From NCBI GenBank assembly GCA_000155435.1, contig DS990263.1, positions 1 through 64,000 of the forward strand: 64,000 nt of DNA, written 5' to 3'. This document shows, in pieces, positions 1 through 64,000 of this stretch. The position numbers and the translations under genes are program-made. Positions within the stretch are counted from its first letter, which is position 1; each line of letters begins with the position of its first letter. This stretch comes from Clostridiales bacterium 1_7_47FAA (GTDB taxonomy: Bacteria > Bacillota > Clostridia > Lachnospirales > Lachnospiraceae). The notes beneath the pieces were generated by a model. It was given only the letters and a program-made list of their open reading frames with translations. It was not told the origin of the DNA and searched no databases.

Positions 1-15
1 GATACCTAATTTCAT
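1..15 (-). CDS. Start of a divergent gene cut by the window edge
   Basis: On the minus strand an ATG at 13-15 opens a frame reading Met-Lys-Leu-Gly-Ile before the window ends. An AGGAAGG ribosome-binding sequence lies about 8 bases upstream of this ATG (plus-strand positions about 22-28). The product cannot be named from five codons. The gene would be divergent from the NADH oxidase, with the 180-base gap holding both promoters. This rests only on the ribosome site plus the open codons. Confidence 0.45.
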
Positions 16-197
16 ATGATTACCTTCCTATTATAATAAGTAATTACAGCCTTATTATCATATCATAAAACATGGGGGAATGAAAGCAGAAAATGTTTAA
101 CTGCCAAATGTCAATAAAATCAGGTTTGGCGGGAAGAATATAAGCACAGGCACATGAAGGACATGAAGCAATCCAAAACAGTTTAAGGAGATACAAG

Positions 198-1535
198 ATG
201 GGAGAGACAATCGTAGTAATCGGAGCCAACCACGCGGGAACAGCCGCCATCAATACAGTACTGGACCAGTTTCCGGGCAACCGCGTCATTGCATTTGACA
301 TGAACTCAAATATCAGTTTCCTGGGGTGCGGCATGGCCCTTTGGATTGGGAAACAGATCCAAGGCCCGGACGGCCTGTTCTATTCCAGCAAGGAAATATT
401 CGAGGAAAAGGGCGCGACCATCCACATGGAGACTAGGATTACCCACATTGACTATGACAGGAAGATCGTGCATGCGCGGGACAGCGCCGGAACGGACTTT
501 GAACAGTCCTATGATAAGCTGATACTGGCCACAGGATCCATACCCATCCGCCCGGAGATAAAAGGCATGGACCTGGAAAATGTCCAGTTCGTAAAGCTGT
601 TCCAGAATGCCCAGGACGTGATTGAGAAGTTAAAGGATGGATCCATCCGCAGGATTGCCGTTGTGGGGGCAGGATACATCGGGGTGGAACTGGCCGAGGC
701 TTTCAGGCGGAATGGGCGTGAGGTGGTGCTGATTGACTGTGCGGATACCTGTTTATCCGGATACTATGACAGGGAGTTTTCCGATATCATGGCAAAGAAC
801 CTTGAGAGCCACGGCGTAAAGCTGGCATTCGGGGAAACAGTAACGGGACTGGAAGGCGGCGGGAAGGTCCAGAACGTCATCACGGACAAGGGAAGCCATG
901 AGGCTGACATGGTGGTTTTCGGCATTGGATTTAAACCAAATACAGTGCTGGGGCAGGGACAGCTCAGGCTTTATAAGAATCATGCCTTTTTGGTGGACCG
1001 GAAGCAGGAAACCAGTATTCCCGGAGTCTATGCCATCGGTGACTGCGCCACGGTCTACAATAATGCCATCCAGGCCACGGACTATATTGCGCTGGCAACC
1101 AATGCGGTCCGCTCGGGTATCATTGCGGCCCACAATGCCTGCGGCCGGCTGCTGGAATCCCCGGGCGTGCAGGGATCCAACGGCATCAGCATATGGGGGC
1201 TTCACATGCTCAGCACGGGAATCAGCCTGGCCAGGGCAGGACGGATGGGATATGCGGCTGCCGTGACGGATTACGAGGACTGGCAGAAGGCGGAGTTCAT
1301 GGAGGATGGGAACAACCGGGTGAAGATACGCATTGTCTATGACAAAGATACCAGGATCATACTGGGGGCACAGATGTGTTCAGACTATGATATTTCCATG
1401 GGCATCCACCTGTTCTCCATGGCCATAGAAGAGCAGGTGGACATTGATAAACTGAAGCTCTTCGACCTGTTTTTCCTGCCTCATTTTAATAAACCCTATA
1501 ATTATATCACCATGGCAGCCCTGGCAGCCAGATAA
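198..1535 (+). CDS. nox: NADH oxidase / CoA-disulfide reductase-like flavoprotein
   Basis: This 445-residue protein belongs to the FAD-dependent pyridine nucleotide-disulfide oxidoreductase family. The N-terminal FAD-binding fold starts at [10 protein letters not shown] single conserved Cys at residue 44 (in [10 protein letters not shown]) matches the redox-active cysteine of water-forming NADH oxidases, persulfide reductases and CoA-disulfide reductases. An NAD(P)-binding glycine motif ([10 protein letters not shown]) begins near residue 153, and VYAIGDC closes the FAD site. The usual role is reducing oxygen to water with NADH, to protect anaerobes and regenerate NAD. The exact substrate cannot be told from sequence. 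AAGGAGA lies 8 bases before the ATG. The gene appears monocistronic. Confidence 0.85.
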
Positions 1536-1699
1536 AAGGCAGATGAAAGGTTGATGAAGGGCAGATGGAACGCGGATGAGAGGCAGGGAAATCCCTTCTT
1601 GCATTTTAGGTTACTTCGGGGTAAAATGGGAAAGTATAGCATCAGGTGTCCCAAGGACAGACATGCCCTGGTGCAGGATGTAAGGAAGGAGATTTTTCT

Positions 1700-2602
1700 A
1701 TGGAAGCAGTGACAGGAGCAGATTTAAGCTTTGTGAACCTGGGCATTACCATACAGCACCTGCCGAACAGTATCACGGTGTTTGGTTTCAGGATTGCATA
1801 TTACGGGATCATCATCGGGCTGGGGATGCTGGCCGGGATGGCCGTTGCATTCAGGGACGCAAGGCGCAGGGGCCAGGATCCGGATGTCTATCTGGATTTT
1901 GCCTTGTACGGCATCATATTTTCCATTATCGGCGCCAGGGCTTATTATGTGATTTTTGACTGGGATAACTATAAGAATAACCTGCTGCAGATATTTAACA
2001 CCCGGGGAGGCGGACTGGCAATCTACGGCGGCGTCATCGGCGCGGTCATTACCCTTATCGTGTTTACCAGGGTCAGGAAGATGTCCTTTTTCTCCATGGC
2101 GGACAGCGGCGTGCTGGGGCTGATAACGGGCCAGATCATCGGCCGGTGGGGGAATTTCTTTAACTGCGAGGCGTTCGGGGGATTTACCAACAACCTTTTT
2201 GCCATGCGCATTAAGAAGAGCCTGGTGAATCCGTCCATGATCTCACAGCAGCTGATTGACCATGAGATTGTGGAGAATGGGATTGCCTACATCCAGGTCC
2301 ACCCCACCTTCCTCTATGAGTCGGTATGGAACCTGTGTGTCCTTGGTTTCATGCTGTGGTACAGGAAACACAAGAAGTTTGAAGGGGAAATGCTCTGGAT
2401 TTATTTCCTGGGTTACGGCCTTGGACGGGTCTGGATTGAGGGCCTGCGCACGGACCAGCTGTTGATTCCCGGCACCGGATTCGCGGTGTCCCAGCTGCTC
2501 TCGGCCGTGCTGGTACTGATATCGGCCGGAATTATCATTTATAAACACCAGAACCTGAAAAAGGGGAGGAAAGTGGGGGATATTCCAGGGGGGATTAAGT
2601 AA
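1700..2602 (+). CDS. lgt: Prolipoprotein diacylglyceryl transferase
   Basis: Lgt transfers diacylglycerol from phosphatidylglycerol to the lipobox cysteine of prolipoproteins in the cytoplasmic membrane. The 300-residue protein has about seven hydrophobic segments and the family signatures GGGLAIYGG, GRWGNFFNCEAFG, HPTFLYES and YGLGRVWIEGLRTD. I chose the ATG at 1700 because AAGGAAGGAG ends 9 bases before it. An in-frame start at 1646 lacks a ribosome site and would add an unusual Cys-rich stretch. Several lipoproteins in this window would be its substrates. A terminator hairpin follows, so it is separate from the dcw operon. Confidence 0.95.
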   Translation: MEAVTGADLSFVNLGITIQHLPNSITVFGFRIAYYGIIIGLGMLAGMAVAFRDARRRGQDPDVYLDFALYGIIFSIIGARAYYVIFDWDNYKNNLLQIFNTRGGGLAIYGGVIGAVITLIVFTRVRKMSFFSMADSGVLGLITGQIIGRWGNFFNCEAFGGFTNNLFAMRIKKSLVNPSMISQQLIDHEIVENGIAYIQVHPTFLYESVWNLCVLGFMLWYRKHKKFEGEMLWIYFLGYGLGRVWIEGLRTDQLLIPGTGFAVSQLLSAVLVLISAGIIIYKHQNLKKGRKVGDIPGGIK

Positions 2603-2648
2603 AAAAATCAATATTTAGTACTTGTAAGTGGGGGTATCCCACATGTAG

Positions 2649-2687
2649 AGGCAGTTGCGAAAAACCACGCAGCTGCCTTGTTTTTTT
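2649..2687 (+). terminator. Rho-independent terminator after lgt
   Basis: An 11-bp stem (2649-2659 with 2668-2678, one G-U pair) encloses an 8-base loop and is followed by a run of T at 2679-2687. It isolates lgt from the downstream dcw operon. Confidence 0.85.
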
Positions 2688-2720
2688 GAAATTTTTTTAT
2701 AAGAAATTCGTAAAAACTCC

Positions 2721-2749
2721 TTGCCATTTCCCAATTTCTGTACTATGAT
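2721..2749 (+). promoter_or_regulatory. Sigma-A type promoter of the mra/dcw operon
   Basis: TTGCCA (2721-2726) and TATGAT (2744-2749) are separated by 17 bases, close to the sigma-A consensus. The predicted start near 2756 falls just before the GTGG repeats that resemble a MraZ operator. Confidence 0.75.
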
Positions 2750-2759
2750 GGACATACAA

Positions 2760-2816
2760 GTGGTAGAAAGTGGTGCAAAGTGGTAGAGGATGGTTGTTAT
2801 GTGGATGAAGTGGGGG
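2760..2816 (+). promoter_or_regulatory. MraZ operator (GTGG direct repeats, 10-bp period)
   Basis: GTGG occurs at 2760, 2770 and 2780 and ATGG at 2790, on an exact 10-base period, with further TGGATG and GTGGGGG copies up to about 2816. MraZ is known to bind TGG-type direct repeats spaced by about one helical turn upstream of its own gene. The array lies directly downstream of the predicted start site, where a bound ring-shaped MraZ would block transcription. The match to the known box is by eye. Confidence 0.8.
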
Positions 2817-2875
2817 TTTCGGATTCCCCCATGGGCATCCACGGGACATCACTGACGTACGGCAGGTGATAAGTT

Positions 2876-3301
2876 ATGTTCATGGGTGAATACAATCATA
2901 CAGTAGATGCGAAGGGACGCCTGATCGTGCCTTCCAAGTTCAGAGAGCAGTTAGGCGACGAATTCGTTGTTACGAAGGGCCTTGATAACTGCCTTTTTGT
3001 GTATGAGAATTCCGAATGGACTGCCCTTGAAGAGAAACTGCGCACACTGCCCCTTACCAATGCCGCCGGACGTAAGTTTTCACGTTTCCTCCTGGCAGGC
3101 GCTACCACCTGTGAAGTGGACAAGCAGGGAAGAATCCTTCTTCCGGCCATCCTCAGGGAGTTTGCCGGAATTGAGAAAGACGCAGTACTGGTAGGTGTGG
3201 GAAGCCGTATTGAAATCTGGAGCAAGGATAAATGGATTGAGGCGAACACCTTTGATGATATGGAAGAGATTGCAGAACACATGGAAGGTTTGGGAATTTA
3301 A
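2876..3301 (+). CDS. mraZ: Transcriptional regulator MraZ
   Basis: The 141-residue protein starts [19 protein letters not shown], nearly the canonical start of Gram-positive MraZ, and carries two AbrB-like SpoVT repeats ([14 protein letters not shown] near residue 12 and [14 protein letters not shown] near residue 84). MraZ forms rings that bind direct repeats in its own promoter and control the dcw operon. The ATG at 2876 is used rather than 2882 because family members begin with MF. The stop overlaps the rsmH start (TAATG), indicating translational coupling. Confidence 0.95.
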
Positions 3302-4248
3302 TGGAGGAACAAGCATTTGTACACAAGTCCGTACTTTTATATGAAACAGTGGGCAGCCTGAATATAAAGCCCGGAGGAATCTATGTGGACGGCACGCTGG
3401 GCGGAGGCGGACATGCCTATGAGGTATGCAAGCGTCTGGGAAGCGGACGGCTCATTGGGATTGACCAGGACGCGGACGCCATAGAGGCGGCAGGCAGGCG
3501 GCTGGAGCATTTTAAGGATAAGGTTACCATTGTAAGAAGCAATTATGAGAATATCAGGACAGTGCTGAATGAACTGGGGCTTTTAAAGGTGGACGGGATT
3601 TACCTGGATCTGGGGGTTTCCTCCTACCAGCTGGACACGGCTTCCAGGGGATTCACCTATAGGGAGGACGCGCCTCTTGATATGAGGATGGACCAGAGGA
3701 ATACCACCACGGCCGCAGACATTGTCAATACCTACACCGAGATGGAGCTGTACCGGATCATCCGGGATTATGGTGAGGACAATTTTGCGAAGAACATAGC
3801 AAAGCACATTGTAAGGGCAAGGGGGGAACACCCCATTGAGACAACAGGAGAGCTGGCGGAGATAATCAAGGCGGCCATTCCGGCCAGGGTAAGGGCCACG
3901 GGCGGACATCCGGCCAAGCGTACCTTCCAGGCCATAAGGATTGAGTGCAACCATGAACTGGATGTGCTGGAACAGTCCATTGATACCATGATTGAACTCT
4001 TAAACCCGGGAGGACGGCTCAGTATCATCACCTTCCATTCGCTGGAAGACAGGATTGTGAAGAACCGGTTCAGGACCAATGAAAATCCCTGTATCTGCCC
4101 CCATGAGTTTCCTGTATGCGTGTGCGGCAGGAAGAGTAAGGGGAAGGTGGTTTCAAGGAAACCCATATTGCCGTCCAAAGAAGAATTGGAAGAGAACAGC
4201 CGTTCAAAGAGCGCAAAGCTGCGCGTGTTTGAGCGGGGTGAGATGTAG
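3301..4248 (+). CDS. rsmH: 16S rRNA (cytosine(1402)-N(4))-methyltransferase RsmH
   Basis: This 315-residue SAM-dependent methyltransferase modifies C1402 in the ribosomal P site. The SAM-binding glycine loop GTLGGGGHA is near residue 32. [15 protein letters not shown] and the C-terminal [12 protein letters not shown] motif are diagnostic of the MraW family. Length is typical. Its start codon overlaps the mraZ stop, and it lies in the conserved second position of the dcw cluster. Confidence 0.95.
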
Positions 4249-4340
4249 ATACCATGATTTTAAGCGTTTAAAATACAGACGTTAAGTGCCCAATGCGTAC
4301 AAAGGATGACAAGACTAAGACAGAAGGGAGGAATAAGGCC

Positions 4341-4871
4341 ATGGCTGCAAGAAGACAGGCGTCAGCAGGACGCACACACACACAGACAAACCGCAGGCCG
4401 GCACAGAGGCATGATTATGTGTATGGTTCGGCGGCACCACAGCTTAAACCACAGGAAGCTCCAAGACCGGAGCGGCCGGCAAGGAAACCGGCAGGCAGCC
4501 AATCCGTCCGGCATAACCACCGGATACGCCGCAATCAGGAACGTGCATTGTATATGGACCTTCCATATGTGATCATGCTTACCATTGCGTCAGTGTTTAC
4601 CTTATACCTCTGTATCAATTACCTCCATGTGCAGTCATCCATTACGGCAAGAATGCATCATATCGAGACCATGGAGGCCCATTTAGAGAAGCTTAAGGCG
4701 GAGAATGATGCCCTGGAAACCAGTATCAACACCAGCATTGACCTGAATAAGATTTATGAGATTGCAACAAAGGAGCTGGGCATGGTATACGCCAAGAAGA
4801 ACCAGGTGCTGCTGTATGATAAGACAGAAAGTGAGTATGTAAGACAATATGAAGACATCCCGGAACACTAA
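4341..4871 (+). CDS. ftsL: FtsL-like septum formation protein
   Basis: This 176-residue bitopic membrane protein has a basic, Gln/Arg-rich cytoplasmic tail of about 70 residues. One membrane segment follows (DLPYVIMLTIASVFTLYLC), then a predicted coiled coil (ETMEAHLEKLKAENDALE). The topology and the position between rsmH and a class B PBP fit FtsL, which pairs with FtsQ/DivIB and DivIC to activate septal synthesis. I chose the ATG at 4341, with GGGAGGA about 9 bases upstream. An in-frame ATG at 4293 has no ribosome site. Sequence conservation in this family is low, so the call depends partly on context. Confidence 0.8.
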   Translation: MAARRQASAGRTHTQTNRRPAQRHDYVYGSAAPQLKPQEAPRPERPARKPAGSQSVRHNHRIRRNQERALYMDLPYVIMLTIASVFTLYLCINYLHVQSSITARMHHIETMEAHLEKLKAENDALETSINTSIDLNKIYEIATKELGMVYAKKNQVLLYDKTESEYVRQYEDIPEH

Positions 4872-7203
4872 TGGAAACGGCCGTTCCCAGAACAAGGGAA
4901 GTGGAAACGGCCGCGACGGACATAACCAGAAAGGCAAATATTTTTACCCCAAGTACCTGCAGGAAAAGCTGGCAATCACCGTATTGGTGATTACGCTGGC
5001 TTTATTTGCATTAATAATGGTGCTTTACAGAATCATCAGGGACAACAACGAGCAATATAATAAAATCGTGCTGACCCAGAGACAGCAGGAATACGAGAGC
5101 CGTGTCATACCCTACAGGCGGGGGGATATCGTGGACAGGAACGGGACCTATCTGGCTACCAGCGAGAAGGTCTATAACCTGATCATTGACCCAAGGCAGA
5201 TCATGTCAGCCCCGGAGCGCTATCTGGAACCCACGGTGGATGCCCTTGTGACCACGTTTGGCTTTGACGCAGGGGAACTGCGCGCCATGATTGAGGAAAA
5301 GAAGGATTCCGCCTATCTCAGGTACAGCAAGGGGCGACAGCTCAGCTATGACCAGAGGACTGCGTTTGAACAGCTGGCAAAGGAAAAGAACGATGCCTAC
5401 ATCAAAGATAAGGATGAGGTGGAGGGCAAGAAGCGGGTTAAGGGAATCTGGTTTGAGGATGAATATAAGCGGATTTACCCCTATAACTCAATGGCCTGCA
5501 GCGTGATTGGATTTACCAGCAGTGACGGAAGCGTTGGCAACGGCGGTATCGAGCAGTACTATAACAGCAGCCTGATTGGGGTGAATGGACGCGAGTACGG
5601 TTATCTGGATGAGAACTCCAATCTGGAAGGCGTGGTGAAATCCGCAACCAACGGCAAAACCGTGGTAAGCACCATTGACGTGAACATCCAGAACATCGTA
5701 CAGAAATATATCAATGAGTGGCAGACAACCGTGGGCAGCAAGGTCACGGCTGCCATTGTCATGAATCCCAATAACGGTGAGATACTGGCCATGGGCACCA
5801 GCAGTGTGTTCGACCTTAATAATCCCAGGGATGTAAGCGGATACACCCAGGAAGACCTGATGGCCCTGGGCAAAAAGGAAGCCGCCCATGTATACAGAAG
5901 GGAAAACAACGGGGAAACCATCACAGAAGACCAGGTCCTTGACCATTACAGCCGCGAGGAGGTGCTGTCCTACGGCCAGCAGGTCGCATGGAACCAGATA
6001 TGGAGGAACTTCTGCGTCAGCGATACGTATGAACCGGGATCCCCGTCCAAGATATTCACGGTTGCAGCCGGTTTGGAGGAAGGGGTAATAAAGCCCACCG
6101 ACAGTTTTGAATGTACCGGTTTCCTTCATGTGGGGGATTGGGACATTAAGTGTACGGCATACCGCAGGGGCGGGCATGGGTGGCTGAATGTCCAGGAATC
6201 GCTGATGCAGTCCTGTAACGTGGCCATGATGCGCATCGGAGCCATGATAGGAAGGGAACGGTTTACGAAATACCAGTCCATCTTCGGCTTTGGCGACAAG
6301 ACCGGCATAGACCTGCCGGGCGAGGCAGATACCAGCAGCCTTGTGCACACGGCGGATGATATAGGGCCTACGGATCTGGCCACCAATGCCTTTGGACAGA
6401 ACTATAACTGTACCATGGTACAGATGGCGGTTGCATTTTGCTCCGTACTCAACGGGGGATCCTATTATGAGCCTCATGTGGTAAAACAGATACTGAATGA
6501 GCAGGGCTCCGTGGTGGAGAAGAAGGAACCGGTCCTGGTGCGGGAAACCGTATCCCGGTCCACGTCCGACTTCCTTAAGGAGGCCATGTTCCAGACCGTT
6601 GAGGTGGGAACCGGAAAAGCGGCCCAGGTAGCGGGGTACGATGTGGGCGGCAAGACGGGAACCGCGGAAAAACAGCCGCGTTCCGCCAAGAATTATCTGG
6701 TTTCCTTTGCAGGCTTTGCGCCGATTGAGGATCCCCAGGTATTTGTCTATGTGGTGATTGATACGCCCAACTATCCTCCCGGGGAACAGCAGGCCCACAG
6801 CTCCTATGCAAGTACGGTTTTTTCAAAGATCATGACAGAAACACTTCCTTATTTAAATATATTCCCAACCAATGATCTGGATGAGGATGAATCCATCCAG
6901 GAGAACCTGCCATCCTCCGAGGGCATCAATGAAGCCGGTACAGAGGAAAGCGGCGAGGGCCAGGGGGATTTGGTGGAAGAAACAGAAAAACAATATGAGA
7001 CAGACGAGTACGTGCCGGATGACGGCGGTGCCGGAAGCGGCGTACCGGACGCGGTCCCGAAAGACCCGTCGGGGCCGGAAGAAGCGCCTGCGCAGACTGA
7101 CCGGACCCAGCCCGTAAAGACGTCCGATGGCAGTAATCAAGGCCGGGACGACCAGGATGCGGCCTTGGGCAGCACGGCCGCCAGCACGGAAGAAACGCAG
7201 TAA
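4849..7203 (+). CDS. ftsI: Class B penicillin-binding protein (FtsI/PBP2-like)
   Basis: A 784-residue septal-type transpeptidase. It has a short basic tail, one membrane anchor (near residues 40-62), the PBP dimerisation domain, and a transpeptidase domain with S398-P-S-K401, S455-C-N457 and K602-T-G604 as the three active-site motifs. The SPSK form of motif one is less usual than STFK but keeps both catalytic residues. After about residue 660 comes a roughly 120-residue acidic, low-complexity tail rich in Glu, Asp, Gly and Ser. No PASTA domain is visible. The start overlaps ftsL by 23 bases with no strong ribosome site, so coupling is likely. With SEDS partners it builds septal peptidoglycan. 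Confidence 0.9.
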   Translation: MKTSRNTNGNGRSQNKGSGNGRDGHNQKGKYFYPKYLQEKLAITVLVITLALFALIMVLYRIIRDNNEQYNKIVLTQRQQEYESRVIPYRRGDIVDRNGTYLATSEKVYNLIIDPRQIMSAPERYLEPTVDALVTTFGFDAGELRAMIEEKKDSAYLRYSKGRQLSYDQRTAFEQLAKEKNDAYIKDKDEVEGKKRVKGIWFEDEYKRIYPYNSMACSVIGFTSSDGSVGNGGIEQYYNSSLIGVNGREYGYLDENSNLEGVVKSATNGKTVVSTIDVNIQNIVQKYINEWQTTVGSKVTAAIVMNPNNGEILAMGTSSVFDLNNPRDVSGYTQEDLMALGKKEAAHVYRRENNGETITEDQVLDHYSREEVLSYGQQVAWNQIWRNFCVSDTYEPGSPSKIFTVAAGLEEGVIKPTDSFECTGFLHVGDWDIKCTAYRRGGHGWLNVQESLMQSCNVAMMRIGAMIGRERFTKYQSIFGFGDKTGIDLPGEADTSSLVHTADDIGPTDLATNAFGQNYNCTMVQMAVAFCSVLNGGSYYEPHVVKQILNEQGSVVEKKEPVLVRETVSRSTSDFLKEAMFQTVEVGTGKAAQVAGYDVGGKTGTAEKQPRSAKNYLVSFAGFAPIEDPQVFVYVVIDTPNYPPGEQQAHSSYASTVFSKIMTETLPYLNIFPTNDLDEDESIQENLPSSEGINEAGTEESGEGQGDLVEETEKQYETDEYVPDDGGAGSGVPDAVPKDPSGPEEAPAQTDRTQPVKTSDGSNQGRDDQDAALGSTAASTEETQ

Positions 7204-7285
7204 ATGGTACAGACCATATAGAAAGATTCATAAAATGACACCGGCTCCAATATATTATTAACAATGATGGACGCTGGAGACAATC

Positions 7286-9076
7286 ATGAATTCAAACCTT
7301 ACAAAGCACAGAAAGAATATAGCCGTCCTTGCACTGCTCATTGCCATTGTCATGGTGAGTCTCTCAGGGCGGCTTGCTTATCTTATGATATTCCGTTCCG
7401 GGCATTACAGCGCAATGGCAGAGGACCTGCACCAGAGGGAACGTACGATTAAGGCTGCCAGGGGCCGCATCATAGATGCTAACGGGGTGGTTATTGCTGA
7501 CAACCGCACGGTGTGTACGATTTCCGTCATCTACAACCAGGTGACGGACCGGGAGCATGTGATCCAGGTCCTTTGCAGTGAGCTGGGGATGGATGAGGAA
7601 CCGGTGCGTAAGCGGGTGGAGAAGCGCAGTTCCAGGGAAATCATAAAGACTAACGTGGATAAGGAGATGGGCGACAGGATCCGCGCCTACCGGCTGGACG
7701 GGGTAAAAGTGGACGAAGATTACAAGCGTTATTATCCTTACGACAGCCTGGCGTCCAAGGTGCTGGGATTCACCGGAGGTGACAACCAGGGCATCATCGG
7801 CCTGGAGGTAAAGTACGAGAAGTACCTGAAGGGAATGAACGGCAAGATCCTTACCATGTCGGATGCAAAGGGAGTGGAGATTGAGAATGCCGCCGAGGAC
7901 AGGATTGAGCCTATTGCGGGCAATGACCTGCACATCAGCCTGGATGTCAATATACAGAAATACGCGGAGCAGCTGGCCTACCAGGTGCTGGAAAAGAAAA
8001 ATGCAAAAAAGGTGTCCATCATTGTCATGAACCCCCAGAACGGCGAGCTGATGGCCATGGTCAACGTGCCGGAGTTCAACCTGAACGACCCGTTTACCCT
8101 GAACCAGAACCTGCGCAGCCAGAGCCTTCAGGAGATGGCTGCCCAGGCAGACGGCCTGCCTGCGTCCAAGAAGCAGGAGCAGCTGAACCAGATGTGGAGG
8201 AACACCTGCATCAATGATACTTATGAACCTGGTTCCACCTTTAAGATCATCACGGCCGCGGCCGGGCTGGAATCCGGCGTGGTAAAACTTACGGACCAGT
8301 TTTCCTGCCCCGGATTCAGGGTTGTGGAGGACCGGAAGATACGGTGCCATAAGGTGGGGGGACACGGCGCGGAGACATTCCTCCAGGGCGCCATGAATTC
8401 CTGCAACCCAGTGTTCATCGATGTGGGCCAGAGGCTGGGCGTGGATGGATATTATAAATATTTCACCCAGTTCGGACTGAAGGGAAAGACGGGAATCGAC
8501 CTGCCGGGCGAGGCGGCCACCATCATGCACAAAAAAGAGAACATGGGTCTTGTGGAGCTGGCCACGGTATCCTTTGGCCAGTCCTTCCAGATCACGCCGG
8601 TCCAGCTGATCACGACGGCTGCTTCCATTGTCAACGGAGGGAACCGCGTCACGCCCCATTTCGGCGTGGAGGCTGTCAGCGCGGACCAGTCCTCGGTCCA
8701 TGGGTTTAAATATCCCAGCAAGGGGCGTATCCTTTCTGAGGAGACCAGCGCCACCATGCGGTATGTGCTGGAACAGGTGGTATCGGAAGGAAGCGGTAAA
8801 AAAGCAAAACTGGAAGGATATAAAATCGGGGGAAAGACAGCTACCTCTGAAAAGCTTCCAAGAAGCCTTAAAAAATACATTTCGTCCTTTATCGGCTTTG
8901 CCCCGGCGGACAATCCGCAGGTCATGGCCCTGATAACAATCGATGAACCGGAGGGCATTTATTACGGCGGGACCATCGCTGCTCCGGTAATAGGAGATTT
9001 ATTTAAGAATATACTTCCTTATCTGGGAATTCAGGCAACAGAGGAAGAAACTGCTGTGCACGTTTCTAATCCATAG
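7286..9076 (+). CDS. spoVD: Second class B PBP, SpoVD-like
   Basis: A 596-residue class B PBP with an N-terminal membrane anchor (ALLIAIVMVSLSGRLAYLMI), a dimerisation domain and a transpeptidase domain. Active-site motif one is S317-T-F-K320 and motif two is S372-C-N374. Motif three reads K517-T-A519 instead of the usual KTG. It lacks the acidic tail of its neighbour and any PASTA domain. Tandem FtsI and SpoVD homologues in the dcw cluster are common in spore formers, where SpoVD makes cortex peptidoglycan with the SEDS protein SpoVE. The SpoVD assignment rests on position and family type. The KTA change may alter beta-lactam sensitivity. Confidence 0.8.
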   Translation: MNSNLTKHRKNIAVLALLIAIVMVSLSGRLAYLMIFRSGHYSAMAEDLHQRERTIKAARGRIIDANGVVIADNRTVCTISVIYNQVTDREHVIQVLCSELGMDEEPVRKRVEKRSSREIIKTNVDKEMGDRIRAYRLDGVKVDEDYKRYYPYDSLASKVLGFTGGDNQGIIGLEVKYEKYLKGMNGKILTMSDAKGVEIENAAEDRIEPIAGNDLHISLDVNIQKYAEQLAYQVLEKKNAKKVSIIVMNPQNGELMAMVNVPEFNLNDPFTLNQNLRSQSLQEMAAQADGLPASKKQEQLNQMWRNTCINDTYEPGSTFKIITAAAGLESGVVKLTDQFSCPGFRVVEDRKIRCHKVGGHGAETFLQGAMNSCNPVFIDVGQRLGVDGYYKYFTQFGLKGKTGIDLPGEAATIMHKKENMGLVELATVSFGQSFQITPVQLITTAASIVNGGNRVTPHFGVEAVSADQSSVHGFKYPSKGRILSEETSATMRYVLEQVVSEGSGKKAKLEGYKIGGKTATSEKLPRSLKKYISSFIGFAPADNPQVMALITIDEPEGIYYGGTIAAPVIGDLFKNILPYLGIQATEEETAVHVSNP

Positions 9077-9146
9077 TTGATTATTCCCGGAAAAAGACGT
9101 ATACTAATTACCAAATAAGACATACATATGAGATTGAGGTGCCCTT

Positions 9147-10115
9147 ATGATTCATGAAACCATACTAGCTATCATTATTGCATTTGCCATCAGCGCACTG
9201 CTATGTCCCATCATCATCCCTTTTCTGCACAAGCTGAAATTCGGCCAGCAGGTAAGGGATGACGGACCGCAGACACATCTGAAGAAGCAGGGAACGCCCA
9301 CCATGGGCGGACTGATCATCCTGTGCAGCATCATCATTACATCCATCTTTTATATCCCCAGTTATCCCAAAATCATCCCGGTCCTGTTTGTGACCGTGGG
9401 ATTCGGCATCATCGGTTTCCTGGATGATTATATCAAGATCGTGATGAAGCGCTCCGAAGGCCTGAAGCCGATGCAGAAGTTAGTTGGACAGTTTGTTATT
9501 ACAGGCATATTTGCCTGGTACCTGTTAAACAGCGGGGAAGTGGGGACGGATATGCTCATCCCTTTTACCGGCGGGTTTGACGGGGGCAAGTTCCTTTCAC
9601 TGGGAATCCTTTTTATCCCGGCCCTGTTCTTCATCGTGCTGGGTACGGATAACGGGGTGAATTTTACGGACGGACTGGACGGACTCTGCACCAGCGTCAC
9701 CATCCTGGTTGCCACCTTCCTTACCATTGTGGCAATCGGCGAGGATATGGGCATCAGTCCCATGACGGGAGCCGTGGTCGGAAGCCTTCTGGGATTCCTT
9801 CTGTTCAATGTGTATCCCGCCAAGGTGTTCATGGGAGACACGGGTTCCCTGGCGCTGGGCGGTTTTGTGGCGGCGTCGGCCTATATGATGCGCATGCCCC
9901 TGTTCATCCCGATCATCGGCCTGATTTACCTTGTGGAGGTATTGTCTGTAATCATTCAGGTAACATACTTTAAACGCACCGGAGGAAAGCGCATATTTAA
10001 GATGGCGCCAATCCATCATCACTTTGAATTGTGCGGATGGTCGGAGACCAGGGTGGTGGCTGTATTTGCCATCGTGACTGCCATATTATGCATGGTCGCC
10101 TATCTTGGACTGTAG
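9147..10115 (+). CDS. mraY: Phospho-N-acetylmuramoyl-pentapeptide-transferase
   Basis: MraY makes lipid I from UDP-MurNAc-pentapeptide and undecaprenyl phosphate at the inner face of the membrane. The 322-residue protein has about ten hydrophobic segments. It carries the catalytic signatures DDYIK (near residue 92), NGVNFTDGLDGL (near residue 170), MGDTGSLALGG (near residue 229) and the IHHHFELCGW motif near the C terminus. GAGGTG lies upstream of the ATG. Confidence 0.95.
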   Translation: MIHETILAIIIAFAISALLCPIIIPFLHKLKFGQQVRDDGPQTHLKKQGTPTMGGLIILCSIIITSIFYIPSYPKIIPVLFVTVGFGIIGFLDDYIKIVMKRSEGLKPMQKLVGQFVITGIFAWYLLNSGEVGTDMLIPFTGGFDGGKFLSLGILFIPALFFIVLGTDNGVNFTDGLDGLCTSVTILVATFLTIVAIGEDMGISPMTGAVVGSLLGFLLFNVYPAKVFMGDTGSLALGGFVAASAYMMRMPLFIPIIGLIYLVEVLSVIIQVTYFKRTGGKRIFKMAPIHHHFELCGWSETRVVAVFAIVTAILCMVAYLGL

Positions 10116-10224
10116 CCGGGCGTATTTACGCAAGGTTGTACCAGTGGTCCGTCCAGTACGGTTTCTGGCTGGATGGAGCATTAGACGTGTACCGTATTGG
10201 AGATGTAAGGAGGTTAATTGACAA

Positions 10225-11583
10225 ATGAACCAAAGTCAGAAAGTATTAGTTGCAGGAACAGGCTTAAGCGGAACCGCGGCGGCTAGGCTCGTGCTTGACA
10301 GAGGCGGGGAGGTAGTGCTCTATGACGGCAATGCCTCGTTAAAGGAAGAAGAGATTAAGGCTAAGTTTGATAAGGAGGCAAAGGTCAGCGTGGTGCTTGG
10401 CGAGATGAAGCGCTCCGACCTTCTGGGGGTGGAGCTTTGCATCATCAGCCCCGGCATACCCCTTGACAGTCCCTTCGTGGCCGTGGTGGACGATGCCAAG
10501 ATCCCCATCCTTGGGGAGATAGAGCTGGCGTACCAGTGCTCCCTTGGAAGGCTGGCAGCCATCACGGGAACCAACGGCAAGACGACAACAACAGCCCTGA
10601 CAGGGGAAATCCTCAAGGCAAAGTATGAGGAGACCTTCGTGGTGGGCAATATCGGCGCCCCATACACCTCCAAGGTGCTGGAGATGACGGAGGATTCCGT
10701 TACCGTGGCAGAGGTATCCAGTTTCCAGCTGGAGACCATCATGGATTTCCACCCGGATGTAAGTGCCATACTGAACATCACCCCGGACCATCTGAACCGC
10801 CACGGCACCATGGAGAACTATATACGCATCAAGGAATGCATCACCCTGAACCAGACGGAAAAGGATGCGGTGGTGCTCAATTACGATGACCCGGTGTTAA
10901 GGGAGTTTGGACAGGACCCGGAGCTTAAGCCAAGGGTAATCTGGTTCTCCAGCCGGGAAAAGCTGTCTGACGGCTTCTGCATGAGCGGGGATAACATTGT
11001 ATACTGCCAGAAGGGGCGCGAGACCATCCTGGTAAATGTCCGGGACATGAAGCTTCTGGGCCGCCATAATTACGAGAATGTAATGGCCGCGGCTGCCATT
11101 GGCCTTGAAATGGGCGTTGCACTGGCGGATATCGGCCGGGTGGTGGAAAGCTTTAATCCGGTTGAGCACAGGATTGAATTCGTCCGTGAGAGGACTGGGG
11201 TCAGGTATTACAATGACTCCAAGGGAACCAACCCGGATGCAGCCATACAGGCGCTTCGGGCCATGCCGGGACCGACCCTTCTGATTGCAGGCGGTTATGA
11301 TAAGAACAGCGAGTACGATGACTGGGTGGCTGAGTTTGAAGGCAAGGTGCGCTATCTTGTCCTTATCGGGCAGACCAGGGATAAGATTGCCGAGTGTGCC
11401 AAGAAGCATGGATTCACGGAAATCATGTATGCGGAAGATATGCAGGAGGCGGTGCAGGTGTGCGCGGTTTATGCGGACATCGGGGATTATGTGCTGCTCA
11501 GCCCGGCCTGTGCAAGCTGGGGAATGTTTAAGGATTATGAAGAGCGCGGGCGCGTCTTTAAGGAGTGCGTCATGGCGCTGTAG
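10225..11583 (+). CDS. murD: UDP-N-acetylmuramoyl-L-alanine--D-glutamate ligase
   Basis: MurD adds D-glutamate to UDP-MurNAc-L-Ala in the cytoplasm. The 452-residue protein has the Rossmann-like first domain (VAGTGLSGTAAARLV), the ATP-binding GTNGKTTTTALTGEIL motif of Mur ligases (near residue 113), and the C-terminal motifs HRIEFV and YNDSKGTNPDA. Length is normal. AAGGAGG lies upstream of the ATG. murC, murE and murF are not present in this cluster. Confidence 0.95.
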   Translation: MNQSQKVLVAGTGLSGTAAARLVLDRGGEVVLYDGNASLKEEEIKAKFDKEAKVSVVLGEMKRSDLLGVELCIISPGIPLDSPFVAVVDDAKIPILGEIELAYQCSLGRLAAITGTNGKTTTTALTGEILKAKYEETFVVGNIGAPYTSKVLEMTEDSVTVAEVSSFQLETIMDFHPDVSAILNITPDHLNRHGTMENYIRIKECITLNQTEKDAVVLNYDDPVLREFGQDPELKPRVIWFSSREKLSDGFCMSGDNIVYCQKGRETILVNVRDMKLLGRHNYENVMAAAAIGLEMGVALADIGRVVESFNPVEHRIEFVRERTGVRYYNDSKGTNPDAAIQALRAMPGPTLLIAGGYDKNSEYDDWVAEFEGKVRYLVLIGQTRDKIAECAKKHGFTEIMYAEDMQEAVQVCAVYADIGDYVLLSPACASWGMFKDYEERGRVFKECVMAL

Positions 11584-11596
11584 GAGGTAATTGCGT

Positions 11597-12820
11597 ATGG
11601 CGGGAAAGGTGCAGACGGCCGCCCGGCCTGAAAGACAGGCGGGCCGCCCGGCCGGGACACAGGACATAAGAGAACAGCAGATGCCAAAGAAGAAAAAGAA
11701 GGCGAAACATTTCTATGATTACAGCCTTTTATTCTGCATCATTTTCCTGACATCCTTTGGATTGGTCATGATTTACAGTGCCAGCTCCTATTCGGCCCAG
11801 CTGAACTATAAGGGGAACGGCGCATACTTCATGGAACGTCAGGCCATGATTGCGGCAGCCGGGTTTGTGGGCATGCTTATCATTTCCAAGATAGACTACC
11901 ATATATTTGCCAGGTTTTCCGTCGCAGCCTATCTGATGTCTTACATACTCATGATAGCGGTAAGCTTTGTGGGCAAGGAGGTAAACGGCAAGAAGCGCTG
12001 GCTTCCGCTGGGACCCTTCAGCTTCCAGCCCACGGAGTTCGTCAAGATTGCCCTGATCGTGCTTCTGGCGGCCATGATTACCACCATGGGTATGAAAATC
12101 AACAAATGGAAGAACATGGGCTATATCGTAGCCCTGACCCTTCCCATTGCAGGCCTGGTTGCCATGAACAACCTGAGTTCCGGCATCATTGTCTGCGGTA
12201 TTGCCTTTGTCATGCTCTTTGTGGCATGTAAGGTCAAATGGCCCTTTTTCACCATCGGGGCGCTGGGCCTTGGTACCCTGGCCTTTGCCGGTCCCATCGG
12301 TAAGTTCCTGATGACCATCAAGCTCCTTCAGCCATACCAGTTCCGCCGGATTGAAGCGTGGCTGAATCCTGAGTCAGACCCCACGGACAAGGGGTTCCAG
12401 GTGCTTCAGGGGCTGTATGCCATTGGCTCCGGCGGTCTGGTGGGACAGGGGCTGGGGGAGAGCATCCAGAAGCTTGGCTTCCTCCCCGAGTCACAGAATG
12501 ATATGATATTTGCCATCATATGCGAGGAACTGGGGCTGTTCGGGGCGGTATCCATCATCCTGATATTCCTGTTCATGATATACAGGTTCATGCTCATTGC
12601 CAATAATGCCCCCGACCTCTTTGGAGCGCTTTTAGTGGTCGGTGTCATGGGACACATTGCAATCCAGGTCATCCTGAACATTGCGGTTGTCACCAATACC
12701 ATTCCCAATACAGGAATCACACTGCCCTTTATCAGTTACGGGGGCACGTCGGTCCTGTTCCTGCTCATGGAGATGGGGATTGTCCTGAGCGTGTCCAATC
12801 AGATTAAATTGGAAAAGTGA
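11597..12820 (+). CDS. ftsW: SEDS-family glycosyltransferase (FtsW/SpoVE-like)
   Basis: A 407-residue polytopic protein of the SEDS family, which polymerises lipid II with a cognate class B PBP. After a basic tail of about 40 residues come roughly ten membrane segments. Family motifs include MIYSASSYSA, FQPTEFVKI and the C-terminal LPFISYGGTS. I use the ATG at 11597, 9 bases after AGGAGG (11582-11587). A TTG at 11591 sits too close to that site. Whether it is the vegetative FtsW or the sporulation SpoVE cannot be decided. Only one SEDS gene is in the window. Confidence 0.9.
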   Translation: MAGKVQTAARPERQAGRPAGTQDIREQQMPKKKKKAKHFYDYSLLFCIIFLTSFGLVMIYSASSYSAQLNYKGNGAYFMERQAMIAAAGFVGMLIISKIDYHIFARFSVAAYLMSYILMIAVSFVGKEVNGKKRWLPLGPFSFQPTEFVKIALIVLLAAMITTMGMKINKWKNMGYIVALTLPIAGLVAMNNLSSGIIVCGIAFVMLFVACKVKWPFFTIGALGLGTLAFAGPIGKFLMTIKLLQPYQFRRIEAWLNPESDPTDKGFQVLQGLYAIGSGGLVGQGLGESIQKLGFLPESQNDMIFAIICEELGLFGAVSIILIFLFMIYRFMLIANNAPDLFGALLVVGVMGHIAIQVILNIAVVTNTIPNTGITLPFISYGGTSVLFLLMEMGIVLSVSNQIKLEK

Positions 12821-12902
12821 CGCACAAGCGGGCGCGTCCCGGCATATGCTTTAAGTAGATCGTGTTTTCTGCGGAAGGCATATATACCAGGAGGTGCCCC
12901 TA

Positions 12903-14171
12903 TTGTCTGTTATTCAGGTTTTTGGTCTTACTCCCTTGGAAGGGGAGATATCCATACAAGGTTCTAAAAATGCAGTCCTGCCCATGGCGGCAGCATCGCT
13001 GCTTCACAGAGGTATCACGGTGCTGACCAATGTCCCGGTCATCCGGGACGTGGCCTGTATGGTGGACATACTGGAGTATCTGGGAGCCAGATGCTGCCAC
13101 AAAGGCGACTGCCTTGTCATCGACGCCCGTCATATCACCGGGACCAGTATCCCGGAAAAGTATGTGACGGCCATGCGTTCCTCCATCGTGGTACTCAGCG
13201 CGCTGCTGGGACGGATGGGCGAAGGCAGGAGCTGTTATCCGGGCGGATGCCTCATCGGCGCGCGCCCCATCGACCTGCATCTGATGGCCCTGGAAGCCCT
13301 GGGAGCCGAGATAAAGGAACATGACGGGCTGATTGAAGCCAGGTGCAGGAATAAAGAAGGGCTTAAGGGAACGGAAATCCATCTGCCCTATCCAAGCGTG
13401 GGCGCAACGGAACAGGCCATCCTGGCCTCCGTGCTGGCAAAGGAGGTTACGGTCATCCATGGAGCTGCAAAGGAGCCGGAAATCAGCCAGCTGTGCCGTT
13501 TCCTTAATAATATGGGGGCGGTCATCTGCGGCATGGGCACGGACCATGTGATGATACAGGGAGTGGAGGAGCTTCATGACAGCAGCTTCCGCGTCGAAGG
13601 GGACCGGATCGTGGCAGGAACCTATGCAGCGGCAGTCATGGCCGCCACGGGAAGCATTACCCTGAAAGAGGTGAGGGCAGCGGAACTGGAGCTTCCATTG
13701 GAGCTGCTTAAGCGTTCAGGCGCATCGGTCCGGAAGGACAGCTGCTGCAGGCAGATCCGCATTGAGATGAAAAAGCGTCCCCAGCCCCTGGATATAAGGA
13801 CTGGTCCATATCCTGAATTCCCCACGGACCTTCAGTCACCCTATATGGCCTTCCTGGCATCGGGCCAGGGAACCAGCACCATTGTGGAGCAGGTGTTTGA
13901 GGGAAGGTTTGCCACTGCAAAAGCCCTGGGACAGATGGGGGCAGTGGTGGAGACAGAGGGGCAGCGGGCCGTGATAAAGGGCAGCTATCCTTTAAAGGGT
14001 GCAGACGTATATGCCTCTGATTTAAGAGGCGGGGCAGCCCTGGCAGTGGCGGCCCTGGCAGCAGAGGGGGAAACCCTTATCAATGACTGCCGGCATATTG
14101 AGCGGGGGTATGAGGATATATGCCGGGATATGGCGGCTCTTGGCGCTGATATCCGGTGGCTGGATAAATAA
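12903..14171 (+). CDS. murA: UDP-N-acetylglucosamine 1-carboxyvinyltransferase
   Basis: MurA transfers enolpyruvate from PEP to UDP-GlcNAc, the first committed step of peptidoglycan synthesis. The protein opens with EISIQGSKNAVLPMAAASL. It carries the fosfomycin-target cysteine at residue 116 in YPGGCLIGARP. The start is TTG at 12903, placed 6 bases after AGGAGGTG (12889-12896). A GTG at 12894 lies inside that ribosome site and is unlikely. The gene stands where murG often occurs in other dcw clusters. Confidence 0.93.
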   Translation: MSVIQVFGLTPLEGEISIQGSKNAVLPMAAASLLHRGITVLTNVPVIRDVACMVDILEYLGARCCHKGDCLVIDARHITGTSIPEKYVTAMRSSIVVLSALLGRMGEGRSCYPGGCLIGARPIDLHLMALEALGAEIKEHDGLIEARCRNKEGLKGTEIHLPYPSVGATEQAILASVLAKEVTVIHGAAKEPEISQLCRFLNNMGAVICGMGTDHVMIQGVEELHDSSFRVEGDRIVAGTYAAAVMAATGSITLKEVRAAELELPLELLKRSGASVRKDSCCRQIRIEMKKRPQPLDIRTGPYPEFPTDLQSPYMAFLASGQGTSTIVEQVFEGRFATAKALGQMGAVVETEGQRAVIKGSYPLKGADVYASDLRGGAALAVAALAAEGETLINDCRHIERGYEDICRDMAALGADIRWLDK

Positions 14172-14195
14172 ATTCATAACCAGGTGAGGTACTGC

Positions 14196-14927
14196 ATGAG
14201 GAATTTTTGGAGAAAACATCACACGGGAGCGGGAATTGCCGTGACAATCATACTGCTTGCGGCAATCCTGCTTCTGTCTGTGCACATACAGAATGTCTCG
14301 GTCACGGGAAGCAGCCGGTATAACGCGGAACAGATGGAGGAATTCCTGTTTTCCGGCAGATGGGGGAAGAACTCGGCTTACGCATATTTTGCGGACAGGT
14401 TCCGCCCGCACCGCCAGATTCCCTTTGTGGAGGATTATAAGGTGGTGTTCCACGGCCCCTTTGACGTGGAGGTCATCATATATGAAAAGAGCATTGTGGG
14501 ATACGTTTCCTATATGAGTAGCTACATGTATTTTGACAAGGACGGAATCGTGGTGGAGAGTTCCAGCAGCCAGCTGGAGGGGGTGCCATGGGTTACGGGG
14601 CTTAATTTTGGACAGATTGTACTCCACAAGGCCCTTCCGGTGGAGGATAAGAATATTTTCGAGGAAATCCTCAACCTGACCCAGCAGCTGTCCTCCTATG
14701 AGATTGCAGTGGACAGGATACAGTATGATGCCCGTGGACAGGCTTCCCTTTTCATCGGCCAGATGGAGGTTACCCTGGGAAGCAATACGGATATTGACGG
14801 CAAGATTTCCACACTCAGCGACATCCTCACGGCCCAGCCCCAGCTTACCCAGATAAGCGGGACCATGCGGCTGGAAAATTATTCAGAGGCGGACAGCAGG
14901 GCAGGAATTACCTTTAAAAGAAAGTGA
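14196..14927 (+). CDS. ftsQ: Cell division protein FtsQ/DivIB-like
   Basis: A 243-residue bitopic protein with a short basic cytoplasmic tail, one membrane segment (GIAVTIILLAAILLLSVHI) and an extracytoplasmic POTRA-like region starting at VSVTGSSRYN. It fits the FtsQ/DivIB scaffold of the divisome, which pairs with FtsL and DivIC. The ATG at 14196 follows AGGTGAGG by 6 bases. A GTG at 14184 lies inside that site. Identification combines topology, the POTRA-type start and its position directly before ftsZ. Confidence 0.85.
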   Translation: MRNFWRKHHTGAGIAVTIILLAAILLLSVHIQNVSVTGSSRYNAEQMEEFLFSGRWGKNSAYAYFADRFRPHRQIPFVEDYKVVFHGPFDVEVIIYEKSIVGYVSYMSSYMYFDKDGIVVESSSSQLEGVPWVTGLNFGQIVLHKALPVEDKNIFEEILNLTQQLSSYEIAVDRIQYDARGQASLFIGQMEVTLGSNTDIDGKISTLSDILTAQPQLTQISGTMRLENYSEADSRAGITFKRK

Positions 14928-14969
14928 TGTTGTGTTTATAAAAATATTACGGAAATGTGAAAAAAGCTA

Positions 14970-14998
14970 TTGATATTTTTTGTAAAATCAAATATAGT
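14970..14998 (+). promoter_or_regulatory. Promoter of ftsZ
   Basis: TTGATA (14970-14975) and TATAGT (14993-14998) with a 17-base spacer give a good sigma-A promoter in an AT-rich 168-base gap between ftsQ and ftsZ. It would allow ftsZ to be expressed independently of the long upstream operon. Confidence 0.75.
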
Positions 14999-15095
14999 AT
15001 TAGTTAGACCAGAAATCAAAGAGAAATTGATATGATAATAGAAGTACAGGCATGGCTTAAAGTGGCAGTATGGGAATAAAAGGAGGATATGAATC

Positions 15096-16403
15096 TTGTT
15101 AGAGATTAAGATAAATGAGTCGGACAACGCCGCCAGGATCATAGTAGTAGGAGTGGGTGGCGCAGGAAATAACGCAGTGAACCGTATGATTGATGAGAAC
15201 ATTGCAGGGGTAGAGTTTATTGGTGTGAATACCGATAAGCAGGCCCTTCAGTTTTGTAAGGCGCCTACTGCCATGCAGATTGGCGAGAAGCTGACCAAGG
15301 GATTAGGCGCAGGTGCCAGACCTGACATCGGCGAGAAGGCGGCTGAGGAAAGCTCAGAAGAGATTTCACAGGCCCTTAAGGGTGCGGACATGGTGTTCGT
15401 GACCTGCGGCATGGGAGGCGGTACCGGTACGGGCGCAGCTCCTGTGGTTGCCAAGATTGCAAAGGATATGGGTATCCTTACGGTAGGCGTTGTTACCAAA
15501 CCGTTCCGTTTTGAAGCTAAGACGCGTATGAGCAATGCTCTTGAAGGTATCGAGAATCTGAAGAACAGTGTCGATACCTTAATTGTGATTCCCAACGACA
15601 GGCTGCTTGAGATTGTGGACAGGCGTACCACCATGCCGGATGCCCTTAAGAAGGCAGACGAAGTGCTTCAGCAGGCAGTACAGGGAATTACCGACCTGAT
15701 TAACGTTCCCGGCTTAATCAACCTGGATTTTGCCGATGTACAGACCGTCATGATTGACAAGGGTATCGCCCACATCGGTATCGGTAAGGCCAAGGGAGAC
15801 GACAAGGCCATCGAGGCTGTTAAGCAGGCTGTGTCCAGTCCTCTGTTAGAAACCACCATTGAAGGCGCAAGCCATGTCATCATCAATATATCCGGCGATA
15901 TCAGCCTGATTGAAGCCAATGAGGCCGCAAGCTATGTCCAGGAGCTGTCAGGGGATGAGGCCAACATCATCTTTGGCGCCATGTATGATGAGAATGCCCA
16001 GGATGAGGCGACCATTACCGTGATTGCAACCGGTCTGGACGAGCACGGCGCCAATGCGTCCGTGTCCAATGCCATGAAGGGCTTTACCAGCTTCAAGGGC
16101 AAGACAAGCCCGGCGGCTTCCGTTGCCCAGGTTCCTCACGCAGCAGCGCCTGAGGCTGCAGCAACCGCCTCCACACCATACAACAGACCGGTCCAGGGAT
16201 ATACACCAAGCTACAATCCAGCTGGTTCCGCAAGCCAGGGCGGATATACCGCGCCTAAATATAATCCGAACCAGGGGTATTCTGCCGGTAATACACAGGG
16301 CCAGGGCCAGAATCCGAATCCGGCACCCACACATTCCTTTAGGCCGGCGGCCAATAAGGAGATGCAGATTAATATACCGGATTTCCTGAAGAATAAGAGA
16401 TAA
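15096..16403 (+). CDS. ftsZ: Cell division GTPase FtsZ
   Basis: FtsZ is the tubulin-like GTPase that forms the division ring. The 435-residue protein has the G-box [12 protein letters not shown] near residue 105 and the T7-type loop NLDFADV. A Pro/Gln/Gly/Tyr-rich linker spans residues about 345-415, and the C-terminal peptide [12 protein letters not shown] contacts membrane anchors. The start is TTG at 15096, 9 bases after AGGAGG. An ATG at 15089 runs into a stop after six codons. ftsA is not next to it, so another anchor such as SepF is likely used. Confidence 0.97.
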
Positions 16404-16423
16404 TAGAGAGTGATTGTGTGCAG

Positions 16424-16451
16424 GGGCATGTAGGGATACATGCCCTTTTTT
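16424..16451 (+). terminator. Rho-independent terminator after ftsZ
   Basis: A perfect 9-bp stem (16424-16432 with 16437-16445), a GGGA tetraloop and six T residues (16446-16451) end the ftsZ transcript. Confidence 0.9.
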
Positions 16452-16522
16452 CAGTTGTCATAAAAAGCTTGTAAACCACATAAAAGCCTTATAAACAAAA
16501 GAATCCGGGCATGGTTCCATCA

Positions 16523-16562
16523 CAGGGAGCAGGCTGTCATTACACTGACAGCCTGCTCCCTG
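16523..16562. repeat. Perfect 17-bp inverted repeat between ftsZ and spoIIGA
   Basis: Positions 16523-16539 pair perfectly with 16546-16562 around a 6-base loop. A short T run (16566-16570) follows. It could be a second terminator that insulates the spoIIGA promoter from ftsZ read-through, or a short mobile palindrome. The run of T is weak for a terminator. Confidence 0.7.
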
Positions 16563-16568
16563 CCGATT

Positions 16569-16636
16569 TTTGTCGATAAATTTTCCCCTCTTCCTCTGTT
16601 CTTTCGACACCATTCGTACTTCAGAATAGCTATAAT
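16569..16636 (+). promoter_or_regulatory. Spo0A-type promoter of spoIIGA-sigE
   Basis: TTTGTCGAT at 16569-16577 resembles a Spo0A box (consensus TGTCGAA). A second box in reverse orientation, TTCGACA at 16603-16609, overlaps a -35-like TCGACA. TATAAT lies at 16631-16636, leaving an unusually long 21-base spacer. In Bacillus subtilis the spoIIG promoter also has a spacer of 22 bases with a Spo0A box over the -35 region. The match is by eye, but the combined geometry is persuasive. Confidence 0.75.
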
Positions 16637-16676
16637 GGCTTTCAGAAAGTTTTTCAAGGAGGTGAGGCCGGACTGA

Positions 16677-17522
16677 GTGGTTTATACAGTATACATAGAC
16701 GTGGTATTTGCGGTCAATACCATCATGGACATGGTGGTGCTGGCCATATTGAACAGGGTGTTGTCATACAGGACTACCAAGGGCCGGCTGTTTGCAGGCG
16801 CCGTGATTGGCGGGATATGGTCCTGTGTGGTGAGTGTGGTTCCCGGTCTTCCTCCCGCAGTGGAGATACTGGGAACCTACGTGGCAGTGAGCAGTCTTAT
16901 GGCGGTGGCTGCCTATCATCTCAAAAGTTTTAGGGAAGTAGTTAAATCCGTGGCAGGCATTTATCTTGTATCCGTGGTGCTTGGGGGTGTGATGCTTGTG
17001 CTGTATGAGCATACACGGGCCGGATATTATGCATGGAGGATCATGAAGGCGGGAAGGGATACAGGAATCCCGGTCATGGCCTGGATTTTGATGATGATAG
17101 GGGCTGCACTGGCCTGCTATGGCTTTTCAGGAGGTATAAAGGGGCTTATCTGTTCCATGGCCCGGAGAAAAGACCTTTGCAGGGTCATATTAAAATACGG
17201 GGAAAGAGAAGAAACAGTTACTGGATTAATTGACACAGGCAACCGCCTGAGGGAACCAGCCAGCGGACAGCCGGTACACGTTGCCACAGCCGGGCTCATG
17301 ACCCGGCTGTGTCCGGCGGTAAAGGGTGTGGTATATGTGCCGTACCAGTCCGTGGGAACCAGCCATGGAGTACTTCCGGCTGTGTTCATTGACCGGATGG
17401 AGGTGGAACAGGAGGGAAGGGCATATTGCCTGGAAAAGCCTTTGGTGGCCATCACGAAACAGAGTTTGTCTCCCTCAGGAGAGTATCAGATATTGATACA
17501 GAAAACCGATGAAGGAACCTAA
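16677..17522 (+). CDS. spoIIGA: Sporulation sigma-E factor-processing peptidase
   Basis: SpoIIGA is the membrane aspartic protease that removes the pro-sequence of sigma-E in the mother cell after signalling from the forespore. The 281-residue protein has five hydrophobic segments in its first 150 residues, then a cytoplasmic half with the catalytic aspartate D186 in GLIDTGNRLREP. The start is GTG at 16677, about 9 bases after AAGGAGGTGA. It lies directly upstream of its substrate gene sigE. Confidence 0.93.
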   Translation: MVYTVYIDVVFAVNTIMDMVVLAILNRVLSYRTTKGRLFAGAVIGGIWSCVVSVVPGLPPAVEILGTYVAVSSLMAVAAYHLKSFREVVKSVAGIYLVSVVLGGVMLVLYEHTRAGYYAWRIMKAGRDTGIPVMAWILMMIGAALACYGFSGGIKGLICSMARRKDLCRVILKYGEREETVTGLIDTGNRLREPASGQPVHVATAGLMTRLCPAVKGVVYVPYQSVGTSHGVLPAVFIDRMEVEQEGRAYCLEKPLVAITKQSLSPSGEYQILIQKTDEGT

Positions 17523-17559
17523 ATAACACGCAGCTTACAACGTACAGGAGGACATTTCC

Positions 17560-18300
17560 ATGATTATAAAAGTATCCATACCAAACCGCTTTCAGTTAAA
17601 GACCGTGCCCAGCTTCAGGACCGTCCTGATGCCCAAACAGGGTGAGGTCCACTATATCGGGGGCGCCGATATACTCCCTCCTCCTCTTGAATCAGAGGAA
17701 GAGAGCAGGATGATAGGGCTTCTGGGAGGAGAAGACGACAAAGGCGCCAGGTCAACCCTGATTGAGCACAACCTGAGGCTGGTGGTTTACATAGCAAAGA
17801 AATTTGATAATACCAGCGTGGGCGTGGAGGACCTGATATCCATCGGTACCATTGGCCTTATCAAGGCAATCAATACCTTTAAGCCGGATAAGAACATCAA
17901 GCTGGCCACCTACGCATCCAGGTGTATTGAAAACGAGATACTCATGTATCTGAGAAGGAATAACAAGACACGGCTGGAGGTATCAATCGATGAACCGTTG
18001 AATGTGGATTGGGATGGAAATGAACTTCTGCTTTCGGATATTCTTGGGACGGATGAGGACGTGATATACCATGATATTGAGGATGAGATAGAGAAAAACC
18101 TGCTGAACAATGCAATCAGCCGGCTGAACCCGCGGGAGCGCAAGATCGTGGAACTCAGGTATGGCCTTACCAATGAGGACGGGGAGGAGATGACGCAGAA
18201 GGAAGTGGCTGATTTGCTGGGCATTTCCCAATCCTACATTTCCAGACTGGAAAAGAAAATCATGAAACGTCTTAAAAAAGAAATTGTAAGATTTGAATAG
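17560..18300 (+). CDS. sigE: RNA polymerase sporulation sigma factor SigE
   Basis: Sigma-E directs early mother-cell transcription. The 246-residue protein begins with a hydrophobic/basic pro-region (about 25-30 residues, [14 protein letters not shown]) expected to be cut by SpoIIGA. Region 2 follows ([29 protein letters not shown]) and then region 4 with a helix-turn-helix ([23 protein letters not shown]). [20 protein letters not shown] is characteristic of SigE. AGGAGGACA precedes the ATG. Confidence 0.96.
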
Positions 18301-18308
18301 GGTGGAAA

Positions 18309-18332
18309 AGTCAGCCGCGGCGCTGGCTTTTT
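18309..18332 (+). terminator. Terminator after sigE
   Basis: A 7-bp stem (18309-18315 with 18322-18328, one G-U pair) with a 6-base loop and a T-rich tail (18329-18337) follows the sigE stop. Confidence 0.7.
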
Positions 18333-18367
18333 CTTTTGCCTTTTTCACTGATTTTATGACCGGGTAC

Positions 18368-18396
18368 TTGCCATGGGGAGGAAAATGGACTAAATT
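18368..18396 (+). promoter_or_regulatory. Possible promoter of the 843-residue protein gene
   Basis: TTGCCA (18368-18373) and TAAATT (18391-18396) are 17 bases apart, about 90 bases before the start codon. The -10 match is only moderate. Confidence 0.4.
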
Positions 18397-18482
18397 ATAG
18401 ATATAGAAATATCTGACCGGCATTGCAGCGCGCTTTGTGACATCAGGGTTTGGAAGTCAGATAGGGGCAGGGGGGAAGGTAA

Positions 18483-21014
18483 ATGTCAGGAGATATGGAA
18501 CAGACAATGGAGGCCGCAGTATCTTACCGTCTGGATAACAGGGAACAGAAGGAGTTTAACCAATGGTTCAGCCGGTCGTTCCTCAAAAGGAAAAAGGTGC
18601 GTACTGCCAGGCCGGATGTGTCGAACCTGCAGGAGGATACAAAAATCCGGATGGAACCCGGGTGTATTCATATATGGTCAGGACAAAAGGAACTGACACT
18701 TTTGTATTCCGCCTTGACGGAGCTGGAAGAGACAGGGACATTGATTATATTCTTTGCCCAGAAGGAATTCTGGGCAATACCCAAACGCGTATTTGGGGAT
18801 GAGGATGGCGCAGGGAGGTGGTTTGGGCAGTTAAAGGCAGCCTGCGGCCGGGGGATATCTGACCGGACGGATTTTGATGTAATAAGGGAGCGGTGCACCA
18901 GGAATGGAAGCTGCTGCTTTTATTATACCAGGACCGTGGACCAGGTTTTGGAAGCATACGTGGACCTTGGCAGGAAAGAAAAGGATTTGCAGAACCTGAG
19001 GAACCTGGCAGTATTTCCCTACCGCTATACAGGTGTCCAGGCCCTTACCCTGGAACCAGACGGGATCCATGAATATGGGGAGCGCTCCATGGCAAGGCAT
19101 CTGTACGGGGATTTGGAATCCGTGGTTTATACCCGGGACTTCCTGTATCTGATAAAGGGGGACGGGGAAGAAATCATACTGCCTGTGGAATGTCTGGATG
19201 CTCTGGAGGAAGCAGGGCAGGAGCGGACGGAAGGCTGGAAGGAAGCAGGACCGGAGTGGCCGGAAGGCCGGAAGGAAGCGGATCAGGAGCTGCTTTGGCG
19301 TATCAATCAGTTCCTGGCGGCATGTAATGGACGGCGTCCGTCTGGCCTTCCAAAACTGCATCCTGAAAAGCTTGACACACCAGAGGCACAGGCGCGGTCC
19401 AGGCAGCGCGTACGGATGCAGTCCAAGCAGAATACGGATAAACTGATTGTGATGAACCCTTACAGAAAGCACAGGAAATCCGGCGCGGGCAGGTTTTCAA
19501 AACATGGAAAAGGAGAACAATCCGGCCGTCGTTGGTGGAAACAACAGAAAAAGCGGAATAAACAAAAGGGGTTCAGGGGGATTGGCAATCCGGTCAGCGG
19601 ATACATACTGATTGGAACGGCGGCCCTCATCACACTGGCCATTGCAATCTGGGGACGGAGCATGGCGGTGAGTCTCAGGGCTGGCGGTCATCTGGATTAT
19701 TTCTATAACCCCGGAGTATTTTTAAGTGGTGCTGAGTATGCCGATATGATAGCGGAAGTGTCTGCTGAAGCAGAGCGTATGCGGGCGGAAATCCTGCAGA
19801 TAGATGGGAAGGACGCGGACAGCGGTGGGATGGATGATTCCTGGAAGGAACAGTATATGGTAACCGTACCGGATGATACGGTCTTTGACCAGGTGGGCAG
19901 GGATGGAACCTATGTGTCCTCCAAACAGTATTTTACCATCCAGCTTCCGCCGGGAGATTGGGAAGACCGCAGCCTGTCAAGTGATGATGACCGTCTGGCT
20001 TCCTCCTGGGGACAGGTCATGGTCAGCGGTTACCGCACCGAGGGCAGGCCTCATAAGATGGCGGGAACAGGAATCCCAAAGACAAAGGATGAATATGTGA
20101 AGCAGATGAAAGCCAATATAACAGGCAGCGGAAATCTGTTTAAGCGTGAGGTGCCCATACCCCAGGTGGAAGGATATACATACCAGGAAAAGGATGGCTG
20201 TATCCTTATCAGGAAGGAAATCCGCAGTACGGAGGGCGATGGGGGCTATAGCCTGGATTTAAGCCTGATGGCCCCTGAGTATTCCTACACGGTAAATATC
20301 TGGCTGGAAGAGGAGACGCAGGAAAATATCGAAAAAGCCAGGACGGCCCTGGATACCTTCCGTCTCCTGGACATTTCCACGGGAATCTGTAAGCAGATGG
20401 AGGATGAGGTGTTCCACGGTTATTATGGAAGGAACACGGTCATGACCAGCTGTCTGGTACTTATGGAAGAGGACATGGAGGAGGATGATATCAGGGAATG
20501 CCTGGACAAGGTAAAGGAGATAGATAAGGGGCTTTTCGGGTCAAGGGAGGGACAGGCCCTGGCTGTTCGGAGTGAAAACAGCAGATGGCTGGGAATCGAC
20601 TGTCCCAGCCTGCAGCAAAACTGTTTTGAACCAAATGCAAGGAAGGTGTCAGAAATCTTTCAGGCGGATGTGATCCTGTATGATGAATTTGACGGGGACC
20701 TGCTCATGGTGGCTTATTGCAGTAAGGACCAGAAGGACTCCTGCCAGAGGGCCACGTCGTTTAGTAAAGGAATGCTGGAGCAGGAGTTCCAGTGCTATGG
20801 CGAGGAACAGAAATTCCCGGGGGGACTGCTGCAATATATGGACCTGACCAGGGAAGAGGCTTCTGCCATATGGGAGGGGATGGATGTGGTATTCCAGATA
20901 GAGAAATGGGAGGCGCTGACCAGCCATATGACCAGGATGCCGATACCACAGGAGTTCGTCGGTATGTGGGATATTGCTGTGTTTGGGGATGGTTTTGAGG
21001 TGATACGGCAATAG
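18483..21014 (+). CDS. Uncharacterised membrane protein with YcxB-like N-terminal region
   Basis: I do not recognise a function for this 843-residue protein. Residues about 55-135 (EPGCIHIWSGQKELTLLYS, LIIFFAQKEFWAIPKRVF) resemble the C-terminal domain of YcxB-like proteins, a tentative match. Residues 240-272 contain an imperfect Glu/Gly/Arg/Trp duplication. A basic stretch (about 325-365) precedes one clear membrane segment (about 371-391). The remaining 450 residues would lie outside, if basic residues stay inside. The outer part has no motif I can name. It sits between sigE and sigG and could be a sporulation-associated protein, but nothing in the sequence proves that. A GGGGGAAGG ribosome site precedes the ATG. 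Confidence 0.6.
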   Translation: MSGDMEQTMEAAVSYRLDNREQKEFNQWFSRSFLKRKKVRTARPDVSNLQEDTKIRMEPGCIHIWSGQKELTLLYSALTELEETGTLIIFFAQKEFWAIPKRVFGDEDGAGRWFGQLKAACGRGISDRTDFDVIRERCTRNGSCCFYYTRTVDQVLEAYVDLGRKEKDLQNLRNLAVFPYRYTGVQALTLEPDGIHEYGERSMARHLYGDLESVVYTRDFLYLIKGDGEEIILPVECLDALEEAGQERTEGWKEAGPEWPEGRKEADQELLWRINQFLAACNGRRPSGLPKLHPEKLDTPEAQARSRQRVRMQSKQNTDKLIVMNPYRKHRKSGAGRFSKHGKGEQSGRRWWKQQKKRNKQKGFRGIGNPVSGYILIGTAALITLAIAIWGRSMAVSLRAGGHLDYFYNPGVFLSGAEYADMIAEVSAEAERMRAEILQIDGKDADSGGMDDSWKEQYMVTVPDDTVFDQVGRDGTYVSSKQYFTIQLPPGDWEDRSLSSDDDRLASSWGQVMVSGYRTEGRPHKMAGTGIPKTKDEYVKQMKANITGSGNLFKREVPIPQVEGYTYQEKDGCILIRKEIRSTEGDGGYSLDLSLMAPEYSYTVNIWLEEETQENIEKARTALDTFRLLDISTGICKQMEDEVFHGYYGRNTVMTSCLVLMEEDMEEDDIRECLDKVKEIDKGLFGSREGQALAVRSENSRWLGIDCPSLQQNCFEPNARKVSEIFQADVILYDEFDGDLLMVAYCSKDQKDSCQRATSFSKGMLEQEFQCYGEEQKFPGGLLQYMDLTREEASAIWEGMDVVFQIEKWEALTSHMTRMPIPQEFVGMWDIAVFGDGFEVIRQ

Positions 21015-21145
21015 CGGTGGAAGATGTGGTATGCAAAGATATGGTATGCAAAGATATGGTATGCAAAGATGTGTATGCAAAGATGTGTATGCAAAGGTAT
21101 GTATGGAAAGACATGTATGTAAAGATATGTATTGGAAGATATATG
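21014..21145 (+). repeat. Short tandem repeats (15-bp and 13-bp versions of ATGCAAAGAT)
   Basis: The leader of the next gene holds three copies of a 15-base unit containing TATGCAAAGATAT. Several 13-base copies (TGTATGCAAAGATG) and decayed copies (TATGGAAAGACATG, TATGTAAAGATATG) follow. The unit carries ATG codons in frame with the downstream gene, so it can look coding, but it probably is a 5' untranslated region or slippage-prone DNA. Confidence 0.8.
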
Positions 21146-21165
21146 GAAAGAAAGGGGCATGTGTG

Positions 21166-21906
21166 ATGGAAAAGCAAAGAAACGGATTATCAAAAGCGGC
21201 GGGTGGAAAACGGACCACGGAGGATGGAAAATGGATTATGACGGGTGGAAAACGGACCACCGCCGCAGTGAAGCGTACCGCGGCGTTTGCGGCGGCAATT
21301 GTATTGGCAGCCGCGCCGGTTACTTCCTATGGGTTTCAGATGAAGGGGGAGTACTATGAAATCAGCTGCCAGGAAGCCAATGCGTTCATGTTTGACGGCA
21401 CCACGGCAGAGGCAGGAACCACAGGACAGCTGGTGCTGTCCAAGCTGGAAAGCAGCTGGGCGTCTGAAAGTTCCATAAGGACCACGGATATAAGCGTCAT
21501 AACCGCGAAAGTGGTACCGGGAGATAACGGGCTTAATGTAATCGAGTACACGGCCAAATCACCGGGCACGGCCCAGCTCATTGTGGTGGTTGAGAGCGGG
21601 GCAGCGGTGAATATGGGGAATTTTTATGTGACAGCTGCTTCTGGCGGACAAGGTACGGACATTGGCTGGATTCAGGAGAATGGCCAATGGAAATATAAAA
21701 TGGGCGATGGTACCTATAAGGACAATGGATGGTTTGCGGATAACGGCAAATGGTATTACCTGGGACCGGATGGGACCATGTATGCCAGCCAATGGCTTCA
21801 GGATGGGGAATGGTGGTATTACCTGGGGGCGGACGGCGCCATGCTTAAGGACACCGTGACGCCGGACGGATACCAGGTGAATGATTATGGGGTCTGGGAA
21901 CCGTGA
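21166..21906 (+). CDS. Secreted protein with cell-wall-binding (choline-binding type) repeats
   Basis: A 246-residue exported protein. A Lys/Arg-rich N region of about 45 residues precedes a signal peptide (AAFAAAIVLAAAPVTSYG). Then comes a beta-rich domain of about 100 residues (SCQEANAFMFDGTTAEAG to GNFYVTAASGG) and a C-terminal set of aromatic repeats (GWIQENGQWKYK, GWFADNGKWYYLGPDG, QWLQDGEWWYYLGADG) of the cell-wall/choline-binding type. The repeats usually attach proteins to the wall. The middle domain is not identified. The ATG at 21166 follows AAAGGGG. The same frame is open further upstream through tandem repeats, which I exclude. Confidence 0.75.
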   Translation: MEKQRNGLSKAAGGKRTTEDGKWIMTGGKRTTAAVKRTAAFAAAIVLAAAPVTSYGFQMKGEYYEISCQEANAFMFDGTTAEAGTTGQLVLSKLESSWASESSIRTTDISVITAKVVPGDNGLNVIEYTAKSPGTAQLIVVVESGAAVNMGNFYVTAASGGQGTDIGWIQENGQWKYKMGDGTYKDNGWFADNGKWYYLGPDGTMYASQWLQDGEWWYYLGADGAMLKDTVTPDGYQVNDYGVWEP

Positions 21907-21958
21907 GGCCGGGAAGGATTGGGGTATCCCGGCAGATGATATCCGGCAGATGATATCA

Positions 21959-22037
21959 GGGCCTGTTTGAAAATTCATTCCCGCCATCTGCCCTAAGGAA
22001 TCCACCAGAGGTACCCCTTTAGGACTAAGCACGCCCC
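21959..22037. repeat. Degenerate copy of a GGGCGTGTTTGAAAATT palindromic element
   Basis: The left part (from 21959) reads GGGCCTGTTTGAAAATTCATTC and the right end near 22027-22036 reads AAGCACGCCC, giving imperfect inverted ends. It shares its core with sequences at 31964-31984 and 33457-33527. It lies between the stop of the cell-wall-repeat gene and the terminator of the convergent NYN gene. Confidence 0.55.
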
Positions 22038-22058
22038 ACTTTGCGGCATATTTGGATA

Positions 22059-22116
22059 AAAAGACAAAAAACACCCGCAGGACATGGATTGCTTTGAATC
22101 CCCTGTCCGCGGGTGT
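22059..22116 (-). terminator. Terminator of the minus-strand NYN gene
   Basis: Positions 22071-22086 pair with 22101-22116 in a long imperfect stem (8 bp ACACCCGC/GCGGGTGT, a bulged A, then more pairs). On the minus strand this is followed by a T-rich run (A-rich at 22059-22070 on the plus strand). It ends the minus-strand gene just after its stop. Confidence 0.85.
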
Positions 22117-22123
22117 CCCTGCG

Positions 22124-23050
22124 TTACCGCATCTGTATCATATTATCCTTAATCTTAAATGTGCCGAAGCTGCGGATGAAGCTGGATATACGGCTGAATC
22201 CATACTGCTTGACATCGAAGGACGGGAATGCCTTTTTAAGCTCGTCATGGACAATGCTCAGGTTGTCCACATGTCCCTTATTCTCCCGTATCATACGGAT
22301 GATTTCCTTTTCAATCTCAGCCTTGGAGATGCTGGCGCTTTTCTCCTGAACAAAGTAACCGCCGTGGAGTTTCACCACCTGGAAATCATTGTTGTCCAAG
22401 CTTTCCAGGAAGGTGGAAAGCTTGGAATAACCGTAGTTGCGCACGTCAAAATCCGAGAAACGCTTGGTCAGGAAATTGCCTACGCGGGCCAGGATGATGG
22501 GCTGGTTCTGGCTGTTATTCTCTATCAGCAGCTTGGTGATGGCTTTCTGTATCTCATCGATACTTGTAATGGTCTTCTGGTTCTCAATCACGGTGGCCTC
22601 AGGCGCATCATCGGAAGAGATGATTTCCAGAAGCTTGAAGGTGTCACAGGCAGCCCTGAACGGCTTGGGGGTCTTCTGTTCGCCGATTCCCATTACAAAC
22701 ATCCCGGCCTCCCTGAGGCGCTGGGCAAGCTTGGTAAAGTCCGAGTCACTGGATACCAGGCAGAAGCCGTCCACATTGCCGGAATAGAGGATGTCCATGG
22801 CATCGATGATCATGGCTGAATCCGTGGCATTCTTTCCCGTGGTATAGCTGTACTGCTGGATGGGATTCACGGACCAGTCCAGTAAAACGTTCTTCCAGCT
22901 GCGTTTCTCATTGTCCGTCCAGTCCCCGTATATTCGCTTGTAGGTGGCGATTCCCTGGTCTGAGACCTCGTCCAGGATATACTTGATATACTTAGGTGAT
23001 ACGTTGTCCGCATCAATTAATACTGCAAATCTTCTTTCACTCTGCTCCAT
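22124..23050 (-). CDS. NYN-domain (PIN-like) protein with OST-HTH/LOTUS domains
   Basis: This 308-residue protein begins with a NYN/LabA-type nuclease fold: FAVLIDADNVSPKYIKYIL, then DSAMIIDAMDILYSG and CLVSSDSDFTKLAQRLREAG, which place acidic residues as in PIN-like RNases. Two C-terminal repeats (ITKLLIENNSQNQPIILARVGNFL and IIRMIRENKGHVDNLSIVHDEL, each ending in a GYSKLSTFL or GFSRISSFI motif) match OST-HTH/LOTUS RNA-binding domains. A role in RNA decay or quality control is inferred from the family. I use the ATG at 23050. An in-frame GTG at 23062 is possible. Confidence 0.8.
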   Translation of the reverse strand: MEQSERRFAVLIDADNVSPKYIKYILDEVSDQGIATYKRIYGDWTDNEKRSWKNVLLDWSVNPIQQYSYTTGKNATDSAMIIDAMDILYSGNVDGFCLVSSDSDFTKLAQRLREAGMFVMGIGEQKTPKPFRAACDTFKLLEIISSDDAPEATVIENQKTITSIDEIQKAITKLLIENNSQNQPIILARVGNFLTKRFSDFDVRNYGYSKLSTFLESLDNNDFQVVKLHGGYFVQEKSASISKAEIEKEIIRMIRENKGHVDNLSIVHDELKKAFPSFDVKQYGFSRISSFIRSFGTFKIKDNMIQMR

Positions 23051-23155
23051 AGATATGTTCACTTTCTTATTTATTTCTTAACATATCCAGTTTAACACAT
23101 CACGGGAGGGGCTTCAAGGAGAAGTGAGCGACAAACGTATATATTTTGTACATGC

Positions 23156-23932
23156 TCAGCTCAAATAGGTCTTCATGCTCTTTAACGCGTTCTTTTCCAA
23201 GCGGCTGACCTGGGCCTGGCTGATGTGGATTTCCTCGGCCACCTCAGTCTGGGTCTTTCCTTCAAAAAAACGCATATCGATGATATGGCGTTCCCGCTCC
23301 GGCAGGCGTTTCATGGCTTCCACCAATGACAGGTCCTCCACCCAGTTTTCCTCTAGGTTTTTCTTGTCACTGATCTGATCCATTACATAAAGCGGGTCCC
23401 CGCCGTCCGTGTACACAGGCTCGTAGAGGCTGACGGGTGTCTGTATGGCATCCAATGCATAGGTGATATCTTCTTTGGATACACCGATTTCCTGGGCTAT
23501 TTCCACGAGGGTGGGTTCCTTGGAATTGACCCTGGTCAGCTGCTCCCTTGCGTAGAGGGCTTTATAGGCCGTGTCCCTTAAGGAACGGCTTACGCGGATG
23601 GAGTTGTTGTCACGCAGATACCTGCGGACCTCGCCCAGTATCATTGGGACTGCATAAGTAGAAAACTTGACATTCTGGGTGATATCAAAATTGTCAATGG
23701 CTTTGATAAGGCCGATGCAGCCAATCTGAAACAGGTCGTCTATGTTCTCCTGGCTGTTTGAAAAACGCTGTATCACGCTGAGTACCAGGCGCAGGTTCCC
23801 TTTGATGTACTGCTCCCTGGCATCTTTATCCCCGTTCAGTATCCTCTTGAATAGTTCCTCTTTTTCTTCATTACTCAGTAAAGGCAGCTTGGCGGTATTG
23901 ACTCCGCAAATCTCAACTTTGTAGCCCGACAT
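23156..23932 (-). CDS. sigG: RNA polymerase sporulation sigma factor SigG
   Basis: Sigma-G drives late forespore transcription. The 258-residue protein starts MSGYKVEICGVNTAKLPLL, the typical SigG opening containing the region bound by anti-sigma factors. It has region 2 (NLRLVLSVIQRFSNSQENIDD, FQIGCIGLIKAIDNF), the region 2.4/3 segment (RVSRSLRDTAYKAL) and a region 4 helix-turn-helix (TQTEVAEEIHISQAQVSRLE). The ATG at 23932 follows GGAGGTAAGG closely. An in-frame start 30 bases upstream lacks a site. sigG usually follows sigE directly. Here about 4.9 kb lie between them and sigG is inverted. Confidence 0.95.
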   Translation of the reverse strand: MSGYKVEICGVNTAKLPLLSNEEKEELFKRILNGDKDAREQYIKGNLRLVLSVIQRFSNSQENIDDLFQIGCIGLIKAIDNFDITQNVKFSTYAVPMILGEVRRYLRDNNSIRVSRSLRDTAYKALYAREQLTRVNSKEPTLVEIAQEIGVSKEDITYALDAIQTPVSLYEPVYTDGGDPLYVMDQISDKKNLEENWVEDLSLVEAMKRLPERERHIIDMRFFEGKTQTEVAEEIHISQAQVSRLEKNALKSMKTYLS

Positions 23933-24367
23933 AATCCTTACCTCCGTTATATTGCCATACATCCTGACATAAAAAAATGGCAGGACTGCACTGGATGAAT
24001 CTGCTATAACGAAATGATGTACTGATTCGGATGGTTTTATACGATTTGGGGGCAGAAAAAGATTTCCATTTTTTGCACATCTGGGCGTGTGATTCTGGAA
24101 AATTGTTTAAAATCAGGCACTTCCAGGCGGTTTGGATTCCCGTCTGATTGATGGAATGATAGGATGGAAGATAATGGAAACGGAGAAAGGAAAATCGATG
24201 AACCGGTTTGCAGATTTTATTTTTATAGGGGCTTAAGGAGTTTTTGCGTGTCCCTTGGCGGAAATGAAGATGTGGCCTGCAGCTGCAGGCAGTATGGCAG
24301 AGGAACTGTAAACGTAATAATGCAGGGCTGCCGTTCATATATTATAAAAAACATATATGAGGTTTCC
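23933..24367. other. 435-base gap between divergent sigG and DUF3298-like gene
   Basis: This AT-richer stretch should hold the divergent promoters. A weak plus-strand candidate is TTGGAT (24132-24137) with AATGAT (24155-24160), spacing 17. I could not find a convincing forespore-type promoter (GYATA / GGNNANANT) for sigG by eye. The frame of the downstream gene is open up to 24164 but lacks a ribosome site there. Nothing else is evident. Confidence 0.4.
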
Positions 24368-25021
24368 ATGCAGACCATAACACAATACACGTTGACGGAC
24401 CAGATGGATTACCAGGGGACCCCGGTCTTAAACTGCCAGATCCGCTATCCACGGTTTGACACTGCCTGCGGCCAGGATGCCCAATGGCAGGTGAATGAAT
24501 TCTATCGTTCCATGTCAGAGGAAAAGGGGGCGTACTGCCGCAGCAGCCTGTATCCTGAGGCGGTCAGCGGATTAGAATACAGCCGCGCCGGGAATTTCCC
24601 CTTTTTCCCTTATGAGTTTGATGTGGGTTATAACGTGACCTTTAATGAGGAATGTTTTGCCAGCCTGTATTTTGACCAGTATGAGTTCACAGGAGGCGCA
24701 CACGGCTCGACCATACGCACCTCCCAGACCTGGGATCTTGAAACCGGCAGGCAGCTTACGCTGGGTGATTTTTATCCGGATGACCCAGACTACATTAAAG
24801 AGATCCAGGAATGGATTGAGTATGAGATTGCTGGGAGGTTAAAGGCAGGGCCTTCCACGTACTTTGATGATTACCCCGAGCTGCTGCGAAGCACATTCCA
24901 GGCAGGGAATTTCTATCTTACGCCGGAGGGGATAGTGATTTATTACCAGCAATATGACATAGCCCCTTATTCCAGCGGCATAACGGAATTCCTCCTGCCC
25001 TTTTCAGGGACAGACTCATAA
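24368..25021 (+). CDS. DUF3298-type protein
   Basis: The 217-residue protein has the layout of DUF3298/RsiV C-terminal domains: DYQGTPVLNCQIRYPRF at the start, VGYNVTFNEECFASLYFDQYEFTGGAHGSTIRTSQTWDLETGRQLTLGDF in the middle (GGAH is the family hallmark), and a C-terminal ITPEGIVIYYQQYDIAPYSSG-like segment (here YLTPEGIVIYYQ). No signal peptide or membrane anchor is visible, so it differs from secreted or membrane-bound relatives. GAGG lies 6 bases before the ATG at 24368. The function of the stand-alone domain is unknown to me. Confidence 0.7.
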   Translation: MQTITQYTLTDQMDYQGTPVLNCQIRYPRFDTACGQDAQWQVNEFYRSMSEEKGAYCRSSLYPEAVSGLEYSRAGNFPFFPYEFDVGYNVTFNEECFASLYFDQYEFTGGAHGSTIRTSQTWDLETGRQLTLGDFYPDDPDYIKEIQEWIEYEIAGRLKAGPSTYFDDYPELLRSTFQAGNFYLTPEGIVIYYQQYDIAPYSSGITEFLLPFSGTDS

Positions 25022-25090
25022 AAAGGCTTTAGACAGGGAAACAGCGCCGGGATTGAATTCCTGGCGCTGTTTCCCTGTCTAAAGCCTTTT
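25021..25090. terminator. Bidirectional terminator between convergent genes
   Basis: A near-perfect inverted repeat of about 30 bp per arm (25021-25051 with 25060-25090) begins with AAAAGGCTTTAGACAGGG and ends with its complement. A-rich and T-rich ends on both sides allow termination of both the DUF3298-like gene and coaX. Confidence 0.85.
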
Positions 25091-25156
25091 ATGACGTACT
25101 GTTACGCATGTATCCTTCTGGTATCCTACCTTTCTGGTATCTACCCTTCCGGCATC

Positions 25157-25924
25157 CTACTGCGCGTTCTTCCGGTATAATATCAATAATCCCTTCAGCA
25201 GAAGCGCATCATCCACGATAATCCTGTGGCGGCACAGGGGAGTGATGAACTTGGCCAGACCGCCTGTGGCGATAATCGTTGGCTCCTCGCCCAATTCCAG
25301 GGCCATGCGGTCCAAGATGCCGTCTATCATGTCCACGTTGCCGTAGATAATGCCGGACCTCATACAGTCAATGGTATTCTTGCCGATGACGTGGCCTGGT
25401 ACCTCCAGGCTGATGTAGGGAAGCTGGGCCGTCTTGCTGCTCAGGGAATTAAGGGATACCTTGAGGCCGGGAAGGATGACGCCGCCAATATAATTGCCCT
25501 TCTTGTCCACCGTGCACAGGGTGGTTGCAGTGCCCATGTCAATGACCACCAGCGGAAGGGGATGCTCATGGCTGGCAGCCACCGCGTCCACAATCTGGTC
25601 GCTTCCAACGGTCTTTGGGTTGTCCATGATGATGTTCATGCCGGTCTTCATGCCGGACCCCACAAGAAGGGGAGAGATGCCGGTGACCTTTGTAACGGCG
25701 CTCATGATGGTGGAGTTAAGGGGAGGGACCACGGATGACAGGATGGCTCCCTCAATGGAACCGATATCAATCTGGTTCATCTCCAGGATGTTCTTAAAGC
25801 TTACTGCGTATTCCGTATCCGTGCGGCCCTGGTCCGTGGTGACACGCTCTATAAAATAGGTCCTTTCTTCATCAATACCACCGATAACCGTGTTGGTATT
25901 GCCCATGTCAATGGCTAAAATCAT
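25157..25924 (-). CDS. coaX: Type III pantothenate kinase
   Basis: CoaX phosphorylates pantothenate, the first step of CoA synthesis. The 255-residue protein shows the ASKHA-fold motifs of type III enzymes: AIDMGNTNTVIGG at the start, VVPPLN near residue 66, SDQIVDAVAA near 107 and VIDMGTATTLCTVD near 125. It is divergent from coaBC, which acts two steps later, so the CoA genes share a 106-base intergenic region. A GGAAAGGAG site lies upstream on the minus strand. Confidence 0.93.
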   Translation of the reverse strand: MILAIDMGNTNTVIGGIDEERTYFIERVTTDQGRTDTEYAVSFKNILEMNQIDIGSIEGAILSSVVPPLNSTIMSAVTKVTGISPLLVGSGMKTGMNIIMDNPKTVGSDQIVDAVAASHEHPLPLVVIDMGTATTLCTVDKKGNYIGGVILPGLKVSLNSLSSKTAQLPYISLEVPGHVIGKNTIDCMRSGIIYGNVDMIDGILDRMALELGEEPTIIATGGLAKFITPLCRHRIIVDDALLLKGLLILYRKNAQ

Positions 25925-26030
25925 GCGGGGGAACTCCTTTCCATTGGAAAAAATATATGATATACTTTACCATGGATTGTATCATAGAACAATCTGAAAA
26001 ACAACAGTCTTGGTCCCAAGGGAGGAAGTT

Positions 26031-27236
26031 ATGTTAAAAGGAAAAACCGTACTTCTCGGAGTAACAGGCAGCATTGCCGCATATAAAATAGCCAGCCTTG
26101 CCAGCATGCTGGTAAAGCAGGGGGTGAAGGTGCATGTCCTCATGACAAGGAATGCCACGAATTTCATCAACCCCATAACATTTGAGAGCCTTACCGGCAA
26201 TAAGTGTCTGGTGGACACCTTTGACCGGAACTTTGAATTCAGCGTGGAGCACGTGGCCCTTGCAAAGCAGGCGGATGTGGTCATGGTCGCCCCTGCCTCG
26301 GCCAATGTCATCGGCAAGATTGCCCATGGCATTGCGGACGATATGCTGACCACGACCATCATGGCCTGCAGGTGCAGGAAGATCATTGCCCCGGCCATGA
26401 ATACCAACATGTATGAGAACCCGATCCTCCAGGATAACCTGGACATCTGCCGCAGGTACGGCATGGAGGTCATTGCCCCGGCATGCGGTTATCTGGCCTG
26501 CGGGGATACGGGGGCAGGTAAGATGCCGGAGCCTGAGGTGCTGTTCCAGTATATACTGAGGGAGGCCGGATACCCCAAGGACCTTGCAGGAAAGAAGATC
26601 CTTGTAACCGCCGGGCCGACCAGGGAATCCATTGACCCGGTGCGTTTCATTACCAACCATTCCACAGGTAAGATGGGATATGCAATTGCGAAAGCGGCAG
26701 CATACCGCGGCGCGGATGTCACGCTGGTAAGCGGGCCGGTGGACCTTGCCCCGCCCATGTTCGTGGAGGTGGTGCAGGTTAAGAGCGCCCGGCAGATGTA
26801 TGAGGCTGTCACAGGGCGAAGCAGCGGACAGGACATAATCATAAAGGCGGCGGCCGTGGCGGATTACCGTCCTGCAGCCGTTGGAACGGAGAAGATTAAA
26901 AAGTCTGACAGCGACCTTTCCATTGCCCTGGAGCGCACGGATGACATCCTTGGCTGGCTGGGCAGCCACCGGGAAGACGGCCAGTTCCTGTGCGGCTTTT
27001 CCATGGAAACCCAGAACATGCTGGAGAATTCCAGGGCAAAGCTTAATCGGAAGAACATCGATATGATTGTGGCCAACAACCTGAAGGTTAAGGGCGCGGG
27101 ATTCGGGACAGATACCAATGTGGTGACCATCATTACCAGGGACCATGAGAAGGAGCTTCCCCTGATGGGCAAGGATGAGGTGGCGGATGCGCTGCTGACC
27201 GAAATCATGGCCTGCCGGGAACCGGGCCGTATCTGA
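26031..27236 (+). CDS. coaBC: Bifunctional phosphopantothenoylcysteine decarboxylase/synthase
   Basis: The enzyme joins cysteine to 4'-phosphopantothenate and then decarboxylates the product. The 401-residue protein has an N-terminal flavoprotein decarboxylase domain (GVTGSIAAYKIASL, the catalytic-His region VEHVALAKQADVV, PAMNTNMYENP and ACGYLACGDTGAGKMPEP). The C-terminal synthase domain has VTAGPTRESIDPVRFITNHS and AAVADYRP. GGGAGG lies 5 bases before the ATG at 26031. It is divergent from coaX. Confidence 0.94.
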   Translation: MLKGKTVLLGVTGSIAAYKIASLASMLVKQGVKVHVLMTRNATNFINPITFESLTGNKCLVDTFDRNFEFSVEHVALAKQADVVMVAPASANVIGKIAHGIADDMLTTTIMACRCRKIIAPAMNTNMYENPILQDNLDICRRYGMEVIAPACGYLACGDTGAGKMPEPEVLFQYILREAGYPKDLAGKKILVTAGPTRESIDPVRFITNHSTGKMGYAIAKAAAYRGADVTLVSGPVDLAPPMFVEVVQVKSARQMYEAVTGRSSGQDIIIKAAAVADYRPAAVGTEKIKKSDSDLSIALERTDDILGWLGSHREDGQFLCGFSMETQNMLENSRAKLNRKNIDMIVANNLKVKGAGFGTDTNVVTIITRDHEKELPLMGKDEVADALLTEIMACREPGRI

Positions 27237-27285
27237 TGGTTCCTGGGGCGTGTTGGAGTATGACAAAAAGACAGGAGCTGTGTCC

Positions 27286-29097
27286 ATGAAACGTAAATTC
27301 CGCTTGCTGGAACATTTCAACAATATGAAAATAGGCAGGAAAATCATGTCTGCTTTCGTCCTGGCTTCCATCGTGCCTATCCTGACCATTCAGTTCATTG
27401 GCTATAATATGAACGCCAATTCCCTGAAACGCAAGATTGACACGCTGATGGTGGACAACCTGACCCAGCTTTCGGAACGGGTGGATCTGACCATGGATAT
27501 ATACTCCAACCTGGTTTATCAGATTTATGTGGATGATAAGATTATAGAAAATGTCAACATCCTTCTGGACGGGAATGGGGAGGGCCGGGAGGTGGCCTTC
27601 CATTCCATCTACAACCGTCTGCAGCAGGCGGAAAAGTCCGTCAAGGGCATCCGCAGCATCAGCGTGATCTGTGCCAACGGGCAGTCTGTCACCTATGATG
27701 CCGGCACGGGTTCTTCCATCGAGAACCTGTGGGATGATTACAGGGACCTGCGGGAGATAGAGCCTTACCAGGCAGTGCAGGGGCTGCCCGGCATGCTGGT
27801 GACGCCTACCACCAGACATAAGGGATATGATGGGGATGCGTATTATTTCCATATTTCCAAGTGCATGTATGATTATAATAACCTGGATAGGGGAACCATT
27901 GCCACCATTGTCATGAGTGTGGATGAGGGGGTGCTGCGGGACATATGCGCGGTTGCCATTGCAGAGGATGAGGCTGAGTACAACATTAATTTCATTACGG
28001 ATACCGATGGGTTCGTCATATCCTACCCCAATCCCTTCTATACTGGAATCAACATGAATCCAAGGCTGACGGTTCAGGAATTCGTCCAGGTCACCGGCCT
28101 GCTGAAAGGGCAGAACACAGCGGTCAACAAGTATGTCAACCAGAACCGCGGATGGGTCTATTATAATGTCTATAACAAGGATTACATGATGCGGGATATC
28201 AGGAATAACCAGATCATGTTCATCCTTATCAGCCTGGCGGCCATCCTGTTTTCCAGCATCCTCATCAGCTATATCGTGCGCAGGATCGGCAGCTCGGTGG
28301 CCCTGATCACAGACGGCATTGACCAGGTAAAAGAAGGCAACCTGAACGTATCCGTTGCGCTGGAGAGCAGGGATGAGCTTGGACAGATTGCCAGCAATTT
28401 CAACGACATGACGGGAAAGGTCAGGAATCTGGTTGCCGAGGTATCGGAGGCAAAGGATAAGCAGAAAAATGCGGAGATCCGCGCCCTGGAAGCCCAGATT
28501 AACCCGCATTTCCTGTATAATACCCTGGATTCCATCAACTGGATGGCAATTGAAAAGGAAGAATACGAAATCAGCCGCATGCTGCGCAACCTGGGGGTCA
28601 TACTGCGTTACAGCGTGAACCGCAGCAACCAGATGGTCAGCGTCACGGAGGTGGCTGACTGGCTGGAGAAGTACATAAGCCTCCAGCAGATGCGGTTTAA
28701 CCAGTCCTTCCGGTTTGAGCTGAATGTGGCGGAGGCAGCCGGGAAGGTCAGGATATATAAGCTGCTGCTGCAGCCATTTGTGGAAAACGCCATTATCCAT
28801 GGGTTTAAGGATACGGAGAAGGGCGGTGTGCTGCGGGTGGATATATTCCTGTCCGAGACAGGGGAGCGGCTTAACATCATCATAGAGGACAACGGGAAGG
28901 GGATGCCCCGGGACATGGCGGAGTCCTTTAATGTGCGCGAACAGGCAGTGAAGGATGAGGGCGGAAGCATTGGACTGCACAATGCATTTGCAAGGATGGA
29001 CATGTATTATGGCAGGGAAGCTGTGTGGAATGTGAACAGCATCGAAGGCATGGGGACGGTCGTTACCCTGACATTGCCTGTGGAAACAGATTTCTGA
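27286..29097 (+). CDS. YesM-type sensor histidine kinase
   Basis: A 603-residue membrane sensor of the YesM/LytS-like class. It has membrane segments at about residues 20-40 and 307-328 flanking a roughly 265-residue extracellular (Cache-like) sensor region. A HAMP linker follows, then a His_kinase domain with phospho-acceptor H408 in EAQINPHFLYNTLDSINW and an ATPase domain with the N box (PFVENAIIHGF) and G box (IEDNGKGMP). These kinases commonly control carbohydrate uptake genes together with AraC-type response regulators, and the partner lies directly downstream. AGGAGC is 9 bases before the ATG. Confidence 0.9.
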   Translation: MKRKFRLLEHFNNMKIGRKIMSAFVLASIVPILTIQFIGYNMNANSLKRKIDTLMVDNLTQLSERVDLTMDIYSNLVYQIYVDDKIIENVNILLDGNGEGREVAFHSIYNRLQQAEKSVKGIRSISVICANGQSVTYDAGTGSSIENLWDDYRDLREIEPYQAVQGLPGMLVTPTTRHKGYDGDAYYFHISKCMYDYNNLDRGTIATIVMSVDEGVLRDICAVAIAEDEAEYNINFITDTDGFVISYPNPFYTGINMNPRLTVQEFVQVTGLLKGQNTAVNKYVNQNRGWVYYNVYNKDYMMRDIRNNQIMFILISLAAILFSSILISYIVRRIGSSVALITDGIDQVKEGNLNVSVALESRDELGQIASNFNDMTGKVRNLVAEVSEAKDKQKNAEIRALEAQINPHFLYNTLDSINWMAIEKEEYEISRMLRNLGVILRYSVNRSNQMVSVTEVADWLEKYISLQQMRFNQSFRFELNVAEAAGKVRIYKLLLQPFVENAIIHGFKDTEKGGVLRVDIFLSETGERLNIIIEDNGKGMPRDMAESFNVREQAVKDEGGSIGLHNAFARMDMYYGREAVWNVNSIEGMGTVVTLTLPVETDF

Positions 29098-29145
29098 CAG
29101 AGGAAATGCTTACTGTAAGGCTGTACGATGGACCGGGAGGGTGTT

Positions 29146-30681
29146 ATGAGGATACTGATTGTAGAAGATGAAGTGATGATAAGGGAGGGCCTGGCAAAGC
29201 TTATTAAATTCCATACCGGGCACACGGTAATCGGCGAGGCTTCCAATGGACAGGAGGGCTTGAACCTGGCAGTCAGGTTCAAACCGGAACTGGTCATCAC
29301 GGATATCCGCATGCCGGTCATGGACGGACTTCAGATGATAGAAAAGTTCCATGAGATGAACCTGAACATCCGGGCTGTGATACTAAGCGGTTATTCTGAA
29401 TTTGAGTATGCAAGGAAGGCAATCTACTACGGGGTGGAGGACTATCTGTTAAAGCCCCTGGCAGCCGAGGATATCGTGGATGTGCTGGAGCGCATCGAGA
29501 AGAAGATGGAGGAGGAGGAACAGAAAAATGCAGGCACGCCCGGGCAGTGCATAAAGGAACTGGTATACGGCGGTCCCCTGACAAAGGAGGAGGACAGGCG
29601 TATCCGGTCCATCTGCGGCTTTGGCATGACCAGTCATTATAAGCTGTATCTGGGATATACAGGGGAGGCCCCCATTGGCTATGAGGAAGAGATAAAGGAG
29701 AAATGGGAGCAGATAAAAGACCAGCTGCCTTCCATTACCATGCATGTGGCGTCTGATAAGGTGCGGCGGCAGATCATATGCCTGGCGGCGCTGCCGGAGG
29801 GAATGGATGGGGAAGGGGACCTTGTCCCGTGCCCGCTCAGGCAGGCAGTGGAGCGCAGGATTGTGCGGCCGTACAAGCAGAGAAGCGGGCGGGCTGTCTG
29901 GGCGGAGGTATCCGCAGGCAGATGGGAGGACATACCGGCAGCGGCCAGGGATGCGGAGGCCCTGTTAAAGGAAGCCATGCCCGTGACCGATGGCGGGCTT
30001 CTCACAAGGGAGCGCATGGACCGGATCCAGTGGAAGGAGTTCCATTTCCCGGCGGATATCAGTATGGATATAAAGAACGCCCTGTGCCGCGGATTGCCGG
30101 AGGATGTGGGAAAATCAGGGGAACTGTTCATCCGGTATATGGAGGACGGGCCATACAAGGAGCAGGAAATCCGCCAGGCGTATCTGAAGGCAGTTTACCT
30201 GCTGTTAGACACAATCCGGGAAATCGACGGCACGGCCTATACGCAGATGCAGAATGCGGACCTTCTGTCCAAATGTACGGAAGCAGTCACCCTCCGGGAA
30301 ATGGAGCAGAGCTACCGGGATGGCCTGGCCCTCCTGTGCAGTCCGCGGCGCATGAAAGAGGATATCAGTAATTACACCATCAAGCGGGCCATCAACTACA
30401 TCAGGGAGCATTACAAAGAAGGGATATCCCTGGAGGAAGTGGCTGGAAGGCTGGGTATCACGCCGGAGTATCTGAGCACCCTGTTTAACCGGGAGATGGG
30501 GGAAAACTTTTCCACGTTCCTGAGAAAGTTCCGTATCAGCCATGCAAAGCGGCTGTTAAAGGGCACGGATATGAAGGTGTATGAAATCGCGGAGGAAGTG
30601 GGATATACGGATCCCAAATATTTTGCCAGGGTATTCAAAGAGGAATTAGGCATATCACCGGGAGATTACAGGCAGCAGTGA
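29146..30681 (+). CDS. YesN-type response regulator with AraC DNA-binding domain
   Basis: The 511-residue protein has an N-terminal receiver domain (ILIVEDEVMIREG, phospho-acceptor D53 in LVITDIRMPVMDG, and LLKPLAAED near residue 100). A middle region of about 280 residues of unknown role follows. At the C terminus there is an AraC-type double helix-turn-helix (YIREHYKEGISLEEVAGRLG to YTDPKYFARVFKEELGISPGDYR). It should be phosphorylated by the adjacent kinase and activate the sugar transporter and GH127 genes. GGGAGG lies 5 bases before the ATG at 29146. Confidence 0.9.
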   Translation: MRILIVEDEVMIREGLAKLIKFHTGHTVIGEASNGQEGLNLAVRFKPELVITDIRMPVMDGLQMIEKFHEMNLNIRAVILSGYSEFEYARKAIYYGVEDYLLKPLAAEDIVDVLERIEKKMEEEEQKNAGTPGQCIKELVYGGPLTKEEDRRIRSICGFGMTSHYKLYLGYTGEAPIGYEEEIKEKWEQIKDQLPSITMHVASDKVRRQIICLAALPEGMDGEGDLVPCPLRQAVERRIVRPYKQRSGRAVWAEVSAGRWEDIPAAARDAEALLKEAMPVTDGGLLTRERMDRIQWKEFHFPADISMDIKNALCRGLPEDVGKSGELFIRYMEDGPYKEQEIRQAYLKAVYLLLDTIREIDGTAYTQMQNADLLSKCTEAVTLREMEQSYRDGLALLCSPRRMKEDISNYTIKRAINYIREHYKEGISLEEVAGRLGITPEYLSTLFNREMGENFSTFLRKFRISHAKRLLKGTDMKVYEIAEEVGYTDPKYFARVFKEELGISPGDYRQQ

Positions 30682-30696
30682 CAGGAGGAAGGATAC

Positions 30697-31971
30697 ATGA
30701 AGGATGATGTGGGAAAATGGAGGGCCGCGGGCGGATTGGTACCGGCCATTTTAGTTCCGGTTGTCCTGGTCCTGGCTGTTTCGCTTCTGCTTAACGGCTG
30801 TGGGGGACGGCCGGAAGCCGGAACAGGGAAGGCGGATGCCGGGGCAAGGGAAGTGGTCATCTGGTCCTACTATGAGACAAAACAACAAAAAGAAGGCCTA
30901 GACCGGCTGGTGGAAGGTTTTAACAACCGGCAGAAGGACTATGTGGCCCGGTGGGAGTACCAGGGGCCTTCCTCGGAATTTAAAAAACTGCTTTCCATCG
31001 GTGTGGCGGAGGGAAGCCTGCCGGATGTTGTCATCATTGATAATCCGGACATGAGGAAATATGTGGAGCTGGGCATTTTCGAGGATATAACACGGACCGT
31101 GGAAGCGGATTATGACCTGACGGAATTTTATCCCGAGGTCATCTCATCCGTGCGGTATGACGGCAGGTATTACGGGGTGCCCTTCTGCTGCAATAATGTG
31201 GGCCTTGTGTATAACAAGGACATGTTCCGGGAGGCGGGGATGGAGCCGCCGGGGAACTGGGAGCAGTTCCTCCATGCGGCAGAGGTGATGACTACAAAAG
31301 AACGGTATGGTTTTGCCATGTCCGCAATACTGGAAGAACAGTCCTCCTTCCAGCTGGCCCCATGGCTCCTGTCCACAGGTGAGGACATGGAGGACCTGGG
31401 CGGGGAAGGGACGGTGGAGGCCCTTTCCATGATTAAGGAGATGGTGGATAAGGGGTATATGCCCAGGGACTGCATCAACTGGTCCCAGGTGGACGTGGCC
31501 AGACAGTTTGCGGCGGGGAAATGCGCCATGATGGAGAATGGTCCATGGGCCCTTCCTCTGGTGGAGGAGGCAGGAATCGATTACGGGGTGGTGACACTGC
31601 CTGTGGATGAGCGGAGCATCGTGGTAACCGGAGGAGAGAACTTCGGGATCATCAAAGGAAAAAACGTGGATGGGGCCATGGCGCTGCTGGCCTATTATTA
31701 TGAAGATGACGTGATGCTGCGGCTCAATGAACAGATGTATGCCCTGCCTCCTGTGAGGCGGCTGGCCGTAAGGCTTCAGGAGTCCAATCCTGCCTACCAG
31801 GTGTTTGCACAGCAGATGGAGCACTGCATCACCAGAAGCGCCTATCTTTACTGGCCAAAGATAACAGGGGTTTTATCAGAAAGCCTGTACGGGGTAATCG
31901 TGGGTGGGACATCGCCGGAGGAAGCGGCAGATGACATCCGTGACAGGATACAGGCATGCATGCAGGAATGA
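30697..31971 (+). CDS. Extracellular solute-binding lipoprotein 1
   Basis: A 424-residue family 1 (sugar-type) solute-binding protein. A long N-terminal hydrophobic segment ends in a lipobox (LLLNGC, lipidated C35). EVVIWSYYETKQQKEGLDRLVEGFN starts the mature fold, and YGVPFCCNNVGLVYNKDMFREAGMEPP is typical of sugar binding proteins. It begins 15 bases after the response regulator stop, so it is probably cotranscribed with the two-component genes and might serve as a sensor accessory. That role is inference. Its stop codon lies inside a short dispersed repeat. Confidence 0.87.
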   Translation: MKDDVGKWRAAGGLVPAILVPVVLVLAVSLLLNGCGGRPEAGTGKADAGAREVVIWSYYETKQQKEGLDRLVEGFNNRQKDYVARWEYQGPSSEFKKLLSIGVAEGSLPDVVIIDNPDMRKYVELGIFEDITRTVEADYDLTEFYPEVISSVRYDGRYYGVPFCCNNVGLVYNKDMFREAGMEPPGNWEQFLHAAEVMTTKERYGFAMSAILEEQSSFQLAPWLLSTGEDMEDLGGEGTVEALSMIKEMVDKGYMPRDCINWSQVDVARQFAAGKCAMMENGPWALPLVEEAGIDYGVVTLPVDERSIVVTGGENFGIIKGKNVDGAMALLAYYYEDDVMLRLNEQMYALPPVRRLAVRLQESNPAYQVFAQQMEHCITRSAYLYWPKITGVLSESLYGVIVGGTSPEEAADDIRDRIQACMQE

Positions 31972-31984
31972 ATTTTCAAACACG
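31964..31984. repeat. Half copy of the GTGTTTGAAAATTCATT element
   Basis: GGAATGAATTTTCAAACACGC is the reverse complement of the core of the elements at 21959 and 33457. The stop codon TGA of the preceding lipoprotein gene (31969-31971) falls inside it. Confidence 0.55.
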
Positions 31985-31999
31985 CTTTAGGTAGAGAAA

Positions 32000-32070
32000 A
32001 TTAAAGAGGGTGGATAATTTTAAACCGTTTTTTTGCCGGATTTAAAATATGTCCACCCTCTTTAATATTT
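32000..32070. terminator. Long hairpin between the two binding-protein genes
   Basis: ATTAAAGAGGGTGGA at 32000-32014 pairs with TCCACCCTCTTTAAT at 32052-32066, with further TTTAAA pairing inside and a T-rich inner loop. A T-rich tail (ATATTTTCCCC) follows. It probably ends the kinase/regulator/lipoprotein-1 transcript. Flanking A-rich sequence on the left makes it usable in both directions. Confidence 0.75.
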
Positions 32071-32074
32071 TCCC

Positions 32075-32104
32075 CTAACAAACAACAAGGCCCCCTCTTA
32101 TAAT
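32075..32104 (+). promoter_or_regulatory. Promoter of the sugar transporter genes
   Basis: TATAAT at 32099-32104 is a perfect -10 element. CTAACA at 32075-32080, 18 bases upstream, is a partial -35, as expected of an activator-dependent promoter. The adjacent AraC-type regulator is the obvious candidate activator, but no repeat operator could be defined by eye. Confidence 0.6.
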
Positions 32105-32148
32105 GAAATCACCAAAAGCAATACAATATTGAGAGGGAGGTTTTTAGA

Positions 32149-33405
32149 ATGAAGAAACGGTTCGTCAGTACATTATTATGCGCAGCCATGGCTGCTTCAC
32201 TGGTTACGGGATGCGGTTCGGGGACGGCGTCCGGCGGCGGAAACACACAGGCTGCAGCGGATACGGGCAGCAAAAAGGAAGTGGTCATCTGGGATTATTT
32301 TGAGACGGATGCCCAGAAGGCAATGATGACCACCTTACTGGACGGATTCAATGCATCCCAGGATGAATTCGTGGCAAGCCATGTGTACGTGCCATTCTCT
32401 GATTATGAGAAACAGCTTACTTTGGGAATCGCGTCAGGAGAGCTTCCTGACCTGGTCATCCTGGATGGCTGCTCCATGGCGTCCTTTATCTCTTTGGGAC
32501 TGTTCGGCGACATCTCGGATGCCGATATTAAATGGGATGAATACATAGCCGGACCAATGGAATCCACCATGGCCGACGGCAGGCATTACGGCATCCCGTT
32601 CGCAACCAACTGTACGGCCCTGTTCTACAATAAGGATATGTTTGACGCGGCCGGGCTTGCATACCCGGATGAGAATACCACATGGGATGATTTCCACGAG
32701 ATGGCAAAGGCCCTGACCAAGGATGGGGTAACCGGTTTTGGCAATGCGGCCACCAACACGGATGAGGGTACGTTCCAGTGCCTGCAGTGGCTCTATACGG
32801 CTGGAGGAAGCTATACCGACATCAAGGGCGGCACCGAGGCGTATGAACTGATGCAGGAAATGATTTCAGACGGTTCCTGGACCAAAGAGGTGGTCAACTG
32901 GACGCAGTCGGATGTTAACAACAACTTCATCGCAGGTAACCTGGCCATGCAGCAGAACGGACCATGGCAGATTCCCGGCATAGCAAAGGATGCCCCGGAC
33001 TTAAACTACGGCGTGACCGTGCTTCCGAAAAAGGACGCCGCAAGCGGGCAGGCCACCTCTATCCTGGGCGGCGAGAACATGGGCGTGGTTGCAAAGGACG
33101 ACACAGCGGGCGCGGTTGCATTCCTCAAATACTATGACCAGACCGATGTGATGGTGGAAGCCATGAAACAGTACGGCTCCTTCCCTCCAAAGACAGAAGC
33201 CGCCAAGGACGCATACTGGACCGAGGATCCGGTCCAGGCAGAATTCATCACCCAGCTGGAGACATCCATACCAAGAGGACCGTCCGCATCCTGGCCATCC
33301 TATTCATCCGCAATCCAGAAGGGCTTCCAGGAAGCGCTTACCATGGCAAAGACACCTGAACAGGTGGCAGAGGATACACAGGCCGCAGTGGATGCTGTTA
33401 AGTAG
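32149..33405 (+). CDS. Extracellular solute-binding lipoprotein 2
   Basis: A 418-residue sugar ABC transporter binding protein. It has a classical lipoprotein signal (lipobox LVTGC, lipidated C22), a Gly/Ala/Ser linker and the family 1 fold (EVVIWDYFETDAQKAMMTTLLDGFN, HYGIPFATNCTALFYNKDMFDAAG). It is related to lipoprotein 1 upstream, especially at the start of the mature protein, which suggests an old duplication. With its own promoter, strong GAGAGGGAGG site and downstream permeases, it is the probable transport receptor. Confidence 0.9.
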   Translation: MKKRFVSTLLCAAMAASLVTGCGSGTASGGGNTQAAADTGSKKEVVIWDYFETDAQKAMMTTLLDGFNASQDEFVASHVYVPFSDYEKQLTLGIASGELPDLVILDGCSMASFISLGLFGDISDADIKWDEYIAGPMESTMADGRHYGIPFATNCTALFYNKDMFDAAGLAYPDENTTWDDFHEMAKALTKDGVTGFGNAATNTDEGTFQCLQWLYTAGGSYTDIKGGTEAYELMQEMISDGSWTKEVVNWTQSDVNNNFIAGNLAMQQNGPWQIPGIAKDAPDLNYGVTVLPKKDAASGQATSILGGENMGVVAKDDTAGAVAFLKYYDQTDVMVEAMKQYGSFPPKTEAAKDAYWTEDPVQAEFITQLETSIPRGPSASWPSYSSAIQKGFQEALTMAKTPEQVAEDTQAAVDAVK

Positions 33406-33456
33406 GGAAATGGCGCGTTTACAAAGACACATGTTTAAAAGAAAATGGCTTTCATG

Positions 33457-33527
33457 CCAGGGCGTGTTTGAAAATTGCTTTCCGTCAGCTGTGCAGATAG
33501 CGGGATGAATGACCAGACACGCCCTGG
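33457..33527. repeat. 71-bp palindromic element with 11-bp perfect ends
   Basis: CCAGGGCGTGT at 33457-33467 and its complement ACACGCCCTGG at 33517-33527 bound the element. The inside (TTGAAAATTGCTTTCC and GGGATGAATGACC) looks like a decayed longer palindrome. Related sequences lie at 21959 and 31964. Confidence 0.7.
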
Positions 33528-33550
33528 GGCGCCGCGGATGACGCGGCGCC
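33528..33550. repeat. GC-rich hairpin next to the minisatellite
   Basis: GGCGCCGCG (33528-33536) and CGCGGCGCC (33542-33550) form a perfect 9-bp stem with a GATGA loop. No T run follows, so it is an mRNA structure rather than a classic terminator. It abuts the first 20-bp repeat. Confidence 0.75.
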
Positions 33551-33770
33551 GGTACGGTTCACGGGCCGCCGGTACGGTTCACGGGCCGCCGGTACGGTTC
33601 ACGGGCCGCCGGTACGGTTCACGGGCCGCCGGTACGGTTCACGGGCCGCCGGTACGGTTCACGGGCCGCCGGTACGGTTCACGGGCCGCCGGTACGGTTC
33701 ACGGGCCGCCGGTATGGTTCACGGGCCGCCGGCCCGGTTCACGGACCACTGACACGATTCACGGGCCACG
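33551..33770 (+). repeat. 20-bp tandem minisatellite, 11 units
   Basis: The unit is GGTACGGTTCACGGGCCGCC. Eight exact copies run from 33551 to 33710. A ninth (33711-33730) has one change and two more (33731-33770) are degenerate at the downstream edge. There are no spacers, so it is not CRISPR. The decay gradient suggests expansion from the upstream side. It is noncoding in the accepted annotation. Confidence 0.95.
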
Positions 33771-33895
33771 GCCTGTTTTATGTCCGCCCCACAGGGGGCG
33801 CAGGTGTGTTTGGACATTCATTTCCATAAACAGGGCAGCTTGGCTTGTGGGAAGCAATGTTTAAATACACCGCCAGATGGAGAGGGAGGATCCGG

Positions 33896-34804
33896 ATGAA
33901 GGGAAATAAGAGAATGGACACGGCTGCCAAGATGGGCTTCCTGTTTGCAGCCCCGGCAGTGCTGTATATGCTTGTGTTCATCGGCTATCCGATGATACAG
34001 AATATCATACTGAGTTTTAAGAATGTGGATGTATACACATTTTCAGACGCCACAAAACAGAATTTTGTAGGGTTCCGTAATTACATGGAACTGTTTACAG
34101 GAAAGAATTCCATCCTGTCAAAGGCCATCATGAACACCCTGATTTTTACGGTGGGATCGATTTTTTTCCAGTTCATCATTGGCTTTGGCCTGGCCCTGCT
34201 GTTCAATAAGAAATTCCCCGGCTGTTCCTTTTTCCGCGGCGTGACCATGATATCCTGGCTTCTGCCCGTGACGGTTGCCGGGCTTTTATTCAAGTTCATG
34301 TTTGCCAGCAGCGGAGGCATTGTCAACCAGTTCCTTATGGGGCTTGGGCTTGTAAAGGAACCCATGGACTGGCTTTTAAAGCCGGGTCTTGCCATGACGG
34401 CGGCAGTGGTGGCCAACATATGGATTGGGATTCCGTTTAACATGATGCTCCTCATCACGGGGCTGACCACCATTCCGGGAGACATATATGAGAGCGCCAG
34501 CCTGGACGGGGCGGGCAAGCTCCAGACCTTGTTCCTGATCACCATTCCCATGATCAAACCGGCCATCATGTCGGTCCTGACCCTTGGCTTTGTATACACC
34601 TTCAAGGTATTCGACCTTGTATGGGTAATGACAAAGGGCGGGCCGGTCAATTCCACGGAGCTGGTGTCCACCTACGCCTACCGTCTGTCCTTTGAGGAAT
34701 TCCAGTTCAGCCAGGGCGCGGCTGCCGCCAATGTGCTGTTTTTAATCCTGCTGGTGGTGGGATGTTTCTATATTAAGACAATCAGCGATGATGAGGTGAT
34801 GTGA
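33896..34804 (+). CDS. Sugar ABC transporter permease (MalF type)
   Basis: A 302-residue inner-membrane permease with six hydrophobic segments. The cytoplasmic EAA loop (YESASLDGAGKLQTLFLITIPMIKP) contacts the ATPase. FLFAAPAVLYMLVFIGYPMIQNIILSF is the typical first helix of MalF-type components. I chose the ATG at 33896, 5 bases after AGGGAGGA. Upstream in-frame ATGs have no ribosome site. The next permease starts one base after its stop. Confidence 0.9.
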   Translation: MKGNKRMDTAAKMGFLFAAPAVLYMLVFIGYPMIQNIILSFKNVDVYTFSDATKQNFVGFRNYMELFTGKNSILSKAIMNTLIFTVGSIFFQFIIGFGLALLFNKKFPGCSFFRGVTMISWLLPVTVAGLLFKFMFASSGGIVNQFLMGLGLVKEPMDWLLKPGLAMTAAVVANIWIGIPFNMMLLITGLTTIPGDIYESASLDGAGKLQTLFLITIPMIKPAIMSVLTLGFVYTFKVFDLVWVMTKGGPVNSTELVSTYAYRLSFEEFQFSQGAAAANVLFLILLVVGCFYIKTISDDEVM

Positions 34805-34805
34805 T

Positions 34806-35639
34806 ATGAAGAAAGAGAATAGGAGTAAACTGATTTCATTCCTGTTAGGCGGTCTGGTGTTCCTGATTTTTATTTTCCCGCTGTACTGGATGATTGTCAC
34901 TGCCCTTAAGACCCAGGTGGAGATATTCTCCATACCGACCCCGCTGTGGCCAAAGAACCTGACCTTTGAGGCGTTTGCCAAGCAGTTGTCCACTTCAGGG
35001 GATACCCTGAGGGGATTTAAGAACAGCCTGATCATATCCTGCGGCGCGACGGTCATTGCAACGGTGCTTTCAATCCCGGCGGCTTACGGCCTGGCCCGGT
35101 TCCGGTTCGGGGCCAGGAGGGGGCTGGTGCTGTTCTTCCTGATTACCCAGATGCTTCCATCCACCCTGGTACTGACCTCCCTCTACATCATGTTCTCTAA
35201 AATGCATCTGCTGAACACATACTGGGCGCCCATCCTGGCAGATGCCACCCTGGGCATCCCCTTCAGCATCATCATCCTGCGCACGTATTTCGTATCCATA
35301 CCAAAGGAACTGGATGAGGCGGCCAAGATTGACGGCTGCGGCCATGTGTCTGCATTTACCAAAATCATGCTGCCCATTGCCAAACCGGGAATCGTGGTTG
35401 CAGCCGTGTTCTCTTTTGTATATGCATGGGGCGATCTGATTTACGGCATCACCTTCATCACGAACCCCAATATGAGGCCCATTACCTCCAGCATCTATAA
35501 TTATGTGCAGCAGTACCAGACCTTGTGGAATTCCACCATGGCATTTGGGATCATTGCCATTTCGCCGGTGGTGCTGATATTCATCTTCATGCAGAAGTAC
35601 ATTGTAAGCGGACTGACCAACGGCGCGGTGAAGGCGTGA
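34806..35639 (+). CDS. Sugar ABC transporter permease (MalG type)
   Basis: A 277-residue permease with six membrane segments, the MalG-type start (FLIFIFPLYWMIVTALKTQ) and the EAA loop (PKELDEAAKIDGCGHVSAFTKIMLPI cut here to its core ELDEAAKIDG). It pairs with the MalF-type permease immediately upstream. No ATPase gene is nearby, so a shared MsmX-like ATPase encoded elsewhere probably energises the system. Confidence 0.9.
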   Translation: MKKENRSKLISFLLGGLVFLIFIFPLYWMIVTALKTQVEIFSIPTPLWPKNLTFEAFAKQLSTSGDTLRGFKNSLIISCGATVIATVLSIPAAYGLARFRFGARRGLVLFFLITQMLPSTLVLTSLYIMFSKMHLLNTYWAPILADATLGIPFSIIILRTYFVSIPKELDEAAKIDGCGHVSAFTKIMLPIAKPGIVVAAVFSFVYAWGDLIYGITFITNPNMRPITSSIYNYVQQYQTLWNSTMAFGIIAISPVVLIFIFMQKYIVSGLTNGAVKA

Positions 35640-35678
35640 TGGACCTGCGGGAATTAAAAACAAAAAAGGAGAGGGATA

Positions 35679-37637
35679 ATGAAACTGCATCCGGTAGATT
35701 TAAAGAAAATACATATCAATGACCCATTCTGGTCAAAACATGTTTCCCTTGTAAAGGAGGCGGTCATCCCCTATCAGTGGGATGCCATCAATGACAGGAT
35801 AAAGGACGCGGAGCCAAGCCACAGCCTGATGAATTTCAAGATTGCGGCGGGCCTGTGCGAAGGGGAATTTTACGGGGCCGTGTTCCAGGACACGGATGTG
35901 GCCAAATGGCTGGAGGCAGTGGGGTTTGCCCTTGCGGCACAACCGGATGGGGAGCTGGAGCGCACCGCGGACCAGGTCATTGACATCATTGCAAAGGCCC
36001 AGTGCCCGGATGGTTACCTGAACACCTACTTTACCATCAGGGAGCCGGAAAAACGCTGGAGCGATTTGTGCGAGGGGCATGAACTGTATACGGCAGGCCA
36101 TATGATGGAGGCGGCCGTGGCTTACTATATGGGAACGGGCAAAAGGAAGTTCCTGGATGTGGTGCTGCGGTTTGCGGATCTGATCTGCGATACCTTCGGC
36201 TTTGAGGATGGTAAAATCCATGGATACCCTGGCCATCAGGAGGTGGAGCTGGGCCTGATCAAGCTGTATCAGGTGACAGGGGAATCCAGATACCTGGAGC
36301 AGGCAAAATACTTCATTGACGCCAGGGGCGTGGGGGAGAACTATTTCCTGAAGGAACTGAACCGCCCGGGATTCCGGTACATTTTCCCGGAATTCAAGGA
36401 TTATGAGCCAATCTATTCCCAGTCCCACCTGCCGGTCCGTGAACAGAAGACGGCGGAGGGCCATGCGGTGCGGGCCATGTACATGTATAGCGCCATGGCC
36501 GACCTGGCTGAGGCCTGCGGGGACGATTCCCTGATGGAGGCCTGCCGCACCTTGTGGGACAACATGACCCAGAAGCGCATGTATATCACGGGCAGCATCG
36601 GTTCATCCGGTATCCTGGAACGGTTTACCACGGATTACGACCTGCCCAACGACTGCAATTATTCGGAATCCTGCGCATCCATCGGCATGGCCATGTTCGG
36701 CCAGCGCATGGGCAACATCACCCGGGAGGCAAAATACTATGACGTGGTGGAGCGCGCCCTGTACAACACGGTGCTGGCAGGCATTGCCCTGGACGGAAAA
36801 AGCTTTTTCTATGTCAATCCACTGGAAGTGTGGCCGGATAACTGCCTGCCCCGCACGTCAAAGGAGCACGTGAAACCCATCCGCCAGAAATGGTTCGGCG
36901 TATCCTGCTGTCCGCCCAATATTGCAAGGACGCTGGCATCCATGGGGCAGTATATCTATGGCGTGGACGGGGAAAGCATCTATGTGAACCTGTTCATTTC
37001 CAATGAAACCACGGTGGATATGGGCGGCAGGGAAGTATCCATGACCATGGAGACCAGGTTCCCGTGGAAGATGGAGGTGGACATTACCTTAAGGGGAGTG
37101 CCTGAAAGCGGCATGAAGCTGGCTGTAAGGATACCGGATTATGCCGGGAATTTTGCGGTAAGGTATGTTGGGGATGGGGGGCAGGCAGATGGATATGGCC
37201 CTGCATTGGTCCGGGAAAAAGGCTATGGGATCATTTCACTTACAGGGGATGTGTGCCTGCATGTGACATGGGATGCGCCGGCCAGGTTCGTGCACAGCAA
37301 TCCGCTGGTCCGGGCCGACAGCGGCAAAGTGGCCCTTGTCCGAGGCCCCATCGTATATTGTCTGGAGGAGGCTGATAACGGCTCCAACCTGGCGGCGGTT
37401 TATGTGGATCCCGGTACTCCTGTGACGGAGGAAGAAAAGGATTTGTTCGGAGGAATCATCGGGCTGTCCTTTGCCGGTAAGAAGATATCCGGCCGTGAAT
37501 GGGGAGGGGACGAACTCTACGGCCTGCACCCCGTCACCTGGGAGGACGTGAAGCTGAAGGCGGTTCCCTATGCCTGCTGGAATAACAGGGGAGTGGGGGA
37601 AATGGTTGTGTGGATGAAGGAGTTATTTAAAATGTAA
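35679..37637 (+). CDS. GH127 beta-L-arabinofuranosidase-like glycoside hydrolase
   Basis: A 652-residue protein of the GH127 (formerly DUF1680) family. In Bifidobacterium HypBA1 a zinc-bound cysteine acts as nucleophile (C417), with E338, C340 and C418 as ligands and E322 as acid/base. Here E330, C332, C410 and C411 (in WFGVSCCPPN) and E314 keep the same or nearly the same spacing. It therefore looks catalytically intact. There is no signal peptide, so it acts in the cytoplasm on imported beta-L-arabinofuranosides or related glycans. Substrate is inferred from the family. AAAGGAGAGGG precedes the ATG. Confidence 0.88.
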   Translation: MKLHPVDLKKIHINDPFWSKHVSLVKEAVIPYQWDAINDRIKDAEPSHSLMNFKIAAGLCEGEFYGAVFQDTDVAKWLEAVGFALAAQPDGELERTADQVIDIIAKAQCPDGYLNTYFTIREPEKRWSDLCEGHELYTAGHMMEAAVAYYMGTGKRKFLDVVLRFADLICDTFGFEDGKIHGYPGHQEVELGLIKLYQVTGESRYLEQAKYFIDARGVGENYFLKELNRPGFRYIFPEFKDYEPIYSQSHLPVREQKTAEGHAVRAMYMYSAMADLAEACGDDSLMEACRTLWDNMTQKRMYITGSIGSSGILERFTTDYDLPNDCNYSESCASIGMAMFGQRMGNITREAKYYDVVERALYNTVLAGIALDGKSFFYVNPLEVWPDNCLPRTSKEHVKPIRQKWFGVSCCPPNIARTLASMGQYIYGVDGESIYVNLFISNETTVDMGGREVSMTMETRFPWKMEVDITLRGVPESGMKLAVRIPDYAGNFAVRYVGDGGQADGYGPALVREKGYGIISLTGDVCLHVTWDAPARFVHSNPLVRADSGKVALVRGPIVYCLEEADNGSNLAAVYVDPGTPVTEEEKDLFGGIIGLSFAGKKISGREWGGDELYGLHPVTWEDVKLKAVPYACWNNRGVGEMVVWMKELFKM

Positions 37638-37658
37638 TTGAATCGATTGGATTGTTAT

Positions 37659-37700
37659 AAAATGCCGGAGACTCAAAAAGATTGGGACTCTGGCATTTTT
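37659..37700 (+). terminator. Terminator after the GH127 gene
   Basis: AAAATGCC (37659-37666) pairs with GGCATTTT (37692-37699), extended by an imperfect GAG-CTC stretch. The T run at the end of the stem completes it. It closes the sugar utilisation operon. Confidence 0.75.
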
Positions 37701-37851
37701 AAGTTTGGATTATGGATGTGGAAATATTTCGTGAAATCATCATAGTCATCATAGACATGTTTCTGCTTTAGGGATATGATTAAGATACCGTTGCTTCCCT
37801 TATCTCAATCATGGCAGATTGTATGATCCATCTGCGAAAAAGGAGTCTGGA

Positions 37852-39375
37852 ATGATGAATGCCCTTACAAAGAAACTATTAGCCCTATTCCTTCCGGGGC
37901 TGGCCTGCATGAATTTATTATCATGCCGTTCTGCCCCGGATTATTCGGACGAAGCAGCACAACCGTCTGACATGCATACCATAGATACCATAGATACCAT
38001 GGATGAAACCCGGGAAGCCAGAAACCAATACAATACCTTTCTGGAACAGGAGGATATGTATGCACTCACTGCCACTGCAGCATATCCGCGGGGAGACAGC
38101 CGTGCAAAATATGCAATTGGTGACTGTACCGGAGATGATGTGCCGGAACTCCATTTGACCTTTGGGACAAACTATTACATTTATACATACCGGGATAAGG
38201 AGGTTGTACTTCTGCGGGATTTCTCCCGGTATCCCCTGGTAATTCCGGCTGAAAATGGGGCAATCATAGTATCGGAACGCTCTGAAACCGGAGATGATAC
38301 CATCCAGTCCAGCTATCGGATACCACAACCAGATGACCCTTTTGCCGAAACATTGCGGGTAGAAGGAAGCAGGGATTATTATGGTTACCTGGTACTTGAT
38401 GAATACGGCTATCCAATGGATTCCAAATCCCAGTCCTTTACCAGTACCTATCAGGGAAATCAAAGTGATGGGAAGTATCTCTACCATATGAATGAAAAGG
38501 AATGTACAAAGGCAGAATGGGAAAAAGAAGTGGGAATCTGCCTTGAAATCATGGAAGATGAGTCAAAACAGATGGCATGGGAGTATATTTTCCCCAAAGA
38601 AGAATGGGACTATTTAGATGCCATGGAAGAAGGAAATGGTGTCCAGGAGGATATGGACAGCGGGGAATGGGCGTTCTATCAACGGCTGCTATCTGGTGAA
38701 TATCAATGGTTTGATGCGGCATCCCAGTCCAGGTTCCATTCCAGATATATGGCCAGTCTGGATGAAACTACCGGAAGAAGTAACTTAAAATATATTTTGA
38801 TGGACTTTAGTGGCGATGGCAGCCAGGATTTATTCATCCAGTATGATCCATCCCCTGCGAATTATACCACAGCTGACTTTTCCTATGAAAACGTAAGCAG
38901 ATGCATCGGTTTTTTCAGCTATGCAGATGGAAACCCCTATGGATGGATTAGCGATGGAGCTACAGGTGTACGCTTCATACCACTGCGGAATGGACAGATG
39001 ATTCATATGGAAGGTTATGCTGTTACAGAAGACCTTTATCTTGGCGTGTCCCATTCCAGATACTCCGGCTTGAGTGAAATTGAAAAAGCATATCACCTGG
39101 TATATGTAGATCTTTCTTACGAAGATTACTTTTATGACAGGAATTGGTACGAAAATTCATATGGAAAGGACAGGGTGTTCCATCAGGGTGAGACCCTTCA
39201 TTTTGTGCAGGAGTATATGGATGACCACCCTGCTGGCGGACAAAAAGAACTTTCAGAAGAAGAGTGGGCGGCTGTTGAGGAAATGATTGGGGAACTTCTG
39301 ATTCCAGACAGTGAATGGAAACCAGCTTCCGTATTTCCTCCCAACCGTTACCCGGCTGGTTTTTCTCAGGGATGA
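37852..39375 (+). CDS. Putative lipoprotein of unknown function
   Basis: A 507-residue protein with a lipoprotein signal peptide (lipobox NLLSC, lipidated C25) and no domain I can name. It is rich in Tyr, Asp, Glu and Ser. Two segments, YAIGDCTGDDVPELHLTFG (near residue 83) and YILMDFSGDGSQDLFIQYD (near residue 313), have the form of FG-GAP/dockerin-like Asp-rich repeats seen in secreted proteins that measure or bind. Its base composition looks more AT-rich than its neighbours, which may point to transfer. AAGGAG lies 6 bases before the ATG at 37852. Terminator upstream and promoter of prfC downstream leave it alone. Confidence 0.6.
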   Translation: MMNALTKKLLALFLPGLACMNLLSCRSAPDYSDEAAQPSDMHTIDTIDTMDETREARNQYNTFLEQEDMYALTATAAYPRGDSRAKYAIGDCTGDDVPELHLTFGTNYYIYTYRDKEVVLLRDFSRYPLVIPAENGAIIVSERSETGDDTIQSSYRIPQPDDPFAETLRVEGSRDYYGYLVLDEYGYPMDSKSQSFTSTYQGNQSDGKYLYHMNEKECTKAEWEKEVGICLEIMEDESKQMAWEYIFPKEEWDYLDAMEEGNGVQEDMDSGEWAFYQRLLSGEYQWFDAASQSRFHSRYMASLDETTGRSNLKYILMDFSGDGSQDLFIQYDPSPANYTTADFSYENVSRCIGFFSYADGNPYGWISDGATGVRFIPLRNGQMIHMEGYAVTEDLYLGVSHSRYSGLSEIEKAYHLVYVDLSYEDYFYDRNWYENSYGKDRVFHQGETLHFVQEYMDDHPAGGQKELSEEEWAAVEEMIGELLIPDSEWKPASVFPPNRYPAGFSQG

Positions 39376-39419
39376 GGGGAGGGAGTGTCTGATTCCTTAT
39401 CTTTGTATACCCAAATGCC

Positions 39420-39448
39420 TTGACTTCTGTTTACAACCATAATAAAAT
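39420..39448 (+). promoter_or_regulatory. Promoter of prfC
   Basis: TTGACT (39420-39425) and TAAAAT (39443-39448) with a 17-base spacer form a strong sigma-A promoter. The predicted start near 39455 leaves a leader of about 70 bases. Confidence 0.8.
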
Positions 39449-39465
39449 AAAGAATGGATGATTTT

Positions 39466-39488
39466 GGGCGTACTTCCAAGGTACGTCC
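39466..39488 (+). promoter_or_regulatory. Hairpin in the prfC leader
   Basis: GGGCGTAC (39466-39473) pairs with GTACGTCC (39481-39488), one G-U pair, with a 7-base loop. TATTTTAC follows, too weak for a clear terminator. It is at the very 5' end of the predicted transcript and could stabilise it or regulate it. Confidence 0.45.
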
Positions 39489-39522
39489 TATTTTACACAA
39501 TGGAAAACGGAGGACGAACATT

Positions 39523-41127
39523 TTGTCAAAGATAGATAGCCAGCTGGCAGAAGAGATAAAAAAGCGGAGGACATTTGCAATCATATCCCACCCCGATGCA
39601 GGTAAGACCACACTGACTGAGAAGTTCCTGCTGTACGGAGGCGCCATCAACCTGGCCGGTACGGTTAAGGGGCGCAAGGCAGCCAAGCATGCTGTTTCGG
39701 ACTGGATGGAGATAGAGAAGGAGAGGGGGATTTCCGTCACCTCTTCAGCCATGCAGTTTAATTATGAGGGATTCTGCATCAATATCCTGGATACGCCGGG
39801 GCATCAGGATTTCTCAGAGGACACATACCGTACCCTGATGGCGGCTGACTCAGCAGTCATGGTAATTGACGGTTCCAAGGGTGTGGAGGCCCAGACCATC
39901 AAGCTTTTTAAGGTCTGCGTCATGCGCCATATCCCTATCTTCACATTCATCAATAAGTTTGACCGTGAGGCCAGGGACCCATATGAACTGATGGACGAGA
40001 TTGAAAATGTCCTGGGCATCCGCACCTGCCCCGTAAACTGGCCCATTGGCTGCGGAAAGAATTTTAAAGGCGTGTATGACCGCTTTACCAGGAAGATAAC
40101 CACCTTTACGGCTGCCATGGGCGGCGCCAAGGAGGTTGCAAGCCAGGAGTATGGGCTGGATGACGGGAACCTGGAGGATGTAATCGGTTTTTCCTACCAC
40201 CAGCAGCTGATGGATGATATCGAGCTGCTTGACGGGGCCAGCGACGAGATGGACATGGAACGTGTACAGCGGGGCAACCTGTCTCCTGTATTCTTTGGTT
40301 CTGCTTTGACAAACTTCGGTGTGGAGACATTTCTGGAGCATTTCCTCAAGATGACCACCCCGCCCCTGTCCAGAAGGACGCTGGATGGGGAAATCGACCC
40401 ATTCCGTCCGGATTTCTCGGCCTTTGTGTTTAAAATCCAGGCCAATATGAACAAGGCCCACAGGGACAGGATTGCGTTCATGCGTATCTGCTCCGGCAAG
40501 TTTGAGGCGGGCATGGAGGTCAACCATGTCCAGGGCGGCAAGAAAATCCGCCTGACCCAGCCCCAGCAGCTCATGGCCCAGGACCGCAAGATTGTGGAGG
40601 AGGCATATGCAGGGGATATCATCGGTGTGTTTGACCCGGGCATCTTCTCCATCGGCGATACGCTGTGCAGTTCCAGTGAGAAGTTTGAATTTGAGGGCAT
40701 CCCTACCTTTGCGCCGGAGCATTTTGCAAGGGTGCGCCAGGTGGACACCATGAAGCGCAAGCAGTTCATCAAGGGCGTGAACCAGATTGCACAGGAGGGC
40801 GCCATCCAGATATTCCAGGAATTCAATTCCGGCATGGAGGAGATCATTGTGGGCGTGGTGGGCGTGCTTCAGTTTGAGGTGCTGACCTACCGCCTCCAGA
40901 ATGAATATAATGTGGAGGTCATACTGGAGAAGCTTCCATTTGAGCATATCCGCTGGGTGGAGAATCCGGGCCAGGTGGATGTGGCGAGGATCCAGGGCAC
41001 TTCTGATATGAAGCGTATCAAGGATTTAAAGGACAATCCCCTGCTCCTGTTCATCAACAGCTGGAGCGTGGGCATGGTCCTGGACCGCAATCCGGGCCTT
41101 GAACTCAGCGAATTTGGCAGGGCATAA
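39523..41127 (+). CDS. prfC: Peptide chain release factor 3
   Basis: RF3 is the GTPase that recycles RF1 and RF2 after peptide release. The 534-residue protein has G1 (ISHPDAGKTTLTEK), G3 (DTPGHQDFSEDT) and G4 (NKFDREARDP), then the RF3-specific domains (HRDRIAFMRICSGKFEAGM, VGVLQFEVLTYRLQNEYNVE). The start is TTG at 39523, 9 bases after GGAGG (39509-39513). This gives the usual family length. An upstream in-frame ATG at 39454 would lie at the transcription start. Confidence 0.95.
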   Translation: MSKIDSQLAEEIKKRRTFAIISHPDAGKTTLTEKFLLYGGAINLAGTVKGRKAAKHAVSDWMEIEKERGISVTSSAMQFNYEGFCINILDTPGHQDFSEDTYRTLMAADSAVMVIDGSKGVEAQTIKLFKVCVMRHIPIFTFINKFDREARDPYELMDEIENVLGIRTCPVNWPIGCGKNFKGVYDRFTRKITTFTAAMGGAKEVASQEYGLDDGNLEDVIGFSYHQQLMDDIELLDGASDEMDMERVQRGNLSPVFFGSALTNFGVETFLEHFLKMTTPPLSRRTLDGEIDPFRPDFSAFVFKIQANMNKAHRDRIAFMRICSGKFEAGMEVNHVQGGKKIRLTQPQQLMAQDRKIVEEAYAGDIIGVFDPGIFSIGDTLCSSSEKFEFEGIPTFAPEHFARVRQVDTMKRKQFIKGVNQIAQEGAIQIFQEFNSGMEEIIVGVVGVLQFEVLTYRLQNEYNVEVILEKLPFEHIRWVENPGQVDVARIQGTSDMKRIKDLKDNPLLLFINSWSVGMVLDRNPGLELSEFGRA

Positions 41128-41210
41128 TATAAGCATGCCCTATTAGCGGCATGTGGACCATCATGAAGTATTCCGGTCCATCGTACCGGGGAAAACAGGA
41201 GGTATCTGAC

Positions 41211-41657
41211 ATGAGTAAGATTGACGTTGTAAGGGCCGCCATGGTAGAAGCCATGAAGGCCAAGGACAAGGCAAGGAAGGATTCCCTTTCCATGCTGCTG
41301 TCAGCACTGAAGAATGCCGAGATAGATAAAAGGGAGCCTCTCACGGAGGCGGAAGAAAATGCAATCGTGAAAAAGGAAATCAAACAGACCCAGGAAACCT
41401 ATGACCTGGCTCCGGCTGACCGTGAGGACATCCGGGGGGAGGCTGCTGCCCGTCTGGCCGTTTACAGGGAATTTGCACCGGCTGACATGAGCGTGGAGCA
41501 GATTACCCAGGTCATCCGGTCCGTACTTGACGAACTGGGCCTGACCGAACCCACGGCCAAGGATAAGGGCGCCATCATGAAGGTGCTGATGCCCAAGGTA
41601 AAGGGCAAGGCGGACGGCAAGGTGGTCAATGAGACCCTGGCCTCCATGCTTAAGTAG
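41211..41657 (+). CDS. yqeY: GatB/YqeY domain-containing protein
   Basis: The 148-residue protein matches the YqeY family: KDKARKDSLSMLLSALKNAEID at the start, LTEAEENAIVKKEIKQTQETY in the middle and a C-terminal MKVLMPKVKGKADGKVVNE motif, which resembles the tRNA-binding tail domain of GatB. The family is often linked to tRNA-dependent amidation, but its biochemical role is uncertain. AGGAGGTAT lies just before the ATG at 41211. Confidence 0.9.
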   Translation: MSKIDVVRAAMVEAMKAKDKARKDSLSMLLSALKNAEIDKREPLTEAEENAIVKKEIKQTQETYDLAPADREDIRGEAAARLAVYREFAPADMSVEQITQVIRSVLDELGLTEPTAKDKGAIMKVLMPKVKGKADGKVVNETLASMLK

Positions 41658-41729
41658 GAAGGCAGATATTGTTATGACCTGTAAAATATAATAACGCGGA
41701 GCCGTCTTCGCGGATGAAGGAGATTTGAC

Positions 41730-43136
41730 ATGGATTACAGAAAAGAAATTGAAGGATTTATGGATGCCCACAGGGATGAGATGATTGAGGATATCTGTAC
41801 GCTCTGCAGGATTAACAGCGAGAAGAAACCCTATGTGGAGGGAAAGCCCTATGGGGAGGGAACATTTGAGGCCCTGAATGCAGCACTTACCATGGCTGAG
41901 GGATATGGATTCTCCATCAACAATTATGACAATTATGTGGGGACAGCCGACTTAAATGACAAGGAAAGGCAGTTGGACATCCTGGCCCACCTGGATGTGG
42001 TCCCGGCAGGAGAGGGATGGGTGGAGACAGCGCCCTTTGAACCGGTGGTAAAGGACGGTAAGCTTTACGGACGCGGAACCGCGGATGACAAGGGTCCGGC
42101 GGTGGCAGCGCTTTATGCCATGAGGGCTGTTAAGGAACTGGGAATCCCGCTGTCAAAGAATGTACGCCTGATCCTGGGCACGGATGAGGAGTGCGGAAGC
42201 TCTGACATTGAATACTATTACGGCAGGGAGAAGGAAGCGCCCATGACATTTTCACCGGACGCTGAGTTCCCTGTAATCAACATTGAGAAAGGCCGTCTGG
42301 AGGGACATTTTAACGCATCCTTCCAGGCCTCTGAGGCAGTGCCCAGGCTTGTGAAGGTGGAAGCCGGAATCAAGGCCAACGTGGTCCCAGGCAAGGCAAA
42401 GGCAGTGGTGGAGGGCGTCGACCTTGCAACACTGGAAGGGACTGCCAGGGAAGTGGAAGCAGGGACAGGGGTATCCTTTGGCTTTGAAGGCAATTTCCCT
42501 GTAATACAGATTACGGCCCAGGGTGACGGCGCGCATGCATCCACGCCTCAGGAGGGCAGGAATGCGCTGACCGCACTGCTCTTATACCTGACCCGGCTGC
42601 CTCTTGCGCAGTGCCCGCAGATGGACGCCGTAGGCGCCCTTGTGGAACTGTTCCCTCATGGCGATACCTGCGGAAAGGCTGCCGGCATCGCCATGGAGGA
42701 TGAGCTGTCCGGTTCCCTGACCCTGGCATTCAGCATGCTGACCGTATCCTCAGACAGCCTGGAAGGCGTATTCGACAGCCGCTGCCCAATCTGCTCCAAT
42801 GAGGATAATGTGCTGAAAGCGGTTAAGAAGAACATGGCTGCCAAGGGCCTGACACTGGAAAACGAAACCATGGTCCCGCCTCATCATGTGGATGGCAACT
42901 CCCATTTTGTCAGGACACTTCTGGCCGTATATGAGGAGTACACCGGACTTAAGGGAAGCTGTGAATCCACAGGCGGCGGCACATATGTACATCATCTGGA
43001 GAACGGCGTGGCATTTGGCGCGGCGCTTCCGGGAACCGATAACCATATGCATGGCGCGGATGAGTTTGCGGTTGTGGATGAGCTGCTGGTGAGCGCAAAG
43101 ATATTTGCACAGGTCATCGTGGAGCTGTGCAGCTAG
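41730..43136 (+). CDS. pepV: Dipeptidase PepV-like (M20 family)
   Basis: A 468-residue zinc metallopeptidase. Metal-binding and catalytic motifs are ILAHLDVVPAGEGW (His and Asp near residues 88-90), GRGTADDKGPAVAALYA (bridging Asp), GTDEECGSSD (catalytic Glu and metal ligand) and the C-terminal PGTDNHMHGADEF. PepV-type enzymes release N-terminal residues from dipeptides in the cytoplasm. AAGGAGA precedes the ATG. The TAG stop (43134-43136) lies within the first bases of the adjoining inverted-repeat element, so the native C terminus may have been altered. Confidence 0.92.
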   Translation: MDYRKEIEGFMDAHRDEMIEDICTLCRINSEKKPYVEGKPYGEGTFEALNAALTMAEGYGFSINNYDNYVGTADLNDKERQLDILAHLDVVPAGEGWVETAPFEPVVKDGKLYGRGTADDKGPAVAALYAMRAVKELGIPLSKNVRLILGTDEECGSSDIEYYYGREKEAPMTFSPDAEFPVINIEKGRLEGHFNASFQASEAVPRLVKVEAGIKANVVPGKAKAVVEGVDLATLEGTAREVEAGTGVSFGFEGNFPVIQITAQGDGAHASTPQEGRNALTALLLYLTRLPLAQCPQMDAVGALVELFPHGDTCGKAAGIAMEDELSGSLTLAFSMLTVSSDSLEGVFDSRCPICSNEDNVLKAVKKNMAAKGLTLENETMVPPHHVDGNSHFVRTLLAVYEEYTGLKGSCESTGGGTYVHHLENGVAFGAALPGTDNHMHGADEFAVVDELLVSAKIFAQVIVELCS

Positions 43137-43298
43137 TGTGCTGGCACGATGACTTCTGGTAAAACTCCGCAGGATATTTTTCTGAGAGTGCAGGTCAAAA
43201 AACGGAGGCGTAGCGGGCTACGCTGAGTATTTTTGATCTGTGCTATCAGGAAAATAGACAAGGAGGTTTGCCTGAATGTCATCGTGTCAGTACACTAG
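43133..43298. mobile_element. MITE-like 166-bp element with about 36-bp terminal inverted repeats
   Basis: The left end starts CTAGTGTGCTGGCACGATGA and the right end is the near complement, ending TCATCGTGTCAGTACACTAG. In the first 21 bases 19 agree, and similarity continues to about 36 bases (AAAACTCC against GGAGGTTT). There is no reading frame of note inside. The centre has a GTAGCGGGCTAC hairpin. The size, lack of coding capacity and ends suggest a non-autonomous transposable element or a structured intergenic repeat. No clear target duplication was seen. Confidence 0.75.
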
Positions 43299-43400
43299 TT
43301 TTAAATACTAAAATATATGCATGATCATGACCCCCTTGCTGACTGGATGACTGGACCTGATGACCGGATTGATATGGATTCATGGAAAGGAGAAAGCAGC

Positions 43401-44357
43401 ATGGGCGGTTTAATCGGATTATCGGGACAGCCCTTTAAAGGTATGGAAAACAGCCTTTTGCGGCTGTCCCGTCTGCGTGGTGCGAAGGAAGGAAATCTGC
43501 AGGGGCAGGATGCACTGGGGAAGAAAGCACAGGGGCAGGATGTACTGGGACAGAAAGCACAGGGGCAGGATGTACCGGGACAGAAAGTGCCGGGGCAGAA
43601 AGTAAACGGTGAGATGTCTGAGACAGAAGGCAATGCCCGGACGGACCGGTTCCAGTGGTCCGGGAATAGGGGACTGCCTGAGGATATGCTGTCCGGGAAC
43701 CTGATGGGAAGCAGTGGGAAGACATTGGATGAATCCGCTGTGAAGGCTGGTGTGATCCAGGTTTCTACACAATCATCGTTCCAGGTATCCAAACAGTACG
43801 GCAAGATGGCATCTGCCCGTTCCACCGCCCAGGTACAGCAGGTCATGGGGGATATACAGCAAAGCATCATACGTCTTAAGACAGCAGCGGTATATGGTGA
43901 TGATGAGCAGAGGGTTAAAGCCGCCAGGGCTGTCCGTTCCCTTCAGAAGCTGTTGGGCAGAGGCGGCAGGAAGCTAAGGCGGTTAAACCGGGAAAAGCTG
44001 AAGCAGTGTGCGCAGAAAAAGGCGCAGAAGCAGAGGGAGGAGCGGAAAAGCCGCAGACTGAAGCTGGAATTAAAACGCATGCGTTCGGCTGGAAAAGGAA
44101 GTGATTATACCCTGGTGCAGGAGGGGATGGCGGATGAGGCATATATCCGTGGTTACCGCAGATACAGGATGGCAAGGGATGCATACGGCCAGCCGGTTCC
44201 GGGGACAGGGAACATGACTGCCCCGGTATTGCCCGGCGGCATGGGCAATGGCACTGACAGTGGTATGGGCAGCAGCGTGGGCAGCGGCGTGGCAGCTGAA
44301 AGCGGCGGGGAAATCATTCAGGGAGAGGTTGTGGTTTCCAGCGATTCCTCCTTATAG
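43401..44357 (+). CDS. Uncharacterised GQD-repeat protein
   Basis: I do not recognise this 318-residue protein. Residues 34-68 are a 10-residue tandem repeat (consensus AQGQDVLGQK, three copies plus a part), encoded by a 30-base DNA repeat at 43501-43590. The middle (QVQQVMGDIQQSIIRLKTAA) and a strongly basic Lys/Arg/Gln helix region (about residues 180-235) look like a coiled, possibly nucleic-acid or surface-binding segment. The C terminus is Gly/Met/Ser-rich. There is no signal peptide or membrane segment. GGAGAAAG precedes the ATG at 43401. An upstream ATG at 43317 lacks a site. Confidence 0.6.
   Translation: MGGLIGLSGQPFKGMENSLLRLSRLRGAKEGNLQGQDALGKKAQGQDVLGQKAQGQDVPGQKVPGQKVNGEMSETEGNARTDRFQWSGNRGLPEDMLSGNLMGSSGKTLDESAVKAGVIQVSTQSSFQVSKQYGKMASARSTAQVQQVMGDIQQSIIRLKTAAVYGDDEQRVKAARAVRSLQKLLGRGGRKLRRLNREKLKQCAQKKAQKQREERKSRRLKLELKRMRSAGKGSDYTLVQEGMADEAYIRGYRRYRMARDAYGQPVPGTGNMTAPVLPGGMGNGTDSGMGSSVGSGVAAESGGEIIQGEVVVSSDSSL
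43501..43603 (+). repeat. 30-bp coding tandem repeat
   Basis: Three 30-base units (43501-43530, 43531-43560, 43561-43590) and a partial fourth encode the GQD repeats. The first two differ at only a few positions, so copy number is probably variable between strains. Confidence 0.85.
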
Positions 44358-44398
44358 GGAAATGGGAGCCGCTGTGTCATGGGGCAGGCAGGAAGAAG

Positions 44399-45439
44399 AT
44401 GGAGGATGTAAAGACGGGTATGAAAATGATGAAATTATTGCCGGTACTATTAGCTGCAGCTATTGTCATGACAGCGGCGGCTGGCTGCGGTTCCAGGGAT
44501 GACAGCCAGGCAGTAAAGGAAACTGAGGCAGGGGCTTCGGTCACGTCTTCCCCGGCAGCCAATCCGGCCGGTGGGGCAGGTGATGGATCCGGTGAGGAAG
44601 ATGGGGCTGGGAATGCAGATGCAGCCAATGGGGCAGATAAAGCCGGAGCAACAGATAAAACTGAAACGGAAGATAAGACCAAGGATACGGATCCATCCGG
44701 CCAAACAGGAGAAGGCGGCGCGGAGGAGGCCTACAGCAGGATACCGGATCCTCCCGCATCAGACGGAAGTAAGATACTTTTCGTGGGCAACAGCCATACC
44801 TACACCAATGACCTTCCCGGCATGTTCTATTCAATGGCAGAGGTAGGAGGACACAAGGTAGATGTATACGACCTGACGGAAGGCTACTACACGCTTAAGA
44901 TGTACTCTGATCCTGAGGATGAACTGGGAAGCGTGCTGACGGAAGCGCTTAAGGGTGAAAGCTGGGATTTTGTTGTATTACAGGAGAATACCAATGCCTC
45001 CATTGCCCTCAATGCAAAGAAGGATATGTATCCATACGCCCGCCAACTGGATGGGATGATACAAAAGGCAGGCGGACAGACCGTATTCCTGATGACCTGG
45101 GCGCCAAAGGACGGGGCCGGCGTCCTCAGCCATGAGATGGTACAGACCCAGCTGTCACTGGGATACAGGACCATTGCTGAGGAACTGGATGCACTGCTGA
45201 TTCCCGGTGGGGAAGTATTTGAGGCAGCAAGGAAGCAGGCGGAGGGCCTGGAACTGTGGGGTGAGGACGGACAGCACCCATCGGAGGAAGGCACATATCT
45301 GGCCGCATGCTCGGCTTACGCTCTGCTGTTCCAGGAGTCGCCAGTGGGCAATTCATTTGTGTCGGACCTGGACCAGGCAGTGGCAGGGGAACTGCAGGAA
45401 ATTGCAGATGCTTACATACTGGGTACAAAAAAGTCTTGA
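44399..45439 (+). CDS. SGNH/GDSL-like lipoprotein
   Basis: A 346-residue protein with a lipoprotein signal (lipobox TAAAGC, lipidated C30), a roughly 85-residue Gly/Asp/Thr-rich linker, and a C-terminal domain that resembles SGNH hydrolases. That domain has ILFVGNSHTYTNDLPGMF (block I, Ser132), WDFVVLQENTNAS and EDGQHPSEEGTYLAACSAY (catalytic D290 and H293). An esterase or deacetylase acting on surface glycans or wall is plausible, but the substrate is unknown. An in-frame ATG at 44420 would give a more usual lipoprotein N terminus. The stop overlaps the promoter of the methionine operon. Confidence 0.7.
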   Translation: MEDVKTGMKMMKLLPVLLAAAIVMTAAAGCGSRDDSQAVKETEAGASVTSSPAANPAGGAGDGSGEEDGAGNADAANGADKAGATDKTETEDKTKDTDPSGQTGEGGAEEAYSRIPDPPASDGSKILFVGNSHTYTNDLPGMFYSMAEVGGHKVDVYDLTEGYYTLKMYSDPEDELGSVLTEALKGESWDFVVLQENTNASIALNAKKDMYPYARQLDGMIQKAGGQTVFLMTWAPKDGAGVLSHEMVQTQLSLGYRTIAEELDALLIPGGEVFEAARKQAEGLELWGEDGQHPSEEGTYLAACSAYALLFQESPVGNSFVSDLDQAVAGELQEIADAYILGTKKS

Positions 45440-45464
45440 CAAATGAGTATGAGTGATGTATCTT
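45436..45464 (+). promoter_or_regulatory. Promoter of the methionine transporter operon
   Basis: A perfect -35 TTGACA (45436-45441) and TATCTT (45459-45464) are separated by 17 bases. It overlaps the stop of the upstream gene. The predicted start near 45471 leaves a 300-base leader before metN containing a small reading frame and a terminator. Confidence 0.75.
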
Positions 45465-45518
45465 CTTAACTAAGACAAATCCTAGTTGATTAATAGAGAA
45501 TAAGTACAGGAGGATCTT

Positions 45519-45611
45519 ATGAATCAGTTCAAAGCCATGCAGATGAATATGGATATGATGAACGGCATGTACATGATGATGTGCTGTGTATCCGCATGGG
45601 CAAAAAACTGA
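45519..45611 (+). CDS. Methionine-rich leader peptide (putative)
   Basis: A 30-codon frame with a strong ribosome site (AGGAGGATCTT, 5-6 bases before the ATG) encodes a peptide starting MNQFKAMQMNMDMMNGMYMM. Ten of 30 residues are Met, including a MMM run at residues 19-21 followed by two Cys. It lies between the promoter and a rho-independent terminator upstream of metNIQ, the arrangement of classic amino-acid attenuators. By analogy, ribosome stalling on Met codons when Met-tRNA is short would change RNA folding and let polymerase pass the terminator. The peptide itself has no signal sequence or known domain. Translation is supported by the ribosome site, regulation is inferred. Confidence 0.6.
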   Translation: MNQFKAMQMNMDMMNGMYMMMCCVSAWAKN

Positions 45612-45678
45612 ATGTAAGTTTCATCTGTATGGATTGTGATTAATTGAGATTGAGTTGCATTGAGGAAAATGCTTCGAG

Positions 45679-45711
45679 GCCGCAAGTCCGTGCAGGACGT
45701 GCGGCTTTTTT
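45679..45711 (+). terminator. Attenuator-like terminator before metN
   Basis: GCCGCAAGTCC (45679-45689) pairs with GGACGTGCGGC (45695-45705) with one A-G mismatch and a GTGCA loop, followed by six T (45706-45711). It lies 68 bases after the leader stop and 60 bases before metN, inside the transcript of the operon. A smaller stem (45657-45661 with 45668-45672) precedes it. A CCGCA inside the leader frame (45591-45595) could compete for the 3' arm. Confidence 0.85.
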
Positions 45712-45770
45712 GGAGTGCAGGCGGTCCACAAGGTCAGGATCCAGATGAACGAAAGAAAGGAAATGAAATC

Positions 45771-46787
45771 ATGGAAGAGAACAGAGAAAATCCCATTATC
45801 CGGCTGGAAGGGCTGGGTAAGCAGTTCCAGACATCCGGCGGTCCGGTCACGGCGCTGGAGGATATCAACCTGGAGATACGCTACGGGGAGGTATTTGGAA
45901 TCATCGGACTGTCCGGGGCCGGCAAAAGCACCCTTGTACGCTGCATCAACTATCTGGAGGTGCCCACATCGGGCAAGGTAATATTCGAGGGAGAGAACCT
46001 GTCAGCCATGAAGGACAGGGAGAAGCGCCTGGCAAGACGCTCCATGGGAATGATATTCCAGCAGTTCAACCTTCTGGCCCAGAGGAATGTGCTTCAGAAT
46101 GTGTGCTTCCCGCTGGAGATATCCGGGGTATCCAAATCAGAAGCAAAAAAACGGGCGGAAGAGTTACTGAGGCTGGTGGGGCTTGAGGACAGGATGAAGG
46201 CATATCCGGCCCAGCTCTCAGGCGGCCAGAAGCAGAGGGTGGCGATTGCACGTGCCATGGCCACCAACCCCAAGGTGCTTCTGTGTGACGAGGCAACCAG
46301 CGCCCTGGACCCCAACACCACCAAATCCATCCTGGAACTTCTTAAGAAGATTAACCGGGAAATGGGAATCACGGTGATTGTCATAACCCATGAGATGGCT
46401 GTAATCGAAGCAATCTGCGACAGGGTGGCAATCATTGACCACAGCCATATTGCGGAAGTGGGAAAGGTGTCTGAGATATTCTCAGGACCCAAATCAGATA
46501 TCGGCCGCCAGCTGATTCTGGGGGATGTGGGAGCCCAGGGAACCAGCTTCGGACAGTCCCGGCAGATCCGCATTATCTTTGACGGAAGGGAATCCTCAGA
46601 ACCCGTCATCGCCAACATGGTCCTGGCGTGTAAGGTCCCGGTCAACATCATGCATGCGGACACCAGGGATATCGAAGGAAAAGCCATGGGCCAGATGATC
46701 ATCCAGCTGCCGGAGGACGAGACGGACGCCGGAAGGATCTGTAACTATTTAAAGACAGCCCACGTGGCATTTGAGGAGGTGCGTTAA
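45771..46787 (+). CDS. metN: Methionine ABC transporter ATP-binding protein
   Basis: A 338-residue ATPase. Walker A is GLSGAGKSTLVRCINYLE, the ABC signature is QLSGGQKQRVAIARAMA and Walker B is VLLCDEATSALDP. After about residue 240 a C-terminal NIL-type domain (IRIIFDGRESSEPVIANMVL) binds methionine and inhibits transport, the hallmark of MetN. I chose the ATG at 45771, 9 bases after AAAGGA. The frame is open further upstream across the terminator, where there is no ribosome site. Confidence 0.94.
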   Translation: MEENRENPIIRLEGLGKQFQTSGGPVTALEDINLEIRYGEVFGIIGLSGAGKSTLVRCINYLEVPTSGKVIFEGENLSAMKDREKRLARRSMGMIFQQFNLLAQRNVLQNVCFPLEISGVSKSEAKKRAEELLRLVGLEDRMKAYPAQLSGGQKQRVAIARAMATNPKVLLCDEATSALDPNTTKSILELLKKINREMGITVIVITHEMAVIEAICDRVAIIDHSHIAEVGKVSEIFSGPKSDIGRQLILGDVGAQGTSFGQSRQIRIIFDGRESSEPVIANMVLACKVPVNIMHADTRDIEGKAMGQMIIQLPEDETDAGRICNYLKTAHVAFEEVR

Positions 46788-46788
46788 G

Positions 46789-47454
46789 ATGCAGTTTGAT
46801 TCAACAACCATTAACATGCTCATAAAGGGAATTGGGGAAACATTCTATATGGTGCTGCTGTCCTCTGCCCTGTCCTATATCATAGGCATTCCGCTGGGAA
46901 TTGCACTGGTCGTCACGGACAAGGACGGAATCAGCCCGGTTCCTGTTTTCAACAAGGTTCTTGGAGTGGTAATCAACCTTCTGCGTTCCGTGCCTTTCAT
47001 CATCCTGTTAATCATGGTAATCCCCATCACCAGGCTGATTGTAGGTAAGATATATGGCTCCAACGCAACCGTTGTCCCGCTGGTGATTTCAGCATCCCCT
47101 TATATTGCGCGCATGGTGGAGTCTTCCCTGAAGGAAGTGGATGCAGGCGTCATCGAGGCGGCCAAGTCCATGGGGGCCTCCACCTGGCAGATCATCGTGA
47201 AAGTCCTGCTGCCGGAGGCAAAGCCGTCCCTGTTGGTAGGGGCAGCCATTTCCGTGACAACAATCTTAGGATATTCTGCCATGGCGGGATTTACCGGCGG
47301 CGGCGGACTGGGAGATATCGCTATCCGCTATGGTTACCATCGGTACCAAACGGATATGATGCTGGTGACCGTAGTGCTTTTGGTCATCATCGTACAGCTG
47401 ATTCAGGAGATATTCATGCGCATGTCCAGGAGAAGCGACAAGAGGATCCGATAG
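46789..47454 (+). CDS. metI: Methionine ABC transporter permease
   Basis: A 221-residue MetI-type permease with five hydrophobic segments and the EAA loop (VDAGVIEAAKSMGASTWQIIVKVLLPEAKP reduced to its core AAKSMGAS). GFTGGGGLGDIAIRYGYHRY is characteristic of MetI. It starts one base after the metN stop, with GAGGAGGTG inside the metN end as ribosome site. Confidence 0.94.
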   Translation: MQFDSTTINMLIKGIGETFYMVLLSSALSYIIGIPLGIALVVTDKDGISPVPVFNKVLGVVINLLRSVPFIILLIMVIPITRLIVGKIYGSNATVVPLVISASPYIARMVESSLKEVDAGVIEAAKSMGASTWQIIVKVLLPEAKPSLLVGAAISVTTILGYSAMAGFTGGGGLGDIAIRYGYHRYQTDMMLVTVVLLVIIVQLIQEIFMRMSRRSDKRIR

Positions 47455-47495
47455 GTTTTAAAGGAAGTCAATCCGGCGGAACAACTGTGTACTGC

Positions 47496-47519
47496 CGTTG
47501 CCGGAATGATCCGGCAACG
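47496..47519 (+). promoter_or_regulatory. Hairpin between metI and metQ
   Basis: CGTTGCCGG (47496-47504) pairs perfectly with CCGGCAACG (47511-47519) around AATGAT. No T run follows. Such a structure in an ABC operon often protects the downstream binding-protein mRNA and raises its level over the permease. That role is inferred. Confidence 0.6.
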
Positions 47520-47600
47520 AAGGGAACACCTGCCGGCTGATGATAAAATGCCCGTAAAGGGTAAATAAGGGGGCAGCCCCGAAATGAGGAGGAAATCATT

Positions 47601-48530
47601 ATGAAGAAGAGAGTATTAGGCGCAGCCGTACTGGCTGCAGCACTGGCAGCAGGGGCACTTACCGCCTGCTCAGGAACTGCAAAGGAAACCACGGCAGCTG
47701 AGACAGCGGCAGGGACATCAGCAGAAACAACAGCAGCCGGAGCAGACGCGCAAACCACTGAGGCAGGTTCTGAAGCAGCAGATACCACAGCTGCCGCGAA
47801 TCTACAGAAAATCATTGTAGGCGCAAGCCCTGCACCCCATGCTGAGATCCTGAATGCAGCCAAGGAAGTGCTGGCATCCAAGGGTTATGAGCTGGAAATC
47901 GTTGAATACACGGACTATGTACAGCCGAACAACGCACTGGACACAGGCGACCTGGATGCAAACTATTTCCAGCATAAGCCATACCTGGATTCCTTCAATG
48001 CACAGAACGGAACCAAGTTAGTCAGCGCAGGAGCCATCCACTATGAGCCGTTCGGCATCTATGGCGGAAAGGTGTCTTCCCTGGATGAACTGCAGGACAA
48101 GGCAGCCGTGCTGGTACCTAATGATGTGAGCAATGAGGCAAGGGCGCTTTTACTTCTGGAAGCCCAGGGCTTAATCAAGCTGAAAGAGGGCGTGGGCCTG
48201 GAAGCAACCAGGAATGACATTGTGGAGAACCCGAAGAATCTGGAAATCGTGGAGATGGAGGCGGCGCAGCTTCCCCGTTCCCTTCCGGATGCGGATATTG
48301 CTGTCATCAACGGCAACTACGCAATTGAAGCAGGGCTTAAGGTAAGCGATGCACTGGCAACCGAAGACTCCCAGTCCCTGGCAGCAACCACTTATGGAAA
48401 CATTGTGGCTGTAAAAGAAGGCGAGGAAAACAGCGATGCCATCAAGGCGCTGGTAGAGGCGCTGACCAGCCCGGAGGTAAAGCAGTTCATGGAGGAGAGA
48501 TACGAAGGGGCAGTTGTTCCTCTGTTCTAA
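47601..48530 (+). CDS. metQ: Methionine-binding lipoprotein MetQ
   Basis: A 309-residue NlpA/MetQ lipoprotein. The signal peptide ends in the lipobox ALTAC (lipidated C23). A 45-residue Thr/Ala/Glu linker leads to the fold: KIIVGASPAPHAEILNAAKEVLASKG, ELEIVEYTDYVQPNNALDTGDLDANYFQHKPYLD, and NGNYAIEAGLKVSDAL near the end (quoted in parts). These are standard MetQ motifs. GAGGAGGAAA precedes the ATG. Confidence 0.93.
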   Translation: MKKRVLGAAVLAAALAAGALTACSGTAKETTAAETAAGTSAETTAAGADAQTTEAGSEAADTTAAANLQKIIVGASPAPHAEILNAAKEVLASKGYELEIVEYTDYVQPNNALDTGDLDANYFQHKPYLDSFNAQNGTKLVSAGAIHYEPFGIYGGKVSSLDELQDKAAVLVPNDVSNEARALLLLEAQGLIKLKEGVGLEATRNDIVENPKNLEIVEMEAAQLPRSLPDADIAVINGNYAIEAGLKVSDALATEDSQSLAATTYGNIVAVKEGEENSDAIKALVEALTSPEVKQFMEERYEGAVVPLF

Positions 48531-48562
48531 ACCAACCTTATAATATGTGGTGTGTAAGCTGT

Positions 48563-48601
48563 AATCCGCCGGGACAGGTTCCCGGCGGATTGTATTTTTT
48601 T
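48563..48601 (+). terminator. Terminator after metQ
   Basis: A perfect 12-bp stem (48563-48574 with 48580-48591), a 5-base loop and a T run (48594-48601) end the methionine transporter operon. Confidence 0.9.
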
Positions 48602-48669
48602 GTAAGTTATGATATACTCTTCACGTATGATTGGACCGGATTGTACCGGCATAAGAAAGGGGACTATAC

Positions 48670-49533
48670 ATGGATTACGGACATGGTAATACCAGCCAGT
48701 CAGGGGAAGGCAGTGCCCCTGATTCAAATAGGACAGACAGAAACCAGGCACCCAATGAACCGGTGGTCGTGGCGGAACAGCCGGCATGTCCGGTGGATTC
48801 CGGCACGGATGACAGCGGCAATGGGTGGAGCCAGCCAGGTCCCCGTGGATATGAGGAAAGCGCTTGGAGCCAGCCGGGAGAGGTACCGCCCCGGCAGGAA
48901 ATCTGGAGCCGCCCGGAGGACAGGCAGAATTGCCCGGAGGCCAGCTGGCACCGTTCAGAGGCCAGCCAGAACAGCCCGGAGGACAGCCGGAACCGGAACA
49001 GTTCCAGCGGGCAGTCTGATGGCCCTTGCCAGTCAGGCGCACTGGATCAGGGAAGGAACCAGGACAAAGGACAGCCGGAACATAAGCCGGAGTACAAGAC
49101 AGCGCCTCCTTCCTATTCAGGACAGGCCGGGAACCAGTATTACGGGCAGGGAAGTGCAGGCCGGTCACAGAACCGCTCCCAAAGCCAGTATCAGGGGCAG
49201 GATGAATATCAGACCCAGTATCAGACTCAGTATCAGACCCAGACCAGCGGCCGGAACCAATATCAGAAGCCGTCTGAAGAAAAGAATGGGATGGCAATCA
49301 CTTCCCTTGTCATGGGAATCCTGTCCCTTGTCACATGCTGCTGCGGCTGGATTGCACTTGTGCTGGGGATTCTGGGCATCATATTCGCCATCTTATCAAG
49401 GGGTGAAGACAGTATGTGCAGCCAGGCCAAGGCGGGATTGATCCTTTCCATAATAGGCGTTTCAATTGCAATCCTTGTAATCCTTGCATATATTGGGCTG
49501 CAGATGTTATCCATCATTCCGGATACGTTTTAA
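48670..49533 (+). CDS. DUF4190-type membrane protein with long hydrophilic N terminus
   Basis: A 287-residue protein. Residues 1-195 are hydrophilic and disordered, rich in Gln, Ser, Gly and Pro, and include YQTQ repeats coded by a 12-base DNA repeat near 49204-49245. The C-terminal 90 residues have two membrane segments (AITSLVMGILSLVTCCCGWIA and GLILSIIGVSIAILVILAYI) in the pattern of DUF4190/DUF4352-associated proteins. Function is unknown. Similar proteins are common in Firmicutes. AAAGGGG precedes the ATG. Confidence 0.7.
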   Translation: MDYGHGNTSQSGEGSAPDSNRTDRNQAPNEPVVVAEQPACPVDSGTDDSGNGWSQPGPRGYEESAWSQPGEVPPRQEIWSRPEDRQNCPEASWHRSEASQNSPEDSRNRNSSSGQSDGPCQSGALDQGRNQDKGQPEHKPEYKTAPPSYSGQAGNQYYGQGSAGRSQNRSQSQYQGQDEYQTQYQTQYQTQTSGRNQYQKPSEEKNGMAITSLVMGILSLVTCCCGWIALVLGILGIIFAILSRGEDSMCSQAKAGLILSIIGVSIAILVILAYIGLQMLSIIPDTF

Positions 49534-49641
49534 ACCGTTGTCCTGGTCCGTGTCCTGAAAATCATCCTGAACCGGATCCGGGATTCTAATACCCGTAACG
49601 GCTGCATATATAAGTAGTAAGAAGCTGCCGGAGGGATAATT

Positions 49642-49902
49642 ACGCGAATTTATGATCTCAAACAGAAAGAAGTTATTAATGTGAAGACCTGCAAACGTCT
49701 GGGGTTTGTGGGGGATGTGGATTTCGATATGGAGACTGGCTGCATGCTGGCCCTTATCGTACCCGGTCCCGGATGTATCTGCGGTTTCCTGGGCAGGGAA
49801 AAAGAGTATATAATTCCCTTCTGTGATATCTGTCAGGTTGGAAATGATATTATACTGGTGGATATAAAAGAAAAAGATGTGTCGGAAAATATAAAATGCT
49901 GA
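49642..49902 (+). CDS. YlmC/YmxH family sporulation protein, apparent ACG start
   Basis: The PRC-barrel-like protein reads RIYDLKQKEVINVKTCKRLGF... onward. VGDVDFDMETGCMLALIVPGPG and REKEYIIPFCDICQVGNDIILVDI are family motifs. Relatives usually begin M-R-I-x-D-L-K-x-K-E-V-I-N. Here the matching frame begins at ACG (49642), placed 6 bases after GGAGGG, with no ATG, GTG or TTG at that spot. The first standard start in frame is GTG at 49681, which would remove 13 conserved residues. Either ACG is used weakly, or the gene is impaired or there is a base error. The full-length version has 86 residues. Confidence 0.7.
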   Translation, partial: TRIYDLKQKEVINVKTCKRLGFVGDVDFDMETGCMLALIVPGPGCICGFLGREKEYIIPFCDICQVGNDIILVDIKEKDVSENIKC

Positions 49903-50110
49903 ATCCCGCCGCCAGGCACAGAACCATCTGATGTCTGGCGGTATTTGCATGAAAGGGAGGAGTGGCCGGCAGGATTCATCCTGCCGACCGGTTTGTGAGA
50001 AAAAGTTGTATGAAAAGCATTAGCTTTTTTACATTTTCAAGGATACATAAAAAATGTGATGATTCTATGTGGAAAATGTGAAAAAAATGTGAAGCTGCAT
50101 TAGAGCATGT

Positions 50111-51457
50111 CTATATGCTGGGATTCCCACACACGCCTATGAGGGCAGGCACCCCTGGCGCCGCCATCACTGCGTAGATAAAGGGGCGGTTCAGTATCAT
50201 TTCCCCTGACGCTTCCCCTGGAAGGGAACCGTCCAGCGGGGGGATGACAAGGCAGGAGGCGGCATTGATGCCATTTTCATCCATCCGGATGCCGGATGCC
50301 TGGCTAATGCCTGACAGGCAGGCGGGGCTGTCAGCAAGGCCTGAAAAATCAGCCTGGCCCGGCGTAAATACCTGACTTACCCCAAGATCTTCCAGGATTG
50401 GACGCAGTTCCAGACAGGTGCCGTACTGGAATTTGGGGATGTTTAAGGTTATCCGCCCATAAGGTTCATTGATAATATGCCCGAACATCTCCGCCATCCG
50501 TTCCTCAGATGACAGCAGGGCCTGAGGGGTAAAGCCCTCATCAGGCAGTACGAGGATCAGGGTACTGTTTTCTTTCAGGGAAATGACGGCCCTCATGAAT
50601 CCATGACCATGGTAGTAGCTGCAGTTCCTGCTGTCCGTCATATATTCACATGTGACTGCCTGGCCGTCCGCAGGATGGAATTGGCCGGATACATTCTTTG
50701 AACTGTCAAAATGAAATACCCACTGGCTGCTGTAGGACATGGTATCCAACATGTGCATGGTTTCATCCTGCGACAGTACAAGCCCGGGGGAAATGCCCTG
50801 GTTTCCATGATCCATCAGCCAACGGTTCATGACTGCGGCTGAATTGGCATGGGTCAAATCCATGCGGAAGACATCGGAATGGTATTGCTGTTCAATCATC
50901 CTTCTGAGATTGGCATCCAGGGGACTTCCATCGTTCAGCCACATGGAACTGACTGGTTTAATCATGCTGGCTTCGTTGTCACGGTACATGAGCCTGTACA
51001 GGCTGCCGCATTCAGCCGCCATCCGGCTGGCATCCTGTCCGGGGGATGTGAGCAGTCCGTATAACTGGTTCCTGGTACTGCCGCCCGCGGCCTGGGCCGC
51101 CAGGGCCAGGGAGTAGTAGAGGCTGACTGGCGAGTAACACTGGTTTACCTGGCTGTCCTTTAACACGGCGGAGGCTGTCTTGTATGAAAAGCTTGTGATT
51201 CCGGCCAGGAATCCATCGCTCAGCGTGCTGTTTTGCTGGATGGCCCGCTGGCTTCCGGCATCGCCATAGGCAGCGGCAGCCGGACGGGCGGCAAATGCCT
51301 CCTGGCGGTAAGGGATGCCAGCCTCCTGCTGTACCGGAGGATGGCTGGAACCGGCAGCGCCAGGTCCGGCTTCTGCTGATACGGGAATGGCGGGGATGAG
51401 CATAAAAGAGACGGCCAGAAGCCCGGCCGTCATTTGGGTAATTGTATTCCTTATCAT
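50111..51457 (-). CDS. Secreted serpin (serine protease inhibitor)
   Basis: A 448-residue serpin. A signal peptide (AGLLAVSFMLIPAIPVSAEA) is followed by a linker of about 60 residues. The fold then starts with CYSPVSLYYSLALAAQAAGGSTRNQLYGLL (quoted in parts). Later come VFHFDSSKNVSGQFHP and LILVLPDEG, and near the C terminus the hinge-like DENGINAASCLVIP, a short reactive loop, and FIYAVMAAPGVPALIGVCGNP. Inhibitory serpins usually have small residues at the hinge. Here INAASCLVIP is less regular, so inhibition is uncertain. AGGAGGG lies upstream on the minus strand. Role could be defence against host or competitor proteases in the gut. Confidence 0.82.
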   Translation of the reverse strand: MIRNTITQMTAGLLAVSFMLIPAIPVSAEAGPGAAGSSHPPVQQEAGIPYRQEAFAARPAAAAYGDAGSQRAIQQNSTLSDGFLAGITSFSYKTASAVLKDSQVNQCYSPVSLYYSLALAAQAAGGSTRNQLYGLLTSPGQDASRMAAECGSLYRLMYRDNEASMIKPVSSMWLNDGSPLDANLRRMIEQQYHSDVFRMDLTHANSAAVMNRWLMDHGNQGISPGLVLSQDETMHMLDTMSYSSQWVFHFDSSKNVSGQFHPADGQAVTCEYMTDSRNCSYYHGHGFMRAVISLKENSTLILVLPDEGFTPQALLSSEERMAEMFGHIINEPYGRITLNIPKFQYGTCLELRPILEDLGVSQVFTPGQADFSGLADSPACLSGISQASGIRMDENGINAASCLVIPPLDGSLPGEASGEMILNRPFIYAVMAAPGVPALIGVCGNPSI

Positions 51458-51623
51458 ATTGCAATCCCTCCTGACATGATGGTAACAGGGTTCTTATAAT
51501 ATCATTGTATCAGATTCAGGAGGAGGGCGCATTTCATTTTCCTTAATTAAATCATACAAAAACCGCATTGCATATGGCACGGCTGCAGGAACAGGCAAAT
51601 GACCAGAAAAGCGGCGGGCCGGA

Positions 51624-52382
51624 TTACAGGTTCCTGTGGATGGTTTCCAGGATCCCGCGCAGTTCCCCCACATCAATCTGTCCGGGCGCCGAGGCCCCGC
51701 CCGCAGAGCCGAAGGTCAGGCAGGAGCCAAAAATCTCGCCGCTTATACGGCTGATGAGCCCGGTGCCTTTCATGGACATGGAAATGACCTGGCAGGAAAG
51801 TGTGCGGCAAGCTTTTTCCGTGGCTGACAAAAGGGTCAGTACATCGCTGGCCGAACCCGGCATCACGGCAATCTTGGCAATATCAGCGCCCAGGAAGTCC
51901 ATCCGCTCCAGACGTTTTAACAGCTCCTTTTCATCGGGCGTTGCGGTAAAGTCGTGGTTGGAGAGGATGACGCCCACGTTGTTTTCGTGGGCCAGCTTAA
52001 TCAGGTCCCGGACCGCATGGTCATCGGAAAACAGCTCTATGTCCACCAGGTCGGCTGAGCCGGAACAGATGGCGCGTTCAAGGAGGGTCCGGTAATCGGC
52101 CGCGGATGCGGGCAGGTTCCCGCCCTCCCCATGGGTCCGGAAGGTAAAGAGCAGGGGAATCCTGCCAAGGGTCCGGGCCAGGACGGGCATCACCCTGTCA
52201 ACGGCGCCGGGGTCCAGTATGCCGACATACCAGTCAGCCCTCCACTCAGCCACATCCACAGGAAGGGTGGTAAAACGTCCGGCTTCCCGTATAAGGGAAT
52301 CAAAGCCGGTTTCCACCAGAGGCGCGCATATCTTGGGAATCCCTTCCCCCAGTATTACATCTTTTATCTTCACATTATTCAT
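51624..52382 (-). CDS. aroD: 3-dehydroquinate dehydratase, type I
   Basis: AroD converts 3-dehydroquinate to 3-dehydroshikimate by a Schiff-base mechanism. The 252-residue protein has VAEWRADWY near residue 45, ILSNHDFTATP (catalytic His near residue 142) and DIAKIAVMPGSASDVL (Schiff-base Lys near residue 169). The C terminus keeps ISMSMKGTGLISR and SCLTFGSAGGASAPGQ. It is convergent with nothing and lies 1.2 kb from the aroE-aroK fusion on the other strand, so shikimate genes cluster loosely here. Confidence 0.94.
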   Translation of the reverse strand: MNNVKIKDVILGEGIPKICAPLVETGFDSLIREAGRFTTLPVDVAEWRADWYVGILDPGAVDRVMPVLARTLGRIPLLFTFRTHGEGGNLPASAADYRTLLERAICSGSADLVDIELFSDDHAVRDLIKLAHENNVGVILSNHDFTATPDEKELLKRLERMDFLGADIAKIAVMPGSASDVLTLLSATEKACRTLSCQVISMSMKGTGLISRISGEIFGSCLTFGSAGGASAPGQIDVGELRGILETIHRNL

Positions 52383-52475
52383 ATGGAACCAGCCTTTCTA
52401 TGTTCTGCTATGGGTCTTATTATAAAACGGGGAGGGAGATTCGTCCATACAGTTATGAAAATAAATACAAAGTCC

Positions 52476-52504
52476 TTGCGATTCATAGATGATTCGGTTA
52501 AAAT
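52476..52504 (+). promoter_or_regulatory. Promoter of nrdR
   Basis: TTGCGA (52476-52481) and TAAAAT (52499-52504) with a 17-base spacer lie 48 bases before the nrdR start. This intergenic region also serves aroD on the other strand. Confidence 0.7.
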
Positions 52505-52551
52505 AAATGCAGCACGAAAGCCGTGAATAGAGGAAAGGAAGTATTGAAAAG

Positions 52552-53004
52552 ATGAAATGCCCTTATTGCAACGAATCAGATACAAAGGTTATCGATTCCA
52601 GGCCTGCCGATGACAACAGCTCCATCCGCAGGCGCCGCCAGTGTGAGAGCTGCGGCAAGCGTTTTACCACATATGAGAAGCTGGAGACCATGCCCTTAAT
52701 GGTGATTAAGAAGGACGAATCCAGGGAGACGTATGACCGCTCCAAGATTGAAGCCGGAATCATCCATTCCTGCCATAAGCGCCCCGTGTCCACCCAGCAG
52801 ATCAATACGGTGATTGACGAGATTGAAAACCAGATATTCAACATGGAGGAAAAGGAAGTCCCCACCTCTGTCATCGGTGAGCTGGTCATGGAGAAGCTTA
52901 AGATGCTGGATGAGGTGGCATATGTGCGTTTTGCTTCCGTATACAGGGAATTCAAGGATGTGAACACATTTATAGATGAAATTGGAAAACTGCTTAAAAA
53001 GTAG
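52552..53004 (+). CDS. nrdR: Transcriptional repressor NrdR
   Basis: NrdR represses ribonucleotide reductase genes when dATP is high. The 150-residue protein has the N-terminal zinc ribbon (CPYCNESDTKVIDSR and CESCGKRFTTYE, four Cys) followed by the ATP-cone (VIKKDESRETYDRSKIEAGI and later LDEVAYVRFASVYREFKD). Length is typical. AAAGGAAG precedes the ATG. Confidence 0.96.
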   Translation: MKCPYCNESDTKVIDSRPADDNSSIRRRRQCESCGKRFTTYEKLETMPLMVIKKDESRETYDRSKIEAGIIHSCHKRPVSTQQINTVIDEIENQIFNMEEKEVPTSVIGELVMEKLKMLDEVAYVRFASVYREFKDVNTFIDEIGKLLKK

Positions 53005-53027
53005 ACAAGGAAGGATTAACGCGGATT

Positions 53028-53534
53028 ATGCTGGAAATGTTTTATCCACAGCGGTATGAGGTTTCTGCCTATGTGATTCCATATGCCCATTACCATGCCC
53101 AGGGAATCAGGGGCGTCATATTTGATATTGATAATACGCTGGTTCCCCATGACGCGCCGGCTGATGACCAGGCCAGGGAACTGTTCAGGCATCTTCATGA
53201 GATGGGGATGGATACCTGCCTGCTGTCCAATAATAAGGAACCAAGGGTCAGGGCCTTTGCGGAGGATGTGGGTTCTGCCTATATCCATAAGGCCGGGAAG
53301 CCGGGGACAGCCGGTTATGGGAAGGCCATGGAGCGCATGGGCACGGACCGGGAGAGCACGCTTTTTGTGGGGGACCAGCTGTTTACGGATGTATATGGGG
53401 CCAACCGGGCTGGTATCCTGAGTATTTTAGTGAAACCCATCAATCCAAAAGAAGAGATACAGATTGTCCTGAAACGGTACCTGGAAAAGCCGGTGCTGTA
53501 TTTCTACAAAAAGCACCGCCGCAGGAAGCCATGA
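53028..53534 (+). CDS. YqeG family HAD-type phosphatase
   Basis: A 168-residue HAD superfamily IIIA protein. Motif I is FDIDNTLVPHD, motif II is LLSNNKE, motif III is the Lys in HKAGKPGT and motif IV is VGDQLFTDVYGANRAG. The YEVSAYVIPY start matches YqeG. Its substrate is not established with certainty. It starts 23 bases after nrdR and 67 bases before aroE-aroK, so it is probably in one transcript with them. Confidence 0.9.
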   Translation: MLEMFYPQRYEVSAYVIPYAHYHAQGIRGVIFDIDNTLVPHDAPADDQARELFRHLHEMGMDTCLLSNNKEPRVRAFAEDVGSAYIHKAGKPGTAGYGKAMERMGTDRESTLFVGDQLFTDVYGANRAGILSILVKPINPKEEIQIVLKRYLEKPVLYFYKKHRRRKP

Positions 53535-53601
53535 GGCAGGCGCCGTACCGTGACGGATCATGTTATTATCATAGAATGAACAGCAGGGAGCGAGACGGAA
53601 A

Positions 53602-54990
53602 ATGGACGGAAAGACAAGAGTATGCGGACTGATAGCAAACCCGGTGGAGCATTCCATGTCACCACTGATGCAGAATTTTTATGCGGAGCGCACGGGCGTG
53701 AACCTGGCATATGTGCCGTTTAAGGTGGAGGATGAGGGGGTAGGCGATGCGGTCAGGGGTGCATTTGCCCTGAATATCCTGGGACTGAACGTGACGGTAC
53801 CCCACAAACAGCGGGTGATGGAATACCTGGCGGATATTGATGAGGATGCCCGGGCAATCGGCGCTGTCAATACCCTGGTGCGGGTACAGGACGGGTATAA
53901 GGGTTATAATACGGACGGTGCAGGTTTAAAACGCGCCCTGGATACGGCTGGTATCGGGATCTGCAATGAAAACTGCATCCTGATTGGGGCGGGAGGCGCT
54001 GCCAAGGCCGCCGCTTATGTGCTGGCCAGGGGAGGCGCCAAGTCCATCTTCATACTGAACCGGAGCCAGGAAAAGGCCGGTGAGCTGGCGGATTATATCA
54101 ACGGGCTGATGGGCCGCGCCATAGCGTCCGCCCTGCCGCTTGACGGATATGGCGCCCTGCCCCGGATAAGGTCCGGTTATCTGGCGGTACAGTCTACCAG
54201 TGTGGGCATGTATCCCCATGGGGACCAGGTGGTGATAGAGGACCCGCGTTTTTATGAGCTGGTCCACACCGGTGTGGATATTGTGTACACACCTGCCAGG
54301 ACCAGGTTCATGGAACTGGTGGAGGAAGCTGGAGGCAAGGCGGTTAATGGCCTGGATATGCTGCTGTACCAGGGAATCATTGCTTATGAACTGTGGAATC
54401 CCCAGGTGCGGGTGGATGAGGAAACCATATGCATGGCAAGGCAGTTGATCGAGGAACAGCTGGCCGGGGCCAGGTCCAAGCACAACCTGATCCTCATCGG
54501 GTTCATGGGTGCGGGAAAAACCAGTGTGGGACTGGCCTATGCCAGGCAGTACGGAATGCCCATCATTGACACGGACCAGAGGATTGAGGAGGCCGCGGGC
54601 ATGGCCATTGCGGATATATTCGCCACCCAGGGCGAGGATGCGTTCCGAAAGCTTGAGACAGGGGTCTTAAACCAGCTTCTGGCCCACACGGACCATGCCA
54701 TCATATCCGTTGGGGGCGGACTTCCCCTGCGGGAGGAAAACCGGGCCCTTTTAAAACAGCTGGGCTGCGTGGTCTATCTGGATGTATCGCCGGAGACCGT
54801 GATGGAGCGGATTGGAAGGGATGTGTCCGACCGCCCCATGCTTCAGTCGGAGGATGTGGAGGGAAGGATCCGCGAACTGCTTTCCTATCGGCGCCCGGTC
54901 TACGTGGATGCCTCCCATGTGATTGTGGATGTAAACGGCCGGAAGGTGGAGGAAATTGTGGGGGAAATCCATAAAAGGGCAGGGATTTAG
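53602..54990 (+). CDS. aroEK: Shikimate dehydrogenase-shikimate kinase fusion
   Basis: A 462-residue bifunctional protein. Residues 1-285 are AroE: NPVEHSMSPLMQN binds shikimate, LNVTVPHKQRV holds the catalytic Lys, YNTDGAGL the catalytic Asp, and GAGGAAKAAAYVLARGG binds NADP. Residues about 290-462 are AroK: Walker A GFMGAGKTSVG, IDTDQRIEE, a GGGLPLREENR loop and the lid region RPMLQ. It thus covers two consecutive steps, from dehydroshikimate to shikimate-3-phosphate. No internal start is obvious at the junction, and the reading frame is intact. Confidence 0.94.
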   Translation: MDGKTRVCGLIANPVEHSMSPLMQNFYAERTGVNLAYVPFKVEDEGVGDAVRGAFALNILGLNVTVPHKQRVMEYLADIDEDARAIGAVNTLVRVQDGYKGYNTDGAGLKRALDTAGIGICNENCILIGAGGAAKAAAYVLARGGAKSIFILNRSQEKAGELADYINGLMGRAIASALPLDGYGALPRIRSGYLAVQSTSVGMYPHGDQVVIEDPRFYELVHTGVDIVYTPARTRFMELVEEAGGKAVNGLDMLLYQGIIAYELWNPQVRVDEETICMARQLIEEQLAGARSKHNLILIGFMGAGKTSVGLAYARQYGMPIIDTDQRIEEAAGMAIADIFATQGEDAFRKLETGVLNQLLAHTDHAIISVGGGLPLREENRALLKQLGCVVYLDVSPETVMERIGRDVSDRPMLQSEDVEGRIRELLSYRRPVYVDASHVIVDVNGRKVEEIVGEIHKRAGI

Positions 54991-55030
54991 AAGAAATTTG
55001 GAGAAATTTACACTGCCAATAAAAAAAACC

Positions 55031-55059
55031 TTGAAAATGCTGTCTACATAGTATAGAAT
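55031..55059 (+). promoter_or_regulatory. Promoter of efp
   Basis: TTGAAA (55031-55036) and TAGAAT (55054-55059) with a 17-base spacer in an AT-rich gap. A small GGCGC/GCGCC hairpin (about 55083-55100) follows in the leader. Confidence 0.65.
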
Positions 55060-55127
55060 ATAAAAGATTAAAGACTTATTGGGCGCTGTGTCTGGCGCCG
55101 TGAACGAACTCAAGGAGGAATATCTTT

Positions 55128-55685
55128 ATGATATCAGCAGGTGATTTTAGAAATGGTGTTACACTGGAAATTGATGGACAGGTTGTTCAGATATTGGAAT
55201 TCCAGCATGTTAAGCCAGGCAAGGGCGCTGCCTTCGTGCGTACCAAACTTAAGAATGTAATCAACGGAGGCGTTGTGGAGCGCACCTTCCGTCCAACAGA
55301 AAAATTCCCGGCAGCAAGGATTGACAGGGTTGACATGCAGTACCTTTACGCTGACGGCGAGCTGTATAACTTCATGAACCAGGAAACATACGACCAGGTA
55401 GCGCTGAACAAGGATATCATCGGTGATGCCCTGAAGTTCGTTAAGGAGAATGAGGTATGTAAGGTTGTTTCTTACAACGGCAGCGTATTTTCCGTGGAGC
55501 CTCCCCTGTTTGTAGAACTGGAGATTACCGAGACAGAGCCTGGATTCAAGGGTGATACGGCACAGGGCGCCAACAAGCCTGCCACCGTGGAAACCGGTGC
55601 GACCGTGTATGTGCCTTTATTCGTGGAGATTGGCGACAAGATTAAGATTGATACCAGGACCGGCGAGTATCTCTCACGTGTATAA
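55128..55685 (+). CDS. efp: Elongation factor P
   Basis: EF-P helps ribosomes stalled at proline runs. The 185-residue protein has the KOW-like N domain with the tip loop [15 protein letters not shown], whose Lys at the tip is the usual modification site in some species, and two OB domains ending in [24 protein letters not shown] precedes the ATG. Stretches such as PP in neighbouring membrane proteins would be clients, but nothing specific is visible. Confidence 0.96.
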
Positions 55686-55712
55686 TGGTCTGTAGAGAAA
55701 GAGCTTAAAGAT

Positions 55713-55739
55713 TGCTCCGGCGTCAGCCGGGGCACTTTT
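55713..55739 (+). terminator. Terminator after efp
   Basis: A 9-bp stem (55713-55721 with 55726-55734, one G-U pair) and a GTCA loop are followed by a short T run (55736-55739). It is fairly weak. Confidence 0.6.
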
Positions 55740-55783
55740 AGCTTTCCCGGAAGGAAATGTTAGAGCAAAGGAGAACGTGAATC

Positions 55784-57667
55784 GTGAAGAAAATTCTGGA
55801 CTTAATGGAGCAGGAACTAAGACAGGCCTTTGAAGCCTGCGGGTATGAAGCGAAGTTCGCCAAGGTCGTACTGTCCAACCGCCCGGACCTGTGTGAATAC
55901 CAGTGTAACGGCGCCATGGCAGCGGCCAAGGCCTATAAGAAGAAGCCCATTGACATTGCCACCGCAGTGGTGGAGAAGCTGACTGGCGCAGGTGCGGATG
56001 CGTCTGGTGCACAGGCAGGCGGCGCGGATGCGTCTGGTGCACAGACAGGCGGCGCGGATGCGGCCAGTATGCAGTCAGGCAGCGCCCATCCCGTATTCAG
56101 CGAAGCAGTGGCTGTGATGCCGGGCTTCATCAACCTGAAGGTGTCTGGGCAGTTCCTTGCTGAATATATGGTGCGCATGGCTGCGGCGGATAAGCTGGGT
56201 CTGGAAGCCCCGGAAAAGCCTGAGACCGTGATAGTGGACTACGGCGGCGCCAATGTGGCAAAACCCCTTCATGTGGGCCATTTAAGGGCGGCCATCATCG
56301 GCGAGAGCATTAAGCGCATGGGCCGTTTCCTGGGACACAGGACAATCGGGGACGTGCATCTGGGGGACTGGGGCCTTCAGATGGGCCTTATCATTGAGGA
56401 GCTGAGGGACAGGAAGCCGGGACTGGTGTATTTTGATGAATCCTTTACAGGGGAATTCCCGGCAGAGGCGCCATTTACCATCAGTGAACTGGAAGAGATA
56501 TACCCGGCTGCCAGCGCCAAGTCAAAGACGGATGAGGCGTTTAAGGAAAGGGCCCACCAGGCAACCCTGAAGCTTCAGAAAGGGTATGCCCCGTTCCGGG
56601 CCATCTGGCAGCATATCATGTCCGTGTCAGTGGAGGACCTTAAGAAGAATTATTCCAACCTGAATGTGGAATTTGACCTGTGGAAGGGCGAAAGCGATGC
56701 CGAGCCTTATATTGCGGACATGATCCAGATGCTGGTGGATAAAGGCCTGGCCTATGAGAGCCAGGGTGCCCTTGTGGTGGATGTTGCAGAAGAGACGGAC
56801 AGCAAGGAAATCCCTCCCTGCCTCATAAGGAAATCCGACGGCGCTTCCCTGTATGCCACCTCCGACCTTGCCACCATTGTTGAGCGTGAGCAGGATTTCC
56901 ATCCGGACCGCTATATCTATGTGGTGGATAAACGCCAGGGCATGCATTTTGAACAGGTATTCCGGGTTGCCAAGAAGGCCGGGATCGTAAAACAGGACAC
57001 CCCTATGATATTTCTGGGCTTCGGCACCATGAACGGTAAGGACGGAAAGCCTTTTAAGACCCGTGAGGGCGGCGTCATGCGCCTGGAGACCCTGATTGCA
57101 GAGATTAACGAAGCAGTGTATGCAAGGATAATGGAGGATGAAGAGCGCACCGTGTCCGAGGAAGAAGCCAGGAGGACGGCGGGCATCGTGGGCCTGGCAG
57201 CCCTTAAGTACGGGGACCTGTCCAATCAGGCTGTCAAGGATTACGTGTTCGATATCGAGCGTTTTACCGCATTTTCAGGAAATACAGGACCTTACATCCT
57301 GTACACCATTGTGCGTATCAAATCCATCCTTAACAAGTACAGGGAAAATGGCGGCATTGTCAGTGAAGATGCGCTGGAGAAGAATATCCTGCCGGCGGCC
57401 AATGACTCGGAGAAGGCGCTGATGCTTCTGATTTCCAGGTACAACGAGGTGCTGGAATCCGGTTTCGCTGAGACAGCGCCCCATAAGATATGCCAGTACA
57501 TCTATGAGCTGTCCAATGCATTTAACAGCTTTTATCATGAAACCAAGATTCTGACGGAGCCGGATGAGGCCAGGAAGGACAGCTTCATCGGTCTTATAAC
57601 CCTTGCCAAGCGGGTACTGGAAACCTGCATCGGCCTGCTGGGAATCGAGGCACCGGACCGCATGTAG
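55784..57667 (+). CDS. argS: Arginyl-tRNA synthetase with low-complexity insertion
   Basis: The 627-residue class I enzyme charges tRNA-Arg. The N-terminal Add-1 domain comes first, then the catalytic domain with the HIGH motif as HVGH in GGANVAKPLHVGHLRAA. The KMSKS loop is replaced by FKTREGGVMRL, usual for many ArgS. A C-terminal anticodon-binding domain follows (FSGNTGPYILYTIVRIKSI). Residues about 67-103 are a Gly/Ala/Asp/Ser/Gln-rich 12-residue repeat (ADASGAQAGG type) inserted in the Add-1 domain. The start is GTG at 55784 after AAAGGAG. The rest looks intact, so the enzyme should work. Confidence 0.93.
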   Translation: MKKILDLMEQELRQAFEACGYEAKFAKVVLSNRPDLCEYQCNGAMAAAKAYKKKPIDIATAVVEKLTGAGADASGAQAGGADASGAQTGGADAASMQSGSAHPVFSEAVAVMPGFINLKVSGQFLAEYMVRMAAADKLGLEAPEKPETVIVDYGGANVAKPLHVGHLRAAIIGESIKRMGRFLGHRTIGDVHLGDWGLQMGLIIEELRDRKPGLVYFDESFTGEFPAEAPFTISELEEIYPAASAKSKTDEAFKERAHQATLKLQKGYAPFRAIWQHIMSVSVEDLKKNYSNLNVEFDLWKGESDAEPYIADMIQMLVDKGLAYESQGALVVDVAEETDSKEIPPCLIRKSDGASLYATSDLATIVEREQDFHPDRYIYVVDKRQGMHFEQVFRVAKKAGIVKQDTPMIFLGFGTMNGKDGKPFKTREGGVMRLETLIAEINEAVYARIMEDEERTVSEEEARRTAGIVGLAALKYGDLSNQAVKDYVFDIERFTAFSGNTGPYILYTIVRIKSILNKYRENGGIVSEDALEKNILPAANDSEKALMLLISRYNEVLESGFAETAPHKICQYIYELSNAFNSFYHETKILTEPDEARKDSFIGLITLAKRVLETCIGLLGIEAPDRM

Positions 57668-57695
57668 AGGAACGCCGAAAGGAAGCGTCAGTCCA

Positions 57696-60600
57696 ATGAA
57701 AATAGTCAGGATGAACACCAGCAGCTTCTGGAAAGGGGAGGCTGGTGTGAAAGGCCTGGTGGAAGACCAGGGCAAGACATATAATGTAACTTTATATTTA
57801 GGGAGTGGCCGTGTAAAGGATTACTCTTGTTCCTGCGCAAAGGGCAATTCTTATAAGGGCATGTGTGCCCATGGGGAGGCCCTTTTTGCGTATTATAAGC
57901 AGCAGAAGGAAGAGGAATCAAAGCCGCCGGTCCATACATCCAACCAGGCCCACACCATGATCCGTGAATACACCAACCGGGAGGTGGCCCAGATACTGGC
58001 TGAGGATGAGGCCGGGCGCGTGGGGCTGGAACCGGTGCTTATCATAAGCAGCCGGGAGATGCGGCTGGAATTTAAGGCCGGTATCAGCCGCTTTTATGTG
58101 CTGAGGGATCTGGGCGCGTTCAGGGAAGCGGTGGAAAACGGGACGTATGTGGAATACGGTAAGGATCTGGGGTTCCATCATCAGAAATCAGCCTTTGCGA
58201 AGGAGAGCCAGGGCCTTTTGTCCCTGCTTCTCGGGGTGACGGAAAACCAGAAGGCTGTGCGGGATATCGTACTCAGCCGTATGGACAGGGACCGTTTTTT
58301 TGAAATGTTCACCGGACGGGAGATGGATGTGCAGCTGGCAGGAGGACTGCGCACCAGGATGGCTGTCCTGGATGGGGACCCGGTCATGGTCATCCGGGTG
58401 TCACGGTATGGAAGGGATGGACTGAAGGTTGCCTTTGAGGGGCTTTCCCAGGAAAAAAAGGGACAGCCAAAGAGGATGAATGCCTGTTTCAAAGGGGAAC
58501 GCCGCCTCTATGCCATCACGGGAAGCGCGGTTTACTGCTGCAGTGAGGCATTTACCATAACAGCAGGTCCTTTCCTGGAACAGATATCCAAGGAACGGGA
58601 GGGATATGTGCTCATTGGGCAGAAGGACATCCCTCTTTTTTACGAGCGTGTGGTGAAACATATAAGCCCTTACAGCCGGCTGATCCTGGAACAGGTGGAT
58701 TTTAGGGAGTATGAACCGGAGCCCCTCAGGGCGGCCTTCCGGTTTGACACCGGGGAACAGGGGGAGCTTCTCATGGAACCAGAACTTTCGTACGGTGAGT
58801 ACGTGTTCCATCCGCTGGAGGATGAGAACCTGCCTAAGACCATCTGCCGGGATGTGCCGGGGGAGTTCCGTGTGAGCCAGCTAATCCAGAAGTATTTTAA
58901 ATATAAGGACCCGGAGGGAATCAAGCTGCTGATTAAGGAAGATGAGGATGCCATGTACCGTCTTCTGGACGTGGGACTGGAGGAATTCCGTCTGATGGGC
59001 CAGGTCTATATATCAGAGAGCCTGAAACAGTGGAAGGTGGCCCCGTCCCCCAAGGTAAGCGTGGGAGTGGGGGTGTCCTCGGGGTGGCTTGAGCTGTCTG
59101 TGGACATGGGGGACCTGCAGAATGAGGAACTGTCCAGGATCCTGGCCGCCTACAGCCAGAAGAAAAAGTATTACAGGCTGAAAAGCGGCCAATTCCTGAA
59201 ACTGGAAGAGGGCGGCCTTTACGCGGTCAGCCGGATGGCCTCCGACCTGGGAGTCAGCCGCAAAGACCTGCAGAAGGGGAATTTCCGGCTTCCGGCTTAC
59301 CGCGCCCTGTATCTGGACCACCTGATGAAGGAAAGTCCCGGGGTGGCATACTACAGGGACCAGATGTTAAAGGCCATGGTCCGGGGGATTAAGTCCGTGG
59401 AGGACAGCGACTATCCCGTGCCGGAGAGTCTGCGGGGTGTACTGCGGGAATACCAGCGGGTGGGCTACTGCTGGCTTAAGACGCTGGACAGCTATGGATT
59501 TGGCGGCATACTGGCAGATGACATGGGACTGGGGAAGACAATCCAGGTCATAACGCTTCTTGAAGATGCTTACGGCACAGGGGAACGGCAGCCCTCCCTG
59601 ATCATATGCCCGGCCTCCCTGGTGTATAACTGGGAACATGAAATCGGCAGATTCGCACCGGATCTGCGGGTGCTTTCCATTGTCGGGAACGGGCCGGAGA
59701 GGGAAGCAAGGCTTTCAGCCGTCCGGGAGCAGCTTTCAGGAGAAGCAGGGGATGGTTATCAGGTGTTGGTCACGTCCTACGATTTACTGAAACGTGACAT
59801 CCGGTTCTATGAGGACATCCATTTCAGATATCAGGTCATTGATGAGGCCCAGTATATCAAGAATGCAGCCACCCAAAGTGCAAAAGCAGTCAAAGCCATT
59901 GATGTCAGGACCCGCTTTGCCCTGACAGGTACGCCGGTGGAGAACCGGCTCAGCGAGCTTTGGAGCATATTTGATTACCTGATGCCGGGGTTCCTGTTCG
60001 GGAGCCAGTACTTCAAAAAGGAGTTTGAGACCCCTATTGTCAGGGATGGGGATGAGGATGCCCTTTTCAGGCTGAGACGGATCATCGGCCCATTTGTGCT
60101 CAGAAGGGTGAAAAGGGATGTGCTGAAGGAGCTTCCTGACAAGCTGGAACAGGTGGTATATTCAAACTTTGAGGGAGAGCAGAAGAAACTGTATGCAGCC
60201 AATGCCATGAAGCTGAAGGAAAAGCTGGAATCAGGAGGATTTTCCGAATCAGGGGACGGCAGGCTTCAGATACTGGCAGAGCTGATGCGCCTGAGGCAGC
60301 TTTGCTGCGACCCGCGCCTGTGCTACGAGAATTATAAACATGAATCGGCAAAGCTGGAGACCTGCATGGACCTGGTCCGAAGGGGAATCTCGGGAGAGCA
60401 CAAAATCCTTCTGTTTTCCCAGTTCACCTCCATGCTGGAACTGATTGAGAAGAGACTTTCAAAGGAAGGCATGGCCAGCCATAAGCTTACAGGGGCCACG
60501 TCCAAGGAAGAGCGGATCCGCATGGTGGGGGAATTCCAGCGGGATGATGTCCCGGTATTCTTAATCAGCCTGAAGGCGGGAGGCACGGGCCTTAACCTGA

Positions 60601-60869
60601 CCGCGGCTGATATTGTCATCCATTACGACCCATGGTGGAACGTGGCGGCCCAGAACCAGGCCACGGACAGGACCCACCGGATCGGCCAGGAAAAACAGGT
60701 TACGGTCTATAAACTCATTACGCGAAATACCATAGAAGAGAATATCTTAAAGCTTCAGGAATCCAAACAATACCTGGCCGACCAGATTGTAACCGAAGGC
60801 ACGGTCAGCTTTGGCAGCCTGACAAAGGAAGATATCCTGAACATAGTAACCCAGGAGGTAGAGGAATGA
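57696..60869 (+). CDS. SWIM zinc finger SNF2-family helicase
   Basis: A 1057-residue ATPase. The N terminus has a SWIM zinc-binding motif (CSCAKGNSYKGMCAHGEAL, near residue 48). A SNF2-associated middle region follows, then the SNF2 motor: Walker A DDMGLGKTIQVITLL (near residue 610), Walker B DEAQYIKN (near residue 715), LTGTPVENRLSELWSIFDYL, and in lobe two LISLKAGGTGLNLTAAD with the last motif QATDRTHRIGQ. Such proteins move or remodel DNA-protein complexes and resemble RapA-type and Firmicutes YqhH/YwqA proteins. The ATG at 57696 follows AAAGGAAG. The stop overlaps the next gene by 4 bases. Confidence 0.92.
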   Translation: MKIVRMNTSSFWKGEAGVKGLVEDQGKTYNVTLYLGSGRVKDYSCSCAKGNSYKGMCAHGEALFAYYKQQKEEESKPPVHTSNQAHTMIREYTNREVAQILAEDEAGRVGLEPVLIISSREMRLEFKAGISRFYVLRDLGAFREAVENGTYVEYGKDLGFHHQKSAFAKESQGLLSLLLGVTENQKAVRDIVLSRMDRDRFFEMFTGREMDVQLAGGLRTRMAVLDGDPVMVIRVSRYGRDGLKVAFEGLSQEKKGQPKRMNACFKGERRLYAITGSAVYCCSEAFTITAGPFLEQISKEREGYVLIGQKDIPLFYERVVKHISPYSRLILEQVDFREYEPEPLRAAFRFDTGEQGELLMEPELSYGEYVFHPLEDENLPKTICRDVPGEFRVSQLIQKYFKYKDPEGIKLLIKEDEDAMYRLLDVGLEEFRLMGQVYISESLKQWKVAPSPKVSVGVGVSSGWLELSVDMGDLQNEELSRILAAYSQKKKYYRLKSGQFLKLEEGGLYAVSRMASDLGVSRKDLQKGNFRLPAYRALYLDHLMKESPGVAYYRDQMLKAMVRGIKSVEDSDYPVPESLRGVLREYQRVGYCWLKTLDSYGFGGILADDMGLGKTIQVITLLEDAYGTGERQPSLIICPASLVYNWEHEIGRFAPDLRVLSIVGNGPEREARLSAVREQLSGEAGDGYQVLVTSYDLLKRDIRFYEDIHFRYQVIDEAQYIKNAATQSAKAVKAIDVRTRFALTGTPVENRLSELWSIFDYLMPGFLFGSQYFKKEFETPIVRDGDEDALFRLRRIIGPFVLRRVKRDVLKELPDKLEQVVYSNFEGEQKKLYAANAMKLKEKLESGGFSESGDGRLQILAELMRLRQLCCDPRLCYENYKHESAKLETCMDLVRRGISGEHKILLFSQFTSMLELIEKRLSKEGMASHKLTGATSKEERIRMVGEFQRDDVPVFLISLKAGGTGLNLTAADIVIHYDPWWNVAAQNQATDRTHRIGQEKQVTVYKLITRNTIEENILKLQESKQYLADQIVTEGTVSFGSLTKEDILNIVTQEVEE

Positions 60870-61492
60870 AAGTATTGATGTTAAACGGAAGCCCTCATGA
60901 AAAGGGCTGTACCTACACAGCGCTCATGGAAGTGGCGGGAGAACTGGAGAAAGCCGGGATCCAGACGGAAATCATGCATGTGGGCGGGGATCTGGTCCAT
61001 GGCTGCATGGGCTGCGGCGCCTGTTCCAAGCTGGGAAGATGCATTTATAACGATGACAAGGTCAACGAGGCAGTGGGGAAGATGAAGGAAGCCCAGGGAC
61101 TTATCGTTGGCTCCCCGGTGCACTATGCGTCCGCGGGAGGCGCCATCACCTCCTTCTTAGACCGGTTCTTCTATTCAGGCGGCGCATATGCCGCCCATAA
61201 GCCGGCGGCAGCAGTTGCCTCCGCCCGCCGGGCAGGCACCACGGCCACCCTGGACCAGCTGAATAAATACTTCATGATTTCGCAGATGCCGGTGGTTTCT
61301 TCCCAGTACTGGAACATGGTACACGGAGGATGTCCGGAGGATGTGAGGAAGGATGAGGAAGGCCTGCAGATCATGCGGGTCCTGGGCCGCAACATGGCGT
61401 GGCTGATTCAATCCATTGAGGCGGGTAAGGCATCGGGCATCACTGTGCCGGAGATGGAGAAGGAAAAGAAGAGGACGAATTTCATAAGGTAG
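60866..61492 (+). CDS. Flavodoxin-like NAD(P)H-dependent oxidoreductase
   Basis: A 208-residue flavodoxin-fold protein. MKVLMLNGSPHEKGCTYTAL is the FMN phosphate loop, followed by CMGCGACSKLGRC. The CxxCxxC-type cysteines there could hold an iron-sulfur cluster, as in iron-sulfur flavoproteins. GLIVGSPVHYASAGGAITSFLDR is the second flavin loop. The exact substrate is unknown. Its ATG overlaps the helicase stop (ATGA), indicating coupling. Confidence 0.88.
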   Translation: MKVLMLNGSPHEKGCTYTALMEVAGELEKAGIQTEIMHVGGDLVHGCMGCGACSKLGRCIYNDDKVNEAVGKMKEAQGLIVGSPVHYASAGGAITSFLDRFFYSGGAYAAHKPAAAVASARRAGTTATLDQLNKYFMISQMPVVSSQYWNMVHGGCPEDVRKDEEGLQIMRVLGRNMAWLIQSIEAGKASGITVPEMEKEKKRTNFIR

Positions 61493-61510
61493 CTGATAGT
61501 GGATTTTTAT

Positions 61511-61550
61511 GGCAGGGGCCGCGGCCATTGGGGTGCGGCCCCTGCCTTTT
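61511..61550 (+). terminator. Terminator after the flavodoxin-like gene
   Basis: A perfect 12-bp GC-rich stem (61511-61522 with 61535-61546) with a 12-base loop, followed by TTTT (61547-61550), closes the helicase transcript. Confidence 0.88.
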
Positions 61551-61606
61551 CCTGCCTTTTGCATCCTTTTGTTTCAGGAGATGGCGGGGATTCCCGATGG
61601 ATGCTC

Positions 61607-61635
61607 TTGATTTTATTTTTCAACTGAGTTATACT
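61607..61635 (+). promoter_or_regulatory. Promoter of the MarR-ABC exporter operon
   Basis: TTGATT (61607-61612) and TATACT (61630-61635) with a 17-base spacer give a good promoter. The predicted start falls at about 61642, the first base of a palindrome. Confidence 0.8.
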
Positions 61636-61641
61636 ATGAAA

Positions 61642-61661
61642 ATGATTAATTAGCTAATCAT
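61642..61661. promoter_or_regulatory. Candidate MarR operator (ATGATTA-N6-TAATCAT)
   Basis: A perfect 7-bp inverted repeat with a 6-base centre lies right at the predicted start site. MarR proteins bind such AT-rich palindromes and repress their own operon until a ligand appears. Two direct copies of GGCTAACTATTAACCGG-like sequence follow (61668-61698). Confidence 0.7.
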
Positions 61662-61751
61662 ATTATAGCTAACTATTAACCGGCTAACTATTAACCGGAT
61701 AATCACCAACCCATTCATAAACAAATAATATGGAAAAGGAGGAATCATCCC

Positions 61752-62246
61752 ATGAAAGAACCAGAATGCAGATGGCCCTTTGACTCGCCGCAGCACCGTC
61801 TGATTGAGAAGTATATCCGTGTGACACGTTTACACCGAAGTGTGATTGAGCACCAGCTGGAGGGGACCGGGGTATACCGCAGCCAGCATCAGATACTCAT
61901 GTACGTGTCCAATAACCCGAATGTTTCCCAGAAGGACCTGGCTAAGATGTATGGTGTCTCAGGGGCCACCATAGCTGTATCGCTTAAGAAGCTGGAAAAG
62001 GGAGGCTATATTAAGCGGCTGGTGGACCAGGATGATAACCGCTGCAACCAGATATGCATTACGGAAAAGGGCAGGACGGTCGTGGAGGAAAGCGTTTTGA
62101 TATTCCAACGTTTGGAAAGCTGTATGTTTGAAGGGTTTTCAGAACATGATATGAATGTATTGGGGAACCTGCTGGACCGGATCTACGGCAATCTGGACCG
62201 GGACCTGCAACCTGTTCCATCTGAAGCAGAAAGAGAGGAGAATTAA
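61752..62246 (+). CDS. MarR family transcriptional regulator
   Basis: A 164-residue regulator with the MarR winged helix-turn-helix: QHQILMYVSNNPNVSQKDLAKMYGVSGATIAVSLKKLEKGGYI, then the wing RLVDQDDNRCNQICITEKGR (both quoted in parts). It should dimerise and control the ABC exporter that starts at once after its stop. AAAAGGAGGAA precedes the ATG. Confidence 0.9.
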   Translation: MKEPECRWPFDSPQHRLIEKYIRVTRLHRSVIEHQLEGTGVYRSQHQILMYVSNNPNVSQKDLAKMYGVSGATIAVSLKKLEKGGYIKRLVDQDDNRCNQICITEKGRTVVEESVLIFQRLESCMFEGFSEHDMNVLGNLLDRIYGNLDRDLQPVPSEAEREEN

Positions 62247-63992
62247 GTGAAGCGGTATAAGAAATATATGACTCCCTATCTCAGCGCCTTTATCATAGGC
62301 CCCCTGCTGATGCTCACGGAGGTAGCCGGGGAAATCATGCTGCCAAAGCTCATGTCCCTTATCATTAACAATGGGGTCGCGGGACGGGATGTCCGTTATA
62401 TCATGACCATCGGTATCGTCATGGTGCTTACCACCTTCGTGATGGCTTTAGGGGGAATCGGCGGCGCCTATTTCTCGGCCAAGGCATCCATCTGTTTTAC
62501 AAGCGATTTAAGGGAGGACCTGTTTGCCAAGGTACAGGAGTTTTCCTTTAAGAACATCGACAATTATTCAACCGGCTCCCTGGTCACAAGACTGACCAAT
62601 GACATCCAGCAGATCCAGAATGTGGTCATGATGGGGCTGCGCCTGATGCTCCGCGCCCCGGGGATGTTCGTGGGTGCGCTCATCATGGCATTCATCATGA
62701 ACGCCAGGCTGGCCATTGTCATACTGGTGGTCATCCCACTTTTGAGTCTTGCCATTGCCCTTATCCTGCGGACGGCATTTCCCAGGTTTACCATCATGCA
62801 GAAAAAGCTGGACCGCCTCAACTCCGGCATCCAGGAGGCGCTGACCAATGTGCGTGTGATCAAGTCCTTTGTCAGGGAGGATTTTGAGGAAAATAAATTC
62901 AGGGAAATGAACCAGGACCTTAAGGAGTCCAGCCTCAATGCCATGAAGATTGTCATTGCAACCATGCCCGTCATGATGCTGGCCATGAACATCACCACCC
63001 TGGCCGTGGTGTGGTATGGGGGAAATATCATCATTGCAGGGGATATGCCGGTGGGCAACCTGACTGCATTTACAACCTATATCGTACAGATCCTCATGTC
63101 CCTGATGATGCTTTCCATGGTGTTCCTCCAGAGTTCCAGGGCCATGGCAAGCGTGAAGCGCGTGAATGAGGTCATGGACACACAGATTGACCTGACGGAT
63201 GATCATGCGTCCCACAAGGACCTTCAGGTGACAGAGGGCAGGGTGGAATTCCGGCATGTGGATTTCAGCTATTCGGGCAGCGGGGAGGAACTGGTCCTGG
63301 AGGACATATGCTTTACAGCCAGGCCAGGGCAGACTGTTGGCATCATCGGTTCCACGGGCAGCGGCAAGACCTCCCTGGTGCAGATGATCCCAAGGCTTTA
63401 CGATGCCACGAAGGGCCAGGTCCTTGTGGACGGGGTGGATGTAAGGGAATATTCCCTTAAGAACCTGCGCGAAGGCGTGGGCATGGTGCTGCAGAAGAAT
63501 GTCCTGTTCTCCGGGACCATAGAAGAGAACCTGCGCTGGGGCAAGGAGGATGCCACACAGGAGGAGATACGGGAAATGGCGGCAAGCGCCCAGGCAGACG
63601 GCTTTGTCACCTCCTTCACCCATGGATATGATACCGATATGGGGCAGGGCGGCGTTAATGTATCCGGCGGACAGAAGCAGAGGCTCTGTATCGCAAGGGC
63701 ATTGCTGAAACGTCCGAAAATCCTCATACTGGATGACAGCACCAGCGCCGTTGACACTGCCACCGAGGCGAAAATCAGGGAATGTTTCCGCACCACCTTA
63801 AAGGATACCACTAAGATCATCATCGCCCAGAGAATCGGCTCAGTGGAAGAGGCGGACCTGATTTTGGTGCTGGACGATGGAAGGATCATCGGCCAGGGCA
63901 CCCATGAAGAGCTGCTTAAGGACTGCGAAGCATACCAGGAAATCTATTATTCCCAGAGGGACCGGGAAACAGAGGAGGTGAGTGCGTCATGA
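62247..63992 (+). CDS. ABC multidrug exporter half (heterodimer type)
   Basis: A 581-residue half-transporter with six N-terminal membrane segments and an ATPase domain: Walker A GSTGSGKTSLV, signature NVSGGQKQR and Walker B ILILDDSTSAVDT. The residue after the Walker B Asp is Asp where an active site has Glu, a feature of the degenerate half in heterodimeric exporters. The second half starts at 63989, overlapping by ATGA. The start is GTG at 62247, 6 bases after AGAGAGGAG and directly after the MarR stop. Substrates are unknown. Confidence 0.9.
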   Translation: MKRYKKYMTPYLSAFIIGPLLMLTEVAGEIMLPKLMSLIINNGVAGRDVRYIMTIGIVMVLTTFVMALGGIGGAYFSAKASICFTSDLREDLFAKVQEFSFKNIDNYSTGSLVTRLTNDIQQIQNVVMMGLRLMLRAPGMFVGALIMAFIMNARLAIVILVVIPLLSLAIALILRTAFPRFTIMQKKLDRLNSGIQEALTNVRVIKSFVREDFEENKFREMNQDLKESSLNAMKIVIATMPVMMLAMNITTLAVVWYGGNIIIAGDMPVGNLTAFTTYIVQILMSLMMLSMVFLQSSRAMASVKRVNEVMDTQIDLTDDHASHKDLQVTEGRVEFRHVDFSYSGSGEELVLEDICFTARPGQTVGIIGSTGSGKTSLVQMIPRLYDATKGQVLVDGVDVREYSLKNLREGVGMVLQKNVLFSGTIEENLRWGKEDATQEEIREMAASAQADGFVTSFTHGYDTDMGQGGVNVSGGQKQRLCIARALLKRPKILILDDSTSAVDTATEAKIRECFRTTLKDTTKIIIAQRIGSVEEADLILVLDDGRIIGQGTHEELLKDCEAYQEIYYSQRDRETEEVSAS

Positions 63993-64000
63993 GCGGAAAA
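63989..64000 (+). CDS. Start of a second ABC exporter half, cut by the window end
   Basis: An ATG at 63989 overlaps the stop of the first half (ATGA) and reads Met-Ser-Gly-Lys before the window ends. A GAGGTGAG ribosome site lies about 10 bases upstream. The partner function is inferred from the heterodimer-type neighbour. Confidence 0.6.

Follow-up and report, generated by a model that had tools for sequence, protein, structure and literature searches.

Classical attenuators, such as those of trp, his and leu in proteobacteria, combine a leader frame enriched in codons for the amino acid under control with three alternative RNA pairings, 1:2, 2:3 and 3:4. In Firmicutes, methionine genes are commonly regulated at the RNA level by the SAM riboswitch. 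The his attenuator is described in PMC9413887, and ribosome-mediated attenuation has been proposed for Firmicutes his leaders, which alternate with T-boxes at the same type of gene (PMC9413887 and PMC2965389). In Rhodobacterales, the Cys codons of uORFC-8-2, located before cysS, are proposed to sense the tRNA of a sulfur amino acid and thereby permit read-through (PMC8632094). A methionine leader, metL, is listed as an attenuator before metNIQ of Streptomyces lividans TK24; its peptide, MSTTSDRTPATEATTTPGARCMCRRMCAF, contains three Met counting the start, its frame is leaderless, and according to its authors a typical Rho-independent terminator is missing (PMC8079986). Within the open-licence PMC literature, we found no methionine leader-peptide attenuator besides this listing.

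We analysed a 64,000-nucleotide stretch (the window) carrying such a leader in a genome of the genus Enterocloster. Like S. lividans metL, the leader precedes metNIQ and includes Met codons in its peptide frame. Unlike metL, which belongs to another phylum, it has ten Met codons, a Shine-Dalgarno (SD) site, a terminator, a complement to the terminator arm and a hairpin within the frame (H1). The suggestion of an earlier note that this design would be a new solution should be qualified: a Met leader before metNIQ was already listed in S. lividans, with fewer Met and no clear terminator. The locus shares with the trp, his and leu attenuators the codon-enriched leader and the proposed 1:2, 2:3 and 3:4 alternatives, and departs from them in its amino acid, its transporter target and its additional, covarying in-frame hairpin. 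The Firmicutes his leaders serve another pathway in other lineages, and uORFC-8-2 concerns cysteine and a tRNA synthetase gene of alphaproteobacteria, whereas here methionine and its transporter are involved.

A methionine-rich frame upstream of metNIQ

All features lie on the plus strand. A sigma-70-type promoter (45436-45464) consists of TTGACA (45436-45441), a 17-nt spacer and TATCTT (45459-45464). The SD site AGGAGG (45508-45513) stands 5 nt upstream of the ATG of a 30-codon frame (45519-45611, stop codon counted), which encodes MNQFKAMQMNMDMMNGMYMMMCCVSAWAKN with Met at positions 1, 7, 9, 11, 13, 14, 17, 19, 20 and 21, including one triple. An intrinsic terminator with its T-run follows (45677-45711), its hairpin read directly in the sequence. 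Downstream lies a MetNIQ-like operon: metN, an ABC ATPase with a NIL domain (45771-46787, start ATG at 45771), the permease gene metI (46771-47454, listed from TTG, its true start probably being a later ATG) and metQ, an NlpA-type substrate-binding lipoprotein (47601-48530). Direct reading thus bears out the promoter, SD site, ten-Met frame and terminator that had been described before metNIQ. The promoter pattern occurs once in the window against 0.8 expected, which is at chance level there alone, whereas a promoter-like pair precedes the leader in 63 of 66 relative loci versus 366 of 3300 base shuffles. This count omits L140 and L141, which offer too little sequence; both were among five initial misses.

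The frame is kept Met-rich in relatives, as the earlier note had asked to be checked. Of 78 readable metN upstream regions (L108 and L137 lack upstream sequence and were excluded), 68 contain a frame that follows an SD site and has 4 or more internal Met. Such frames occur in 80 of 3900 dinucleotide shuffles and in 29 of 1592 pieces taken from elsewhere in these loci. At a stricter cut-off of at least 6 Met, only 3 of 3900 shuffles and 0 of 1592 control pieces passed. A chance origin of the frame, in favour of which we found nothing, can therefore be dismissed, since the 68 of 78 compare with a rate near 2% for both the shuffled and the control sequences. Leader frames at the 68 loci have a median of 9 internal Met and 31 codons.

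Within the genus, the leader was matched intact in 15 of 17 genomes; the other two gave weak matches only, with a stop inside the frame. The SD-like site is also present in the genus alignment, where every indel within the frame spans 3 or 6 bases, except for a one-base loss near the end of L007 that shifts its stop. The number of Met is conserved while the remainder of the peptide drifts. At positions that belong neither to segment 1 nor to the H1 arms (see below), Met is retained, namely at columns 14 (63 of 68 loci), 16 (50 of 68), 17 (58 of 68) and 27 (67 of 68), and the columns between them drift.

Peptide searches returned 32 loci judged real, at 28 distinct places (L020, L147, L154 and L155 are repeats), and metN lies downstream in all of them. 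Weak matches L016-L019, L028 and L029 were set aside by eye, and L060 and L062-L066 were set aside as their loci lack metN. Profile searches recovered the leader in 9 of 392 genomes of the same order, all of the same family, and in 1 of 398 genomes across the phylum, namely the source genome, although the profile may miss divergent leaders. Within the samples examined, the putative attenuator occurs in one family only. The leader peptide of L055 is the same as profile match L152.

The conservation of metN downstream is difficult to reconcile with a functional Met/Cys-rich small protein, for instance a metal-binding peptide, followed by an ordinary terminator. The peptide is conserved and carries at least 2 Cys in 68 of 68 loci, as such a protein might. 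However, it has no Pfam family, its residues 15, 16, 22 and 23 track RNA pairing, and the terminator 5' arm matches an upstream RNA segment; we consider this reading highly improbable.

Proposed alternative pairings of the leader RNA

A terminator hairpin lies 3' of the frame in all 65 loci first called and in each of three leader loci added later, with at least 3 T after the hairpin in 67 of 68. The automatic finder made 62 of the 65 calls, of which five proved incorrect and another five needed trimming; three were picked by eye. In an alignment of 53 sequences the terminator is 95.2% paired, with two-sided change at 7 of 11 pairs and 0 of 500 shuffles as high. The arms of H1 lie at 45562-45567 (codons 15-17) and 45582-45587 (codons 22-23), with codons 17-21 between them. 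Among the 64 distinct frames of the 68, H1 is 96.1% paired and shows 31 cells of two-sided change versus 10.1 in shuffles (0 of 1000 shuffles as high). The RNA fold is strong (z -4.86).

Segment 2 (45619-45638) is complementary to both segment 1 (45535-45548, codons 6-10, including Met7 and Met9) and segment 3, the terminator 5' arm and loop (45681-45695), each in one conserved register, and the two pairings are mutually exclusive. The window's putative antiterminator comprises 14 pairs between segment 3 and 45625-45638. In the main group (53 of 68 leader loci), 87.7% of cells are paired in the 2:3 helix versus 24-50% in slid registers, and 85.9% in the 1:2 helix (50 sequences) versus 29-62%. 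The alignment omits L115, identical to another row, and L082, L122, L124, L126, L128, L130-L132, L139-L143 and L146, whose segment 2 is different or not clear. Compensatory change does not exceed expectation in either helix of this group: no two-sided change was seen in 2:3 (53 sequences) and no covariation excess in 1:2 (50 sequences). Single-sequence shuffles discriminate weakly: for 2:3 only 26 of 65 loci, and for 1:2 only 31 of 65, have 10 or fewer shuffles as good among 200.

Ten loci form a sister group with a different segment 2, its own matching segment 3 and no clear 1:2 helix. When partners were swapped between the two groups, main-group 2:3 pairing had a median of -16.7 kcal/mol with the own partner versus -8.5 with those of the other group, and 52 of the 53 loci paired better with their own partner than the foreign median. 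Likewise, the sister group gave -17.4 versus -15.0 kcal/mol, with the own partner ahead of the foreign median in 9 of 10 and better than every foreign partner in only 1 of 10. At L077 a foreign partner pairs better than the own. The compensatory changes looked for in the two stems are present in the terminator and missing from the putative main-group antiterminator, for which complementarity points to the use of the terminator 5' arm. Segment 2 supplies the intermediate RNA structure that the earlier note could not define, on the basis of conserved complementarity and register.

Probable ribosome-mediated attenuation and its rivals

We conclude that metNIQ is very likely controlled by a ribosome-mediated transcription attenuator that senses Met-tRNA charging. 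The conserved Met-rich frame, the covarying terminator, the complementarity of segment 2 and the absence of a known regulator at gathering score support this reading. We infer that the leader is translated, that a ribosome stalls on it, that the RNA switches in response to methionine and that H1 takes part. When Met-tRNA is ample, the ribosome would pass the Met codons and depart, segments 1 and 2 would pair and leave segment 3 free, and the terminator (3:4) would fold, turning metNIQ off. When Met-tRNA is scarce, the ribosome would stall at an early Met codon (7-14) and mask segment 1, so that segment 2 would pair with segment 3 and polymerase would continue into metNIQ. H1 would probably make polymerase or the ribosome pause.

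We modelled ribosome masking on transcripts ending at segment 3. Without a mask, mean P(1:2) was 0.43 and mean P(2:3) 0.23; a mask at Met7-Met14 changed these values to 0.00-0.06 and 0.45-0.53, respectively (53 loci; 52 for Met9); in the window transcript P(2:3) rose from 0.08 to 0.25-0.39. The modelled switch is partial: with a stall, 29-34 of 52-53 loci reach a P(2:3) above 0.5, yet 15 loci already do so in the absence of a ribosome, where P(1:2) is above 0.5 in 25 of 53. At L067, whose peptide is identical to that of the window, the model gives no switching. In longer RNA at equilibrium the terminator wins whichever mask is applied (mean P(3:4) 0.80-0.89), and the switch therefore has to operate kinetically. 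When no ribosome is present, the longer window RNA has a P(1:2) of only 0.06 and adopts another fold, with the terminator still formed. A stall at Met17-21 would leave segment 1 exposed, and a severe lack of Met would deplete initiator tRNA as well; both count against the mechanism.

A stall of a different kind, in which the Met-rich nascent peptide halts the ribosome when free methionine or SAM is sensed, as in TnaC, and not on Met-tRNA shortage, would explain the conservation of certain non-Met residues, for example Cys22 (68 of 68 loci). Yet residues 15, 16, 22 and 23 are part of the H1 arms, and their changes are often matched by changes in the paired RNA; the count of Met stays steady while other peptide positions drift; and a stall on excess Met would raise the importer when it is not needed. 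We regard such arrest as very unlikely. We also considered Cys codons as a second signal, column 33 being Cys in 51 of 68 loci. Cys22 is invariant, but it belongs to the 3' arm of H1: its partners there are codon 17 (ATG) and the final C of codon 16, which require TG as the first two bases of the Cys22 codon. Cys sensing is thus unnecessary to explain it, though it may still contribute.

Very unlikely, too, in our estimate, is a new metabolite-binding riboswitch that overlaps an incidental frame. The conserved and covarying RNA structure of the terminator and H1 and the strong fold are what such an element would display, but SD and start are kept, indels respect multiples of three apart from that in L007, Met is retained at codons outside helices, and no Rfam family matches at gathering score.

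Possible T-box exchange and the reach of the leader

The earlier note had seen neither a SAM riboswitch nor a T-box at the leader, and Rfam agrees: the window has no family at gathering score, and neither regulator was found at that score in any of the 68 leader loci. At E <= 5, five weak window matches belong to eukaryotic snoRNA and lncRNA families, far below gathering score. The SAM riboswitch RF00162, which senses SAM and not Met-tRNA, lies elsewhere in the source genome, upstream of a frame that we take to be metK.

Four leader-less relatives (L127, L133, L135 and L145) instead carry a T-box before metN, and in a MetN tree they cluster beside the leader-bearing genes. The gene is the same and MetN closely related, but in the T-box a tRNA binds the RNA directly and the Met-rich leader frame is absent. 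Near its presumed specifier stands GAACAUGG, and the T-box presumably senses tRNA-Met charging.

For the ribosome-mediated attenuator, we lean slightly towards a fuller account: a complete methionine-dedicated device special to one family of gut bacteria and swapped with a T-box on the same transporter gene, with a peptide partly dictated by in-frame H1 acting as a pause or roadblock, and with many Met codons letting the switch fire before initiator Met-tRNA runs short. Of all amino acids, methionine is perhaps the one for which a leader-peptide sensor would be least expected, because nearly every frame begins with it. Here a T-box and, very probably, a translating ribosome, two different sensors of tRNA charging, replace one another at a single gene among close relatives living in the gut. 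The origin of such switches therefore becomes a testable question. The leader marks a methionine importer, probably regulated, in many species of the human and animal gut.

The leader locus upstream of metNIQ

We located all the elements on which the earlier note had built its possible Met attenuator: a promoter-like pair (45436-45464), a Shine-Dalgarno (SD) sequence AGGAGG (45508-45513), a leader frame of 30 codons with ten Met (MNQFKAMQMNMDMMNGMYMMMCCVSAWAKN, 45519-45611), a terminator (45677-45711) and the metN start (45771). The best NCBIfam models for the downstream products are MetN, MetI and MetQ, each scoring under its curated cut-off, and the Pfam families ABC_tran and NIL, BPD_transp_1 and Lipoprotein_9 are each matched above theirs. 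The leader peptide matched no Pfam family. The leader RNA folds more strongly than its own shuffles (z -4.86).

A CCTA...TAGG inverted repeat lies in the 5' UTR between promoter and SD in 26 of 68 leader loci (e.g. L071, L099, L118; L-numbers denote loci from relatives), possibly forming a 5' hairpin; the window has an imperfect version (~45480-45502). The palindrome GCGTANAATACG, a candidate operator, overlaps the -10 element upstream of the leader in 23 of 66 loci, among them L099 and L103; none was seen in the window. A PepV-type dipeptidase gene (41730-43136) lies near metNIQ, and a frame with short LGQKAQGQDV-like repeats (43317-44357) has no match in NCBIfam at 1e-5 or Pfam at 0.001.

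Conservation of the Met-rich frame

The earlier note asked whether relatives keep the Met-rich frame, and they largely do. All 17 genomes of the genus Enterocloster match at E <= 1, with an intact leader in only 15; the best matches of the other two (E 0.27 and 0.35) have a stop inside. A census of the best 80 of 515 named MetN loci, which covers the nearest MetN relatives only, was counted on 78 loci, two having fewer than 240 bases upstream. In 65 of the 78 an SD stands before a frame containing four or more internal Met, and a widened search adds three, giving 68/78, the same figure as a uniform frame rule. The chance level for such a frame is ~2% (80/3900 shuffles, 29/1592 control pieces). 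Internal Met per frame range from 4 to 12, with a median of 9. The ten leaderless loci include four with a T-box before metN. By eye, a dipeptidase-like frame ends directly upstream of metN in L138 and L144, another gene ends close upstream in L074 and L075, and L083 and L129 lack a Met-rich frame but keep a terminator-like hairpin, possibly a decayed attenuator.

Across the family (Lachnospiraceae), the peptide profile at E <= 0.01 matches 11 of 299 genomes, two of which (L028, L029) were judged by eye to be chance. A covariance model running from segment 2 (45619-45638) to the terminator matches 21 of 299 at E <= 0.1; metN lies downstream in 15, one of which (L054) is nonetheless without a Met-rich frame, and the remaining six, without metN downstream, were taken as chance. 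The order-wide search matched 9 of 392 genomes, every one from the window's family, and the phylum-wide search 1 of 398, the window's own. metN lies downstream in all 32 loci (28 distinct places) found by peptide searches and judged real. In L103, L113 and L115 MetN groups with Lacrimispora on the MetN tree, though the MAG titles say Paenibacillaceae.

Paired segments and the modelled switch

The compensatory changes sought by the earlier note occur in the terminator and are absent from the main group's antiterminator. In 53 sequences 95.2% of terminator cells are paired, with two-sided changes in 7 of 11 pairs (0/500 shuffles as high). The antiterminator, segment 2 with segment 3 (45681-45695, terminator 5' arm and loop), is 87.7% paired versus 24-50% in slid registers. 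None of its changes is two-sided relative to the commonest pair, and it does not exceed shuffles. Likewise, segment 1 (45535-45548) pairs with segment 2 in 85.9% of cells versus 29-62% when slid, with no covariation excess in the 50 loci compared. Segment 2 may be conserved rather than covarying because two partners share it. A sister group of 10 loci carries a different segment 2 (GGTCTTGTAGGGA... or GGTCTTATAGGGA...) with a segment 3 of its own. When partners were swapped, own 2:3 pairing was better than the median for foreign partners in 52 of 53 main-group and 9 of 10 sister-group loci, topping every foreign partner in only one of those 10.

Hairpin H1 lies inside the leader frame (arms 45562-45567 and 45582-45587), pairing codons 15-17 with 22-23. 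In 64 distinct frames 96.1% of its cells are paired versus 90.2 shuffled, and 31 cells show two-sided change versus 10.1 (each 0/1000 as high), by shuffles that ignore kinship among frames. Two-sided change reaches 4 of 6 pairs, as in 57/1000 shuffles; slid registers are 17-59% paired. Matched arms include Asn-Gly with Cys-Arg(CGT), Ser-Gly with Cys-Arg(CGC), Asn-Ser with Cys-Cys, Asn-Asp with Cys(TGT)-Arg, Lys-Gly with Cys-Pro and Phe-Gly with Cys-Arg(CGA). G-U pairs occur in many combinations, and a mismatch in a small number of frames (e.g. Cys-Gly with Cys-Gly or Cys-Ser).

Segment 1 spans codons 6-10, and a ribosome waiting at Met7, 9, 11, 13 or 14 would hide all or part of it. We modelled this with a mask from -14 to +15 of the P-site codon, the assumed footprint, on transcripts ending at segment 3 (53 loci, 52 for Met9). 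Masks at Met7-Met14 lower mean P(1:2) from 0.43 to 0.00-0.06 and raise mean P(2:3) from 0.23 to 0.45-0.53; at Met17, Met21 and the stop, mean P(2:3) is 0.34, 0.24 and 0.24. With an early stall, 29-34 loci have P(2:3) above 0.5, against 15 with no ribosome; the modelled switch is therefore partial, and L067 departs from its pattern. For the window's transcript to segment 3, P(1:2) is 0.69 without a ribosome, 0 at Met7-14 and 0.84 at the stop, and P(2:3) is 0.08, 0.25-0.39 and 0.00, respectively. The longer window RNA without a ribosome adopts a different upstream fold, with P(1:2) 0.06 and the terminator formed. Once transcripts include the terminator 3' arm, the terminator prevails at equilibrium whichever mask is applied (0.80-0.89), so the outcome would have to be decided in the course of transcription. 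In classical attenuators the outcome is held to be fixed while transcription proceeds. We infer attenuator function for the metNIQ Met leader.

Known attenuators and probable exchange with T-boxes

Ribosome-mediated attenuators are proposed in Firmicutes for His (PMC2965389, PMC9413887) and branched-chain amino acids (PMC5794164, PMC5864092), a Cys uORF is proposed before cysS in Rhodobacterales (PMC8632094), and a 2005 survey of Actinobacteria reports methionine operons without conserved upstream RNA structure (PMC1262725). The open-licence PMC literature searched yielded no description of a Met attenuator with terminator and antiterminator. The earlier note's "new solution" has to be qualified, as a metL leader before metNIQ, termination unclear, was already listed in S. 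lividans in 2021 (PMC8079986). Since no equivalent was found described, we count the leader as a known design with a new amino acid and lineage; it shares the design of known ribosome-mediated attenuators, whereas the amino acid (Met), the lineage and the added H1 differ.

At the leader, neither the window nor any of the 68 leader loci has an Rfam match at gathering score, in agreement with the earlier note, which saw no T-box or SAM riboswitch there. Rfam matches elsewhere in the leader loci are tRNA genes (L086, L121) and, in L146, a Clostridiales-1 RNA (RF01699, 2767-2938) between Met leader and metN. Elsewhere in the window's genome lie a single SAM riboswitch and 11 T-box matches, so the lineage owns such tools and leaves them unused at metNIQ. 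In L127, L133, L135 and L145 a T-box precedes metN, with AUG near the presumed specifier; close relatives have the Met leader there. On the MetN tree, rooted at the midpoint only, these four genes form a group with a single truncated row (97/76); this group and L138 adjoin ten leader-bearing sister-group genes (joint branch 100/98). The leader label requires 6 changes, of which starred branches force 5 or more, versus 11.3 for shuffled labels. Leader and T-box have thus probably exchanged places one or more times, in one direction or the other.
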